This document shows positions 1 to 64,000 of a stretch of 64,000 nucleotides of DNA, one piece after another (the first letter of the stretch is position 1; each line of letters starts with the position of its first letter). Origin of the DNA: Saccoglossus kowalevskii (Eukaryota > Hemichordata > Enteropneusta > Harrimaniidae); assembly GCF_000003605.2 (NCBI RefSeq), contig NW_003112478.1, positions 57,443 through 121,442 on the forward strand, in the 5' to 3' direction. The position numbers and the translations under genes were made by a program. Under the pieces are notes generated by a model. The model ran no database searches, was not told the DNA's origin, and was given only the letters and a program-made list of their open reading frames with translations.

Positions 1-58
1 TAGTGTAGTGTAGTGTAGTGTAGTGTAGTGTAGTGTAGTGTAGTGTAGTATAGTGCAG
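1..58. repeat. (TAGTG)n pentanucleotide microsatellite
   Basis: About eleven near-perfect TAGTG units start at the first base, so the array probably continues outside the window. The last units are degraded (tagta, tagtgcagtggtg). Confidence 0.95.
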
Positions 59-60
59 TG

Positions 61-3000
61 GTGCATAGTATAAAACAGAAAAAACACTAGGCTTGATTTA
101 AAACTTCATTATAGTCACCAGTCTTTGCAACGATCATTAATCTAAATAATTGAGAATGTTCAAACAATCGCCACTTTTTCTCTATCGAAAACTGTTTATA
201 GTCGCGAATACTGTTAAAAATACTCAGTTAACATAAAATGTTTCAATGCGTTTGTTATTTTAATTCAACAGAATCCTTGAACGAAATTAGAATTGTCTCC
301 AAGATTTCGATGAAGTCGCGCGACGTCGGAACTTTGACTTCCCCAATCGAAGAAACGACCGATGAAATTGGATCATTTAATTACAAACACTGTGGGAGGG
401 AGTCGAGAGTCGAGTTGACGCACTGCTAAGGCGTGAGCAAACTGATCGTTAATACAAACGCGAAATCAGGTCTTGTTTTAATAACATTGTTTAAACACAG
501 CAAGGTCGTAATTACAGACTGCCAAATCGGCTTTTATCCTCTTCGTTGTTGAGCACCGTTGAATAGACACAATCTTCAGTTGATTTGCGCGGTGGGGTGT
601 AACTGTCATCTCGTTGTTAATACATTTACGTTAAGCAATTATTTTTTTTTTGTAATATTAGGTTACATTCCCTGTGCTTTTATTGTCAGTACTATCGCCA
701 TTACAAACGTTGACGACTTGTCGAATACCCGTGTTGCATTGCGAGAACTATTCTGCAGATTAGAATGTATGATTATTATCACCAATCATGGCAATACATC
801 TCAATAACCGATTTCGCGATTTCCGCCCAAAAGTCATACTGATTTGTCTTTTCAGTTGACGTTTATGTTTATAGATGCCCCCACAATTATATCAATGGAT
901 GACGTTATTTGTTGCCGGAACTGAACGTTAGTTTTATCATGGTACAAGAGTTCCTGTTTGCTATAGATCATGTTTTTCATCTGACATTGCGTATAATTTG
1001 TAACGTAATTGTACGTGCATGCAGGTACAATCTTGATTGAAATTATATGAATGTCGTCGTTGTGTGGGAACGTGTTAGCAATATAGGACGCCGTATTTGT
1101 TTAATTTTAAGGACGTAATTTAGTTCCCAATACAATTGTTTTAAATGCATATATAAATGTTATGTCCCACACATGTTCGTTATTACTACAGATCAATAGA
1201 CGTTGCACTGCTTTTGTGAATTGCACTTTTGACTATAACTACGATATATTATAATCTGGACGATTTATCGCCTTTCAACCAGACACCCTCCAGAGGAGAA
1301 AAGGTCCGCCTCTTTCTTAATTCTCTATATATGACGTAAATTGTATTTATCATATCAACGGAATAATTGATAATTTGCGGAAATAATTAACTACTGTCAA
1401 ACCATCCACTTCAATACCACACGCTGTCGGGTTAAATTGGAACACAAGCAAAACACTAAAAAATATATATAAGACATTTCCCGATTAGGTGTATTTAATT
1501 TATTTTAATCAACGTTGACCTTGACGTCTTAAGGTGAATTTAACGATTTATCGATTATTCTGAACACCCATCTACAGACTCATTAGTGTGGATGGCAACT
1601 AGTGCGCACAGACATTAGGTTATTAGTTGTACATTTCACAAGTTGAAATGAGCATCGTCTAACACTTGTGAAACCAACGCTTCAAAACTCTTCATTTGAA
1701 TACACGTACACATCGTACACACCTAATTGGAAATGCGTTAAGGATCGGTAATTGGATGAACACGATATATGTGAGCTGTACACATGGTTTTCTATCACGT
1801 TTAATCATTCACTGCGTTTAGAAAGAGGACAATCTTTCATGTGAATATTAGTCATACTATCAGCTACCTCTTGTAAATTGTTGACGTGACACAGAAGGTC
1901 ACGTGGTTCAAAAGATATTTCAAATGTTCGAATGCCGGGTTGATTGAAACTAAGCGATAGAAATGTTATTATTCATATTCGCTCAGGTCGTCGCTTGTCG
2001 CAGACAAAACATGTTCAACCAAGTTTCTAAGATACCCTGCTCGAGTTATGCGAAGGACTCACACTAGTTCAATTCAACGTACAGAAGCTGGAATGTGTCA
2101 ATATTTATTGAGTCCAGTCGTTACAAGAAATCAACATACGTTCAATACTTGCTCAACGTACACGTTTTTAGCACGACAGGCGAAGAAAAAGCATTTAGTT
2201 AGCTAGAAAAATACACGGCAGGTCCCGTCTTCAGGTACAGAAGAATATCGCCGTGCATTACCATACACCAATATACATATACTTTATAGGTACTTTTAAA
2301 TCATTTTAAACTGATATTTACCTAAAGAGTGCAGACCACGACAATGACGTCACAAAAATTCATAAAGAGAAATAATAATAATAATAATAGTAACAATCGA
2401 TCGAATAATCCAATATCTCGTTCAATAATTCAATATTTTGCCTCATCATAAAATTAGTTGGTTCCGATGCCCACGTGCGCGATAATACGATACCAGTCAC
2501 AGTTACTAACATCATTTGCAATAACTTTGTATGCAGTGAATGATTGTGTTGAACTACCTTTTCTGATGCTACTCAGAATAATGAGGGCGGTTATACCTCC
2601 GCTCAAACTATATAACCAACTAATAAAAGTGTTTCGGGGGATCTTGACAAAATTAACACTGGTTATAAACCCTGTGTAAAACCATACGAATTATTTTAGA
2701 ATATTCTACGTGATATCCCGTGTACATAACATGTACTTATTTGGACTAAGTAATAACGATACTCCCTAGTCAAGTATCAAAAAATCATGTATATGCTTCA
2801 ACAAACGCGTTTTGAAACTCACATGTACCTGGCATTTTCGTTGCCAAAGCAATTTGACAATTTATGTTTGATTTGATCAATATCACTTCCCAATATAGGA
2901 TTAGCAAATAGTCACACATTATAGGGGGATTTAGCATAACGTCTCGCTTATATGGAAATAACCACGCCCACAGTTTCTTTCAACCCAATAATACACCTTT

Positions 3001-6000
3001 TCTGGTCGCATATGCCGCGAGTTAAAATACGTCGATCTGTCAGAAGGAATGATTGACAGGCACACAAAAGACAATAGTAGAGGCTGAGTTTCGATCAGTA
3101 TTATAATTGGTTCAACCGAATTCACTATTCGCATTTCACAACCCTACGCAAATCGTTGTATTGGACACACATTGACTCTAGCACACCCACGCGCAGCCTT
3201 CGAATTTCCCTCCCGATCTTTCATAAACGGATTCTTAAGAAGGACGAGTTATTATTCAGTAAAGGAAGCACGGTGTGTAGCAGCGCAGTAAGAAGTGCAG
3301 ACACGAACGATTGACTTCATCATCATTTAATTTCAACAAGAGGTAAGTCAAAACACACCATCAGTCTACTAAATTGTATTACTACCTTCGTCCACCAAGA
3401 CAGTTCTGCTTCAATAAAACAAAACGATACTTTTATGCTAAAAAGTACATTTTTCACGCGCTAGTACGACTTTAAGTCGACGTGAATTGTGCGAATGAAT
3501 CTAAACATTATAGCAATGTTGAGCGACATAATTATAGAAATAACTTCCCGACGCATCTTTTTTTTAGGTTATTTAGTGCGCATTCTAATTTGTCTTCATT
3601 GATTTCATCGTCGCGTGGCTAGCTTGTGCCACCAAACGTTATTTGACTTCATTCATAATAGCTATTCTATACCAACCTAAAGTATAGCTAATCGGCCATT
3701 ATATCGTATACCCTCATTCAACACAGATTATATATGCTGCCATTTGTGTGGTTGGAAAAGGATACCTTCTCTCTATATTTTGGTAGTCAATAGAATTCTA
3801 ACGCCTAATACGATTACCAAATAAAACAATGCTCAAAGCGAGATAGTAATTGGAATACCAGTTGAAAGCATTCTCGGTCAATTCTAAATGCACTTACTGA
3901 AATCTATGCTACATACAAATACTTGTCGCATCGGATTTAAAATATATTATTTCTCGTTTGAATCTTCACGATCTTACAAGGCGCTCCTTCAAACAAAAAA
4001 CGCAATGCTCCGTGAAATAAACATAGAAATGTTATCAAAGAAGGTTTCGAGAAGTTTATTCTAGCTTAGAATTGCAGGTACACTTGAATTGAAAGACTTC
4101 ATGCATTTATTCTACATTCTTGTGACTTTGCTAGTTTTGATTCTGATAGTTGATAAAAGAGTTTTGATTAGTTCATTGTACGCAGTTAAATGAACCAATA
4201 AGCAAAGTGATCACTGTGAACTTGAGCTACTTGGTGACTGAAGTGCGCATGTATGATTGCATACGACGTGCCGTTAGACACATGCATCAACTTCGAAACG
4301 TTAACAGCTTGGCACGTTGTATCAGTGCGATTACATTGGATGGAAGCAATATATCTGATTGCGTTTTATTATGTGTGATGGAAATGCATTCATTTTCGAT
4401 CTCTTGACACCGAATAATCTTTTATCAAAAGACAGAATATTCATACTTTTTAAATATGATATTTTTTCTAATTATTTTTCGCAAAGTCAAATAATTATAT
4501 GAAATTTGATATCAGCGTCATATTGCTATATATTTCTAATCTTTACCATTCAAGTATATAATGCATTATAATTAGGCAAATTATGTATGATTACAATGAA
4601 ATCTGCACTTGGTTAACACATTTATACCTGGCATATGATGTGCACGTGTCAGGTGTTGTTTCCAATTTCTTCCGACGATAATTATGACCAATCACCATCA
4701 TTACTTGATTGCTTGATTAATTTCACTAACTTATCACATACATACACTAATCCGAATATCCTCATTGTCCACCTAATAAAGCACAAGAAATTAACATATA
4801 TAACCGAATAATTTTACAGCTTAGTAATGGCTCGCAGTGAGCCGCAAATTTGTACAAAGGTGACTGTTATTTGTTATTAATTCACACAACTGCAGTGTTT
4901 CCTGTTCTCCAATGCCTATGTCAGCAACAGCAATAACGTATTTTGTACGGTACGCACTTTCAAAATCACTCACACTTTTGATTAGGAACTGCGACTACTT
5001 TACTGCTGAACTAAACCTGATGGCATGGAAACAGTGATACCTTTACTTTGAAAGTACGGAATCGAGGTTGTTCGGGTGTCGGGTGAAATGAAATAGGCTG
5101 TAATCTACTACAGTTTCGTAAATTGAGCATGTCATTATTATGTAAAGGCAAGTAATTCACGATTCGCTAAACGAAATACATGTTATTCCTTATAAAAAAA
5201 CAGATCCGTCATAAAGAGGATCTTCTAAGAATAATATCGGCTAAACTGTTATACAAAGCCTTTCAAAATCCTAATTCAAACAACTTAATATCTACATTTT
5301 ACTGATAGCGTCAGCTGTTGAAATGTTTCTCATACTTTGTAACGTATACACACATTAGGAAAACAGAATCCACATACAAGCACCTGCTATCATACCGTAT
5401 AAGTAGAAAGCCCGAGAGAAGGTTTAAGACAGTTTTCCCCCATAAGCAAGTAACTACCGGCACTTTAAAAGGAAAGAGATAGGTTAAACATTTGTATTCA
5501 GAGTGGGAATGTTTGCAAGTACTTTTTTAGATGTATGTTTAATTGTAAAGTATTCTTACCCTCGGCTAGTTGTAGACTTTGTGGGGTCATCAATGAGCGC
5601 AACCCGCTTGCGAGGCAATATATTTACTGTGCTTAGATTTCTAAATTGGAAATCCTCTGTACTTCGTAGTTCGTATGAGTAGTTCTGTTAATAGAAAGCA
5701 AATACATTTACCCGGTTAAAGTAACCTCAATGTGTATGTATATATAACCAAGACAAGAGGTAATACAGTATGAATTACACAATCGTCGGTGTTTTATTGC
5801 ATACTAAGGCAGACCTGTGCCAGTTTATGGGCGTTCAAAACCCCATGTAGTATGTTTTAGTTGCCGTGCATAGCTCCGATTGTGGTCTCCATATAACGGA
5901 GATGGAGTGGTGAATACTGAGTATGCGCATAAGCAGTAAAACGATGTTTACGATAACGTACATTGATCGAAGCAGCTAGATGACATCTACCTACGTTTGA

Positions 6001-9000
6001 TTGTGAAGTTGTAAAATACACAACTAGTAGCAATAATGTTTCAATTTACAGCTGTTTTACGACTGTCGTATAAGATGATTTCCTACATCTGTACGCGTCA
6101 TACTTACGCCTTCCACGTCGCAACCTTATATGTAATTACATTCAGTGTGTATACTTTATGGGAGAAATTGTGAAATACGAATACTAGGTTAGAGTGACCA
6201 TTCAGTCAATGCGAGATACGTCGCAATTGAAAATTATCAAATGTAAGTTTGCTGGGCATTTTACATACTTATTTGTTCTTCTCCTGCTGTTTTATTTATA
6301 CGAGTTCAATATGGGTCCGGTCTTTGTCATATGTCCCTAAACTCAACGTTTCCGTCATTCTTCCCATTTCCTCGAAGTCTACCAATAAAGCAAAATGACC
6401 GGAAATTTGCATTCAATGCGCCTCGTTTCGCCGTTTTCGACTAGTGAATTATTTAACACTGTCCATTATTTTCACTTCCCCTCCTGTATATAAGTGTTTA
6501 GGAACATCGTCTTTAATTAACAATTATTCATGTCATCGGAAACATCACAAAGCCATTTTCATTGCCGTCATGAAAGCACTTTAACTTCGCCTCCCATTAC
6601 CAAATGTTAACACTTTATACCTATAAACCAATTCACACACTCGGCTCATTGGAAATGTCGCCTAGTGTGAATGAATGTCTATTCAGATGGAATGTAGTTT
6701 GTCGTTTCCAGTGGTTGCCCTGGATAGTTGTAGGTAGGCGTTTTTGACACCAAATTGATAAACTGCGCTTTCCGGTTCTGTTTCACTTAGGATATCGAAA
6801 ATAAGAGCAAATTACTATATGCATTTCTTAGCAATGTGCTTGTATGCGTAAATCATTTATGAGTGTGCGTATTTGTACGAGTCGACGATGTTACGTGTTA
6901 CAATCGCCGTATTTTGTTTCATGTCTTTATTTTTTTTTACCTTCACGGACTGCTGTTTCAACTTATTACATTATATATTCAGTATATAATTTTACTATCA
7001 TAAATTACCATACGTAATGTGTTTTTAGATGAGTCATATGGTGTCTGACAATCTTAAATTATGTCTTAATTAATAACATACCCTGATTGAATTCTATCAC
7101 TTAGAATGTTAATATTATTATTAAATATAACCGTTTTCCATGTTTTACGTATACTAGCCCTACTTGGAATTACTCTGTCATACTTTTAGTATGCTTTGTA
7201 AGAAGATAGGTATGCTAAAATTGTATTTACTAACTACGTGCACATATAGTTATGCTATATATCTTGTTCTAAAATTCTGCCTCACAATGTGTGAAATAGA
7301 AGAACACGTCCACAACTTATCCCAGCATGGTTATATAAGGGGATTTTCTTTACACTTTAAGCTGTCGCTTTGGTCTGTGTCAGATTCACATCATGCATCA
7401 CTACACAACATAGTATCCTTTCATGTCAGTCTAGAAAGTAGTATCGAGTTCCAGTGAGCTTAATTATTAATCACGAAAAATAATTTGTATATGAATATTA
7501 TATAGTCGCCATTATGACAATGTTATTATGTGGCTCTTTCCGATAAGCTGAATAAAATAATATATCCTCCTTGTTTACATAAGAATACCAATTGTTAATA
7601 GTGAAAACAATATTTGCTGCAGAATTATAGGACAATTCACTGATTTCAGACATTCCTAAAGGTCTCATCGTACTCGGTACGTGAAAAATCATGTAAAAAA
7701 ATATTTCCCGACTTAGAAACACATGGGCTTATATGGCCAAATATGACCCGTTCAAGTTTCCAGTGCATCGTTTCTAACAACACACAATTTTAAGGAACAA
7801 TTTCGTTTAGATTACATATGCATTAACGCAACTTTGCGAGTAATGGTACTGGATCATAACGGTTTTCTGTTGATAATTACCAGTTTTATTGTCGACCGAG
7901 ATTTTTTTTTTTTCACATTCACATGCGATACGACTGGATTGTTTTCCTATTGGAAACTGATTTTTACAAAGCAAATACACAAAAGGTCAAGGTGGGCAAT
8001 CACAGCTTATACGATGTCTATCCATGTGCATAAGACTATTAAATTCAGCGATTTAGAATTGTAATTGAATGTTGGTATGTTCAATGAACACGTAAATGAG
8101 AATGTGTTCCCGCAATTTGCTTTTCTGAGGTGTTATTTCAACACCCGTACTCCACAGGGACCGTGAAAGCGAAGTGACGTACCCGCTACTGCAGATTTGA
8201 TCAATTTTAGAATTACGATTACCATGGTAACATATCGTAATGCATATGTATTTATAGATTGACAATTATGTGCACGAGTAATATCATTGCAATCAATTTG
8301 ACATCAAGTTCGGTGTTTTTTTATTTCCTTTTTCTTAAACTTTTGCCGTTAACTTTTACTACAAATCCATATATTGTATTAATTCCACTGGCAAATAAAT
8401 GTCTTCTCTTAACTGGCGCCCTTCATTCTTCTTTGTTTAAATATTCGGCCAACGAGATAATTCACGAAATATGTAGTAAGGTTCTTCATTACAATTCATT
8501 AAAAGTGAACATAATTCATAATGAAGTAGCAACAAACATTATTTCCCGGATGTCGGCGTCTTAAATAAGTATTAGACCTAGACCTTAACACTTTTACATT
8601 TGGCTAAAATATATCTGCTTCTAATACGTAATTGAGTACTCACAACATTTCATGCAAAAACTTTATAGAATCAGGTTTATGATTTAGGATATTTGACTAA
8701 TAATTTAATATACACTAATACTAGTGTAAACGAGTCGATTATATATCATAACAAGCAGGATCGCACATACAAGTATTCTTATCTGACGTAAATCGTTGTT
8801 CTAAATGGCGTACTGAACTTCGTATATACGAATTTTACGCATTTGTCTGATCTACATCAGCAATGTAGAAAATGCACATAATACCCAATTATCAGGACCC
8901 CGGTATTTGCTGATTACGGGGGAAAACGGTGTTCTGACGAAAAAGACATAAATTATGTTATTCCTGTCCTTAATGGATTTAATAAGTATTGTTGTGACAA

Positions 9001-11024
9001 CGTGTGGCGGTTGACTGGAACATACCATCGAAATAAATAAACAAAATAAATAGCAACCTGGTGTTCTTGTAATTTTTACAACGCATAAAACTGTTCTTGT
9101 TTGACGCTGTAAGATGTTTTTGTGTACATTTTTTTATTCTGACTCAACCTACCCATCGACGAATATAATATCAGTTTCATTAATTGTTTGCACAGACCAC
9201 AGGCTCCTATATCCATTTACAAATTTATTTGAATAGTCCTCACTGTCATTTACAACACAAAACGTGTCTTTTTTTTCATAAAACGATAACTTCACATTGT
9301 CACTTAGCAATGCCTCGGGTACAACGAATAGAATGAAATGGACTTACTTATTAATCACAAGTCAACTAATTTGTATTCGAAATAATACACGTGTCGTAAC
9401 CGTAAATGAAAACAGAACGCACTTTGTATGACTGATCCATCTTCCGTCCCAGTGACATATCTACGGATATTGAATCAGTAGGTTCATCCTCGCTAACAGT
9501 GATAATTGGATGTACGTGTTAAACTTCATGCAATCACACACAGACTGAATATAACCGGCGACTGCTTTTTTGAGTTCTCCATCCGTAAAACGCAAGTGAC
9601 TAAGCGTGCTTAACTGTCCTTAAGAGGCAACCATGCGGCGATCTATGTTTAACACAAAAAGAGTGCATTCAACTAGTTCTAAAATGGCAAGGTCATAAGA
9701 TACATTATTTGAAGAGGCAGGAATAGATAAACCAATATATTTCTCAGTGCACCAACCATGTTCCCAATGAGGTGTACTTGCGACATTAATAACTCAGGAT
9801 ACCCCACGGTGATCATTGCAACATTCACCGCGCATATTGTGTGCCTTTTATGTCTGACTTAAGGCGGTTCAGGCTGAATTACATGTTTGCTCTACTGAGT
9901 ATGTCTCTGAAAGAAATATTCCAACCATAGAAACCAGCGTAACATATATTTTTCGTAACTTTTCGGTGTCTTATATCTTAGAAAATTTGTCTGGTAACTC
10001 CAATTATCGTTTTTTTGGGTGTCCTGGTCGCACGAAAAGTAATTTTTAATTCGGCTCCAATCTAGACTTGTTAAATTGAACCAAACACGTAACATATTAT
10101 ACAATTGATTGAATTAACCGTGTTTATATTTCTGTATACACCGAAAGGCATAATTTACTATAAATTCAAGAATGTATTATGATACCATTGCCATATTTTC
10201 CAAAATATTAAGCTAAATAATATTCGGATTAGATATTTAGAACGAATCTTATAAACTATAAAAATATTATGTAATGACATATAGAAATGAAAAACACGTA
10301 ATACATGTCACTAATGTATTGACTGGAAAGTATTCAACAAAACAGCAGAATAAATTGCAGTGAACTTATTATCTAAAGTACCGATCTCCAAAAGGATAAC
10401 TCCAGTTTAATATGTATAAGCGATGGTTAATATATAATTACATTTCTGACATTCGTGTGTCTGGCATTATCACAAATAGTTATACAAAAGATTTAAGTAC
10501 GAAACGAAAGTACAGTTCTGAACATTGAAGCCAAAATTCTTTGATATGTAGATTTCATTGAAAACGTATCCACAAATCCCCAATCTCCAATTTTATAATA
10601 TTTGACCGTAAATAGATATAAATCAGGCTAGTAAATTCGAAGGTAGTTTACGTCTGAGTTCACATGATGAAGAGCAAACAGTGAATACATTAATGCTACC
10701 CGGATGCAATAACCCTAGTGTGGTAATCCGTGACTATTTTCTTAGGCTGATGTTTTCAAGTAACATACACACATCAAGTGACTTAATCGCAGATTGGAGT
10801 TTAACGCAATAACAAGTCATCGTTTCCGTACATAGATGTTTAGGTTTCCACTTTTTTATTTTCTCTTTGTCGTGTATTTGATTGTCACGCAGCATAAAAA
10901 GAAGAATTCGTAGTGTTTAAAAATGTTCCAGTTTTCTACTAGTTAGCCGCGTCTATGTTTATATGGTCTGTATAAAGTGACGCCTTATAAGCAACCTTTA
11001 CACTGAACGAGATAAAATAATTCA
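61..11024. other. Gene-poor AT-rich stretch
   Basis: No coding exon could be supported over this 11-kb stretch. The open frames are short (63-101 codons), rich in Phe, Ile, Tyr and Leu as expected of translated AT-rich DNA, and lack recognisable domains or paired splice sites. Only short runs such as AAT triplets near 2370 stand out. It could be intron or intergenic DNA. Confidence 0.6.
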
Positions 11025-11310
<286 letters not shown>

Positions 11311-14300
11311 CGCGTAGTAACTAAAATGAATTAAAATGTAGGTAACATATACTATGTCTAATAATTAGAAATAAAAACGGAATAATTATGACTGTACTGT
11401 TTGCTTGATCTCAGTTAGTTTTATATGTGCGCCGAGTTTTACGAATTTGATTGCGTTATACGAAGCCGAGGCAGATTGAATAAATAATTTCAAGGCACCG
11501 ACAGATAAGAGTGAACAATGTTCAACAATAAACCATGGAAGGTTCGTAAGGATCTGTGTTGTTTAACTGGGTACTGTGCTTGCATGTAAGCGGGTCGCAT
11601 CTGGAGTCTAAGTAATGTTGCAATTATTGATTGATTGATCAAATGATTATTTAATTCAATAATTGGTTTTATTAATTGATTGCAAATATATTACATATAT
11701 CTTTAATTGTTTGTTCTTTCACAGTCATGGCAATGCAATGCCGAGAATAAAACCTGAACTTTTACAACTATCGCATTTACAATGTGGTATATCCTTCGAG
11801 TACGAACATAGCTGAGTTATATAGCCTGGAGACATAATTCCCATATTTCATCTTAATGAATTTCAATTGGATAACTGTGAGCTACAACGTAATGTTCTCT
11901 ACTGGAATAGTCTTTTATCAAGATCATTTGCCAGCAGGGCATTTTTCAGTCGCAAGGACTAAAAAAAACATAAGTTCGTCGTACAGTACTTTCGTTTCAA
12001 CAACTGTGTACAGCAAACGATGATGAATGTATTGAGGAAAGAATAAATTTAATGTACTTTCAAAAAAAAAATATAAAAGACGACAAGACGACGTCAACAA
12101 AGCATGATGTGTTAACGTATACTATCCAGAGTGTGAAATATTGTGGAAATTAGAAATGAACTAGCTGCCGTTATTTGCAACACCTCTTCGTGAAGTCTCG
12201 CGAGACTATAACCATTAGCAAAAATTGATACATTCATCTTTGCCATGAAATATTTTAAATGAGAGTCGTTTTGCATTAAATTCTCATTTCCACATACGTG
12301 TGCAAATATTCCGGGGGCGAATCTCAGATTATGATTTACGAGAGACTACTAGCAGAAGCGCTCGCGTTATGAGCGTTCCGATTCTTGATCACGTGTCAGT
12401 CGGAAACGAATAAAATTATACGATCTTATTTGACTTATCCCAACCTTTCACGTAGTTGAGTTATGCCCTCTAGACATAGTTTTATTAGAGGTCATACTGT
12501 ACATATACTAGTCGCATATATTGATGATTCAGAAACACAAGTTACATTACTATAGTGGAACGATGTATTTGGATCTTAAAATAGGTCATATTAAAAGTAA
12601 ATCCAACCAGCTTTAGTAGATTACAATCAATTACATTGATTGATCAACTTGATAGTATGAAAAAGCTAAACACGAGCTTCAGTTTTTTCTGAGATCATAC
12701 GCAGAGATTGTCTTATCAGATAACGAGAACGACGTGAAAATGAGAGGCGTATATGAGAGACGACGTGATTATCAAGATAGATCCTAAGAACCATTTCTCA
12801 TTCCAGGTGCACTATGTCGTAATACAAGTTACTAAATGCCATGAAATAGATCTTGCTTGAAATGAAATTTGATTTTACCCAACCATATATATGGTTCATC
12901 TATATTTGGAAATTGATTGAACATAAATGCGGAAAAACCTCTCACGAAATACAACATAACATGTCAAATACACTTCGAGCCATTGATGATGAAGTCATCT
13001 TCGTAACATAAATATCCTATATACCCACGAGCGATATCTGCAAAAACATTAAGAATGTTTGCATCTTTTTACATCTTGGTTTAATAATTTTGAAGAGACA
13101 GTAAAAACAATATTAAAACATGTTTTCATGCTCATAACAGGCAATATATGTAATCCATGGTGAGGAAGAAGAAATTTAAGTCAATCCTTTTTTAAGTAAG
13201 CTAGTCATTACTGACAGATTGCACGTAAAAGTCTGGGCATGAGTTAACACAATATTTCGGGGCTTCATGTTATATTCGGAAGATTGCCTCAGTGTCATTC
13301 CCATGAAAATTCCAACAGAACGTGTTAACGTAAATCGTATGAAACAAAACATTCAGAAATCAAAAATGTTGGGTGTGTTCTAGGTAGAAACACACTAGCT
13401 CGTACGATTCCCCACTGTCAGTGTTTAAAAATACGTTATAGAGATATGCAAACAACGTAGCAATCAATTTCATAAGTACAGAAGGAATAAATGTAAAACA
13501 TGTACGCAATTTCTTTTTTTAATTCAAATTTAATAAATCCATCTCTGCTGTCGTTCTGGATGTCGGATCAGTCTAACATCGTGATAGAACGATTAGAAAT
13601 AAACTGACGAAATTACCTATTAAATAATATAATTACATCTTGATTCTAAGCTGGCAGTAAGAATATTGGCACTGGGTTGACCATAATATTTGTCAATATT
13701 TGCATTAGGGGTTACGTTAATGATTATTAATGTTAATGTTCTCACACGGACTTTATATCGATCAATCTGGATCGATAAAGTTGAGTCGATTCAGAACGTG
13801 TTTGTGAATTATACTTGGGTCGATCCACGACTCGACTTGAGCTCCTTAGAAGCATTTCGAATTGTGTGTATAGACGAGAGAAGTGAATATGAAATGAATT
13901 TCAAGATCGAAACTGTTCCTTTTTTGTGTACCATGTACACACATTTTATATATCTGCTGCAATCACTTTCGATCGTCATTTTCAATTCCATGGGACACAT
14001 TCAATTGGGATATGAACAGAATAAAACTGGCATTTCATAATTTGCAGTGAATTTGTCAGTAAATTCTTTGAAGAACAACTTATGACGTCTCGCATTATTA
14101 TGAGTCACGTGTTATGCTTGATTTGGCTAACTTTATTAATCGAATTATGTGAATCGTACGTCAGTCGATCGATATCGCCTAGTATTTTGCTTGAAAAATA
14201 GAATTATTCACAATAGCCCGTAACCAAGACGTCAGTGGTTTATCTATGCTTCCGCTGTGATTCGTAAAAAAGACGAAAATAAAGTTATTGTATAATATGA

Positions 14301-17300
14301 TACAATATAAGGGTCGTGCACCCACAACTCTCAGTTAGCGTATCTTCGATACGCTCTTTTTATAGTTGGAACGATATGTTAGTCTCACTCGAATGCATTT
14401 ACGGACGTCGCCTTCATCAAAGTCATATTTAATCTTGCTATTTTCAAATATATTCCATGTAATGAGTAACCGTGGTTGGTGTCAATAATGTGTATATGCT
14501 GATAACTTCTAAATAATGTGGAGCTTGTGGATCAACCAATTAATCAAATATCATGTGGCACGTGATTGTAATTCGATACATGAACGCAACATATATAAAA
14601 TCGAATTCCCTTTTAATTCAGTACAATTTGAGCTTTAGATACGTCACTGTGACCACACATGGTTTATACGTGAAGTGTAAGTTCATCTTTTCAAAATAAT
14701 ATCCCGTGGTTTTTTAATAACTGAAGTCAAACAACAAGAGTTCTGTGCCTAGACGTTAATATACACCCTATAGTTTTGAAATTAAAGTTCATTGCTGGGA
14801 ATTGTGGGTGAAAACATCGGCAAATATTGGATTTGGTGGAAATTGGAAAGAATACACATGCATATAATTGGAAAATCCGTCGTAGCCTAATGGGATATTA
14901 TTGGCAAGTTCGAGACTAATATGAAGGTCGTCCAGGCTTTAAGTGAGTTACTTAACGACATTTCTATTTCATGTGCATATGATTTCAAAATAACCAATTT
15001 CTAAAAGAAGTAATACTTCTTTTAACAACAAGTTATGTTTCCAACAAACACCCGCTATTAGTTCCATTATTTGTTGTTATACTCATCTCAGATTATCACA
15101 AATGACCCTGGCCCGGATTGAATCTTAATAAACATGAAAGTACAATTATAGTTAGTCAATAATAATACGACACGCACGTCATTATAGATGAATAAATGAC
15201 GTGGCTTCTCGACAAAATTGACTGGTGTGGTAACTGTTCGGGGTTAAAATCTAATAAAGGAAAAATATATTGAATAAAGGGTTTAAATTTTGTAATTGAA
15301 AAAAATGAATTACTAGTATTCGTAACCATTATTTAAGATGTTACTGACGTTCAGACTGAATTGAATATAGAAGTGGGACATGCTAAAACGTAGAGTATTG
15401 TTATAGACTGGAGTAGGACTTAATATAATAAATTAACAACAAAAATGTACTGAGCTGAAACATAATTTTGATGTAGTTTTAATGCTTGAATTCACTATCA
15501 TAGAAAAACACTTGCGTGAATGCATTGGATACTATTTTTGGAAGTGTTCAACATCTTTTAGCCTGTGAAAAAATACTTTTAAAAACACATTAGAAACACC
15601 CCCCCCCCCGGCAACACGCAAATGAACGTCGATTCACATTAAATCAATTGTAAAAACAAAGACTGAATTGGAATTGGAAACCTCAAAATTGTAAGATTAC
15701 CCTAAAACGTTATCATATTTAGAAAACGTTAATTTCAATATGTGTTATTCAAAAGGTCTCTAAGCTGGTATGCTATAGTTTCGGTTGGGAAAAAAAGGAA
15801 CAAGAATAACGGTTATATTGAAATATAGTTATATAGAATTTTGAAAATCAGATAATCGATACCAAATTGCTAGTCGCCTGGTTTAAACCTAATCGTGCAG
15901 ATGTGGCGGTGGGACTAATGCAGTATGTACTATTATTGTTGAGATCAATTTCATTCAATTTTAGGGTAATTTATTTTCGGGAACACGTTCATCTTTAACT
16001 TTAATTTAGATAACTTTGAACAAAATCGAATTTTACAGAGTTGCACCAGCATAATATCATTTAGCGAATACAAAACATATATATGCATATGTTAGAAATC
16101 AATTAATCTGCATAAACCAATAACTTAGATCTAAGAAAAATGTGTTGTTTTATTGACGTTGTATTAATGTAAGTTGTATTGAAAATTTATATGTTTCGTG
16201 TACCATAGAAGTTTAATGAATATAAAGAGAGGTATGGATCACACTGTACAGTATGTGAAGTTAGGAAAAATATTCGATTAAAGAGTTGATAGTGTTGAAA
16301 ATAGTTTTTATTATAAAAGAGTACTTTACATTACAGATATAAATGCATATTTTATTTCTACAAGTGTGGAAATATCGACGTTTTTTAGAAACCATTAAAT
16401 CGCATAAGAATTGCCTCTTGTGCAATACGTCTGTAATCTGATATTTATGGGTTTAGGGATATATTTGTCAGATAACTGAATGAAAGAAAACGATGTTTGA
16501 CACGCGCCATACTACACTCTAACGTCATAAGAACGTTATGCATACTCCTGTGCATTTGATGCCAGGTTTAAGAACTTAAGTGCATATTCGTCAATTTTAA
16601 ACTGTCTGTTCATCACGAATTAAATCGCCATCACGAACACTGTTCGATAGACATTTACGAAGCATGAGCCAGCATACAAAGAAGTAAATAATCTGCCAAA
16701 GTGCCACTATACATAACACTATAAAGCATAAACCTGCCGGCTGATAGTCCAATTTCAGTCTTCCGAAAAAAGAAATCAATCATCTGTATTGGTTTGCAAA
16801 AAAATGATGTCAGTGGGGGGTCAACACGGAACGTGTCGTTCACCGGCATTATCTACGTCATTCTGAAAGAAACATTGACCCTGACAATAATTGATGGTGA
16901 AACATTACTTGGGTGAGTACGTATAACAGGATGCGCAGCTCGATGCTAATTCGTCACTTTTCATCACAAATCGACCATTTTTAGATGACGCGATATCGGT
17001 TCCAGTTCAGACGGCGTAGCTTTACGCTCGTTATATGCATTCGCATTGCAAATACAAGTGAAGCAGGAAATTATAGAATGGGGTTGGAATATCCATTAGA
17101 CAGTATTCAAGTATACTTACAGCACTTCAGCCCGGGTATTTTTAACATAGCTTGTCTTCGGGAAAAACAGCTCTTAGACAAAACGATTGGGGCCAGGACC
17201 TATCTTCAAAGTAAAAGCCGACACTCTTTGGGGAAAGTGTCATAGAAAACGAAAAGTACAAAAACTACACATAAATGGTTGGTCGTCAGAAACCATGATG

Positions 17301-18591
17301 AGGTTAATACCAAATGTTTTTGGGTGACGTTGCTGTTTTATATTGTTCCTATACGGTCATTGTTATTTTGTTGTTTTTTTCAGTTGTATCACATGTAGAT
17401 ATTTAAATTTTCAATAGCCCTGCCTTCAGAGTTTTAATTACTCAGAAAAAGAACCATCGTTCTCCAGAAATATAGCGCAGATTAGTATTTCCATTTTTTT
17501 CATATGATCATACTCGCCTGGTCTCAAATGCATATATGGATATTATTTATCATATTAAACATTCTTTCGTCTTAAAATGATATCCACCGCAAATTTGAAG
17601 GTTGAAGTCGGAGCATGCATGTATCTCCTAGATTCTTCTGTCTTATCAGCGATGTTTTCACTTGCCTTGAGGGTAGTTCCGTATTGCAGGTGTTATATCA
17701 CTCTAGTGTGGCGAGGCATTAAATGACGTTTGAGTTCCGGCGGGGGTGTAGTCTTCAGAGAAAATAGCCAATCGACAAATGTAATCAGAGGAAGTTGCTG
17801 ATACTAGTAATTTCACTTGTACTTAACCGTGTAGAAAAATCTTGTGGGACAGTCTAATCACTAACGTAAGTCCTCTCGATGTCTGGCAAGTGCATGGAAT
17901 TCTGTCTATGCCGTGAATGTGGGTGTAAATTGTGTAATATTCCAACATGACTGTATCCATGCCAATGTTACGCTCAGTGCATTCAGATTTGAACGATACA
18001 CTGTCTGCAAAGCGCTCGGAAATACAATTGAAATATATCTCATGTCTAATGAAATACACCTAGAGTACTGCCAACTCTCCTCGGTTGCATCTTTTAGATA
18101 AAAACGTATTAAACTGTGCCGAATTGTATTAAACCGAGTAAATACTAAGTCGGCGCCAGAGGGTAAGATATATATTGAACACAAACACTACCTCAACTAA
18201 ACAAGATATAAAAATACAGAGGCAGTGAAATCTACCCGTAGATGAATTCTGTTGTTCCGTCCTGCCTTGAAACGTGAAAAATAAAAGTTGTAAAAATGGA
18301 AACATCCAAATAAATTGCCAAAAAAATTAAAACAAAATCCGACAGATATCTAAACCATGGGTGGATACTTAAGAATGGCGATCGTTGTGATTGATAACTC
18401 GAGTACTCAAAATGGGTCCCAAACCGATTTTAGATTGCGTGTGTAACATGATGGCGTGTAAGTTTTGTGGGATTTCAGTACGGAAATCGCGAAACAACTG
18501 AAATTTACGTCAAACAGCAGGCGTTTCAGTCAATCAGGTGTTCTGTGTAAACCACATACGTATTAATGACCGCAGTACGACGTAATTTGTA
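11311..18591. other. Gene-poor AT-rich stretch
   Basis: No gene could be supported. A poly-C run lies at 15600-15609. One frame at 13756-13860 (+) contains a tract ending in W-V-D-P-R-L that faintly recalls Cys-loop receptor sequence; no exon structure supports it, so it is treated only as a low-grade observation. Confidence 0.55.
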
Positions 18592-18950
18592 TAATATTAG
18601 GTTATTACGAGGATACTTCAAAGTATGCACGAAGATAGTACAGCGGAAGTACCGACCGACACGTATTATTATACATATTTTCCCTACAAGAATACATCAA
18701 GGATACATTATGGGAATGCCTAAATCCAAAAAGTTTATAACAGAATCAGCGAACTTCTTTGTGTGGAGTCCGGTCAAATCCTGGTGGCAGCCATGTTTGT
18801 TTTTATTAATAGAGGACGCTTACGCGCATAATCATTCCATATTTATAATTCGCATTTCCTTATATAGTAGAATGAAAATACCCTGTAAAATAACGTAAAA
18901 TTACGGCACGCTGTAACTTATGGCGTTACGGTGACAGATGTATAATAATG
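18592..18950 (+). repeat. Interspersed repeat family R1, copy 1
   Basis: About 360 bp that is clearly similar to two other places, 47729-49380 (split) and 53886-54215. Shared landmarks in order: a left end ggttattacgaggatac, acgaaga, accgaccga, tttgtgtggagtccggtca, cagccatgtttgttttta, agaggacgcttacgcg, ttcgcatttcct, aaaattacggcacg and gacagatgtataataat. No conserved reading frame is shared, and there is no poly-A tail or clear terminal inverted repeat. It is probably a non-autonomous mobile element of unknown class. This copy lies about 65 bp upstream of the splice acceptor of the peptide precursor, so it may be inside that gene's 5' intron. Confidence 0.8.
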
Positions 18951-18990
18951 ATGTATATATTTATTGATGTGTGTAAAAAACATGTGAATA

Positions 18991-19015
18991 AATGTCTCGT
19001 TTCTTTATTTTACAG
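18991..19015 (+). promoter_or_regulatory. Splice acceptor before the peptide-precursor coding exon
   Basis: A pyrimidine-rich tract (tctcgtttctttattttacag) ends in AG at 19014-19015. Eight non-coding bases follow before the ATG at 19024. The 5' exon was not located. Confidence 0.7.
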
Positions 19016-19023
19016 AATCATCT

Positions 19024-19392
19024 ATGGCCAGTTTAGAAATTCGCCTTATTCTACTTACCGTCGTTTGCCTTTATATACTGGCATGCACAACATCCTTTAT
19101 ATCCGCAACAGAGCTTGACGAAGAACAGTGGGATGCCGACCAACAAGAACACGACGAAGACTTTTTAGATAGGAGAAATGCCGCATTATTCACCAACCGT
19201 CTCTTGTCCGGTTTCCACTCAGGGGTTAAAGACCGCCGGAATGCGTCCCTGTTCACACAACGATTGCTGAGTTCTATGGGACAACGCGCTAGACGAAATG
19301 CTGCGCTTTTCGCCCAGAGGCTTCTATCGGGACTGGGTGGTCATAAAAGGATGCGGCAGTCAAGGGGAAGTAATCCGGTCGCTGAAGCATAA
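19024..19392 (+). CDS. Secreted multi-copy (neuro)peptide precursor-like protein
   Basis: A 122-residue secreted precursor. Residues 1-28 form a signal peptide (hydrophobic core ILLTVVCLYILA). An acidic spacer follows (about 29-49, rich in E and D), then three copies of a 13-residue core at 52-64, 73-85 and 92-104, with consensus NA[AS]LF[TA][NQ]RLLS[GS]x. Each core is preceded by an RR site (50-51, 71-72, 90-91), and a KR lies at 108-109. This is the layout of precursors cut by prohormone convertases in the secretory pathway. The three cores use different synonymous codons almost throughout (Arg agg/cgc/aga, Ala gcc/gcg/gct, Leu tta/ctg/ctt), which argues for selection on the protein. A strong splice acceptor (tttctttattttacag, ending at 19015) sits 8 bases before the ATG, so an untranslated upstream exon is expected. 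The family is not recognised. No Gly stands directly before a dibasic site, so C-terminal amidation is not predicted. An amphipathic defence peptide is the main alternative. Confidence 0.82.
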   Translation: MASLEIRLILLTVVCLYILACTTSFISATELDEEQWDADQQEHDEDFLDRRNAALFTNRLLSGFHSGVKDRRNASLFTQRLLSSMGQRARRNAALFAQRLLSGLGGHKRMRQSRGSNPVAEA

Positions 19393-20857
19393 GACATTTA
19401 CAGGGTACGGTGATCATTCGTGAAACCCCCAATATATCGTTCTTTCAAAGTAGTTTACGGGTAGGGCAGTATTTCCGCTGAGGTAGCTAGGATAGAATAG
19501 TCAAAAAAATAACAAAAAAAAAAATAATGAATGTTTTCACACAAGTAAATTAACAAAAAAAATGTCAATACTATATTAGTTTGCCGGACAATTCTATTCT
19601 AGTTTTCCCGAGCAAAACAAATTTACTACTTTCTTTATTTGCTTCACGCTTTTTGTCTTTATGTAGTTTCGCTTAATGGTGTGGGCACGCACTGATGATG
19701 TATATACTGTACCATGAACGGAAAATCGTGAGACAAACATCGTTCAATCGGGGTTTACCTCTCGGCTATGCATAGAATCACTTAAATTTAGTATTAATTC
19801 AGTGAAATATTTAAAACGTTATTGCGCTTGCGCCTTGTATTTACCAATGCGTACATATATAATTCGAAGCGCACGCGCACTAACGTTTACCCTGCGCCAT
19901 TTTAGCAACATCCTAATCCATATAGTTTGTAATGATTTTTTTTTTATGTTTTATCGTTTCAGATAATTGAAGAGTTTCAGTGAAGATATTTTATGCTTGT
20001 ATCATATTTGAACACTCCCTTTGATTTGATTTTTTTCCCACCTGTAATTGAATTATTAGTCTCTTCAAGTGTATGAATTTATTTACCTCGGCATTCGCCG
20101 TTTTTAAAGGATTTGGATCTCCATGCTACTGCCCGCAGTCTTTCAGTACAGTTTATAGTGGTGGAACGCCCTCTCTCGGTCGATGTCAATGTTGGCTGAG
20201 TCCTGTTGACTAGTATCGAAACACAAATGGTATTAGTGTACACGTCAGAGGTCCCTCATACCGTGTTTGTTTGTTTGTAACCTTTCACTCGTAAAGCGCA
20301 TATTTAAAATTCTTAGACTTGCGCAATGTTCAATTTTACAGTGCGCACCATGTCACATCAAGACTCCATTTCTACTTATTCATTATATATGCAGATAATA
20401 TTGAAATAGTATCAAATATTCCACTTTTGACAAATAAATTAAGGTGTGTGGGAAGCAATTCCAACTTCGCCAGTGTCATGAATGCATGCAGAGAACTTTG
20501 ACCTGAACTACTATGGTGACATATGGAAACTCACGTACGAAGCTGTGTTCATGTCAAAATCTATATTTTTGTCAAAGCTTTGTACAATGATAGTTAACTT
20601 TCAATAGCTAGGTTCACTTGCTACTTTTGTATATTAATAACGCCCTGCTTTGCCGTTTTTAAAACGAGGATATTCTGTGAAAGTAATGCCAACCCCCAGA
20701 AATACAAGATGCCAAAGCAAATGTAAACAAAATGCAATAACATAGCACTATAGAAAAGCAGAAATGTTGTATTTTTGATTCAGCTAGATGGCAGAAAAAA
20801 GATCGACGCGTATATGATTGTGATTTTAGAAGTTACCCACTTGTTATTGTTTTGAAC

Positions 20858-20868
20858 ACGCATGCGCA
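20858..20868. promoter_or_regulatory. NRF1-like palindromic site
   Basis: acgcatgcgca matches the core of the animal NRF1 consensus (TGCGCATGCGC). A second such site lies about 380 bp downstream, in a CpG-richer patch. No transcript start is proven. Confidence 0.4.
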
Positions 20869-21231
20869 GTCAGCAGACTGGTATAAGTGACAGCTTGAGC
20901 TTTCTTTGTGCGCCATTAGTATTTAGTTGTTTTAGTTCTTATAATTTATGTAATATACTGATAAACGAGTGATGTATTAAATTATGCATATTACTGTAAC
21001 ATGTGATTGTTTTGTTCGTTTTTTTTAATGAAAAATGAATTAAGGCCAAACGAATTCAACACATATAACACAGCGTCCATATCGGACATATCATGATCCA
21101 TACACATTAAAGCGGAAGGGTGGTCACCTACGCACGCGTGGGAATTGAGTCCCAAGCGACGATAACAAAACACGCTAAACACGCAAAGGCTCATGGGTAG
21201 AAGCTTGTTTGTAAACAATGACACGCTATGA

Positions 21232-21254
21232 CCACCTGACGCATGCGCAGGTGG
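21232..21254. promoter_or_regulatory. E-box inverted repeat enclosing an NRF1-like site
   Basis: CCACCTG (21232-21238) and its exact reverse complement CAGGTGG (21248-21254) flank the sequence acgcatgcg, giving a 7-bp inverted repeat with an NRF1-like core in its centre. CACCTG/CAGGTG are E-boxes bound by bHLH and Snail/ZEB-type factors in animals. Use in this genome is inferred only. Confidence 0.4.
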
Positions 21255-22671
21255 CAACTCCCCCGCTTTAAGTATGGTGGCACAGTGATGTCTGTATTGA
21301 TACCAAACCTGTTTGTTCGCAACACAATGAGTACATTCAGTGTGCCATTTCTTGGACGGTTGCCGTTTTCGGTCGAGATCCTTGACTTTTTCCCAATAAA
21401 ACTGCCGATTACGACGCAAAATACCATAGACTAGTGTATTCATTAAAGGACGGTAGTCGTCGCGCTGCGCATCTGCGACATTTGTGTTGATAAACATTGA
21501 TTTTCCCACAATCCAATGCGCTCTTCTAATGGAATCATAAGTACGAGATTCGACCTGGGCGTGACTAGCACTAATTACCACTCATGACTCCTTCGATACC
21601 TTCTAAACACCTAATAACATACGTACTTAAAACTTGGTAACGTCTCTGTTTGTGCTCGTTGATCTGCGCAACAGTCAAAGTCGCCATATTTGTTTATATG
21701 AGACCCATATATCTCGCGCAAGTATCAAACAACAATTTTGAAAATTAAAAGTTTACGTCATTTTGCAAAATTTCTATGTCCGCTATGATGTATAAAATTA
21801 TCATATATTCGTGAATAAATGTCAAAAACACGGCCATATCAAATTCAAGTTGAATACTATGTTTGTCTCCTTGAATGTTCAAAGGTTCTATTACACGACA
21901 GCCACGTGATAATGCGTCGTATTACGTGTACTCTTGATATTTTGATGAGTCGCTTAGCAACGAGCAAAATACCAAGGTCATGAGTAAAACTGCGTGACAT
22001 CACGAGATTGACGTGTAATAATGTCTGTATCATGCATGATTTTAACTGGACGCGTGCATTGAAGGTGTACTATGAACGACACACATGAACTCTTGTTCCT
22101 TGGTCAAGATTATTCAGAACTACAGCAATATGCTATATGTTCAAGTTTTAGATTTATTAATTAATGCTTTTGAATACACACCCTCTGAAACAGGCAACAT
22201 ACATTTCGCCATTCAGTCGTATGTGGCGCACTTTACCAATACGCTCAAATGCAAAATAAAATAAAATACTAGTATGAGGCGTAGATTCAAACTGACACGC
22301 GCGATGAAAACCTAGCCCCGTTTTTTTGTTTTGCAATTCTGTAACAAATTCAGAAAAAAAATATAAGATGAATTTGAGCCAACAAGTAATATATCCATGA
22401 TGGCAACTCACTGGCGACGTGTTTTCACATGTCACAGAATGTTTACAAATGCATGCGGCTCGTAAATTAGACGTTGGGCATGTATTCCTCACGAAAGAAT
22501 GGCGTATAGATGTCCGCCGACCGTGTGACGTCGATCATTGCTCCAATGAACACAATGTAATAGAAACTATACGAATAGAAACAATAACACTTACAGCAAA
22601 AGAGCTTGGCTAAATTAAAATTTCAATGCAACCCGTAGTGAGTTAGCGGTATCGAAGCGGTTTGTTTTAAC

Positions 22672-22720
22672 CCGTGTGTGTGTGTGTGTGGGTGGGATGA
22701 GGTGTGGGTGTTAAGTGGTA
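22672..22720. repeat. GT-rich microsatellite
   Basis: About nine GT dinucleotides followed by degenerate GGTG/GTGGG sequence. Confidence 0.9.
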
Positions 22721-23482
22721 AATTAGTACTACATATATGTGGTATAGTTAATATCTGACTGCTTATAAACGCTCTTGAAGTAGACAAACACCCGGGCATT
22801 AATCAACCAACCGTCTAACCGTCTCTTGACATAAGACGATTATTTAAAAACTCATTCATAATAATTTGTAAAGATTCACTGAAATTAGACAACATAAAAT
22901 AATTTATCATTGAACACTGATGCCAACCCAAGTGAGGCAATCGTTTACTGTTTTTTGAAATGCATTTTACATCGTAGGCGGCACTTGATATGTTGTTGAG
23001 GCAATTCGATTAGTAAACCGCTACCGTGACACTTTTAACTACCTTTTGTCTAAACTATGTATGGGTGAATCGAATACAAATTTTAGACATAGATGGACGG
23101 AACCTCTAACACCGAGGCTATAGCACATTTCACAGTGAGCCGGCGTACAAGTGATAATAAAATAAACGCGAATAACTTAACGATATTTACGATATGGGGG
23201 TTGCCATCTTTAACTTACGGCTTGAAACTAAAGAAAGAGACAAATTGAGAAACTCGTTTTTAGGATTCCAATCGGGGGAAATGCTAAACTTTCACAGTTT
23301 GGGTAAATGCTAACAAAATTCGTCCGAATTTGTCATTTTTGTGTGGAAAAATTCCTATGCACACGAATACCTAATTACATGAAGAACCTAGAGCACATTC
23401 CCGGAAGTTTTTGAAATGGGCATCGCCATTCAACATATCAGCCAATAGGCGATGACCTTAAAATTAGATAGAAAGTCCAGTT

Positions 23483-24241
23483 GCAAATACCCATTGAAAC
23501 ATTCGGGTGTAGGTTCCCTCTCAAAAACACGAATAAGAATAATGCTTTCAATATCAGCCTGAGGTGGTAAGTTTTAAGAAAAAAGTTCTTTTGTGACAAA
23601 AGTAAGTGAAATTTCGTCTTGTAAAACCTGCGTAGCTGTTATAAACACATCTTCGCCAGTCAAGGTTCATTTATTCGGCCGAAGCCTCAACATAAACCCT
23701 TGGCAGATTTCACCACGATTTACTGTATGTCGCACGCCCTCAAGCGATTATAAGATTCACTTGGGCTAATTTGCATTACCCAATCAGAACTCATGATAGA
23801 AACGACACATTAATTCACAGGAAGCCCAGGTTGGTATCTAGTGTAAGAAATAGACAAGGGATGAAAGCTCCAGCCAGCTCACATATTTTAAACTCTAAAA
23901 AACAGACGAGAAGAATGAAAAACAAAATCTATAAAAAATACCAAGTTGAAGAATATTAGTTGCTCTTTTAAATTTCGCCAAATCTTTACCTATATTTTAC
24001 CTATATCTGCAGAATAAATCAAGAAAACTACACAAATTGACTCCATTTATGAATAGTTACTTAACGGTTTGCCCGAACGCACGGCACAGTTGGAGGCGTG
24101 GCTTGTTCAGAATTTGTCAACAACCAATCACATGACTGGTTACGAACCAGTTGAGCGAGAACCACCTGATATTGAAAGCATCATTCTTATTCGTGTTTTT
24201 GAGAGAGAACCTACATCCGAATGTTTCAATGGGTATTTTGC
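23483..24241. mobile_element. Element bounded by 81-86-bp inverted repeats
   Basis: The left arm 23483-23568 and the right arm 24161-24241 are reverse complements with only a few differences: one A-run indel, three or so substitutions and a 5-base insertion (cctga) near the inner edge. The arms include tacccattgaaacattcgg and its complement. They are separated by about 590 bp. Such long, little-diverged arms suggest a young fold-back or TIR-type non-autonomous DNA transposon, or a local inverted duplication. No target-site duplication could be recognised, so the true ends are uncertain. A 125-codon + frame (24069-24446) crosses the right arm and is not considered a gene. Confidence 0.65.
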
Positions 24242-26529
24242 TCTGTTAACGAGATTACTGATCATCAAAAGAAAGCGCTTAGTACTGTATCAGGGACTAT
24301 GTTGTAACGAAGACCGGATAGAGCAAGCCGATACGTTATCAGTTTCGATAGTTCTGTCAGTTTACTCTAACACGGTTTGCACAAATATTCAGACATTCCA
24401 TCGTCTACGTTCACTTGCCCACAAACAATTGTCAACGTTAGAATAAAACAAATTGGAAACGTGTCAACGAATATAGACCTTTCTTAACTCCTGGTGAATC
24501 AGCGCGACGCCTACACACGCCATTGTTCTAATCTGTAACGACTCCACATCTATGATACAGCAACGATGATTGGTGACGCTAGCTCCTTGGCGCGCCCAAT
24601 CAAATGACTCAATTTAACTGTAGCGAAATACAGCGTTTCCTAACACGATCACGGACGGGTTTGTGGGCCGATTATGAATGACCGGCTTTAGCGAAACCGT
24701 ACGATTCGGACGATGTTATGAACAATATACAAAAAAGTCAAAGTTCAAAGTTTATCTCATTATTATTTCTTTGGGAAACGTGATTTTTTGTGAGACGGGT
24801 TATAGTGATCCTATTGGATAAGCCCATGAGTATCTGCCAATTCTTACATCACGTCATGTATACCATGAGTCAATATATATTTCTCTTATTTTATTATTTA
24901 AGTAATGTTTTTGTTGATTGTTTATTTTGTAGTAAATTGTTGTCATTTCCACATTTTTAACCGGAATGCATCGGATACAATTTGGCCTCCATAGTTTAGC
25001 ATGCAATAATGATCATGCATATTGCGTTCATACATGCATTACTGTAATGATGTTACTGCAAAATTCCCGAATCTTAATATTCAAAATACCATTTTGCTCA
25101 TCATTAGGCACTTACTAGTATGTTGAGCCAAATGTTGTAGCGCCCTCCACGCATGCGATCATTGTAGCTGCCGGCAGGGGGCGTTCTACAGTCTGTCAAT
25201 TTCACAAATACGTGTGTGTAACTTTTCATCTAGTGCTGCCTTTAGGGCTTCTCGACAAAATCTTGATATTAAAAACTCTAGTAAACTTAGTTAGTTAATC
25301 TGTATAAACTATATATCAAGTAACCAGAGTGAACATAATCTTGACTTGTTTTCAACATTGTAGCAGCTAAGACACTACTCAAAATACGTCTGCATGGGCG
25401 CATGGAAAATTAACAATAATACATACACTATTGGAAAACAATTGTTGTTTGTATATTGTCGATAGAGGAGTCTGGGTAATCAGCAGGAACAATCTAAGTT
25501 GCTGGAAAAATGCGTTGTTGTCATATTAATGATATTTAATCAACATTCACCCTGCTACACAATAAAATTTAAATTCAAATTTCCTTGTATCAACCATATA
25601 TTGTTTATACACCTAACTTTGAAATTGTCGCCATGTCCCGTTCTTTTTTTAATAATTTTCATCATTCCCGTGAGAACTCTATTTACGATGTTCACTGCTC
25701 TGATGCGTTCAAGTAAATGATTACCACGAACACGTGGTCAACTGATTCTGTTTTTCTTTTGTTGTCATTAATCTGCAAGTGTATTAACTGAACCATTTAT
25801 TCCGTGAATTAGTTTTTACTTGAACTTCGATTCGATAAGTACAGACCACTGAGGCGAACAATCGTCGTGCGTGCAGTGTATTTTTAATGTAAATGTATTC
25901 CTCATGGACATATTACCATGAAGGATAAGTGCATTGTTTGCTTTGCAAACGAAAATCAACAACTTAAAATTAGCTAATTTAGTTTCAACCCAAAACTAAT
26001 TAGCTCTGTCTATTATACCAGAGATGTATTAAACAAGTTGCAGTGTGATTCAAGAATTGCTTCTTGAGATAACGTTAGAACAAATTCACATTTTTTTATC
26101 ATAATGGAAAAGTTTCAAGTTCAATTTCTACCATTCCGCGAAAAGTTTGACCTTAAGAAATATACATTTAATTCAAGATACTGTGGTGATTGTTGCACTA
26201 CGAAAAAATTATTAGTTACAGTTTAACCAACTCAAAGATTCTTGTACTACCAATATCTCGATTTTCCCAACGTTGGGTGCAGTATTGTAGACTGTATACT
26301 AAAGACCACGTGTCATGAAAACATGAAATCTCCCTGATGGAAATTCCTAACAATACATAGATTTGTGGTTTAATTCCTAAATGATTATTCGTACTTTGAT
26401 CGACCCTTTGAGTCACGTCAGTATGTTAGTGTTTGTCTATAACATGTTTTACGTTGCAAATGACATTGTATGTTGTATTGAACATGATGTAAGTGTCAAA
26501 TAAATTTGGTATTTGAACAAGTCTTAGCC
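24242..26529. other. Non-coding stretch
   Basis: No gene could be supported. The only marked point is a GC-rich site at 25133-25190. Confidence 0.5.
25171..25184 (+). promoter_or_regulatory. CTCF-like site
   Basis: ccggcagggggcgt differs from the bilaterian CTCF core (CCASYAGRKGGCRS) at two positions (A to G at position 3, and the last base). It lies inside an imperfect inverted arrangement from tgtagcgccctcc (25136) to gggggcgttctaca (ending 25190), so it could equally be part of a small repeat. Function is inferred from the motif only. Confidence 0.35.
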
Positions 26530-28520
26530 TCTCTAAGTAAGTGATACTTTCCTGTGTATGTGAGGAGATACTGTTTTTCCTATGTGGGAAGAAAATGTTC
26601 TTTTTATGTGAGAAGATAATGTCTTTTCAATGTGAGATGATATCTTTTCTGTGTAAGAAAATAATGTCCTTTCTATATGAGAAGATAATGTCCTTTCTAT
26701 GTGAGAAGATAATGTCCTTTCTATGTGAGAAGTTAATGTCTTTTCTGTGTGAAAGTATAATGTCTTTTCTATGTAAGAAGATAATTTTCTTTCTATATGA
26801 GAAGATAATGTCCTTTCTATGTGAGAAGTTAATGTCCTTTTAATGAGAGGAGATACTGTCTTTTCTATGTGAGGAGATACTCTCCTTTCTATATGAGAAG
26901 ATGATCTTTCTATGTGAGAAGATAATGTTATTTCTATGTGAGAAGATAATGTCTTTACTATGTGAGAGAATAATGTTCTTTCTATGTGAGAAGATAATGT
27001 CTTTTCTATGTGAGAAGGTAATGTCTTTTCTATGTGAGAAGATAATATCCTTTCTATGTGAGAATATACTGTTTTTTCTATGTGAGAAGATAATGTTATT
27101 TCTATGTGAGAAGATAATGTCTTTTCTATGTGAGAGAATAATGTCCTTTCTATGTGAGAAGATAATGTCTTTTCTATGTGAGAAGATAATATCCTTTCTA
27201 TGTGAGAAGTTATTGTCCTTTTAATGAGAGGAGATACTGTCTTTTCTATGTGAGGAGATACTGTCCTTTCTATGTGAGAAGATGACCTTTCTATGTGAGA
27301 AGATAATGTTATTTCTATGTAAGAAGATAATGTCTTTACTATGTGAGAGAATAATGTCCTTTCTATGTGAGAAGATAATGTATTTTCTATGTGAGAAGGT
27401 AATGTCTTTCTATGTGAGAAGATAATATCCTTTCTATGTGAGAATATACTGTCCTTTCTATGTGAGAAGATAATGTTATTTCTATGTGAGAAGATAATGT
27501 CTTTACCTTGTGAGAAGATAATGTCTTTTCTATGTGAGAGAATAATGTCCTTTCTATGTGAGAAGATAATGTCTTTTCTATGTGCGAAGATAAAATCCTT
27601 TCTATGTGGGAAGATAATGTCTTTTCTATGTGAGAAGATAATGACCTTTCTATGTGAGAAGATAATAGGGCTTTCTATGTCAGAAAATGATAATGGCCTT
27701 TCCATGTCAAAATATAATGTTCCGTTCATGTGCGGAGATACTGTCCTTTCTATGAGAGAAAATGCTGTCTTTTCTATGTGAGAAGGTAATGTATTGTCCA
27801 TGTGAGAAGATAATGTACTTTCTATGTAAGAAGATACTGTCTTTTCTATGTAAGAAGATACTGTCCTTTCTATGTAAGAAGATACTGTCTTTTCTATGTG
27901 AGAAGATACTGTCCTTTCTATGTGAGAATATACTGTTCTTTCTATGTAGGACGATACTGTCCTTTCTATGTAAGAAGATACTGTCTTTTCTATGTAAGAA
28001 GATACTGTTCTTTCTATGTAGGACGATACTGTCCTTTCTATGTAAGAAGATACTGTCCTTTCTATGTAAGAAGATATTGTGCTTTCTATGTGAGAAGATA
28101 GTGTCCTTTCTATGAGAGAAGATATTGTCTTTTCTATGTGAGACGATAATGTCCTTTCCATGTGGAACTAAAATAACCTTTCTATGTGAGAAGATACTGT
28201 CCTTTCTATGTAAGAAGATACTGTCCTTTCTATGTAGGAAGATACTGTCCGTTCTATGTAAGAAGATACTGTCCTTTCTATGTAAGAATATACTGTCCTT
28301 TCTATGTGAGAAGATAGTGTTCTTTCTATGAGAGAAGATACTGTCTTTTCTATGTGAGACGATTATGTCCTTTTCATGTGGAAAAAAATAACCTTTTTAT
28401 GTGAGGAAATACTAGTAGTTTCCTCTTTATGAGAGAAGAAAATATCTTTTCTATGTGAGAAGATAATGTCTTTTTATGTGAGGAGATACTAGTAGTTTCC
28501 TCTTTATGAGAGAAGAAAAA
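26530..28520. repeat. 24-bp minisatellite, about 80 units, with higher-order repeats
   Basis: The unit is close to tctatgtgagaagataatg plus tcctt (24 bp). Because 24 is a multiple of three, frames without a stop in the unit stay open for long distances: a 542-codon frame on the - strand (8-residue unit SHIERTLS) and several frames of about 100 codons on the + strand (CEKIMSFL). Inside the - frame the unit switches from SHIERTLS to FSHRKDII and back, so indels have accumulated freely, which argues against a real protein. Marker variants (gataatgttatttc) recur near 26921, 27086, 27302 and 27470, giving a period of about 384 bp (16 units). The 3' half is dominated by gatactgtcc units with a 72-bp period, and a longer block near 28087 recurs near 28308. 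Confidence 0.95.
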
Positions 28521-28741
28521 TATTCTGTCTGGTATATTTTTGTGGGAGCTGTATTTCTCATCAGTAGACTAGGTAGCCATTGTTGTGAAGCTGAAATGAC
28601 ATTGTTTTCCAGGCGTTTCTGATCTTATCGAAGTCGTATTTCTGTTAAATATGATGCTAAACATGACAAATGATGTTAATGTGTACCTGCAAAACTGGCA
28701 CAATTCCTGTCAATTGGCCATTTTTATTCAAATATTTCAGT

Positions 28742-28975
28742 ATGCCCCAACACTTCTATATTAGCCTGAACATCAGTTCTGCATTTAAACAATGTATGGA
28801 AGGTGCATCGCCAGATACACGAAGGCGGTACCAATTATTAGCCGAAGACCCTAACACTAAAGAAGCGTTTTCTAATGCCAGCATAGAAACATTGTTTTAT
28901 CAACTTAAACCACGGTTCTGGGTGTATACAAGTAAAGATAACGTTCAGATTCTGTCACTGTCACTACGTTTTTAG
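28742..28975 (+). CDS. Possible coding exon, unknown protein
   Basis: A frame of 77 codons begins with an ATG one base after a good acceptor (ttcaaatatttcag, ending 28740) and ends in TAG. Its first 60 residues have a balanced, soluble-protein-like composition (for example SPDTRRRYQLLAEDPNTKEA) unlike the Phe/Ile/Tyr-rich chance frames around it. Donor-like sites lie at 28922 (GGGTGTAT) and 28932 (CAAGTAAAG), so the exon may stop before the TAG. No family was recognised and no partner exon was found. It lies just downstream of the minisatellite, which could then be intronic. Confidence 0.3.
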   Translation: MPQHFYISLNISSAFKQCMEGASPDTRRRYQLLAEDPNTKEAFSNASIETLFYQLKPRFWVYTSKDNVQILSLSLRF

Positions 28976-29585
28976 TTCCTTGCTGTCACTTTTAGTTAAA
29001 ATTAAGTCCTATAAAATCAGGCAATGGAACACGTAAGATGCTGGCCCCGCGTACACAAATGTTTTTAAGGTAGTATTTACACGGGAAATTGACGGCACCC
29101 CGATACAGGCATGTTAACGGTCATCGAGGTGTTACAAAACACCACATGTTCAGTGGACGTGGCATGAGATTTTTTTTTTTAAATTCGTAAATGTTTGAAC
29201 TAATACGTTGCATCAATCTGTTTAATGACATTCAATGAAGACTGTGTTTATACAATTATGTATGTATCCTCTATTTTAAGTGGGAAGATAAGTGTTATAA
29301 TGTCAAATCAGAAACTGTCAACAAAACATGGCAGCCATCTTGAATTACGTTCACTAGCTATTTTTAGAAGCGACTGCGCTCGAGTGAGAGTTGAAAAATA
29401 ATAAAAATGTATTGGGGTAATTGACGACACTCTCGGCGTATTGATATATGGAATATTTCTAAAATAAAATTGTTTTTGGAAATGCCCATGTGATTGATGG
29501 ATGAAACGGTTCCAGGCCTTAGTTCCACAAAAATATAAATGCAAAGGATATGTCACGAGTGAACAATGAAAGAAGAAAACGGTCG

Positions 29586-29616
29586 CAACAACAAAAACAA
29601 CAACAACAACAACAAA
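29586..29616. repeat. (CAA)n microsatellite
   Basis: About ten CAA/ACA units with one AAA-rich interruption. Confidence 0.9.
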
Positions 29617-32115
29617 ATACGTGGGCGCTGAAGCACAAACTGTACGGCTGACCCCCTAAGTGGGTCGTTTACAATCAAATAATAATAACGAAGATTGAAA
29701 TAGCTTTAATTCCACCACTAAGCGCAACATACTGACTTTTCACATAAACAAATTGCTAAATCCGGAATACATATTACACAAATTACTGAAGAGTTGTTTC
29801 GTCTGAGCGTGTTTAAGTCCAATTGAACATCTCTCGTTAATGACCCAATTTACTTGTGTCGAGGTCACAAGACAGAAATTCTCTGGGCCGTTAACTAGTA
29901 TCTATAATCTAGTCACGACCAGACTATACAAAATAATTTGTAGTCTAATTTCGAGTATAGATGCCATACTGTGAAATATCTTCTAATATTTTTCGCCATA
30001 ACTTTTAAGTTTTCATGGAACAAATTCTACTCGCTCTCTGTTGAAGGAAATCCTCAAAGTTACTGGCGTTATAAAGATTGTATGGCAATAGCTATACAAC
30101 CATAACCAATTTATTGGAGACAGAGACATAAATTGTATGATTGGGAGACTCTAGCCTGCTTACCTTCCTCGATTGAGTCATTAACCAAGTAAATCTTAGT
30201 CTGACAAGATAGCATGAGTTGCGCCCTCAGCAGTGCCCAAACCCAACACACGTTATGGAGTCTGATGCCGTTCGACCCGCGAGGGCGGCACCCACGCCTA
30301 CACGACAGGCTAAGTAAATATATGCAACGAAGAAAAGACCGTCGCACGTTTGTCTTTGTCAATTTTAAGTTTATAATTTATATAATGACAAACATAACAC
30401 TGTATTATTCACTAACATTATTATATAACAAGCTTTGAAAACACGCATCGTTATGGTCATGTTTCCTGACACCAGGCGTACAATATTAGAAGGCGAGTAG
30501 CTGACAAAGATGTATTATCAACAGAAATATAAAATTTCAACTTTGTTTCGACTTACAAACTCACGTTTTTTCCCGTGAGTGCAGGTAACTATTTTATTTC
30601 TCCCCATGTGTACATTTAAACACGCATCGGAACATTATCTCATCACGTTGGATGATGCTAATGCGCCTCTTTCCCGCGGTGCAATAACCAATAGAGTGGC
30701 GAACAAAACCAGCATCACTCACATAACGTTCATATGCATTTCAATGTTCGAATGTACAATCGTACATTTGTCATCTCAATGCATTTTAATTTGTAGCACG
30801 TGGCATCTCATTCAAACCGCGTGTATAATAATGTAAATCGGGTCGCCTATTTACAGTGACCTCTCCCCGCTGAAGAATAAAATCTGTCGCAAAGGCGCAC
30901 AGCTAACAACGTTTGATAAATACATTACGGGGAAATATTAATCATTGTTTAGACGATGTTTCGATAATCTACGATATAAATGGCAATTATTCAAACTATC
31001 GCAATTTGTCATTTTTTTCAGCTTCATTCGACAAATATTAGCATAATAATAATATATTATTCAGTGCTTAATATTTTTCTTCGTTCAAGCTTGGGAAAAT
31101 ATCATTGACGTAAGGACTGTATCACTACGAGTCGAAGAAAAGAAGTGATACGACTTTTATGGCACGAAGGAATGTCATTATGTTATTAGGGTAATATATT
31201 GTTTCTGCTATAGAAAATTATGACTGATTCAACGGAATGAGAAGCGATTGTACTGTAACCATATCTACTCCATGGGCTAATATTGACTATTACCCCAAGT
31301 GCATTATGGGAACTGTTACACTATTCGCTTTCAGTATATATTGTTAGATAAAGAGACTTTTTTTTATATATAGCTCTATTGGGGTCAGTTAGTATAGTGT
31401 GAATACACGACACATATTTTCCTGTTGAGTAATCAATAGTTCATGCCGTTAATAATATATCAATCATTATTTACCTTCGATAGGATTTTATTTCAGAATG
31501 ATTCTACATTGAAACAAGTTTTATTTAAAATATGTACACCCGAACATCACAGCCATTCAAGGAGTTGGGTCATTTGCTTATTAAATATGCAAAGATGGCA
31601 TCAACCATTGACATTTTTGTTAATACTAACTTTGTTTTCATTGTTATTACTGAAGTGTAAGAATACATTTTGGTTTAAAATTAAATTCATTAAGCCATTA
31701 AGATATGATTTCAGTGATTACTAATTTAATGTTACTAATGTTGCTCGAAAATTCCACCAGGGGCACATGTCTGTCCGAATGTTCCATTCGTCTATTCATG
31801 AGGTATAGCACAAGAAAATGTTACCGAAATAAGTTGTCATGTCAACAACCACGAGCTATTTACATAATGACCCATTTGAGCAATGTTACATGACTTTTGA
31901 ATATTTAACTAAACATTAGATGGTGACTTGGTGTATGTATATGCTAATATCCAAGTTATACTGTAAAGGCATTGTAAATTTCTCTTTTGCTACTCATTCT
32001 TAATACTTGAATTTAATCTAGTCACATATTTGTGAGTGGCATCAAGGATTTTCTAATTCCTGGAAAACTGATTGTATTAATCATTGCAACACTAAAAGCG
32101 GGTTTTCATAATGTA

Positions 32116-32316
32116 CAGGGGATGATCAATATGTTCTCTGCTTTCCTCTTAAAACGTTACAGATTTTTCTTAACCTATTTTTCAACATAGTCCCATGTAA
32201 GTTCAATGCACTTTGTCCACCGATGTTCCATTTTTCCTATTCCCTTCTAGAAGAAGGTTTCATTCTGATCCTTTAGATAGGCCTCAACAACTACATAATG
32301 TTTTGATTCCCTTTTA
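32116..32316 (-). mobile_element. mariner-type (Tc1/mariner) DNA transposon relic, C-terminal end
   Basis: Read on the - strand, about 32179-32300 translates to VVEAYLKDQNETFF, then KGIGKMEHRWTKCIEL, then WDYVEK. This matches the conserved C-terminal part of mariner transposases, the (E)GI-KL--RWTKCI---GDYVEK block that ends the catalytic domain. One in-frame TAG interrupts it after ...ETFF and another follows DYVEK, so it is dead. The + strand sequence TA-caggggatgatc at 32114-32128 is a plausible end of the element beside its TA target. No matching inverted end was found at higher coordinates and the upstream transposase is missing, so the copy is truncated. Confidence 0.75.
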
Positions 32317-34940
32317 TACACCGAAATTTTAGATAATTAACGGCTGCCACATTTGATACATTAGTAAATGCGGAAATGGTCAAGGTGGAAATAATAACAT
32401 GCCGATCACTGAACGAAAGTCGCACAATACAAAAACAGTCAAATGACATATGCAATACATTACAAAACATGGTCAAATCGATGAAAGATTGGTACATGGC
32501 CCAGGGAGTTGGTACATTTGGCGGTGTGTCTATTGCAGATGCCACACTGATAGAGCAAATACGTTTTTTTGGGGGGGGTCACGCTTATGAAATATATCTG
32601 ATCTTAGGCAGGCAATAATCCAATTCAGGATTATGTCTTTTCCGGAGCGTGTATTGATATCGGTTTCTCCCCGACCTATACAATATCATGTATCATGTTT
32701 CTAAATGACACCAAATCTAGTGCACAGCAAAAATAAATATTTTAACTAGTCAGAAATGATTTCCAGTCCCGATATAGCATTTATTCGAATTACACAGTCG
32801 ATGTTCAATTTTTGTTAAAAATTGGATTTCAGCTAAACGAAATATGTGTTCAGCATTCTTGAGTATAAATTGGTGAGTACAGGCTGAAATAACACAGTAT
32901 TTATGTAATGTAATGAAGTGTAATGTAATGCAATGTGATGGAACGTAACGTTCCATGGAATTCAAATGGGACATTGGATGTTCGTTGTCACGTTACGTCA
33001 TAAATATTCAAAACCCATAAACATGCTGATATGTAATTGTGTGTTTTTTTCAGCAAAACGATATGTCTACACGAGAGTGTGTAACGAGAAAAACAAACTT
33101 CGAATTGCCCACAATAACTGAACACATTATATGAATAGTAGTTCCTGAATTCGTCTGAGCCAAGTAGGAACACGCTGGTTTCGAAAAGGCATTACTAAAC
33201 TGGAGTAGGCAACTGTGAATACCCGTTCACTTTTTAACTATAATTTGACCTAAATAGACAAATTTAGGCAGATGATATTATAAATACCACTATTTACTTA
33301 TGCGCGGATTTATTGAACGAAGCAATGGGACACATATATACGCCTCAATTATAGAATTTGAACATGAAATGAGACTAAGAAGTATTTTCAACCTGGATAA
33401 ACAAAACTGTTGTTCTGTGCGTCGTTATATTTACTTTGAACTTTACCACAGTACACCGTCACGTCCAGTGGTGTCTTTAAGAATCCGTCAGTGGTCATGT
33501 CAATTCGGCTCAATGTACTGTAGAATTATTCATTTGCGTACACAAATTAAATATTGTTAATTACAAGTACTTACTCAGAATGAGTATTTTAACAAGACTA
33601 AAGAACACTCGATAAATACACCCTAAACAATTTTAATGACTTCTAACCGCGACCAAAAAATAAATTATCATAAATATATATTTTACCTTTGGAAATTCAC
33701 TTATTGTTATCGAGATATCAAATAGTTGGTCATTTGTATGCAGCAAACAAATGGGTTTAATAATTGATTAATGTGGTTAAATAATTGAGTAACAGATTTT
33801 GAATAGAGCTACTCCTTAATTAATGAACCACGAATTACTCAGAAGAGAAATGTGTATCGGCAACTCGTTTTTGAATGATATATGCAATAAGATTGGCTAT
33901 AAAATTCAGTTATACTCATACATAATGAGACATATGAATAACAGTAATAATTTTATTATTCATGAAATATGGTCCAAAAATATAATATTGAAATGAAAAA
34001 AATCCGATTGATGACATCTGCTGACGCCATATGAACAATGCCTGATGAATAGGGGTCGGCTGGAAAAACACATGCAAATGCAATGTTCATTGTGGTTCAT
34101 ATTTGCCTACTGACAATATATATGTATACATCTGTTTCATTCCCTTGGGTAATTATATTGTAACCACCTAATCAACTATATATATATATATATGTTATAT
34201 GAACCAACCGTTGCACCCTGGGGGAATTCTTCTAAACAAAATCCGAAAGAAACACCGGGGATTATAAACAATCGGACGCATATGTTTGCAAAAGGATTCT
34301 CGGTGTTTTAGGTTGTTTTCTGTACGTGGTTGTAATTCGATCTAAATGTAACTGTATACATATGTATCTTTAGCTAAGTTGTTTGTTCATATAATACTGA
34401 AAATACGTGAAAATTTGAATGTATTTGTTAGTTCAAACAACGTAGAATTTTAACGTTGGAAGAACATCAGTATTCGGCAAACGTTGTTTTTGTTAGTTCA
34501 AAAAACGTAAGATTATCACTTTAAAACACAAGCATTATGATTTTGAATCAGCAACATGCAATTATGTTAAAATTACTGGCAAGTATTTTTTTTACAAACG
34601 TTTGTACCAGACATTTTTTCTGACTTCATTTTGCCACAGAAATCATCTCATGTTTGGAACTTCTGGCATAGCTGTGTGACACACTTTTATATAAAATGGT
34701 AATTTAATGCGCTATCCCAGTGTCAACCAGGCACGGTCAACACGTGGATCTTAACCAAAGTTCCCTAAATGATACATTTATTAGCCATGCAATTTTCACA
34801 AAAACAAAATCAACGTAAATTATGACCAATTTTGCCCACTGTAAGATAATGTAACTCGGATAATAATTTCATTTCAAATTGAAAATATATATACAAATAT
34901 GTAAAATCCATGGGCAATATTGCTGTAACATATGTAATCT
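32317..34940. other. Non-coding stretch
   Basis: No gene could be supported. Short frames near 32.4 kb on both strands show no domain. A short TA run lies near 34172-34193. Confidence 0.5.
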
Positions 34941-35028
34941 AAATAAATAAATAAATAAATAAACAAACAAACAAACAAACAAACAAACAAACAAACAAAC
35001 AAATAAATAAATGAATAAATAAATAAAT
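34941..35028. repeat. Compound (AAAT)n-(AAAC)n-(AAAT)n array
   Basis: AAAT units change to about ten AAAC units and back to AAAT, a typical compound tetranucleotide microsatellite. Confidence 0.97.
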
Positions 35029-35102
35029 CATGCAATTTGATTCAGGATCAACTCGAATTTTATGCTTTTTATTTTGTACAGAACGTATATATTGAATTTA
35101 CG

Positions 35103-35402
35103 TCGATACAATGTCAAATACTGGCGTCTTGTAGCGAGAATTGCTGAAAGTCAGTCTCGTGAATTCAGCGTCTGAGATTACCACGTCGGTTATCCGAATC
35201 AACACAACGTATGCCTCGCGGCGTTAGCGTGATGTCGCAATTTGAGATTGTATCAATATTGGATATACTTATCCAGCATCGGAACCACGTACATTTTGTG
35301 GCGTCAAACTGAAGTTGAAATTTGACATTGTATCAATATTGGACGCACGTTGTCTGATGTCACAACCTGGGGTAGATCATTTTTAACTATTGGACGTCAC
35401 GT
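35103..35402. repeat. Short 80-bp direct repeat with an inverted piece
   Basis: The segments 35235-35266 and 35315-35346 share tttga-attgtatcaatattgga with one mismatch, 80 bp apart. A weaker third unit ends near 35395 (actattggacgtcac). At 35105-35122 the same motif appears inverted (gatacaatgtcaaat). The stretch is CpG-richer than its surroundings. It could be a small satellite seed or an old transposon end. Confidence 0.55.
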
Positions 35403-35904
35403 ACGTGCCGAATAAATATTGACTTTATATTTGCCTATGCATATACAGTTTAACAAATGTGACTATTACAATATTTCAAAATACTACAAAACAAAATATA
35501 ATTAATGTGGCATAACGGTTTCAGTGATTGTTGGCCATGCAGTAGCTCGTATAGTGACATAAATACGCGACGTGTTAACGCATGAAATCGTCTCCAAGTG
35601 ATACTTTTTATGTACAGAAAGCTGTAAAAGTATGTTTTACATAACTACAAAGTTGTATTCATTTTGAACAGTATAATAACTAAAGTGAAATTATCCAAAG
35701 AACACAAAACAGCAGGTACAATTTACAAACAAAGGCACGTATGAGTATTTATGTTTGAAAATGTCAAATATCTTTTCTCCACCGATTCGATTTATAATTG
35801 TTATATTTCTATTAGTTTGAGTTATGAGCATGTAATTTTAGTTTTCGGATTATCATTTTGAGCTTCTACAGTATTTCGTATGCGTATAACGTAAATGTCC
35901 AATA

Positions 35905-37176
35905 TCAAACCGTTCGTGTCCTCATAATTTCTCCATCAATACATTCATAGCGAGAGGCATCGTACACAAATGTGTTACAACAAGCTGGGAGAATCAACCC
36001 ATCTGTACTCATCATCTTTTCACCGCAAAGGTTCAGATCTGAATTCTCTCCATTAAACTGGTTTCCAGATTCCTAGATAATAGCAAGTTGAAGAAAAGAT
36101 CAGACCTACGATTGTATATACTTCACGAAGTGGAAACACTCGTACTTGTTACATGTGACTAGGCCATATTTCATACAAAAATATAAATACAAAACACATC
36201 CTAAGTATGTCGTTTGTTCTTCCCATATTTCAAAACCAATAAAACAGTTAAACTCTTTCATAATATTAGTGTATATATATTCATAAATATGTCATGAGCT
36301 CTATTCTGGCCGTATTATTATAATTGAAAAGTGAAGTAAAATATTTATTCAATTAGCATTAAATAAAGCGTCAGTTTATCTGCTTTGTTGTAACATCACA
36401 ATATATGGATTTGTTGTTGTGTGTACACGAATCCGTAAAAAAAAACACTATTTCAATTCCCGAATATTATTCCGCCGACGATGGCCATTTTAAAGTTATG
36501 TTTGCACTGGTTTAAATAAGTAATGCTTAACATAATTAAAAGCGTCACGTTTTAAGTAAATTTGACCTTCTATTTTATAATTACTAGTGGTTTTACCGAG
36601 AAGGAATGTAGTTACGTAGTCGGAGATATTGGAATCCAAAAATTGTTAAGATAGCAGCCCATATAAGAATATTATTTACATTGAACTACACTAGATGGCA
36701 TAACACATGTAAAACACGAGTGTATGATTGCTTTATATGTAATTGGCATTTGGCGCCGCAGACTGTCTGCATTATGCAAAGTATTTGTAGTTCTATATAA
36801 TCAAGCATGTGCTATATGTTGCCGGATATAATTATTCTTATGACACCTACATTGGAAATAACAGAATCCAATTAAGTCGACCAATGCATGCGTAACACTA
36901 CGTAAGACATGTCTACCATTAGATTGAACATTTATATGATACAACACAATTAAACCGATAATAATCAAATCAATCAATGCTCAATATTTTGCAATATTTT
37001 AGAGATACAACTTGAAGAAAATTATACATACTACTAACCATAATTCTTTTCCATATACCTCGTCCCCGTCCTCTTCCTCTACCTCGACCGCGACCACGAC
37101 TTACTTCCGCGTCGGAACAGAAAGGCTCGGCAAATATCAGCAAGCACAATGCAAATAATAGGGTTGATTGGTGCAT
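35905..37176 (-). CDS. Small secreted cysteine protein, galaxin-like, with RG tract (paralog A)
   Basis: Two coding exons: 37039-37176 (46 codons) and 35905-36072 (55 codons plus TGA), 101 residues. The donor ATG|GTTAGT at 37038 and the acceptor ttgctattatctag ending at 36073 are both phase 0. Exon 1 gives a signal peptide (about 1-22, core LLFALCLLIFA), then seven RG dipeptides (27-40) and IWKRIM. The RG codons are mixed (cgt, cgc, cga, aga, cgg with ggt, gga), so the tract is not a simple DNA repeat. Exon 2 has C62, CC at 77-78, YD at 83-84, C90 and DG at 92-93: pattern CC-x4-YD-x5-C-x-DG, like one galaxin repeat. Galaxins are secreted matrix proteins of coral skeleton with relatives in other animals; the role here is not known. 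An untranslated first exon probably ends at 37404 (caataag|gtaagac). Paralog B lies about 2 kb upstream in the same orientation. Another exon inside the 966-bp intron cannot be excluded. Confidence 0.75.
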
Positions 37177-37401
37177 CTCGCCTGTTATCGAGAATGTAGA
37201 TGGTGAAATAGATGTAGCCCCGATGCTAAAAGTCGAAATTTTATCAACGATAACTGAAACTATGTCTATTTGAAATTAGAATCAATTCAGAAATAACAGA
37301 GCTTTGAGGTAATATTTTATATACAAAAAGATTTGATCTTCCGTAACGTTTCCTGTCAGCCTATATCATATTACACAATGTGATTCACAAAACGAAGTCT
37401 T

Positions 37402-37410
37402 ACCTTATTG
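37402..37410 (-). promoter_or_regulatory. Probable splice donor of the 5' untranslated exon of paralog A
   Basis: On the - strand caataag|gtaagac is a near-consensus donor, with the last exon base at 37404. It faces acceptor-like sites gtttcag and cttttag about 60-85 bp upstream of the ATG at 37176, so a short 5' UTR intron is likely. Confidence 0.5.
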
Positions 37411-38682
37411 GTGAATGTGGGTGAAGTCAACTGTGGTGACGCTTTCCGAATGACACAGTACCGGATCTTACAATGATGCTTAGCCCACTTACACGGAAAC
37501 TACTAACATAAATGAGAGCAACGTATACGACTCATTGGCAGCCCTCGGTCTTCCTTATACATCCCTAACCGACTCTTGGGGCAGAAATCTATTTTTGCGA
37601 TGCATTATTAAATCGTGCTCTTCAATAAAATATGAGTGTCGATAATGAAATTTAAAGCAACATACCGACCGATATTATTAAGAAGGGGTGTTGATAGGCC
37701 AAATAAAGTGGCATATCTATGAATAATTTTTACAACGTCACACCTATTTTGAAAAAAATAGTTTGCACAGCTTAACGTCACTGTCACCAATACTCGCTTC
37801 AGTATCACGACTAGAATCCATTAGAGATGTTTTATGTATATTATAATTATTTCACATGGTGTGAGCAGTAGTTTGATTGCTTTCGAATGCGTAGTTTAAG
37901 GAAGAAAAAAAACAATATTGCTCGAGCAAACAGATTATTCGCTGTAGGTGATTAATTACGTATCTTTACTGTCTTTCTTTCCTTCCGATAAGCGACATAC
38001 ACCCCGTAGTTTGACAGGACATTCATGATATTGGCTGGCTGCTTTCTCGTTATATACGTATATGCCTCTAGGTGATGTCGTATGGTTGTATAGAAAAAAA
38101 AGTGATTACTCAATTGACAGTTTTTTTCAATGTCATCGCTATAAATGTTTTAAATATAATTACAAGTACAGCCCTAAATCTACTGTTTCATTACCTCGAC
38201 ATTTTATAAATGCATAGAACAATCCCTGCTGTAGTCACTATATAACTCGTCGCTTGTTCAATTAAAAAGACGCGTAATTACCATCAAAGCGGTATTTTTT
38301 CGTTTATTTACTAAAATTGACAAGGTCAAATTTTAAACCCACTTAAATTATTTAGAATATCTAAATATAGAGAACAATTTTATGAGTTCAATTTGTGCTA
38401 CATTCTCACCTTAGAAAAGTGCCACGCTTCACAAATACATAACGGGAATTGGGAAAGACAGGGTGTGTGTTCGTTTTGGGACAATTGAAAACCGCAACTC
38501 AGACGACGATAAACAAATTACACAAATTGAAAACGATCTCACTATCGCAAATTAAGCGATATTGATCGATATCTAGTTTAAATTATAGAGTGAATGTCAT
38601 ATATTCCGCACATAAAAAGAATTGACGAACTCTCAGCAATGATAACAGATACAATATTCATTAATAATTAAAAACATATGCG
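37411..38682. other. Intergenic stretch between the two paralogs
   Basis: No coding sequence could be supported. It should contain the promoter of paralog A (high-coordinate side of 37404) and the 3' end of paralog B; an AATAAA on the - strand at 38683-38688 is a candidate poly-A signal for B. Confidence 0.45.
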
Positions 38683-38688
38683 TTTATT
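38683..38688 (-). terminator. Candidate poly-A signal of paralog B
   Basis: AATAAA on the - strand (tttatt on +), about 440 bp downstream of the stop codon at 39126. Weak on its own, because AATAAA is frequent in this AT-rich DNA. Confidence 0.3.
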
Positions 38689-39125
38689 CTTGTCCATCTG
38701 AGGTGCGATAAAGATGATGCAAATAAATAAACAATCAAACTAGTAGCAGAAATGTATGGGCTTGAATATAAATATTCTGACACAAATAAAAAACAACATA
38801 TATTTTCCGTAACGTTACATTATTATAATCGTTAGCTTCCATTTCTAACATTGGTTTTTATAATACAGAAAAGTTAGGCTATAATGGATAAAGTGCAGAG
38901 ATAATCTACTTCACAGAAAAAACACGATAATAATCTATTTGTAAATGTTAGGTAAATAACCAGTACTCATAATAGCTTGAGCGTGATATAGCTAGTGATT
39001 TCTAATGTCTGAATGCTAATTGTTCAAATCTGTACGTCGATCATGTCGGAACTTCGCTCTATATATTTAACTTTCATTTGTCTGAAAACAATATGTACAT
39101 CAGGTATCCATCTCCCGAACGCTTA

Positions 39126-39894
39126 TTAAAATCTTTCTCTTATTCTGCCGTCCATGCAGTCGAAAGTAAGAGCATCGTAACCTTCTGGTCCACAACATTC
39201 AGGTAAAATCCATTTCTCCGCATTCACGGGAAACCCATCGCAGCATATGGTATCGTACATGTCGATTTCATTGTCTTCATCTCCGCATTTCTGAAATTAA
39301 TCACATATTACATGTCTAAACAAATTGTGTACTTCATTACCACGCTACCCATAATTTGATAACAAGACGCTTTTTTCGCTATTATTTGTATATGGCGGGT
39401 GAAACACAATGAGCTCACATTTATCATTCAACTAAATCGTTGATTTACCGTCTCCTAAATACATTTTGTAATATTGCTCAACCGTTCGAAGTGTCAGTAT
39501 ATATCGAAATTTTAAATAATGTTTTTATTTTCGTGGCAAGCGACAAACACACACTTATAAAAACGAATGAAAATGTGTTATGTGCTATATTTATTATAAA
39601 TGATTTTCTTTTTCTACTTTCAGCAGACGTATCAGGCGTCTTCATATAAATTTAATTCTAACATTTTAAAACTTGAAATTGAAATTTCATGGACACCAAC
39701 AATATCGGACAAACTAACAACACTAATGAAAGTTGGCTTTGGTCAAACAAAAGATTAGTTATACGTTCACAAACCATTGTTCTTTTGCTGTCAGGTGCAC
39801 GGCCTCTTGAGCGATTTCTGTTTCGAGTATACGTTCCTGCCATCGTGAGTTCAACCAAAACAAGAAGTAACAGTGCAACTATTATACGGTTCAT
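39126..39894 (-). CDS. Small secreted cysteine protein, galaxin-like, with NR/RGR tract (paralog B)
   Basis: Two coding exons: 39775-39894 (40 codons) and 39126-39290 (54 codons plus TAA), 94 residues. The donor ATG|GTTTGT at 39774 and the acceptor ttaatttcag ending at 39291 are phase 0, the same position and phase as in paralog A. Residues 1-20 are a signal peptide (core IIVALLLLVLVELTMA). A basic tract RNRNRSRGR (24-32) and SKRTM end exon 1. Exon 2 has C42, YD (52-53) followed by CCDG (56-59), then ILPECC (68-73), YD (78-79), C85 and DG (87-88). The second block is CC-x4-YD-x5-C-x-DG, shared with paralog A; the first looks like the tail of another such repeat. The six cysteines of the mature protein could form three disulfides. 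A second acceptor (ttatattccttccag) about 26 bp before the ATG implies an untranslated first exon. Structural-matrix, mucus or effector roles are all possible. Confidence 0.78.
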
Positions 39895-39920
39895 GTTGGT
39901 ATTTTATTTTAGTAGAGTAT

Positions 39921-42900
39921 CTGGAAGGAATATAATCAAGAACAGATTATGATTTAGTATTAATAAGAGTATGGTTCTTGTGTTAACAGAGCAATTTTTT
40001 TACATCAGTAAAATATAAACTAAACGCAAATTCACAATAAATTTGTTGAAATAATCTTAGATTCACGTCTTCTGGAAATCAAATATATGCACGCACTTCA
40101 TTTCAGGATTTATGGCGGTGTTAGGTTGGGCAGCTGACTGTATATCAAACACGCTTGGGACTAAGGTTATGTATATGTGTAGGTGACCCACTATCAAGTA
40201 AAATGTCATAAACATGTTTGATAGTTCAAGATATGCCAATGACAACAATGTATTGTACACCCACAAACACTGAAAACTTCATGAATTATAAAAAAAGTAG
40301 TAATACTAATAAAAGAACTTGAAATTAAAACATAATTATTGTAAATTTTCAGTTAGCACTTGCAATTATTTCTAAAACGGCATTATTGTAACATAGTTTA
40401 AAATTAAGTAATGTGTTTTAGCGACATACAACATGTTTAGCTAGGAATTAAACAGAGAATACAGCAAGCCTCGCATATCTTGCATATAGCAAGACGCACT
40501 ATTGTAGTTTCGTAAAAGTGGGAGGCTTTTTTAAATTGATTTCCAAGCACCATACGTTATTCCATAACCAATTTTTGAAGTAACTTTTACAAACTATAAT
40601 ATTAATGTTGTTTCAGTCTGCAAGCATATATCTTAGGTATATGGTCATATAGTCCGAAACAGCGCGCTTTGTCTAAAAACTCAGACATAGATTTCACTGT
40701 ATTGTATATTAGTAAGCACACTGAGAATACAATTTCACACACAAGAAAAGATACAAGTAAAATATTAATATTAAGTATTAGTATAATCTTCAAATAACAA
40801 TAATCTTTTATCACATTTACTGAAATATACATGTTCTAGATAAAATAAAGATGAAACCATGATTGATCGAGGAAATTGGGTTGTAAAAATGAAAACACCT
40901 CGATTAATTTTAGAATGAAATATATTATTAATATATAATGATATGTGCGAAAATGTATGGTTTTAATAAGATCAGTTCCGGATGATAAAGATAATGGACG
41001 ATTCACTTGTGAGAGGTTACACCTGGAATTGAAAAACGCTTCCCTGCCCACGCTCATATATTCCACGGGAAACTAGTAACAGGTTCACGATTTAATTAAC
41101 ATACCGAGCTTCGTGGGAATGACGTATACAGATCGTAACTGGAGTCATATTGCAGAAAACACTACATAACAATGAAGCACATATTCCCATTGCTTGCAAC
41201 GCATTGTTTATGAATATTTAAAAAATCGATTTAATTGTGAAACTGAAACGTTCGCTGAAACACTCACAACTGACAAACGCGCACCGAAACTACTTTCTAC
41301 TTTGAACTAGTATGACGTGCTACGTGACCTTAGGAAGTTAAGTTATTATCTTTGGTGTAAAATCCCATTTCTATTTACAAACATCGAACCTGATTCTCGT
41401 TAACAACGTGCCACTATTTTGTGTCACACATATGGTCTGACAACTTTTTGTCGACAAGAGTTTGTTGATAAATTGGACAAATTATAGACTATTTTTTGGT
41501 TTACCGTATCAGGCATGCGTGTTGACTTGTTGTTCAGTTCAAGTGCACGCAAGATGTGCATTAGTTAACAGCATATGGTTGTTTCATGAAAACGTAAATG
41601 TATTGTTCGTGTTTGACCTTCAGAAAGCCTCGTTTCCCGAGAGAATTGGTCTGATAAATGAGCATCCATCCCCGCGCTACCGGTTAATCTCCCCTAAATC
41701 AGTTTTTAAATGATGAACATGAACACAGTTCGTCAATCAGATAGTTTATTATTAAGCCACACAGAACAAGGTGATAATTGCCCTTCTCTTGTCATTTGAT
41801 AATTTGTTATTCACCCATTCAAGGGTTACTTTAGATTCTCAGAAGATTTTCACGAAAACCTAATTGTGGTCTTTCGAGTGTTTAATGATCTATGGTTACA
41901 ATCATCTACCGTGTGTTATTGATTCTGTTTTTTGGACATCGCACGCACAAGAAAACTCATCACCCATAAGTTCCTTGGATGTAATTAGGAGGCATAGTGC
42001 GCATCAAGGAGTTTTCAATGCCAGTGGTGTCGCATGAGTAGACAGTGTTTATTACGACTTGTTTGTCGGTGTCATGCACTTGTCGTGCGGGGAATTTCGA
42101 GTAGTAAGTGTGTACAATTTCCGCGACGACCAACGTTATTGAAAAAAGCCGTATAAGAAAAATAATAATAATAAACAATTCCCTATAATATTGCCAATTA
42201 TGTATGTAATATAGATTTACATTAAAGGAAATGTATGTTTACCTGTGTATTACCTGTGTAATTATCGTCGTGCTTGTGTGCAATCGTACAACTATTGCAC
42301 ATATCTCGGGAGAATTATCGGAGAACGAAAATCGCGGCACATAAAATACGTACTATATTATGTGTCATCACACAACTTATCCGGTTTCCAAAATAGTATT
42401 TCAAATATTTGTCGTTGCTTATATTACCGAACGTTTACGGGTACATGTGAGTGCATACATGTAAAAGTTTTTTGAATATGTAACAATTATTATAGTATTT
42501 TGATGAAATTTCATTTCAAATGGAAGGTCAACAAAGTATAGCTTAATACAAAGTCATTGTTTCTATATAAACTAGCTCGGTACCCATATATATGTATATG
42601 GTTAATTAATCGTTAATTAGTATTAGTGCATTTCATCCGATGCCGACTTAGTTATACTAGTTATACAAAACGTGACTTGGTGTACTCTGAAAAAAACTGA
42701 CGAAAGTTACTTGGTTTTGAACAATTTCACAAAGTTTCCCTACTGAAACGTTACTGCTCGACATTTGACATTTTATCTTTGTCGTATTTCAAAACCAAAC
42801 ATTCATAAAACTCATTTTCGTAACATTAAGTCAATTATTTACCTAATTATGACTAAAACTGATAAATTGTATGTTTATATTTCTTTTTGTGTGTTGTAAC

Positions 42901-44992
42901 TTTAGTATTTATTTTCTCGTTTCTGTGTTAGGAGAGTAAAATTAATGAGGTTATTAACCCAACTGGACCCCAACCCCCACTAAAACTATCTGCGTATTTT
43001 CAGTTGAATGTTTAATATTATTTAGGTGTAAATAAATCAAAATCTGAATCTATTAAGAATATTAAGAATCACAGCTGACTGTAAAAAGCCGTATATCACT
43101 TCAATTGACAATATGTGTTGCAAGTTAACCACAATTATACATTGTAAATCAAACAGCACTGCTTATGAATAAATCACTTTCAAGGAAAGTGACTACGATT
43201 TGTTCACAACCTTTATTTATAAAGCGATACCATAGTTGGTAATACGGGATTCTTTATTGTAGATACTTATATAAACAACACTGTACAGGTTACTGTGACG
43301 ATTCGCACTGATCCCTCGTGATCAATTTTATAGCCGTACGTTGTTGTCGCGTACATTTTGATAAGCGTAAATTGTATTGCATAGGCACTAGGGACAGTGG
43401 ACAAGACGACAAATTAGTTTGTAGGTGTAGGGACGTATTCCGCTCGCACTTCAGCAACATCACACGTGCTGTGACGGACACCCTCTGCGGACACCGCAGC
43501 CTGCCTTGATTACCCAAGGTAATGTATTAACGGCATTCAATCATGATTTAGGATGTCTGAAGAAATTCACCTTATAAATCATTTATATAATGTGCTGAAG
43601 TTTGGGAATTATTGTTCAGTCGTTTATTTATCCATTTAATCTGTAGTATGATACCAATAAATTGATTGATTGAAATTATCATAAACATTACCCCTCAGAG
43701 AAACACAATTTAAGTCAATTGGTAACATAGGGAACATATCTTAGTATCTTGCAAAGTGTTGTTTTTATCTTGGTTTATTCAAGACAGCTTCGAGATAAAC
43801 AAAATAAGGAACTGAATGGCGGTAATTACTCTGTATCACAAATACACGAGTTCTGTTTCACTAGGGTGGGATAGTGAAGCAAGTAGTGAGATATTGTGTT
43901 CTAAATTGAAACGCAACTTACTTCTCCAGTATGTTCAATTATGACCAGACGTTAAATCGTATGTTTGAGTTCATATACATTTGAAACGCTATCTGAATAT
44001 TTTAAACATTGACAATCTGTTTTGCTTGTGCTAATGCGATTTTCTGTCCACAGAATGTATCGACGCAATTTTTTGCCATGAAATATACTTTTACAACGAA
44101 TTTAGGTTTTTACAAATAACATGTAATCATTTTGTGACGTCACGACATTGAATTTTCTACGCAATAATATGGCGTCATTTAAAGATCTTAAAGTTTCAAT
44201 AACAGCGGTACTCCACGAAACACGCATGGCTAGATCACATTAGCAACCACAATGCAATGACATGTCGATTTGTGGAAGCGAAGGGTGCTTAAACAAAATC
44301 AAAGTGCCAAATAACCTCTTCTCCGATCGCTCAAAATAGCTTTAAAACTCGTAAAGTAGGTGTATCGCGTGGGCGTGTTATCATTATGCACCATATAGTT
44401 GATGAGAAGACAGCGATTGAAAGATCAGGTCGGGCATAAACAAAAATTAATCAGTGGTTATCTCATATTACCTTCCCCAAATGGCATGTTGTTAGACTTA
44501 AATAGTAGATAATTGTATAGGTAATTGCACATGATGTATCGCAATAAGAACTTTGCGCAATAAATGAGTTTGTACAATCTACGACAGAAAGCATTTGCTG
44601 GGCCAGTTTACCCTATTTTAACACGTGCAATACTCGTCTCTGGCTGTGTTACATACAATGATAAACGAATACCAATATGATATAACTTATATTGTGGATC
44701 ATTTTCATCATGTGCGCTAACTACAATTACGTTTCCAATATTTCACACACCTTAGTGCCTACCATACAGAATAAACTGTGTTGCTTCGAATCTAGTAAAG
44801 TAAAACATCAGCCTGAGCGGCATGTTTAAAAAAACAAATCAGAAACGTACAAACATCGATCAACCTTTCTTTAACACGCATGGTATTTACGCAACTGAAG
44901 TAGTAAAGTCGCAAGATCGGTGTCGTGGGTCACTAATGTACGGCGTTGTTGTTGTACTTGTACATGTTACAAATCAGCAAAAAATGCCATCG
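39921..44992. other. Mostly non-coding stretch
   Basis: No complete gene could be supported. A + strand frame at 43331-43507 has a cysteine pattern resembling the galaxin-like exons; it is kept as an observation, not called as a gene. Confidence 0.45.
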
Positions 44993-44998
44993 TTTATT
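44993..44998 (-). terminator. Candidate poly-A signal of the membrane-protein gene
   Basis: AATAAA on the - strand about 200 bp downstream of the TAA at 45199, a normal distance for a short 3' UTR. Confidence 0.4.
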
Positions 44999-45198
44999 TT
45001 AGGGAGTATAAACAATGATAATTACGGGAGGTAAATAAGACTGGATTTTTAATAATCCAGAGTGGCATCAAAGCTGGCCTTTAGTTAAAGAGTTAATTAT
45101 TTAATATTATGGCAGACTGGTTCAACTGTCTCATAATGTAACACGCTTTATGAAACAATTACAGCATGGTTCCATTACATGTATGTTCATAAATGCGG

Positions 45199-46630
45199 TT
45201 ATGTATTGTTCAACTTGCTCCAGTGCCCTGAAATAACGAGAATTGGGGAAAAGTATGGAAGAAAGTACGCGATCCTCGCTAATCTACAAGCATCTAAGGT
45301 GATTACCTGAAATGCTCATGATGTAAGGCAGTTTTGTGTTTAAGACTCGCATGTTCAGAGAGACGCTAACATATACTATTGCAGAGTAGTAATTCATTGT
45401 TAGGAACTGGGTAACAAAAACGTAGTCACTATTAATATGTTCGACCATCGATTTAGAATATATAGGGATATGAACTAATAAAAAAATAAAGGTAGCAATA
45501 TATAATATTAATATGATCGTGCCAATTATCGGAGACATCTGTCGCCATGATCTACTGATGATATCATAGTTAGAATATGAAGATGAAGAAAACACTGCTC
45601 CAAAGGAAATAATGTATTGTGTAATTTTTCTTCATCCTTCGAGAACCATAAGTAAATTCACAGCACATGCAGTTATGGGAATATTAAATGGGAAATAAAA
45701 ATCAAAGAAAATTAAAAATACTTTGATCAATACTTTTTATTTCAAAATATTTCCTTTTTAGAAAGTTTTAAAAAATAGTCACATCGCCTATACTGAATGT
45801 TTTTGCTAATCCTTAACCACGATCGACCAATCTCTTAAATGTTGCCCGGTTATTTTAAATAACCTGTTGTCATTGAATTATTGGAAATTAAAGGTTTTAC
45901 GACATAATCATCGCTGACACACAATATATATGTACAAGAATAGTACTATTTTTATCAAGGTATATTAAAACTTTAAAATTGACTCTTCGAACTGGTGCAA
46001 TTGATATCATTTCATTTCTAAATGTATAAATAATTCAAATTTAAATTTGTAATTGTAGTTAAATTTTGTATTAGCAAGTAATAAAAAAATGAGTATAATG
46101 TCTGGATATCTGCATTAAATTTAAAAAAAACTCAATCAATTACAAGTTTTAGCTGTGTTATTGCCGGTGAGATAAACGTAACAACGCGAATTCAAGCATG
46201 GCGTACATACGAAGTTTTACCGATCCCATATTACTACTTAAACAAAGAAAAATAATCGAGCAATCGCATTTCAAAGCAATGATAGCATTTTTATGATCAT
46301 GGATAACATTCCAAGATACTTGGATTGCATGTCTCCGCAGGCAATTCGAAACAATCACATATATACTTGCAAATAGTATCACTCACCTATTGACGACTGG
46401 TTCGTTCCTTCAATACGCACGCTTATCTGCGCAGTAATCCGAGTATCAAGGGGCTTTATACGCGCGACAACACTCCCGACTGAATAAAACATACGTTTTA
46501 CTAAATAAATTATCACATCTGACAAATAGGACCGGAGCTTCTTATCATTTTCGCCTTCATTAAATAATTCATACTGTGCTTCGTGATGCATATAATATGG
46601 GCAGTTTAACCCTCCTCCTTCGAAGAACAT
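45199..46630 (-). CDS. Unrecognised membrane protein, three coding exons
   Basis: Exons: 46387-46630, 45307-45597 and 45199-45227, together 188 codons including TAA. All junctions are phase 1: donor ATAG|GTGAGT at 46386, acceptor cctttggag ending 45598, donor TCAG|GTAATC at 45306, acceptor tctcgttatttcag ending 45228. The last intron is only 79 bp. The start ATG has an in-frame stop two codons upstream. Residues 1-81 look soluble (GGGLNCPYYMHHEAQYELFN). Exon 2 has one clear membrane segment (IIGTIILILYIATFIFLLVHI) after SRSWRQMS and a second, weaker one (YVFVTQFLTMNYYSAIVYVSV). No family was recognised. The second acceptor is GAGCAG, a tandem NAGNAG site that could give proteins differing by one residue. 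The short last exon (HWSKLNNT) is the least certain part. The gene may be a truncated copy of a larger membrane protein. Confidence 0.55.
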
Positions 46631-47728
46631 TATTGGTTATATTACTACCTCGTATCCTAATTTGTCAGCATACATTACCGCTGGGTAGACGGAACGATAG
46701 TGACGTGTTCGATAATCGTTTCGAAGTCTGCATAATTTACGTAATAGTAATGTAAATCTTCTTCGACACACTATAGCGGACAGTTAAATATTCATTCAAT
46801 ACCACCACATAACGACCAACCCCTGAATTTATCGGGGCTGTATTTATGTTCTAACTCCAGTTGCAAAATAATTAACTGGTTATTCATTCGAGGAGGGAAA
46901 CAGTATTCCTCTTCGTTGTGGTGAATTATTATAATCAAACTAAAACACTCGAGAAAACATATGCATCACGTGCCTTTGTGGATTCACATGGAAATACAAT
47001 GTCATATATAACGCGGTAGTTTTTTCTATACATAGTGCTTTCAATAATGAATCGGAGTTGTCTGCATTTTAGCGCCAGTGGCTAAACGACAGTGATAGTC
47101 ATTGTATGATTGTACGTTTAAATTCCCGTTCATTTGAATATTCATTACATGTTTGGATACGATATGAAAATAATAGGTTTTTTTTGGAAACACGTAGCAG
47201 TGTTGTATTTCATGGCGGGTGGTGGTCGTCGCGTCGCGTCCTGTTCGATATGGGAAATACATTGTTTGTTTACATGAAATTCGAACACGGGCTGTGACCA
47301 CCGCCTTACGTATGCAAATTAAAGGTGCCTGCAATTTATTAAGAAATATACACAGTTTAATAGTGTGCGGACGTAACAAATATATATCCGTTTTCGAAAT
47401 ATCGATGTCCATTATGCAATTTGTATATGTTTACACAATGAACACGTGTGCTTGGTCACGGACTTGTACAACATTGTGAGTATTGTGATAGGTTTGCGCA
47501 ACCGTTATTTTGAAACCGGTATTTAGAATGAGCGTCAATGGAGATCCTATTAGCTTTATATATTCGTGGATAGACAAGTCGGCTGACTAAAAACATGCGA
47601 AAGTACAAAAGCAATACTTTGCTGAGCGAATGATTTCGTAAAATAAATGAAAAGTAACAGTAGAAAGTGCGGTGTCCTGGAACTCTTTTCCACTTAAACA
47701 TGGTATTGTGCTTCCCACCGCATAGTCT
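46631..47728. other. Non-coding stretch upstream of the membrane-protein gene
   Basis: Overlapping frames on both strands at 47041-47479 are open but show no domain or splice context. No promoter motif could be fixed. Confidence 0.45.
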
Positions 47729-49380
47729 TAATATGAGGCTATTACTAGTATACCTCAAAGTATACACGAAGACAGTAAGTATAGCTGGAGTATCGACCGA
47801 AAAATGTTTAGAACAGAATCGGAAACTTCTTTGTGTGGAGCCCGGTCAAACTCTGGTAGCAGCCATGTTTGTTTTTTATTATTACCTTGCCCGTACCATC
47901 AAAGATGGAAGGGAAAGGTATATTAAGGGAAAAATTTTGTCCGGCGTTGTCGTCGTCGTCGTCGGCGTCGTCGTCGTTAATAATTGTCATTGTGTGCATA
48001 ATAACTTTACTAATTCTATTCCAAACTTTATCAAACTTGGTCACCCTATTCAACAGTATAAAGTCTTCCCTGAGTTTGAACAACAGATGTCCTGTATGAA
48101 AATATCATGCAAAAATTGAGAAAATCTGATAAAATATTTTGACTGTTTCTACTTGACTGATCACTGGTGATACACATCAAAGGTCACTGATCTCAGTGGA
48201 AATATGCATTGTTGTATGTGTTCAATGAAGCAAATGATTTATCTTGTAATAATATCCTTGGTAATGTATCTCAGAATTCCATACTGGGTTTCAAAACCAA
48301 CTCATGGAGAGATTGCACAGTCTGATACACATTTGCAAACCTACCAATAAAATCTTTACAGAAAACAAGATGTCAGAAAATCAATATAAGCACTCCTATG
48401 AACTGGGTGCTAACTTTGATCAAGATCTGAAGCTAATAGAAAATCTGTTTAGTTCAAAGTTATCAAATCAAAAACAAAAAAAATACATTAAAAGCAAAAC
48501 ATTTCATCCACATTTTAAAAAGAAAATTATTCTAAAATATATGTATTCTGTTTTTGACAAACAGTTCATTCGACAAATGAAAACTCACAGGAATATGTTT
48601 CAGCTATTAGAACAGAATGATAGAGTTTTTATAATACTAGTTTAAAAACGCACTTTAAAGATAGCAGTGTTTGAAGATGTAGATTCTCAGGAGGCAACAG
48701 TACTGTTGACTTCTCCCTCCACTGGACACCAACTATTTAAGTTGATTTGCATACAAAGCAGAGCTTGCAACATGATAGCTATTCATAAAGGGTGTTTTTT
48801 TTTACTTTTCATATAATACAGTAGTCACACAATGAGGCAGTTCATATTTGTCTCAGTGAATCATTAATTTTTGGCAGACACCTGTACAAAATACGTGGAC
48901 TAAAGCCAGCTAAATTTTTCTGTTATCTTGCACGTTTTATGAATCTATTCACACTTTTTTTTGCAATGAGACATTTGTTTTTATTCTAAAATATCTGAAT
49001 TACTTTGAATAAAGCTGGAAATTATGTTCCTTAAAATAATTAAACAAATAAGGCACCAATGTTTTTGTAAGATATTTACATCTTTTAAGGACATTCGGTA
49101 GACTGATTCCCCACTGTTGGTTCAAAAACTTGTTTGTATTCAAAATTAATTATGACAATGCATATTTATATTGAAACAAACTATGATAAAGGGAATTATA
49201 TTATATAACAAAGGGCAAGGTCACCAGAGTTTAACTATGTTTAGAGGACGCTTACGCGCGTGATCATTCCACATTTGGAATTCGCATTTCCTAATATGGT
49301 AGAATGAAAATATCCCGTAAAACGCCGCAAAATTACGGCACGCTGTAACATATGGCGTTACGGTGACAGATGTATAATAA
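47729..49380 (+). repeat. Interspersed repeat family R1, copy 2, split by an insertion
   Basis: The left part 47729-47883 matches copies 1 and 3 up to catgtttgttttttattatt. The right part 49241-49380 resumes at tagaggacgcttacgcg and runs to gacagatgtataataa. In the other copies these two pieces are directly joined, so the DNA between them is an insertion. Confidence 0.8.
47884..49221. mobile_element. 1.34-kb insertion with 9-bp terminal inverted repeats
   Basis: The segment interrupts R1 copy 2. It begins with accttgccc (47884-47892) and ends with the exact reverse complement gggcaaggt (49213-49221), suggesting a non-autonomous DNA transposon. Nineteen extra bases (49222-49240) separate the right end from the resumed R1 sequence, and no target duplication is obvious, so the right boundary is uncertain. 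Inside are a GTC triplet run (47946-47975) and a 113-codon + frame (48304-48645), Lys- and Gln-rich and without a recognised transposase motif. Confidence 0.5.
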
Positions 49381-52300
49381 TATTTTTTTATAAAACGACA
49401 AAACTTAGTTCGCATACCCGACGTATTTTTCGTTCTTTAAATCAGCCAATCACCGGGAAGTGTCCAGGAAATGCCGGTGTTGGACACGTCCATTCAAAAA
49501 TGATAAAATTTACTGCGCAAACACAGAACTTAACTTCATAAATGATACAACGCCTCACGAAATAAACATTGCAAAATGAGGAAGGCGTCTATTTCATTTC
49601 TTGTAGTGGGGTCGTTCAGTGGTTAAACACGTGACGTATAAATGGAATCGCTATCGCTGGAATAACAGCCTATTTGATTTAACGATTAACACTTGACATC
49701 GCAGCGTGATATCATCTTGTGCTGCCTAGATGGCTGCCGATTAGTGTTTCCGTGGTAATTGGAATCAGTGCCACGACAAGTATTACTCACACGAATCATT
49801 GGATACATTACCGCGGTACCTGAATAACATAGTTACAAAGTTCTAATTAGCGAATGCTGTGTTGATTATTTTTGCTTGTGCAGACATCGACAAACCCTGC
49901 TTGATTAATTGGATTCAGTTGGCCAACTTTATAAGGTTTGTTATAGTTTTAAAATCAAGTACGTATTATCTCAAAAGTCGTGGTGACGCGGTTAAACAAT
50001 AGTTCTAAACATGGTAAAGAAACGGCGTACATGGACTGTATTCAAAGCCGTCTAATGTGGTGTATCTGCTTATCTTGTCGGATTTCAAGTAGATGTGGGT
50101 GGATTGGAGCACGGCGTACACAAGAACGATCCTTAATACAAAGCATTATTCGCGTTTGCCGAATGTATTTCTAGTAGCGTCGAACATCTCCATTCAACAG
50201 CTACTTTCAGTGTTTCTGTAAATAAATTAAATGCCTCCCTCGAATGCGCATCGCACTAAAAGCTTTCAAGTGCCGACACAATACATTACCACTGGGTGGT
50301 TAGAGATCTGTTAATATTTGTAGAATATTTAGTTTACTGTGTTCGAACAGATATAACTATTATTATGCTCACCCTGATTGCAAATTTTATTACTTTTACA
50401 AAATATTGCATTCAAATCATTTGATTGTTTAGCATATAGTAAATGAAGTACAAAGGTACTGACGTTAAAAAAATAAATGTGACCACAGATTTATGCGCAT
50501 TTTTATGTGAAACATGTTCAAGTTGTATTTCCTGTTCATGTTAATTGTTGATGGCCCGATTAACACACTGGGAACGAATGAAACATTGTTCAGAATTATA
50601 TGAAAACAAATATAATCAATATACCATACCGTAGATTCGCTAAAATCGTTCTATCGTGCACCTAGGTAAATATAATATTCTAATTTGAACGAACGCGTGC
50701 TGTAATTAAAATTAATTGTTTATGAACGAAAGTGCCGAAATGTACGTGTACGTTTACGTGAAAAGGGGAACCACTCACCGTGAAGCCAAGTGATGAAAAC
50801 ACCCCGGTCTGCTGAGCGCAATTCTTTCACAGTAATGCAATAAAAATATGTTTTACTGAACAGTGTATTCGTCTTTTAAATATTTTATTTTCTCCTAAGC
50901 TGATTCTGGCAGCTCTATCGATAATTTATATTGTTTCTTGTACTTTTGTTTTGTTTTTGGTTGTGGAAGTGTATGTCTTGATGAATGTAGCACTCTATGT
51001 GGCGCAGCATCGTCATCAATCACAAACAAAGACTGGTGCAGTTACTTCATCGTTTTTTTAGTTTAGGGAACATGCTAACAGTGTAATATTCGAGGAGTTA
51101 TTCGATAACATTAATTTATACGTGCTGTTACAGAGGAGATTCGGCTAATTGAAATAACAAGCTGATATAACTCGTGATATAATTGATCAACCAATTGCAT
51201 TTGACTAAGTAAATAAAATTAAATGAACATTTACCAAGAATTGAGGTATTTAAAGAGGACTTTTATCACTCTGTACATGAAATTTGAGATTTATGCAAAC
51301 ATGTAGTTGCTTTCCTTTTGTGAAAACCTTTCAACTTGAATCTCAATGTAATTTTAATAGACAAGGTCAAGGCAAAAACAAAAACAAAACATAACGCATT
51401 ACCAATAATCCGTACAATTTAGTAAATATTCCGTATAAGAGAGCATTATGAAATGAATTCCAACCTAGAGAAAAGCAGACTTCAGGAATTTAGTACGGTT
51501 TAGCACGATAGTCAGCTTTAAAAAAATATAGGACTGATGTGTGTTTTTATAACGGCGAGAAAAACGTAGTAATGGAAAACATGTAATTTCGAGAATAAAA
51601 GTTATACACTTGTAGTACGATTAACATTGGACAGGTGTTGTGAAATAAATCCATAGTATTGCCTAATCTTCTGTAAGCAGCTTCATTGATACATAAATGA
51701 TGTAGAAGTTTGAAGTAACCGTGTGACATTCGCAAAGGCTAGTAAAACTGCATATTAGTATTATTACTAAATGATGGCTACCTCGGGTAAAACCGAAGTA
51801 ATCTATTTCTACCGGGCCCAACATAGCGTAGCTTTTGTTGAGGGCGGGTTTCACGTGGCACATAAGTTAATGCGATATAACTATATTGTTTTTGTCGATC
51901 CCCGAGCAAAAGATAACAATAAAAAATTCACCAATTACAAACACCCGGCAATAAATTCGACCCCCACCTCCAAACGACATAACGAATCCAAGGAAATATA
52001 TACTATTACAATGGACGGAAGTCAGATAACACCAATCATAACATAAATTATTTGGGGAAAGTCAGTGATTAGATGAAATAAAATTATCGAACTAATTTAT
52101 GTTAACAGTTGCCTTCGCCTGCGCGTTACGTTGAGTGCAAAACAAGGCTGAAATATTTTCTGCCCTTTTTGTGTTATTATTATAAAGGCATGTTTAATGT
52201 ACCCCCTATAACCATCACTTATCGAAATATAATCGATATTATCGATTGTAATATTATTGTATAAGCAAAATAATTCACAACAGGTCTTACAGAATGACTT

Positions 52301-52480
52301 AGTTCTTAAGGTGCATGAAATAATACCGGACTTGTTGGTCCCATTGCCAAGGATGTAACTAAACGTACACACAGTGTCCAAGCCATACATACTTTCCACT
52401 CGTACTTAAAGCTAAAAGATACATCTTTGCACTCAACTAGCAAGCACCGTAACATGGAAACGAGCTCCTACGCTTTGAAC
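49381..52480. other. Non-coding stretch
   Basis: No gene could be supported; only short frames without domain or splice context. Confidence 0.5.
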
Positions 52481-52492
52481 GAGGCCGCTGTC

Positions 52493-52612
52493 ATTGGTGA
52501 TTGCACCACCTCACCGTGATCTTGATCTTGACTGTACATTTATAAAAGCCGAGCATGCGCACTCTACTCCTTCTCGCCAATGTTTTGCGCCAATTAACAG
52601 TAGGATGGCGGC
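52493..52612 (+). promoter_or_regulatory. Promoter-like cluster: CCAAT, TATA, NRF1-like, YY1-like
   Basis: Within 120 bp, in order on the + strand: an inverted CCAAT box (cattgg, 52492-52497), a TATA box (tttataaaag, 52539-52548), an NRF1-like site (gcatgcgca, 52552-52560), a pyrimidine-rich stretch where initiation about 30 bp from TATA would fall (ctctactccttctc), a second CCAAT (52578-52582) and gatggcggc (52604-52612), a YY1-like element that also contains an ATG opening a five-residue frame (MAASL). The combination is typical of animal promoters. No downstream gene was recognised, so the product is unknown. Confidence 0.45.
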
Positions 52613-52949
52613 ATCTCTGTGATGACAAAAGCAATTTCACACAAAAACATGTCGCGTTCGTTATCATAAATTAAATTAAAACTCAACTGGAATAAACCAT
52701 AGCCATCTGAATTAGACGACTCGGTGGTACACAATGCCTTTTTAATATAGAAGTACACAAATGTGTACATAAACTGAGTTCACTGTGGTCGACATTGCCA
52801 TCATCTCCGAATTTTAGTTAACCTGACTAAAAATGCTTAGCGTAATTTACAATTTTGGGAAACAAGCCAAACTGATATAAACACTCATAAACTAAAGACA
52901 CTTCTCACATGTTAATATTTTCAATGGAAAAAAAATATTGGCCCAGCAT

Positions 52950-53014
52950 ATTGATGAATAAGCACATCATATTGGTGAATGAGCACATCATATTGGTGAA
53001 CAAGCACATCATAC
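52950..53014. repeat. 21-bp tandem repeat, three units
   Basis: The unit agcacatcatattggtgaa plus two bases recurs at 52961, 52982 and 53003. In the + frame it reads as a 7-residue repeat (NKHIILV), but the host frame is short and unconvincing. Confidence 0.85.
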
Positions 53015-53481
53015 TGAAGTGTGTCAACATAAATGAAAACAATGTATTTAATACAGTTTTTCCCTTTTCTGTACATCGACATTTCCTCCACTCACACCTG
53101 TAAATATTTCCCCCATGAGATCGCTACACTAAATAATACAAAATAAACAATCGATACTCGTGTAGTCTATACAAAGCAAAGAAAGTCATCTTGTCATATT
53201 GGCATATTGCCAACCGACTTAAGTCCTGGTCAACAAAGGTGTTTGGTGAGAAAGTGGAATTCAGTCATTCCTTCTAATTACAGGGACCACTACTCCAATC
53301 TGATCCCACGTATGCAAAGAACTGGGTCTAATGTTGATTGCTTGTTCTAATTGTTATAATTGCTTTTGTCTCAGTGGAATGCTGTTCCAGAGACAACAAA
53401 CATGTCAGTAGCCGCATGGGTCAGTATCTTCTAAAATCAAATCATACGTGAGTCTGAATGTCAATCATGAGGTCTACCTTA
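53015..53481. other. Non-coding stretch
   Basis: Nothing recognisable. Confidence 0.45.
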
Positions 53482-53727
53482 TTCTCGGGGGGGGATACCT
53501 CACAGAACGTTCTACATCGCTTAGATACGCACAACTGTGTGACGCCGGTCGAATAGACAGCGAAAACAGCTAAGTCGAGGAAACGCAACTTTGAAGCAAT
53601 CCTCAGCAACCAAATTTATATACATCGCACATGTAGGGAGTACTATTGTTACACTGTTCAGGAGAATCCTAACAACAGTTTTTGGCCTTTGGTTGCCAGG
53701 CGGGTGGAAATGCCCGGATGTCCGGAG
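53482..53727 (+). mobile_element. TIR element family R2, degraded copy
   Basis: Aligns with 62671-62992 through shared blocks: cgttctac, aactttgaag, aatcct--acaaccaaatt, attgttacactgttcagg, tttttggcctttg, ggttgccaggcg and aaatgcccggatgtccg. It begins with ttctcgggggg and ends near tccgga-gag, decayed versions of the terminal inverted repeats of the better copy. About 75 bp are missing relative to that copy. Confidence 0.7.
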
Positions 53728-53885
53728 AGTGAGCCAACAACGCAGTAGTGGGAACTAAGCCAAATGCCGGGATTCATGCAATTTTAGAAAAGCTTGGTTA
53801 ACGCCTACACGAAGCTTGCATTCAACCAGGACTGGTTGACAGTAGAATTACAGTAGCATAATGCCACTATAGGAGAATGGTCATA

Positions 53886-54215
53886 TAGTATGAGGTTATT
53901 GCGTGGATACCGTAAAGTATTCACGAAGACAGCGGCAGTACCGACCGATGGCGTACTGTCTGAGTGCATAATTTAAGGTATCCTCGTAATAACCGCATTA
54001 TAATACATTACAGTAATGCTGAAATCCAAAAATTAGAATCGGCGAACTACTTTGTATGGAGTCCGGTCATACTCCGGTGGCAGCCATGTTTGTTTTTATT
54101 ATTAGAGGACGCTTATGCGCGTAATCATTCCATATTTGGAATTCGCATTTCCTAATATGGTAGGATGAAATACCCAGTGCAATACCGCAAAATTACGGTA
54201 CGCAGATGTATAATA
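53886..54215 (+). repeat. Interspersed repeat family R1, copy 3
   Basis: Third copy of the family at 18592-18950. It has an extra inverted copy of the left end (ggtatcctcgtaataacc, 53979-53996) about 70 bp downstream of the direct one (ggttattgcgtggatacc, 53894-53911), and lacks about 26 bp around the gttacggtgac block near the right end. Confidence 0.8.
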
Positions 54216-57200
54216 ATATAATATACTATCTATGACACTTACAATTTACACAACACAAAGTCAGGAGAGACCACAGTAACATTTGGTTTGGGAACTATTA
54301 AATGTAGCGAACATGTGAATATTATCATTATGGTAGTATACTGCGCAGGAAACTCGTGGAATACACGAAATGTGCTTCACAAATGATATGGATGAACGAA
54401 AGGCACATTATGAATGTACTTGACTTGACAAGTACTGAAGTACTTGACTGAGAATTTATTAATTCAATATTACTTGTAACCAAGCGAATTGTGAATCACA
54501 AATTCATGTTAATTTATCACTTAATAGTCCGTAAATTCAGAGAGAAAAAAAAAAACCTGAGTGCCGTTAATGAATGGGTCCATGTGAGACGACCATTAAG
54601 AAAGGTGACGCTACAAAAGATGAACTTTTCAGTGACTGCATGCAAATCGTGTTGTCAATATTTAGTAAATATATCAAACAAAATAAATAATGGAAGTACA
54701 ATTTTCGGGATTACATTGAACGTAGTCAAAATCCGTAAAGATATACCATGTAATGTAACTACCCACATTGATCATATGTATTGGGAGTGAAAGCATATTG
54801 TTTTGCGATATATTATAGGGCTGCTTTAGTGATGTGACGAATTAAAATTGAGTTTCAATAAAAACACAAAACAAACGACGCTTTAATACTGATTAATAAT
54901 TAGGATGATCTAAGACCGAGACATTTGAGAGTCGAATTGTCAGCATTGTGCAAAAACAAACAAACTTCAACTTCTATTGAATTATTAATATTTGTGCCAC
55001 TGGGGAAATTTAATGATGACATGACTCTTAGCCTGTTGATGATATGACACACTGTTCAGAATGCAGGATATGACGTATTTGTAGGAGGTGGAATTATTGT
55101 GCCAAGGTACGAATACTGACCATGTCTCCAGTGCTTCCCTGTATGTGTAAGTCCTGTCCAGTATATAGTATGTTCAGAGAATTGGGGTCATGCCAAATGT
55201 CTGTTTGCTGCACAAAACAATTACGTCAAACAATGACACAAACGCTCGCTAAACATCATAAAAGTGTACTTCATTATACATAGAGTAATGCATGTAGTGC
55301 ATTCAAACTTGTTTTGTTTATGTTAATTGTGATATCATTAGTTGTAGCAATAGACAATGGCGGCATTTCCAGTTGCAGGACATATATTTTGTTGTTTCTA
55401 TATAGTGTGCCAATTGAACCATGCCGTGTTTTATAGCAATATTGTAGAAGGTGTATCTCTTTTTAAAGATGTGAATATTACTTACTGTGATTGCTGAAAA
55501 CAATATCATTGTATGAATGATATTGGATTACAAGAAAGAATGTCAATGCAAATCATAATATCTAAAGCAATATGGTTTTTGTATGCAAACCAAAACCTTC
55601 CTAATCGCGACCTATGTCATATAAGCTTTCCTAGTATGTTTAATACTGTAATAACTTATTGATCCAAACCCAGCCTTACCTTTAGACTAACGATGGAGGG
55701 AATGCATTTCGCAGACTGACACTTTAAAACGGAAAGATATGCATTGCCAGTAGCCTCAGGGCTATCGATTGATCTGCATGGTAAAAGATAAAAATAATAA
55801 TTCATTATGTAAGATTCTTTGATATGAAAAACATATATCAAACCCACGCCAGTATGTCTAAATCTCAATTAAATTTCCGCTGTAATTCAAGTATACTGAA
55901 CGTAAAAAAAATTGTGCAGAAGCGATGCCGAACACAGTTTATATAATATTAATTTTGCGACAGTGATTTAGTAGAGAAAAATAGAACATTGTCTCATTAA
56001 CATTTTTTGGTTTTCAATCAGATGAATGACCCTTTAATGGGTTATGATAAAGATTGAGCCTAATGAGTCTAAGATATCATACTCATTAGACTCAAACGTT
56101 ATCAAGATTAATTAGTTATAAGTTAATGGACGTGAGTAAACAATATCGAGACAACCCACAATTAAGTAATACATCAGACAAGCACATTAAACTGCAAGAA
56201 GGCAGAATGAGTAGAAACAATATTTCGAAAAGGATGAACACACTCTGTTTCACATTACACACCAACAATATATAATTCATAATCAAATGGTCTCTATATT
56301 TGTATTTAATATTTTAGCTAGTTATCGAAAAATTATCTAACTAGAATTTTTTATTTTATTTTAATCGCCAGATGCAATCCTTGCTCGATGAAAATCACCC
56401 TATGTTACCAGAGGGCCTTCTAATGTTAAAGCGATGCGAGGGTTTCCAAATAATATCTGACTGCATAATCAGTTCATTTTTCCCCTCCATAGTTGACCTG
56501 ACACAGAAAAGCTTCTTAAGATAGGTTAGCGGTTGTTATTCTGATTATAAGCGCATGTCAATGTTCTTCTATTTTGTCACGCTTTTAGCTGTAAGGGCTT
56601 ATATGTCTTATGCGTGGTTTGAGGTTTGGCATTTTGCGTAATTGCGGAGTAACCTCTTTGTTTAATTTCACACGGTTTTCATCATTTCTAAATACATCTC
56701 AATATTTGTGTCATTGTATCGGTGTGTGGTTGTTTGGTTGTGTGATTGTTACGTAAGACGTTACTGATTAATGGCGGTGAACTCCACATCTGATGGAGTA
56801 GCAACTTTGTGTTGCGTTGTAAAGCATCGGCCACTCCTGTTATGACACTTTTATATTGTTAACTTCTTTTAAATTCTCCATGGTGACATTGACTACCTCT
56901 TTTTAGTCTCTTATACCATGGTGATATGTGTACTACAAGACGGTTGAGAGTGTGGTATTTCATGATTGCATTATTATATGCTTTTGTTCGTCTCGTGATA
57001 CAAATTGCAGAATGTGATTTCTGGTATCGTGTTTCTCTCGATTTGAGCAATAGATACCTTTGCTAGATTGAAATATTTATATAGGCTTAAAGCTGTTATT
57101 GTTTTATGTGTATTTATTATTAAAAACCTAGTGTTTCTGAGGTAAATATGTTCTTCAGAATCGCCTGCAAAAGGTGGGTCACCACATGTCTTTTGTATGG

Positions 57201-60200
57201 TGAATGTACATGCTTGCCCACATTTTGACTTTGTGTCCCAGATAACTGTCATGTTTGACTGTAACAACTTGGGTTGCTGGGACGCCGGGACCAAGCAGAT
57301 GAAGTTATGCACATATAAAGCCATGCGATAAATCCACTGTTAAATGAACATAGAAGCATAATGTCCCCTTATTTCCACTAGTACTGATATTGTCGACACT
57401 CAGGAAGATGTAACTGTTTACAATACAAGAGTGACGCTAACAACAATAATCTGGCCGAGTCAGGGATGTTCCTGTCTACCACTGTTGCTCTTACCATATC
57501 TTCATCAGGCACAAACACATTGCCCAAAACAGAACTTTTCAGTTGAAGTTAACAACACATGCTCGAACTCAGTCTCACTATGTCATAGTAATGTATGTAT
57601 TACAAAACTTCGTGTCTACACATTCATTTCACCCCTCTATGCCACAGGTAGTGAATTTGTTTCTACTATACATCGAATACAAGAAGTATTGCAGCATGTT
57701 GTAAGCCTTGTCCGTTGTTGGGAATAAAACTGGCGTTCAGGTTAATTCTGCTACTTTGAGAAAGAATCACTGTATCCCATTAATGCTTCAAGTCCCGAGG
57801 TAATATAGTGGCAGGCAACAGTAGACCATTACCAGTGGTGAAGCTTGAGATTAGGTGATGTCAGCCTTACATGTTTCTTTGTCATGCAGAGGTTAGTTAC
57901 TGTTATTAGATGTACCACACTGTCTAGATAGGTAATGAAGACCTTTAGGCTCGCATACGCTAACTTAAGTGTCTCACAACTTGCGTGACATCAAAATATT
58001 TAAAATGGAGTCATCATTGATCACGTGTTATCAGCAGGCTCCTGAAAATCCTGTTTATGTGTTACTCTCATAAACATCCTTTCACTGATTGCGTTAGTAT
58101 TCACTTACTCAGACCTATCATGGCGGTGTAAAATATAACAAACTCTCCCACACATCGAGATTCTCGAAGATTTTCTTTGGAATCACTATAATGTTTTCTC
58201 GCATAGCATTTTTAAATCTGTATAGTAATCTGTTAGAAAACTCCAGGTGGATGATATTATCTGCTAGTTCCGTGGCTGTTGTTCAAAATCAAAATATCTG
58301 ATTTACTTTTGTTGGTTTACAATAGCTACATATTTTGCCTAAATTATTGAGAAAAATGATTCTGATGCATCTCCGTCGTGTCAGCATATTTCATAAGTCC
58401 AATGAATAAACATCGTTTTACTAAGCCCAAAATTCTATGATATTTGGAGACTTGTTAACATTGTACGCTCCTGGACGTGAAATCAGACAAATAAGATGAC
58501 TTTAGCTTTTAGCCAAATTGATTCAAGGTCGTAGTCATAGCAGCATGTAAACATTACGTGCCTTGACTAGATACTAGCTCAGTGGTTGGAAGAACTGATA
58601 CACCTGCAAGCATTTGATTAGCCGGAGAGATGAGTGTCAGTTAACCATAAATTTGTCTGGAAAGTCTTCAATTTAACCTTATTGCATTATCATAATCATT
58701 TCAGCCGTTTTCTGTCAAATATTTTTAGTTTAGGTTTACTCTCATAATCTAAATTGTTTGTAATGAGATCAAAGCTAATTTTTCAAATTAGGAGGTACCA
58801 ACATTGAAAGGGCTTTTAAGAAAATGAGATTTTCTCCATCGCATTTTTTTGAATCTAGAAGTCTAGATATTAAAATTGTCCAGGTTAGTTGCGACATGAT
58901 TGATAACAACAGAAAATGCAAAATTGCTCAAGCATATGTACGAGTATAGGCATCCTATATTCCAGGGAAATGTAAGAAGAATTAACTAACACAAACAAAC
59001 ATATATATGACGAGTTGTCTGCTTTCCTATACGATGGGTATGTGTTTTAAGTTCAGAAAAAGTGCACGTGTACATTAAACCAATGTGCATTGTTTGTTAG
59101 TTTAATGATCCACTGTTGTTCATTAGATACACATATTTTCATAAAATATAAAGCAGAACTTCCCAACCATTTAATGATATTTCTACGAATAACTGACTGA
59201 CCGATTCAATCACATATTATTCGTACATCGATCGAAAATGAAACTTTCAAGCCACAAATAAATATGTTCTTAAGACAGGTTTTTATGGTGATTTTTTTTA
59301 GAATTTTATTGGGAATCACTTTTTGAAACTTCACCCATGATTATTTAGATACGTTTTCTCTGAAAATGCTGAAATGGGCGATAAAGGCTTACGAAGTTCA
59401 GTTTGAGTCAAGAAACTGGGATTAGCTATTTTAGTTAATTTGACATATAGAGACTACAGTAGGAATCGTCACTCTTGCGCCCGCCTGCGTTTTATTCGGT
59501 CATAATTCTTACAGTACACCATTACAGTCAGTATTGTATATCAATCTTCCTTCGTGCAATTGAAAAGATGGTGCCCTGTCTAACATCGGTTGTCTCTTTG
59601 TGATGACATGTGTGTTCACATGATTGTACAAGACAGCGCTGGTTGCCTAAAGTGGATAGAAATTACATTTGCTAATAGTGGCCGACTGACTTTCATCATC
59701 GAATACATACTCACTGCTGCAATTCGTAAAAATTACAAAGAACGTACACCCGACAATTTCAGTGTAGAAATTGACACCATTGTTCCAAAATCATGTTTGA
59801 ACAATGCATCCCAAGTCACAAAATATTAAGTTTATCTTTTAGTTTACGTATAGAACCCCCGATTTAATGTTACAATAGGCAATGAAGAGCGTTGATTGCA
59901 TACTATTTACAAGACAAACTATGTACATAATACTGAAAACTACACCTATCCATTGATAGTAATATTAAAAACGCGAAGTCAAAAAAGAATTCCACGCAAG
60001 CGAAATATCATGTACACGACATTACAGGAGATGCAGAGTGAGACAATATTTAATTTGAATATAAAACAATGATCCTGTTCCGAAGAATAGCATTTGAAAC
60101 TACAGTCAAAAGCACTCGGTTATCGCCTGTGTTCTTTTCAATTGTCAGGTTTCAGTAACTTGGGTAAATGTAGTAGTTCTTCACTTTGCCTTCCTGCAAT

Positions 60201-61540
60201 GCAGAGTCGGTGTAGTGTCTAGGTACGGTGGCGAGTGTCAGACAAACATTTGCATGTGTGGTTGTCATTGTAACCCTATGGTCGTACCATGCTTCGTCTT
60301 TATAATGCAGGACGACCCTGGTTATCTAAAGGTGAGATACTATAATTTAATACTGAACGATTGATTTTTATCTGATGGCTAACCACATTTCTATTCTTGC
60401 GCCACGCTGAATTGAAAGAAGACGCACAGCAGCCACCTTCGATATACAAGTGATCGCAATTGATTTGTGAGTTGTGAGAACAAAAACAAGCGAAGGTATT
60501 AGTTTAATCATTCGAAGCTGTTTGTCAATTACTGATATCCTGTTTGTGTAGAGATTAAACTACACATTTTGATTTCATGTCATTAGCTTTCATCTCATCG
60601 CATTAATAAACTAAACCTCGATCTACAAAGTAGATCACTCGAAGTGTCAACAGATCGTCGTCCGGGGAAGAAACCAAATAGTGGAAACCAACCGCCGATT
60701 GTGCGTGTAATATTAGTACATGTAGTGTACATTTGGTGTGTTGATGCGAACAACGTCCACATCAATATGTTGTATCCAGTTCTTTTCACCATACAATGAC
60801 GAACCAAAGCTATGTATCATACACGATTGCTTAAATTATTATAACATATGTAATACTTAGAACATTAGTGTTATCATGAGTTTAGAAAAGCTTGTTACAG
60901 TCAGATACCGTAAATTATCTATATGTGTGCGTGTCAGGCTGTTACACCTCCTTACAAATGAAATACACTGTCCACACCTCACACACGTGTGGCATTTATT
61001 TCAATTGCACCTTGGTTAAACGTACTAAGTAACAGTTCTGAGTGATTACTAGAAAATCTGACAATATGCCAACGTATACAACTGGTGCGACGGGTGGCAT
61101 TTATTTCACTTCGTTCATACTTGCTGTACTATTAAGGCTGGGCGACAATGAAATAAGAGAAGAAAGCAGTAACCGACATCGTCAGACTACCACAACGTTG
61201 GAGATGTTATTATTTTTAAACGTCGATTGCATGTGAATGATTGGCCAAATATTACTGGGCAATCGTCATTAATCTAAATACAACATCCTGAAATTTGATG
61301 AACGATGTCATATTTAGTCATGCTACTCTGATATTTGGTATGTGATGTTTGGTATTGCATTACGTCCCTACAGACAATGTGTACCTGGTGATAAGAAAGA
61401 AACGAAGTTCATATTCATATGTAAAATAATGCTTATTTATAAGATTCACATAATCAATGTACATAATATTGAAAACAACCTATATATGCAAAGCATATAT
61501 AATGTACGCACTATCTACGATGAATATGTTTTGTATCTCA
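54216..61540. other. Gene-poor stretch
   Basis: No gene could be supported. A hairpin lies at 56056-56093. Frames at 56974-57324 (-), 57431-57727 (+) and 59590-59829 (+) have somewhat protein-like composition but no recognised domain and no consistent splice partners. Confidence 0.5.
56056..56093. repeat. Perfect-to-near-perfect 13-bp hairpin
   Basis: gagcctaatgagt (56056-56068) pairs with actcattagactc (56081-56093) with one mismatch around a 12-base loop. Meaning unknown. Confidence 0.7.
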
Positions 61541-61609
61541 ATAAATAAATAAATTAATTAATTAATTAATTAATTAATTAATTAATTAAATAATAAATAA
61601 ATAAATAAG
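61541..61609. repeat. Compound (AAAT)n-(AATT)n array
   Basis: AAAT units surround about eleven AATT/TTAA units. Confidence 0.96.
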
Positions 61610-61780
61610 CTACGGTGATTCCGTTCATCGACCTCTATGAGATAACGAAACGGCGAGCTTCTAACAGAATATGATCTTCGTTCCTGTTGTGTTCGTGAGA
61701 GGGAAACAATAAAACTGTAATCATTCCTTGCTACCATCGGTGAGAATAAACTAATGTTGATCAGTCACATGCTTAGGACG

Positions 61781-62200
61781 CCATCTTGGATTCCCATTTG
61801 TTTTTTCGTGAGTGCTTTGACCGATATATATGAACAAACCGTTTTACGAGTAAAATAAAATATTGTTTTTCAGTCATGTGGTTGTCTGCCATTTTGGTGC
61901 CACAAATATGAACATATGTTTTTCTTAAATGCTTCAAATGATCAACTTCACATTTTGAGTGTTGTATGTCTGGCGAACTTTTACAAACAGATAAAATCGG
62001 TTTTATCAGGCACATCATTTGGCTGCCATCTCAATTTTTTATCAAAATATGTCAAAATTTAAGGCATCTGCTTTTCATGAATAATTTGATTGATCAACTT
62101 GCGTGTACATGTATGGCCAAATCTTCTTGTGGAAAGAATGAAACAACATGGATCGCTCACGTAATGTGGCTGCCATCGTGGAATTTTTGTGAACAAATTG
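61781..62200. repeat. Degenerate tandem repeat of about 110-150 bp
   Basis: Variants of ctgccatct-ggatttttgtg recur at about 61782, 61889, 62023 and 62169, and gatcaactt recurs at about 61939 and 62092. Unit lengths differ, so this is an old, diverged array or a cluster of related element ends. An open + frame (61966-62280) passes through it and is not considered a gene. Confidence 0.5.
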
Positions 62201-62280
62201 CTTCAACTGGCTTCACGTGGTTTCGCTTCCATTTTGGGGAAAAAAAATGCCAAAATGTATATTATTTGCAATGTATGTAA

Positions 62281-62670
62281 TAATTCACAATACTGCAATA
62301 AATAATGGCTTATAAATGGCACTGAACACCAGTTAACAACATGTCACACAAATGCATTTAACCTTATTTAGATATTATTACGTCATAGAAGAGCCAGGCG
62401 TCGGGTTGGTCCCTGCTGATACCGCTCAGCGGCTTTAATGATGGAGATTAGATGGAGAGGATTACTAGTCACGTAGTAGCCTTAATCCGAGATTGAATAG
62501 TGATATGGCTCGTATATCAATGATTTTTTTTTCTTAGCTGACTGAGGAAACATCAAATAATAATACTATTACACGCAGGGGTTTATGTATTCATTTTTGT
62601 GGTTGGTTGTTTGTTTGTTTGTTTTTTCGAACTAATTATGACTTTTCTGTGGGTTTTGTTTTAAAAGAAT
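62281..62670. other. Non-coding stretch
   Basis: Nothing recognisable apart from a short GTTT run near 62606. Confidence 0.45.
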
Positions 62671-62992
62671 CCTCGGGGGCGGAGCTACGTCTCGGACGTT
62701 CTACGTTGCTAGGACGCGCACCACTGTACATGTATTTCTATGGGCTTTGTGCGCGCTGCTGTGGAACGCCGGTGGAGCCGATGAAAACTCGAGAAAACAA
62801 CACAAACTCAACTTTGAAGTAATCCTGAACAACCAAATTCATATATGTTACACACGCAGGGCTAATATTGTTACACTGTTCAGGGGAGTCTCAACAACCA
62901 TCGCAAAGTACCGTTTTTTGCGAGTTTTTGGCCTTTGTTTTCACCGCGAGGGTTGCCAGGCGGTAGAAAATGCCCGGATGTCCGCCCCGAGG
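62671..62992 (+). mobile_element. TIR element family R2, better-preserved copy (MITE-like)
   Basis: A 322-bp GC-richer segment bounded by cctcgggggcgga at the left and tccgccccgagg at the right, which are reverse complements apart from one extra G. A possible AT dinucleotide flanks both sides. It is non-coding: open frames crossing it have no domain. The class is not certain; short size plus TIRs suggests a miniature inverted-repeat element. Confidence 0.75.
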
Positions 62993-63799
62993 ATATGTTC
63001 AGGTGTGATTCGTGCGATCAGAGTCGCAAAACGTGTGCCCTCTGACGATTCTATTCAAATGAAAAATTTATTTTTTTCAACGACAACAACATTAGATTTC
63101 TCATAAGATTGTTATTGCTTACGTTTTTAAGAATATCTGGCGATACTAAGCGACGATTTATGCCCAGGAAAATAGAATTAAACAGTCTACCGACTTTAGT
63201 GACGTTTTAATGACATATAAATAAATGGGTCTAATATAGTAAAATAGTTTCCAATAACGTTGCTATGGAGACGCTAATTGGCTGAAATGTCCGACAAAAA
63301 TATAATGCAAATATTCTTGTCGTAAGAGGCGTAAGTTTTTCAAATATTGGACGGTGCTAAAATAATATGGGGACAAATAAAACCAAACGAGTGTGTACAC
63401 TGCACTGGTAAATATAAAAAGCATTAGATTTATAGATTACGTAATTGCAAAGACGAGTGCGTCCATTTGTGTTATCTTCATTGTCATAAATCATTCTTAT
63501 CTGTTTTGACTGTGACGTCAATATATTTACTATAAAAATATTCTTATCAATCGCCGATATGATATGAAATGTGATAGCGGTCTGTCGTGCGCAATTTGCA
63601 TACAAAATTAATGTTGGCAGTTACAATTATAGTATATTCCTGTTCAGTTAAAGCATGTTTAACATAATTGATTATATAAAGAGGACCATGATATAACTCT
63701 TTATGCCAGTGACTATAAACAATTTGTGTTGAAATCATACTACATAATTTTGAAGTAGGTCCTATTAAAAAAGACATACTTAAACAGATATGTAGTAGA
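62993..63799. other. Non-coding stretch
   Basis: Nothing recognisable; short frames only. Confidence 0.45.
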
Positions 63800-63805
63800 C
63801 AATGC

Positions 63806-64000
63806 TAGGCGAGCGAGCGTAGCCGAGCAGTTTCTTGACCCATACTAAAAATTAAAAAAACTGACTTAAGCATAGAACGTCGAAGCACGTGAATTTTATA
63901 AATTGAGGTAAAAGTTCGGGCGCAAGTTGAGCTGGATTCGTGTTGTCTGGACACAGTCTTCAAAGTTTAACGGAAGTTGTCAGTCCGTTGTCAAGAAATG
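63806..64000. repeat. Possible repeat element at the window end
   Basis: The segment opens with a GC-rich run, aggcgagcgagcgtagccga, followed by gtttcttgac; the window closes with gtcaagaaatg, nearly the reverse complement of that motif. This could be a short TIR-bounded element whose second end continues outside the window. Confidence 0.3.

What the first reader, a model, noticed from the sequence alone, without database searches (positions are those of the whole stretch)
35905..39894. Tandem pair of secreted galaxin-like cysteine proteins with Arg-rich linkers
Two adjacent genes in the same orientation share gene structure (signal-peptide exon, phase-0 intron directly after KR[IT]M, single cysteine exon) and the motif CC-x4-YD-x5-C-x-DG, yet differ strongly in sequence. 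Basic RG- or NR-rich tracts between a signal peptide and a galaxin-like module are unusual: one repeat unit instead of many and a highly cationic N-terminus. This points to a locally expanding lineage-specific secreted family.
Basis: partly seen in the sequence, partly recalled or inferred. Interest (0 to 1): 0.78.

Follow-up and report, generated by a model that had tools for sequence, protein, structure and literature searches.

The report
Two one-repeat galaxin-like secreted proteins
Two neighbouring animal genes encode small secreted proteins that join a strongly positive, arginine-rich stretch to a single negative, cysteine-containing unit resembling one repeat of the coral skeleton protein galaxin; they look real and may be precursors of a cationic peptide, but what they do has not been tested.

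Summary
Two two-exon genes lie on the minus strand: A (37176-35905, 101 aa) and B (39894-39126, 94 aa). Each has a signal-peptide-like start, an Arg-rich stretch, KR-x-M, a phase-0 GT-AG intron and one cysteine exon. P0001, a 96-aa protein from another public contig, matches B ungapped over 94 residues (69%) across the exon junction.

Pfam Galaxin_repeat is the best match for A, B and P0001, but below the cut-off (15.3, 22.9, 20.8 bits; cut-off 28). It is absent from 10 of 10 cysteine-preserving shuffles.

"Linker" is too weak: a basic segment (pI 12) and an acidic module (pI about 4) meet at a dibasic KR, and between B and P0001 the basic segment is better conserved (17/19) than the module (34/56). 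I favour a bipartite precursor releasing a cationic peptide; cleavage and function are inferred.

"Locally expanding" is not supported: no third copy was found in the window, and A and B are 33% identical, so their split looks older than that of B and P0001. The own-genome search did not complete. Verdict: new variant of a known kind, moderate interest.

The parts
37039..37176 (-). Gene A exon 1: signal peptide (MHQSTLLFALCLLIFAEPFCSDA, cleavage site estimated by eye), (RG)7 basic segment EVSRGRGRGRGRGRGRGIWKR, then IM
36073..37038 (-). Gene A intron, 966 bases, phase 0, GT-AG
   Evidence: sequence only
35905..36072 (-). Gene A exon 2 with stop TGA: acidic one-repeat galaxin-like module, 55 aa, Cys pattern C-CC-C
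   Evidence: Pfam PF24748 E 0.0046 for the exon alone
39775..39894 (-). Gene B exon 1: signal peptide MNRIIVALLLLVLVELTMA (cleavage site estimated by eye), basic segment GTYTRNRNRSRGRAPDSKR, then TM
   Evidence: matched by P0001
39291..39774 (-). Gene B intron, 484 bases, phase 0, GT-AG (donor GTTTGT)
   Evidence: P0001 is ungapped across the junction
39126..39290 (-). Gene B exon 2 with stop TAA: acidic galaxin-like module, 54 aa, Cys pattern C-CC-CC-C
   Evidence: Pfam PF24748 E 1.1e-4 for the exon alone
37317..37323 (-). TATATAA about 147 bases upstream of the gene A start codon: possible core promoter element (none of this pattern within 400 bases upstream of B)
   Evidence: pattern match only

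Best explanation
Genes A and B are old tandem paralogues encoding small secreted bipartite proteins of the galaxin-related kind: signal peptide, Arg-rich cationic segment of about 20 residues, dibasic KR, and one cysteine-rich acidic galaxin-like unit. Shown: gene structure, homology of A, B and P0001, galaxin-like character of the module (below the Pfam cut-off), opposite charge of the two halves, and strong conservation of the basic segment between B and P0001. Inferred: a proprotein convertase cuts after KR in the secretory pathway; the acidic module keeps the cationic peptide neutral until then; and the released peptide acts outside the cell by binding polyanions, most likely as a host-defence peptide (bacterial surfaces), less likely as a matrix-organising peptide. 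The module may stay bound or act separately.
For: KR-x-M conserved in A, B and P0001, at the exon junction in A and B. Basic segment pI 12 (net +8 in A, +6 in B and P0001) against module pI 4.05-4.21 (net -5 in A, -9 in B and P0001). Basic segment 17/19 identical between B and P0001, module 34/56, Fisher p 0.024, with segment borders drawn by eye. The seven RG units of A use five different Arg codons and two Gly codons, so the repeat looks kept as protein rather than being a fresh microsatellite. Galaxins have a dibasic or RXRR processing site (PMC2726143 and PMC6824150, passages). The squid galaxin-like EsGal1 is reported as antimicrobial (stated in PMC7853314 and, as 'galaxin' among mucus antimicrobials, in PMC8547416; passages; the primary paper is not held). 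Galaxin transcripts are among the genes changed after Vibrio exposure in mussel gill and haemocytes (PMC7772429, PMC6697025, passages). Crab arasin 1 likewise carries its activity in a Pro/Arg-rich N-terminus (PMC3543460, start of abstract in a search listing).
Against: No expression, peptide or activity data. KR is present, but without the Arg four residues before the cut that furin prefers (IWKR, DSKR; the preference is recalled), so cleavage is unproven. In galaxins the site yields the cysteine part as the mature protein, the reverse of the emphasis here. The conservation contrast rests on one pair of sequences and 19 residues. A has no homologue in the protein search, so conservation of its RG segment is untested. 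The organism is unknown.
Confidence: 0.4

Rival explanations
1. The protein is not cleaved at KR. It works whole as an extracellular or skeletal matrix component: the cysteine-rich unit cross-links or anchors, and the basic tract binds acidic matrix polymers or mineral.
For: Galaxin and cysrichin are matrix proteins (PMC2726143, PMC10045328; passages). Amgalaxin-like proteins also join a charged domain to di-Cys repeats, with the charges reversed (acidic part pI 3.21, Cys part pI 12.39 in Amgalaxin-like 1). The module matches Galaxin_repeat.
Against: Only one repeat, whereas coral galaxins and cysrichin are multi-repeat. A conserved dibasic site lies exactly between the halves. No evidence that the host makes a mineralised skeleton.
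Confidence: 0.3
2. The basic segment is only a propeptide. The secreted product is the acidic cysteine module, a small disulfide-rich signalling or effector peptide whose sequence diverges while signal and pro-region stay conserved.
For: Conserved signal and pro-region with a more divergent module (14/19, 17/19, 34/56); intron just after KR-x-M; coral galaxins are predicted to be processed this way.
Against: The Pfam Conotoxin match of B (E 5.8e-4) appears in 4 of 5 cysteine-fixed shuffles of B, so it reflects the signal peptide, basic stretch and cysteines, not module homology. A has only four cysteines in the module. Pro-regions are rarely this basic (general knowledge).
Confidence: 0.2
3. 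One or both models are not functional genes (chance ORFs or pseudogenes).
For: No transcript of the window itself was available; A has no homologue in the protein search; the B donor GTTTGT is weak.
Against: P0001 matches B over 94 residues without a gap; A and B modules align above shuffles (0 of 2000); both models are open with GT-AG sites.
Confidence: 0.06

Closest known systems
Galaxin sensu stricto (Galaxea, Acropora)
   Same: Secreted; di-cysteine repeat unit of about 30 residues; processing site before the Cys part (PMC2726143, PMC6824150; passages)
   Different: One unit instead of many; no RXRR; 94-101 aa instead of 338 in Amgalaxin; basic N-terminal segment
Galaxin-related proteins of molluscs, annelids, sponges and others (Pfam PF24748 Galaxin_repeat)
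   Same: Best profile match for A, B and P0001
   Different: All below the curated cut-off of 28 bits; single unit. A published survey excluded 'predicted, partial sequences' under 200 aa and required E below 1e-9 (PMC6824150), so proteins like these may have been missed there
Amgalaxin-like 1 and 2 (Acropora millepora)
   Same: Bipartite: a charged domain plus a di-Cys region
   Different: Charges reversed: here the N-terminal part is basic and the Cys part acidic; a single unit. That the coral acidic domain is N-terminal is recalled, not seen in the passages
EsGal1 (Euprymna scolopes)
   Same: Galaxin-like secreted protein with reported antimicrobial activity (PMC7853314)
   Different: Sequence not compared here; primary paper not held
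Arasin / hyastatin type chimeric antimicrobial peptides (crabs)
   Same: Cationic Pro/Arg- or Pro-rich N-terminal part; SpHyastatin is described with a separate cysteine-rich domain (PMC3543460 and PMC4954822, starts of abstracts in a listing; the cysteine-rich C-terminus of arasin is recalled)
   Different: No homology shown; here RG/NR-rich rather than Pro-rich, and a dibasic site lies between the parts

Membership tests
Galaxin-related proteins (Pfam PF24748) | Profile match at or above the curated cut-off (28 bits) | tested here: not met
   A 15.3, B 22.9, P0001 20.8 bits; E 0.02, 9e-5, 3.8e-4
Galaxin-related proteins (Pfam PF24748) | Similarity beyond cysteine spacing alone | tested here: met
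   The match is absent from 10 of 10 shuffles with module cysteines fixed, 5 of A and 5 of B. For A this is weak, because its own match (E 0.02) is near the filter limit and its second match, zf_DPOE_2 (E 0.1), is also lost
Galaxin-related proteins (Pfam PF24748) | Two di-cysteine motifs per repeat unit | tested here: inconclusive
   B and P0001 have C, CC, CC, C; A has C, CC, C, so one di-cysteine is reduced to a single Cys
Galaxin-related proteins (Pfam PF24748) | Tandem repeats of the unit | tested here: not met
   One unit per protein; no further module exon above the inclusion threshold among 2123 ORFs of at least 20 aa in the window
Galaxin sensu stricto | RXRR endoprotease motif (PMC6824150) | tested here: not met
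   Sequences read IWKR, DSKR, DTKR; no RXRR by eye
Galaxin sensu stricto | Occurrence in the skeletal organic matrix | not testable with these tools
   Organism unknown; no proteome
Conotoxin superfamily (Pfam PF02950) | Match depends on sequence beyond signal peptide, basic stretch and cysteines | tested here: not met
   B E 5.8e-4 and P0001 E 0.014, but 4 of 5 shuffles of the B module still match (E 2.1e-4 to 0.078)
Galaxin-like antimicrobial protein (EsGal1) | Antimicrobial activity | not testable with these tools
   Needs a bench assay; the EsGal1 sequence was not compared here
Secreted proteins | N-terminal signal peptide | tested here: met
   Mean hydropathy of the best 10-residue window 3.34 (A) and 3.82 (B); no dedicated predictor was available

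The most novel reading that the evidence does not exclude
A, B and P0001 define an undescribed animal family of bipartite precursors in which a single acidic galaxin unit serves as intramolecular neutraliser or chaperone for a releasable Arg-rich peptide. That would be a charge-reversed counterpart of the coral galaxin-like proteins, and a path by which a matrix repeat became part of a peptide-effector precursor.
Probability: 0.25. Interest if true: 0.62.

Novelty: new variant of a known kind. Interest (0 to 1): 0.4.

Why it matters
Galaxins are best known as multi-repeat matrix proteins, and one squid member is reported as antimicrobial. A one-unit, charge-split form of about 95 residues with a dibasic site is small enough to synthesise and test. 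It could therefore show whether the galaxin unit is primarily a structural, a defence or a propeptide element. Surveys that use length or strict E-value filters may miss such proteins.

Tried and rejected
Conotoxin relationship: rejected, because the Pfam match of B appears in 4 of 5 cysteine-fixed shuffles. Other weak Pfam matches of A: zf_DPOE_2 (E 0.1; 0.035 for the exon alone; absent from the 5 shuffles), Pinin_SDK_N (0.3) and EBNA2_Core (0.25), the last present in 5 of 5 A shuffles that keep the RG tract and so due to composition. P0001 also matched BACOVA_00961-like at 0.019 and the B exon SpaA_2 at 0.2; neither was followed. Microbial or viral origin: no relative in viral contigs (alignment A2). 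In genome contigs, P0001 gave one match of 15 residues in a bacterial metagenome bin with no module around it, judged chance. Structure: AlphaFold2 on three sequences gave pLDDT 57.7 (full B) and 53.8 (B module), too low to interpret, so no fold search was made. Solved structures: none by sequence for B; A was not tried. A third copy in the window: none; the next best of 2123 ORFs had E 0.34. Neighbouring genes by Pfam: 114 ORFs of at least 66 aa were left after removing those in two repeat arrays and low-complexity ones; 111 of them were scanned (three overlapping ones dropped), with one match in all, DUF7865 E 0.0072, so no clue to the animal group. Shorter ORFs were not scanned against Pfam, apart from the two module exons. 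No tRNA by a bacterial-code scan, no Rfam family at gathering score. First protein search for A: 7987 candidates scored, none at E 0.01, probably swamped by RG words; second, with residues 44-101: no candidate.

Literature: galaxin searches (full text, open-licence PMC only; listings complete; 15 of 48 papers listed, 15 of 623; none in 23 and 29). In the titles and starts of abstracts listed I saw no single-unit galaxin-like protein with an Arg-rich N-terminal segment. Papers opened, passages only: PMC10045328, PMC2726143, PMC8547416, PMC7853314, PMC7772429, PMC6697025, PMC6824150. None was read whole.
Full report
WHAT WAS CHECKED. The stated coordinates were read and the two gene models rebuilt on the minus strand. 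Gene A: exon 1 37176-37039, intron 37038-36073, exon 2 36072-35908, stop TGA to 35905. Gene B: exon 1 39894-39775, intron 39774-39291, exon 2 39290-39129, stop TAA to 39126. All borders are GT-AG, phase 0, directly after KR-I-M and KR-T-M. The B donor (GTTTGT) is weaker than the A donor (GTTAGT). The proteins are 101 and 94 residues long.

MORE THAN CHANCE. The motif CC.{3,6}Y[DN].{3,8}C.[DEG]G occurs only at the two places in all six frames, with a mean of 0.0 in 40 Markov versions of the window; two looser cysteine patterns are not special (4 against 1.45 expected; 7 against 4.6). A scan for a hydrophobic start followed by a strongly basic stretch returned 3 of 409 Met-initiated stretches, A and B the strongest; I set its criteria after seeing A and B, so it shows rarity in the window but is not a blind test. 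The degenerate DNA for KR-x-M followed by GT was found only at these two exon ends. The two cysteine modules align with score 72, against 28 +/- 6.2 (maximum 67) in 2000 shuffles with cysteines held fixed. Over the whole proteins A and B are 33% identical across 91 columns. Between the two loci (35700-37700 and 38900-40400) blastn gave one 23-base match, E 0.11, in opposite orientation, so no significant DNA similarity.

INDEPENDENT RELATIVE. A search of about 5.8 billion proteins with B found one relative, P0001, 96 aa, on a 1,440-base contig (E 1.2e-36; 65 of 94 identical, no gap). The source label is 'lgn', which I take, from recall, to be the Logan assemblies of public reads; the organism is not given. 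The alignment passes over the exon junction after residue 40 without a break, as expected of a spliced transcript (an intronless copy cannot be excluded). B is closer to P0001 (69%) than to A (33%), so, at similar rates, the A/B split is older than the B/P0001 split. A found no relative.

WHAT THE MODULE IS. Pfam Galaxin_repeat (PF24748) is the best match for A (15.3 bits, E 0.02), B (22.9, 9e-5) and P0001 (20.8, 3.8e-4), and for the exons alone (A 0.0046, B 1.1e-4). All lie below the curated 28 bits, and A and B match different stretches of the 131-position profile (12-50 and 29-77). In ten shuffles that keep the module cysteines (5 of A, 5 of B) the galaxin match is absent in 10 of 10. For A this is weak support, since its match is near the reporting limit and its second match (zf_DPOE_2, E 0.1) disappears too; the tie of A to galaxin rests mainly on its homology with B. 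The second Pfam match of B, Conotoxin (5.8e-4), appears in 4 of 5 B shuffles and is therefore rejected. B has the order ICCDG...LPxCCGxxxYDxxxxxC, which resembles one repeat of cysrichin as described in PMC10045328 (passages). A keeps the second half and has one cysteine of the first pair. By the published criterion (RXRR motif; PMC6824150, passages) neither is galaxin sensu stricto; the fitting label is a divergent one-unit galaxin-related protein.

THE BASIC TRACT. The segment between signal peptide and module has pI 12 (net +8 in A, +6 in B and P0001), while the module has pI 4.05-4.21 (net -5 in A, -9 in B and P0001). A split with reversed sign is described for Amgalaxin-like 1 (acidic part pI 3.21, Cys part pI 12.39; PMC2726143, passage). 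Between B and P0001 the signal peptide is 14/19 identical, the basic segment 17/19 and the module 34/56 (Fisher p 0.024 for basic against module; borders drawn by eye). In A the seven RG units are written with five different Arg codons and two Gly codons, which speaks against a recent microsatellite. The tract is therefore probably a functional part and not just a linker. This rests on one pair of sequences.

HOW IT MAY WORK. A dibasic KR at the border of the two halves is conserved in all three proteins. Coral galaxins have a dibasic processing site. I therefore favour a precursor cut at KR, with the acidic module neutralising the cationic peptide until release, and a peptide that acts on polyanions outside the cell. 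Host defence is preferred to matrix building: one squid galaxin-like protein is reported as antimicrobial (PMC7853314, PMC8547416; passages), galaxin transcripts appear among genes changed by Vibrio in mussels (PMC7772429, PMC6697025; passages), and the cationic-plus-cysteine layout recalls arasin and hyastatin (starts of abstracts in a listing). Everything from cleavage onward is inference. The rivals are an uncleaved matrix protein, and a basic propeptide of a small cysteine peptide, which is how the coral site is read.

LIMITS. The organism is unknown; introns, signal peptides and the galaxin unit point to an animal. Pfam scans of 111 of 114 longer ORFs gave no usable neighbour; shorter exons elsewhere in the window were not scanned. 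The own-genome search was busy at nine attempts, so the size of the family in this genome is unknown. Structure models were of low confidence and were not used.

Noticed in passing
window 18988-19389 (+): Open frame with signal-peptide-like start, acidic spacer and three repeats RRNA[AS]LF[TA][NQ]RLLS: looks like a multi-copy peptide precursor (neuropeptide or antimicrobial). No Pfam match. A paper search for NAALFTQRLL gave none, but that string mixes two copies and matches none exactly, so it says little.
   Followed up: partly
window 26543-28488: 24-base minisatellite, about 81 copies at 81% matches, open in reading frames on both strands, up to 544 codons on the minus strand; strong local GC skew.
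   Followed up: no
window 11015-11310: (AAAT)74 microsatellite at 97% matches; a second TAAA array at 34940-35028.
   Followed up: no
window 1-64000: CpG observed/expected is 1.07 at about 35% GC, with no sign of the CpG depletion usual in methylated animal genomes (general knowledge); it may help to identify the animal group.
   Followed up: no
window 47945-47977: (CGT)11 triplet run at 86% matches, inside a long open frame at 47664-48116 (+) and on the minus strand in 47811-48104.
   Followed up: no
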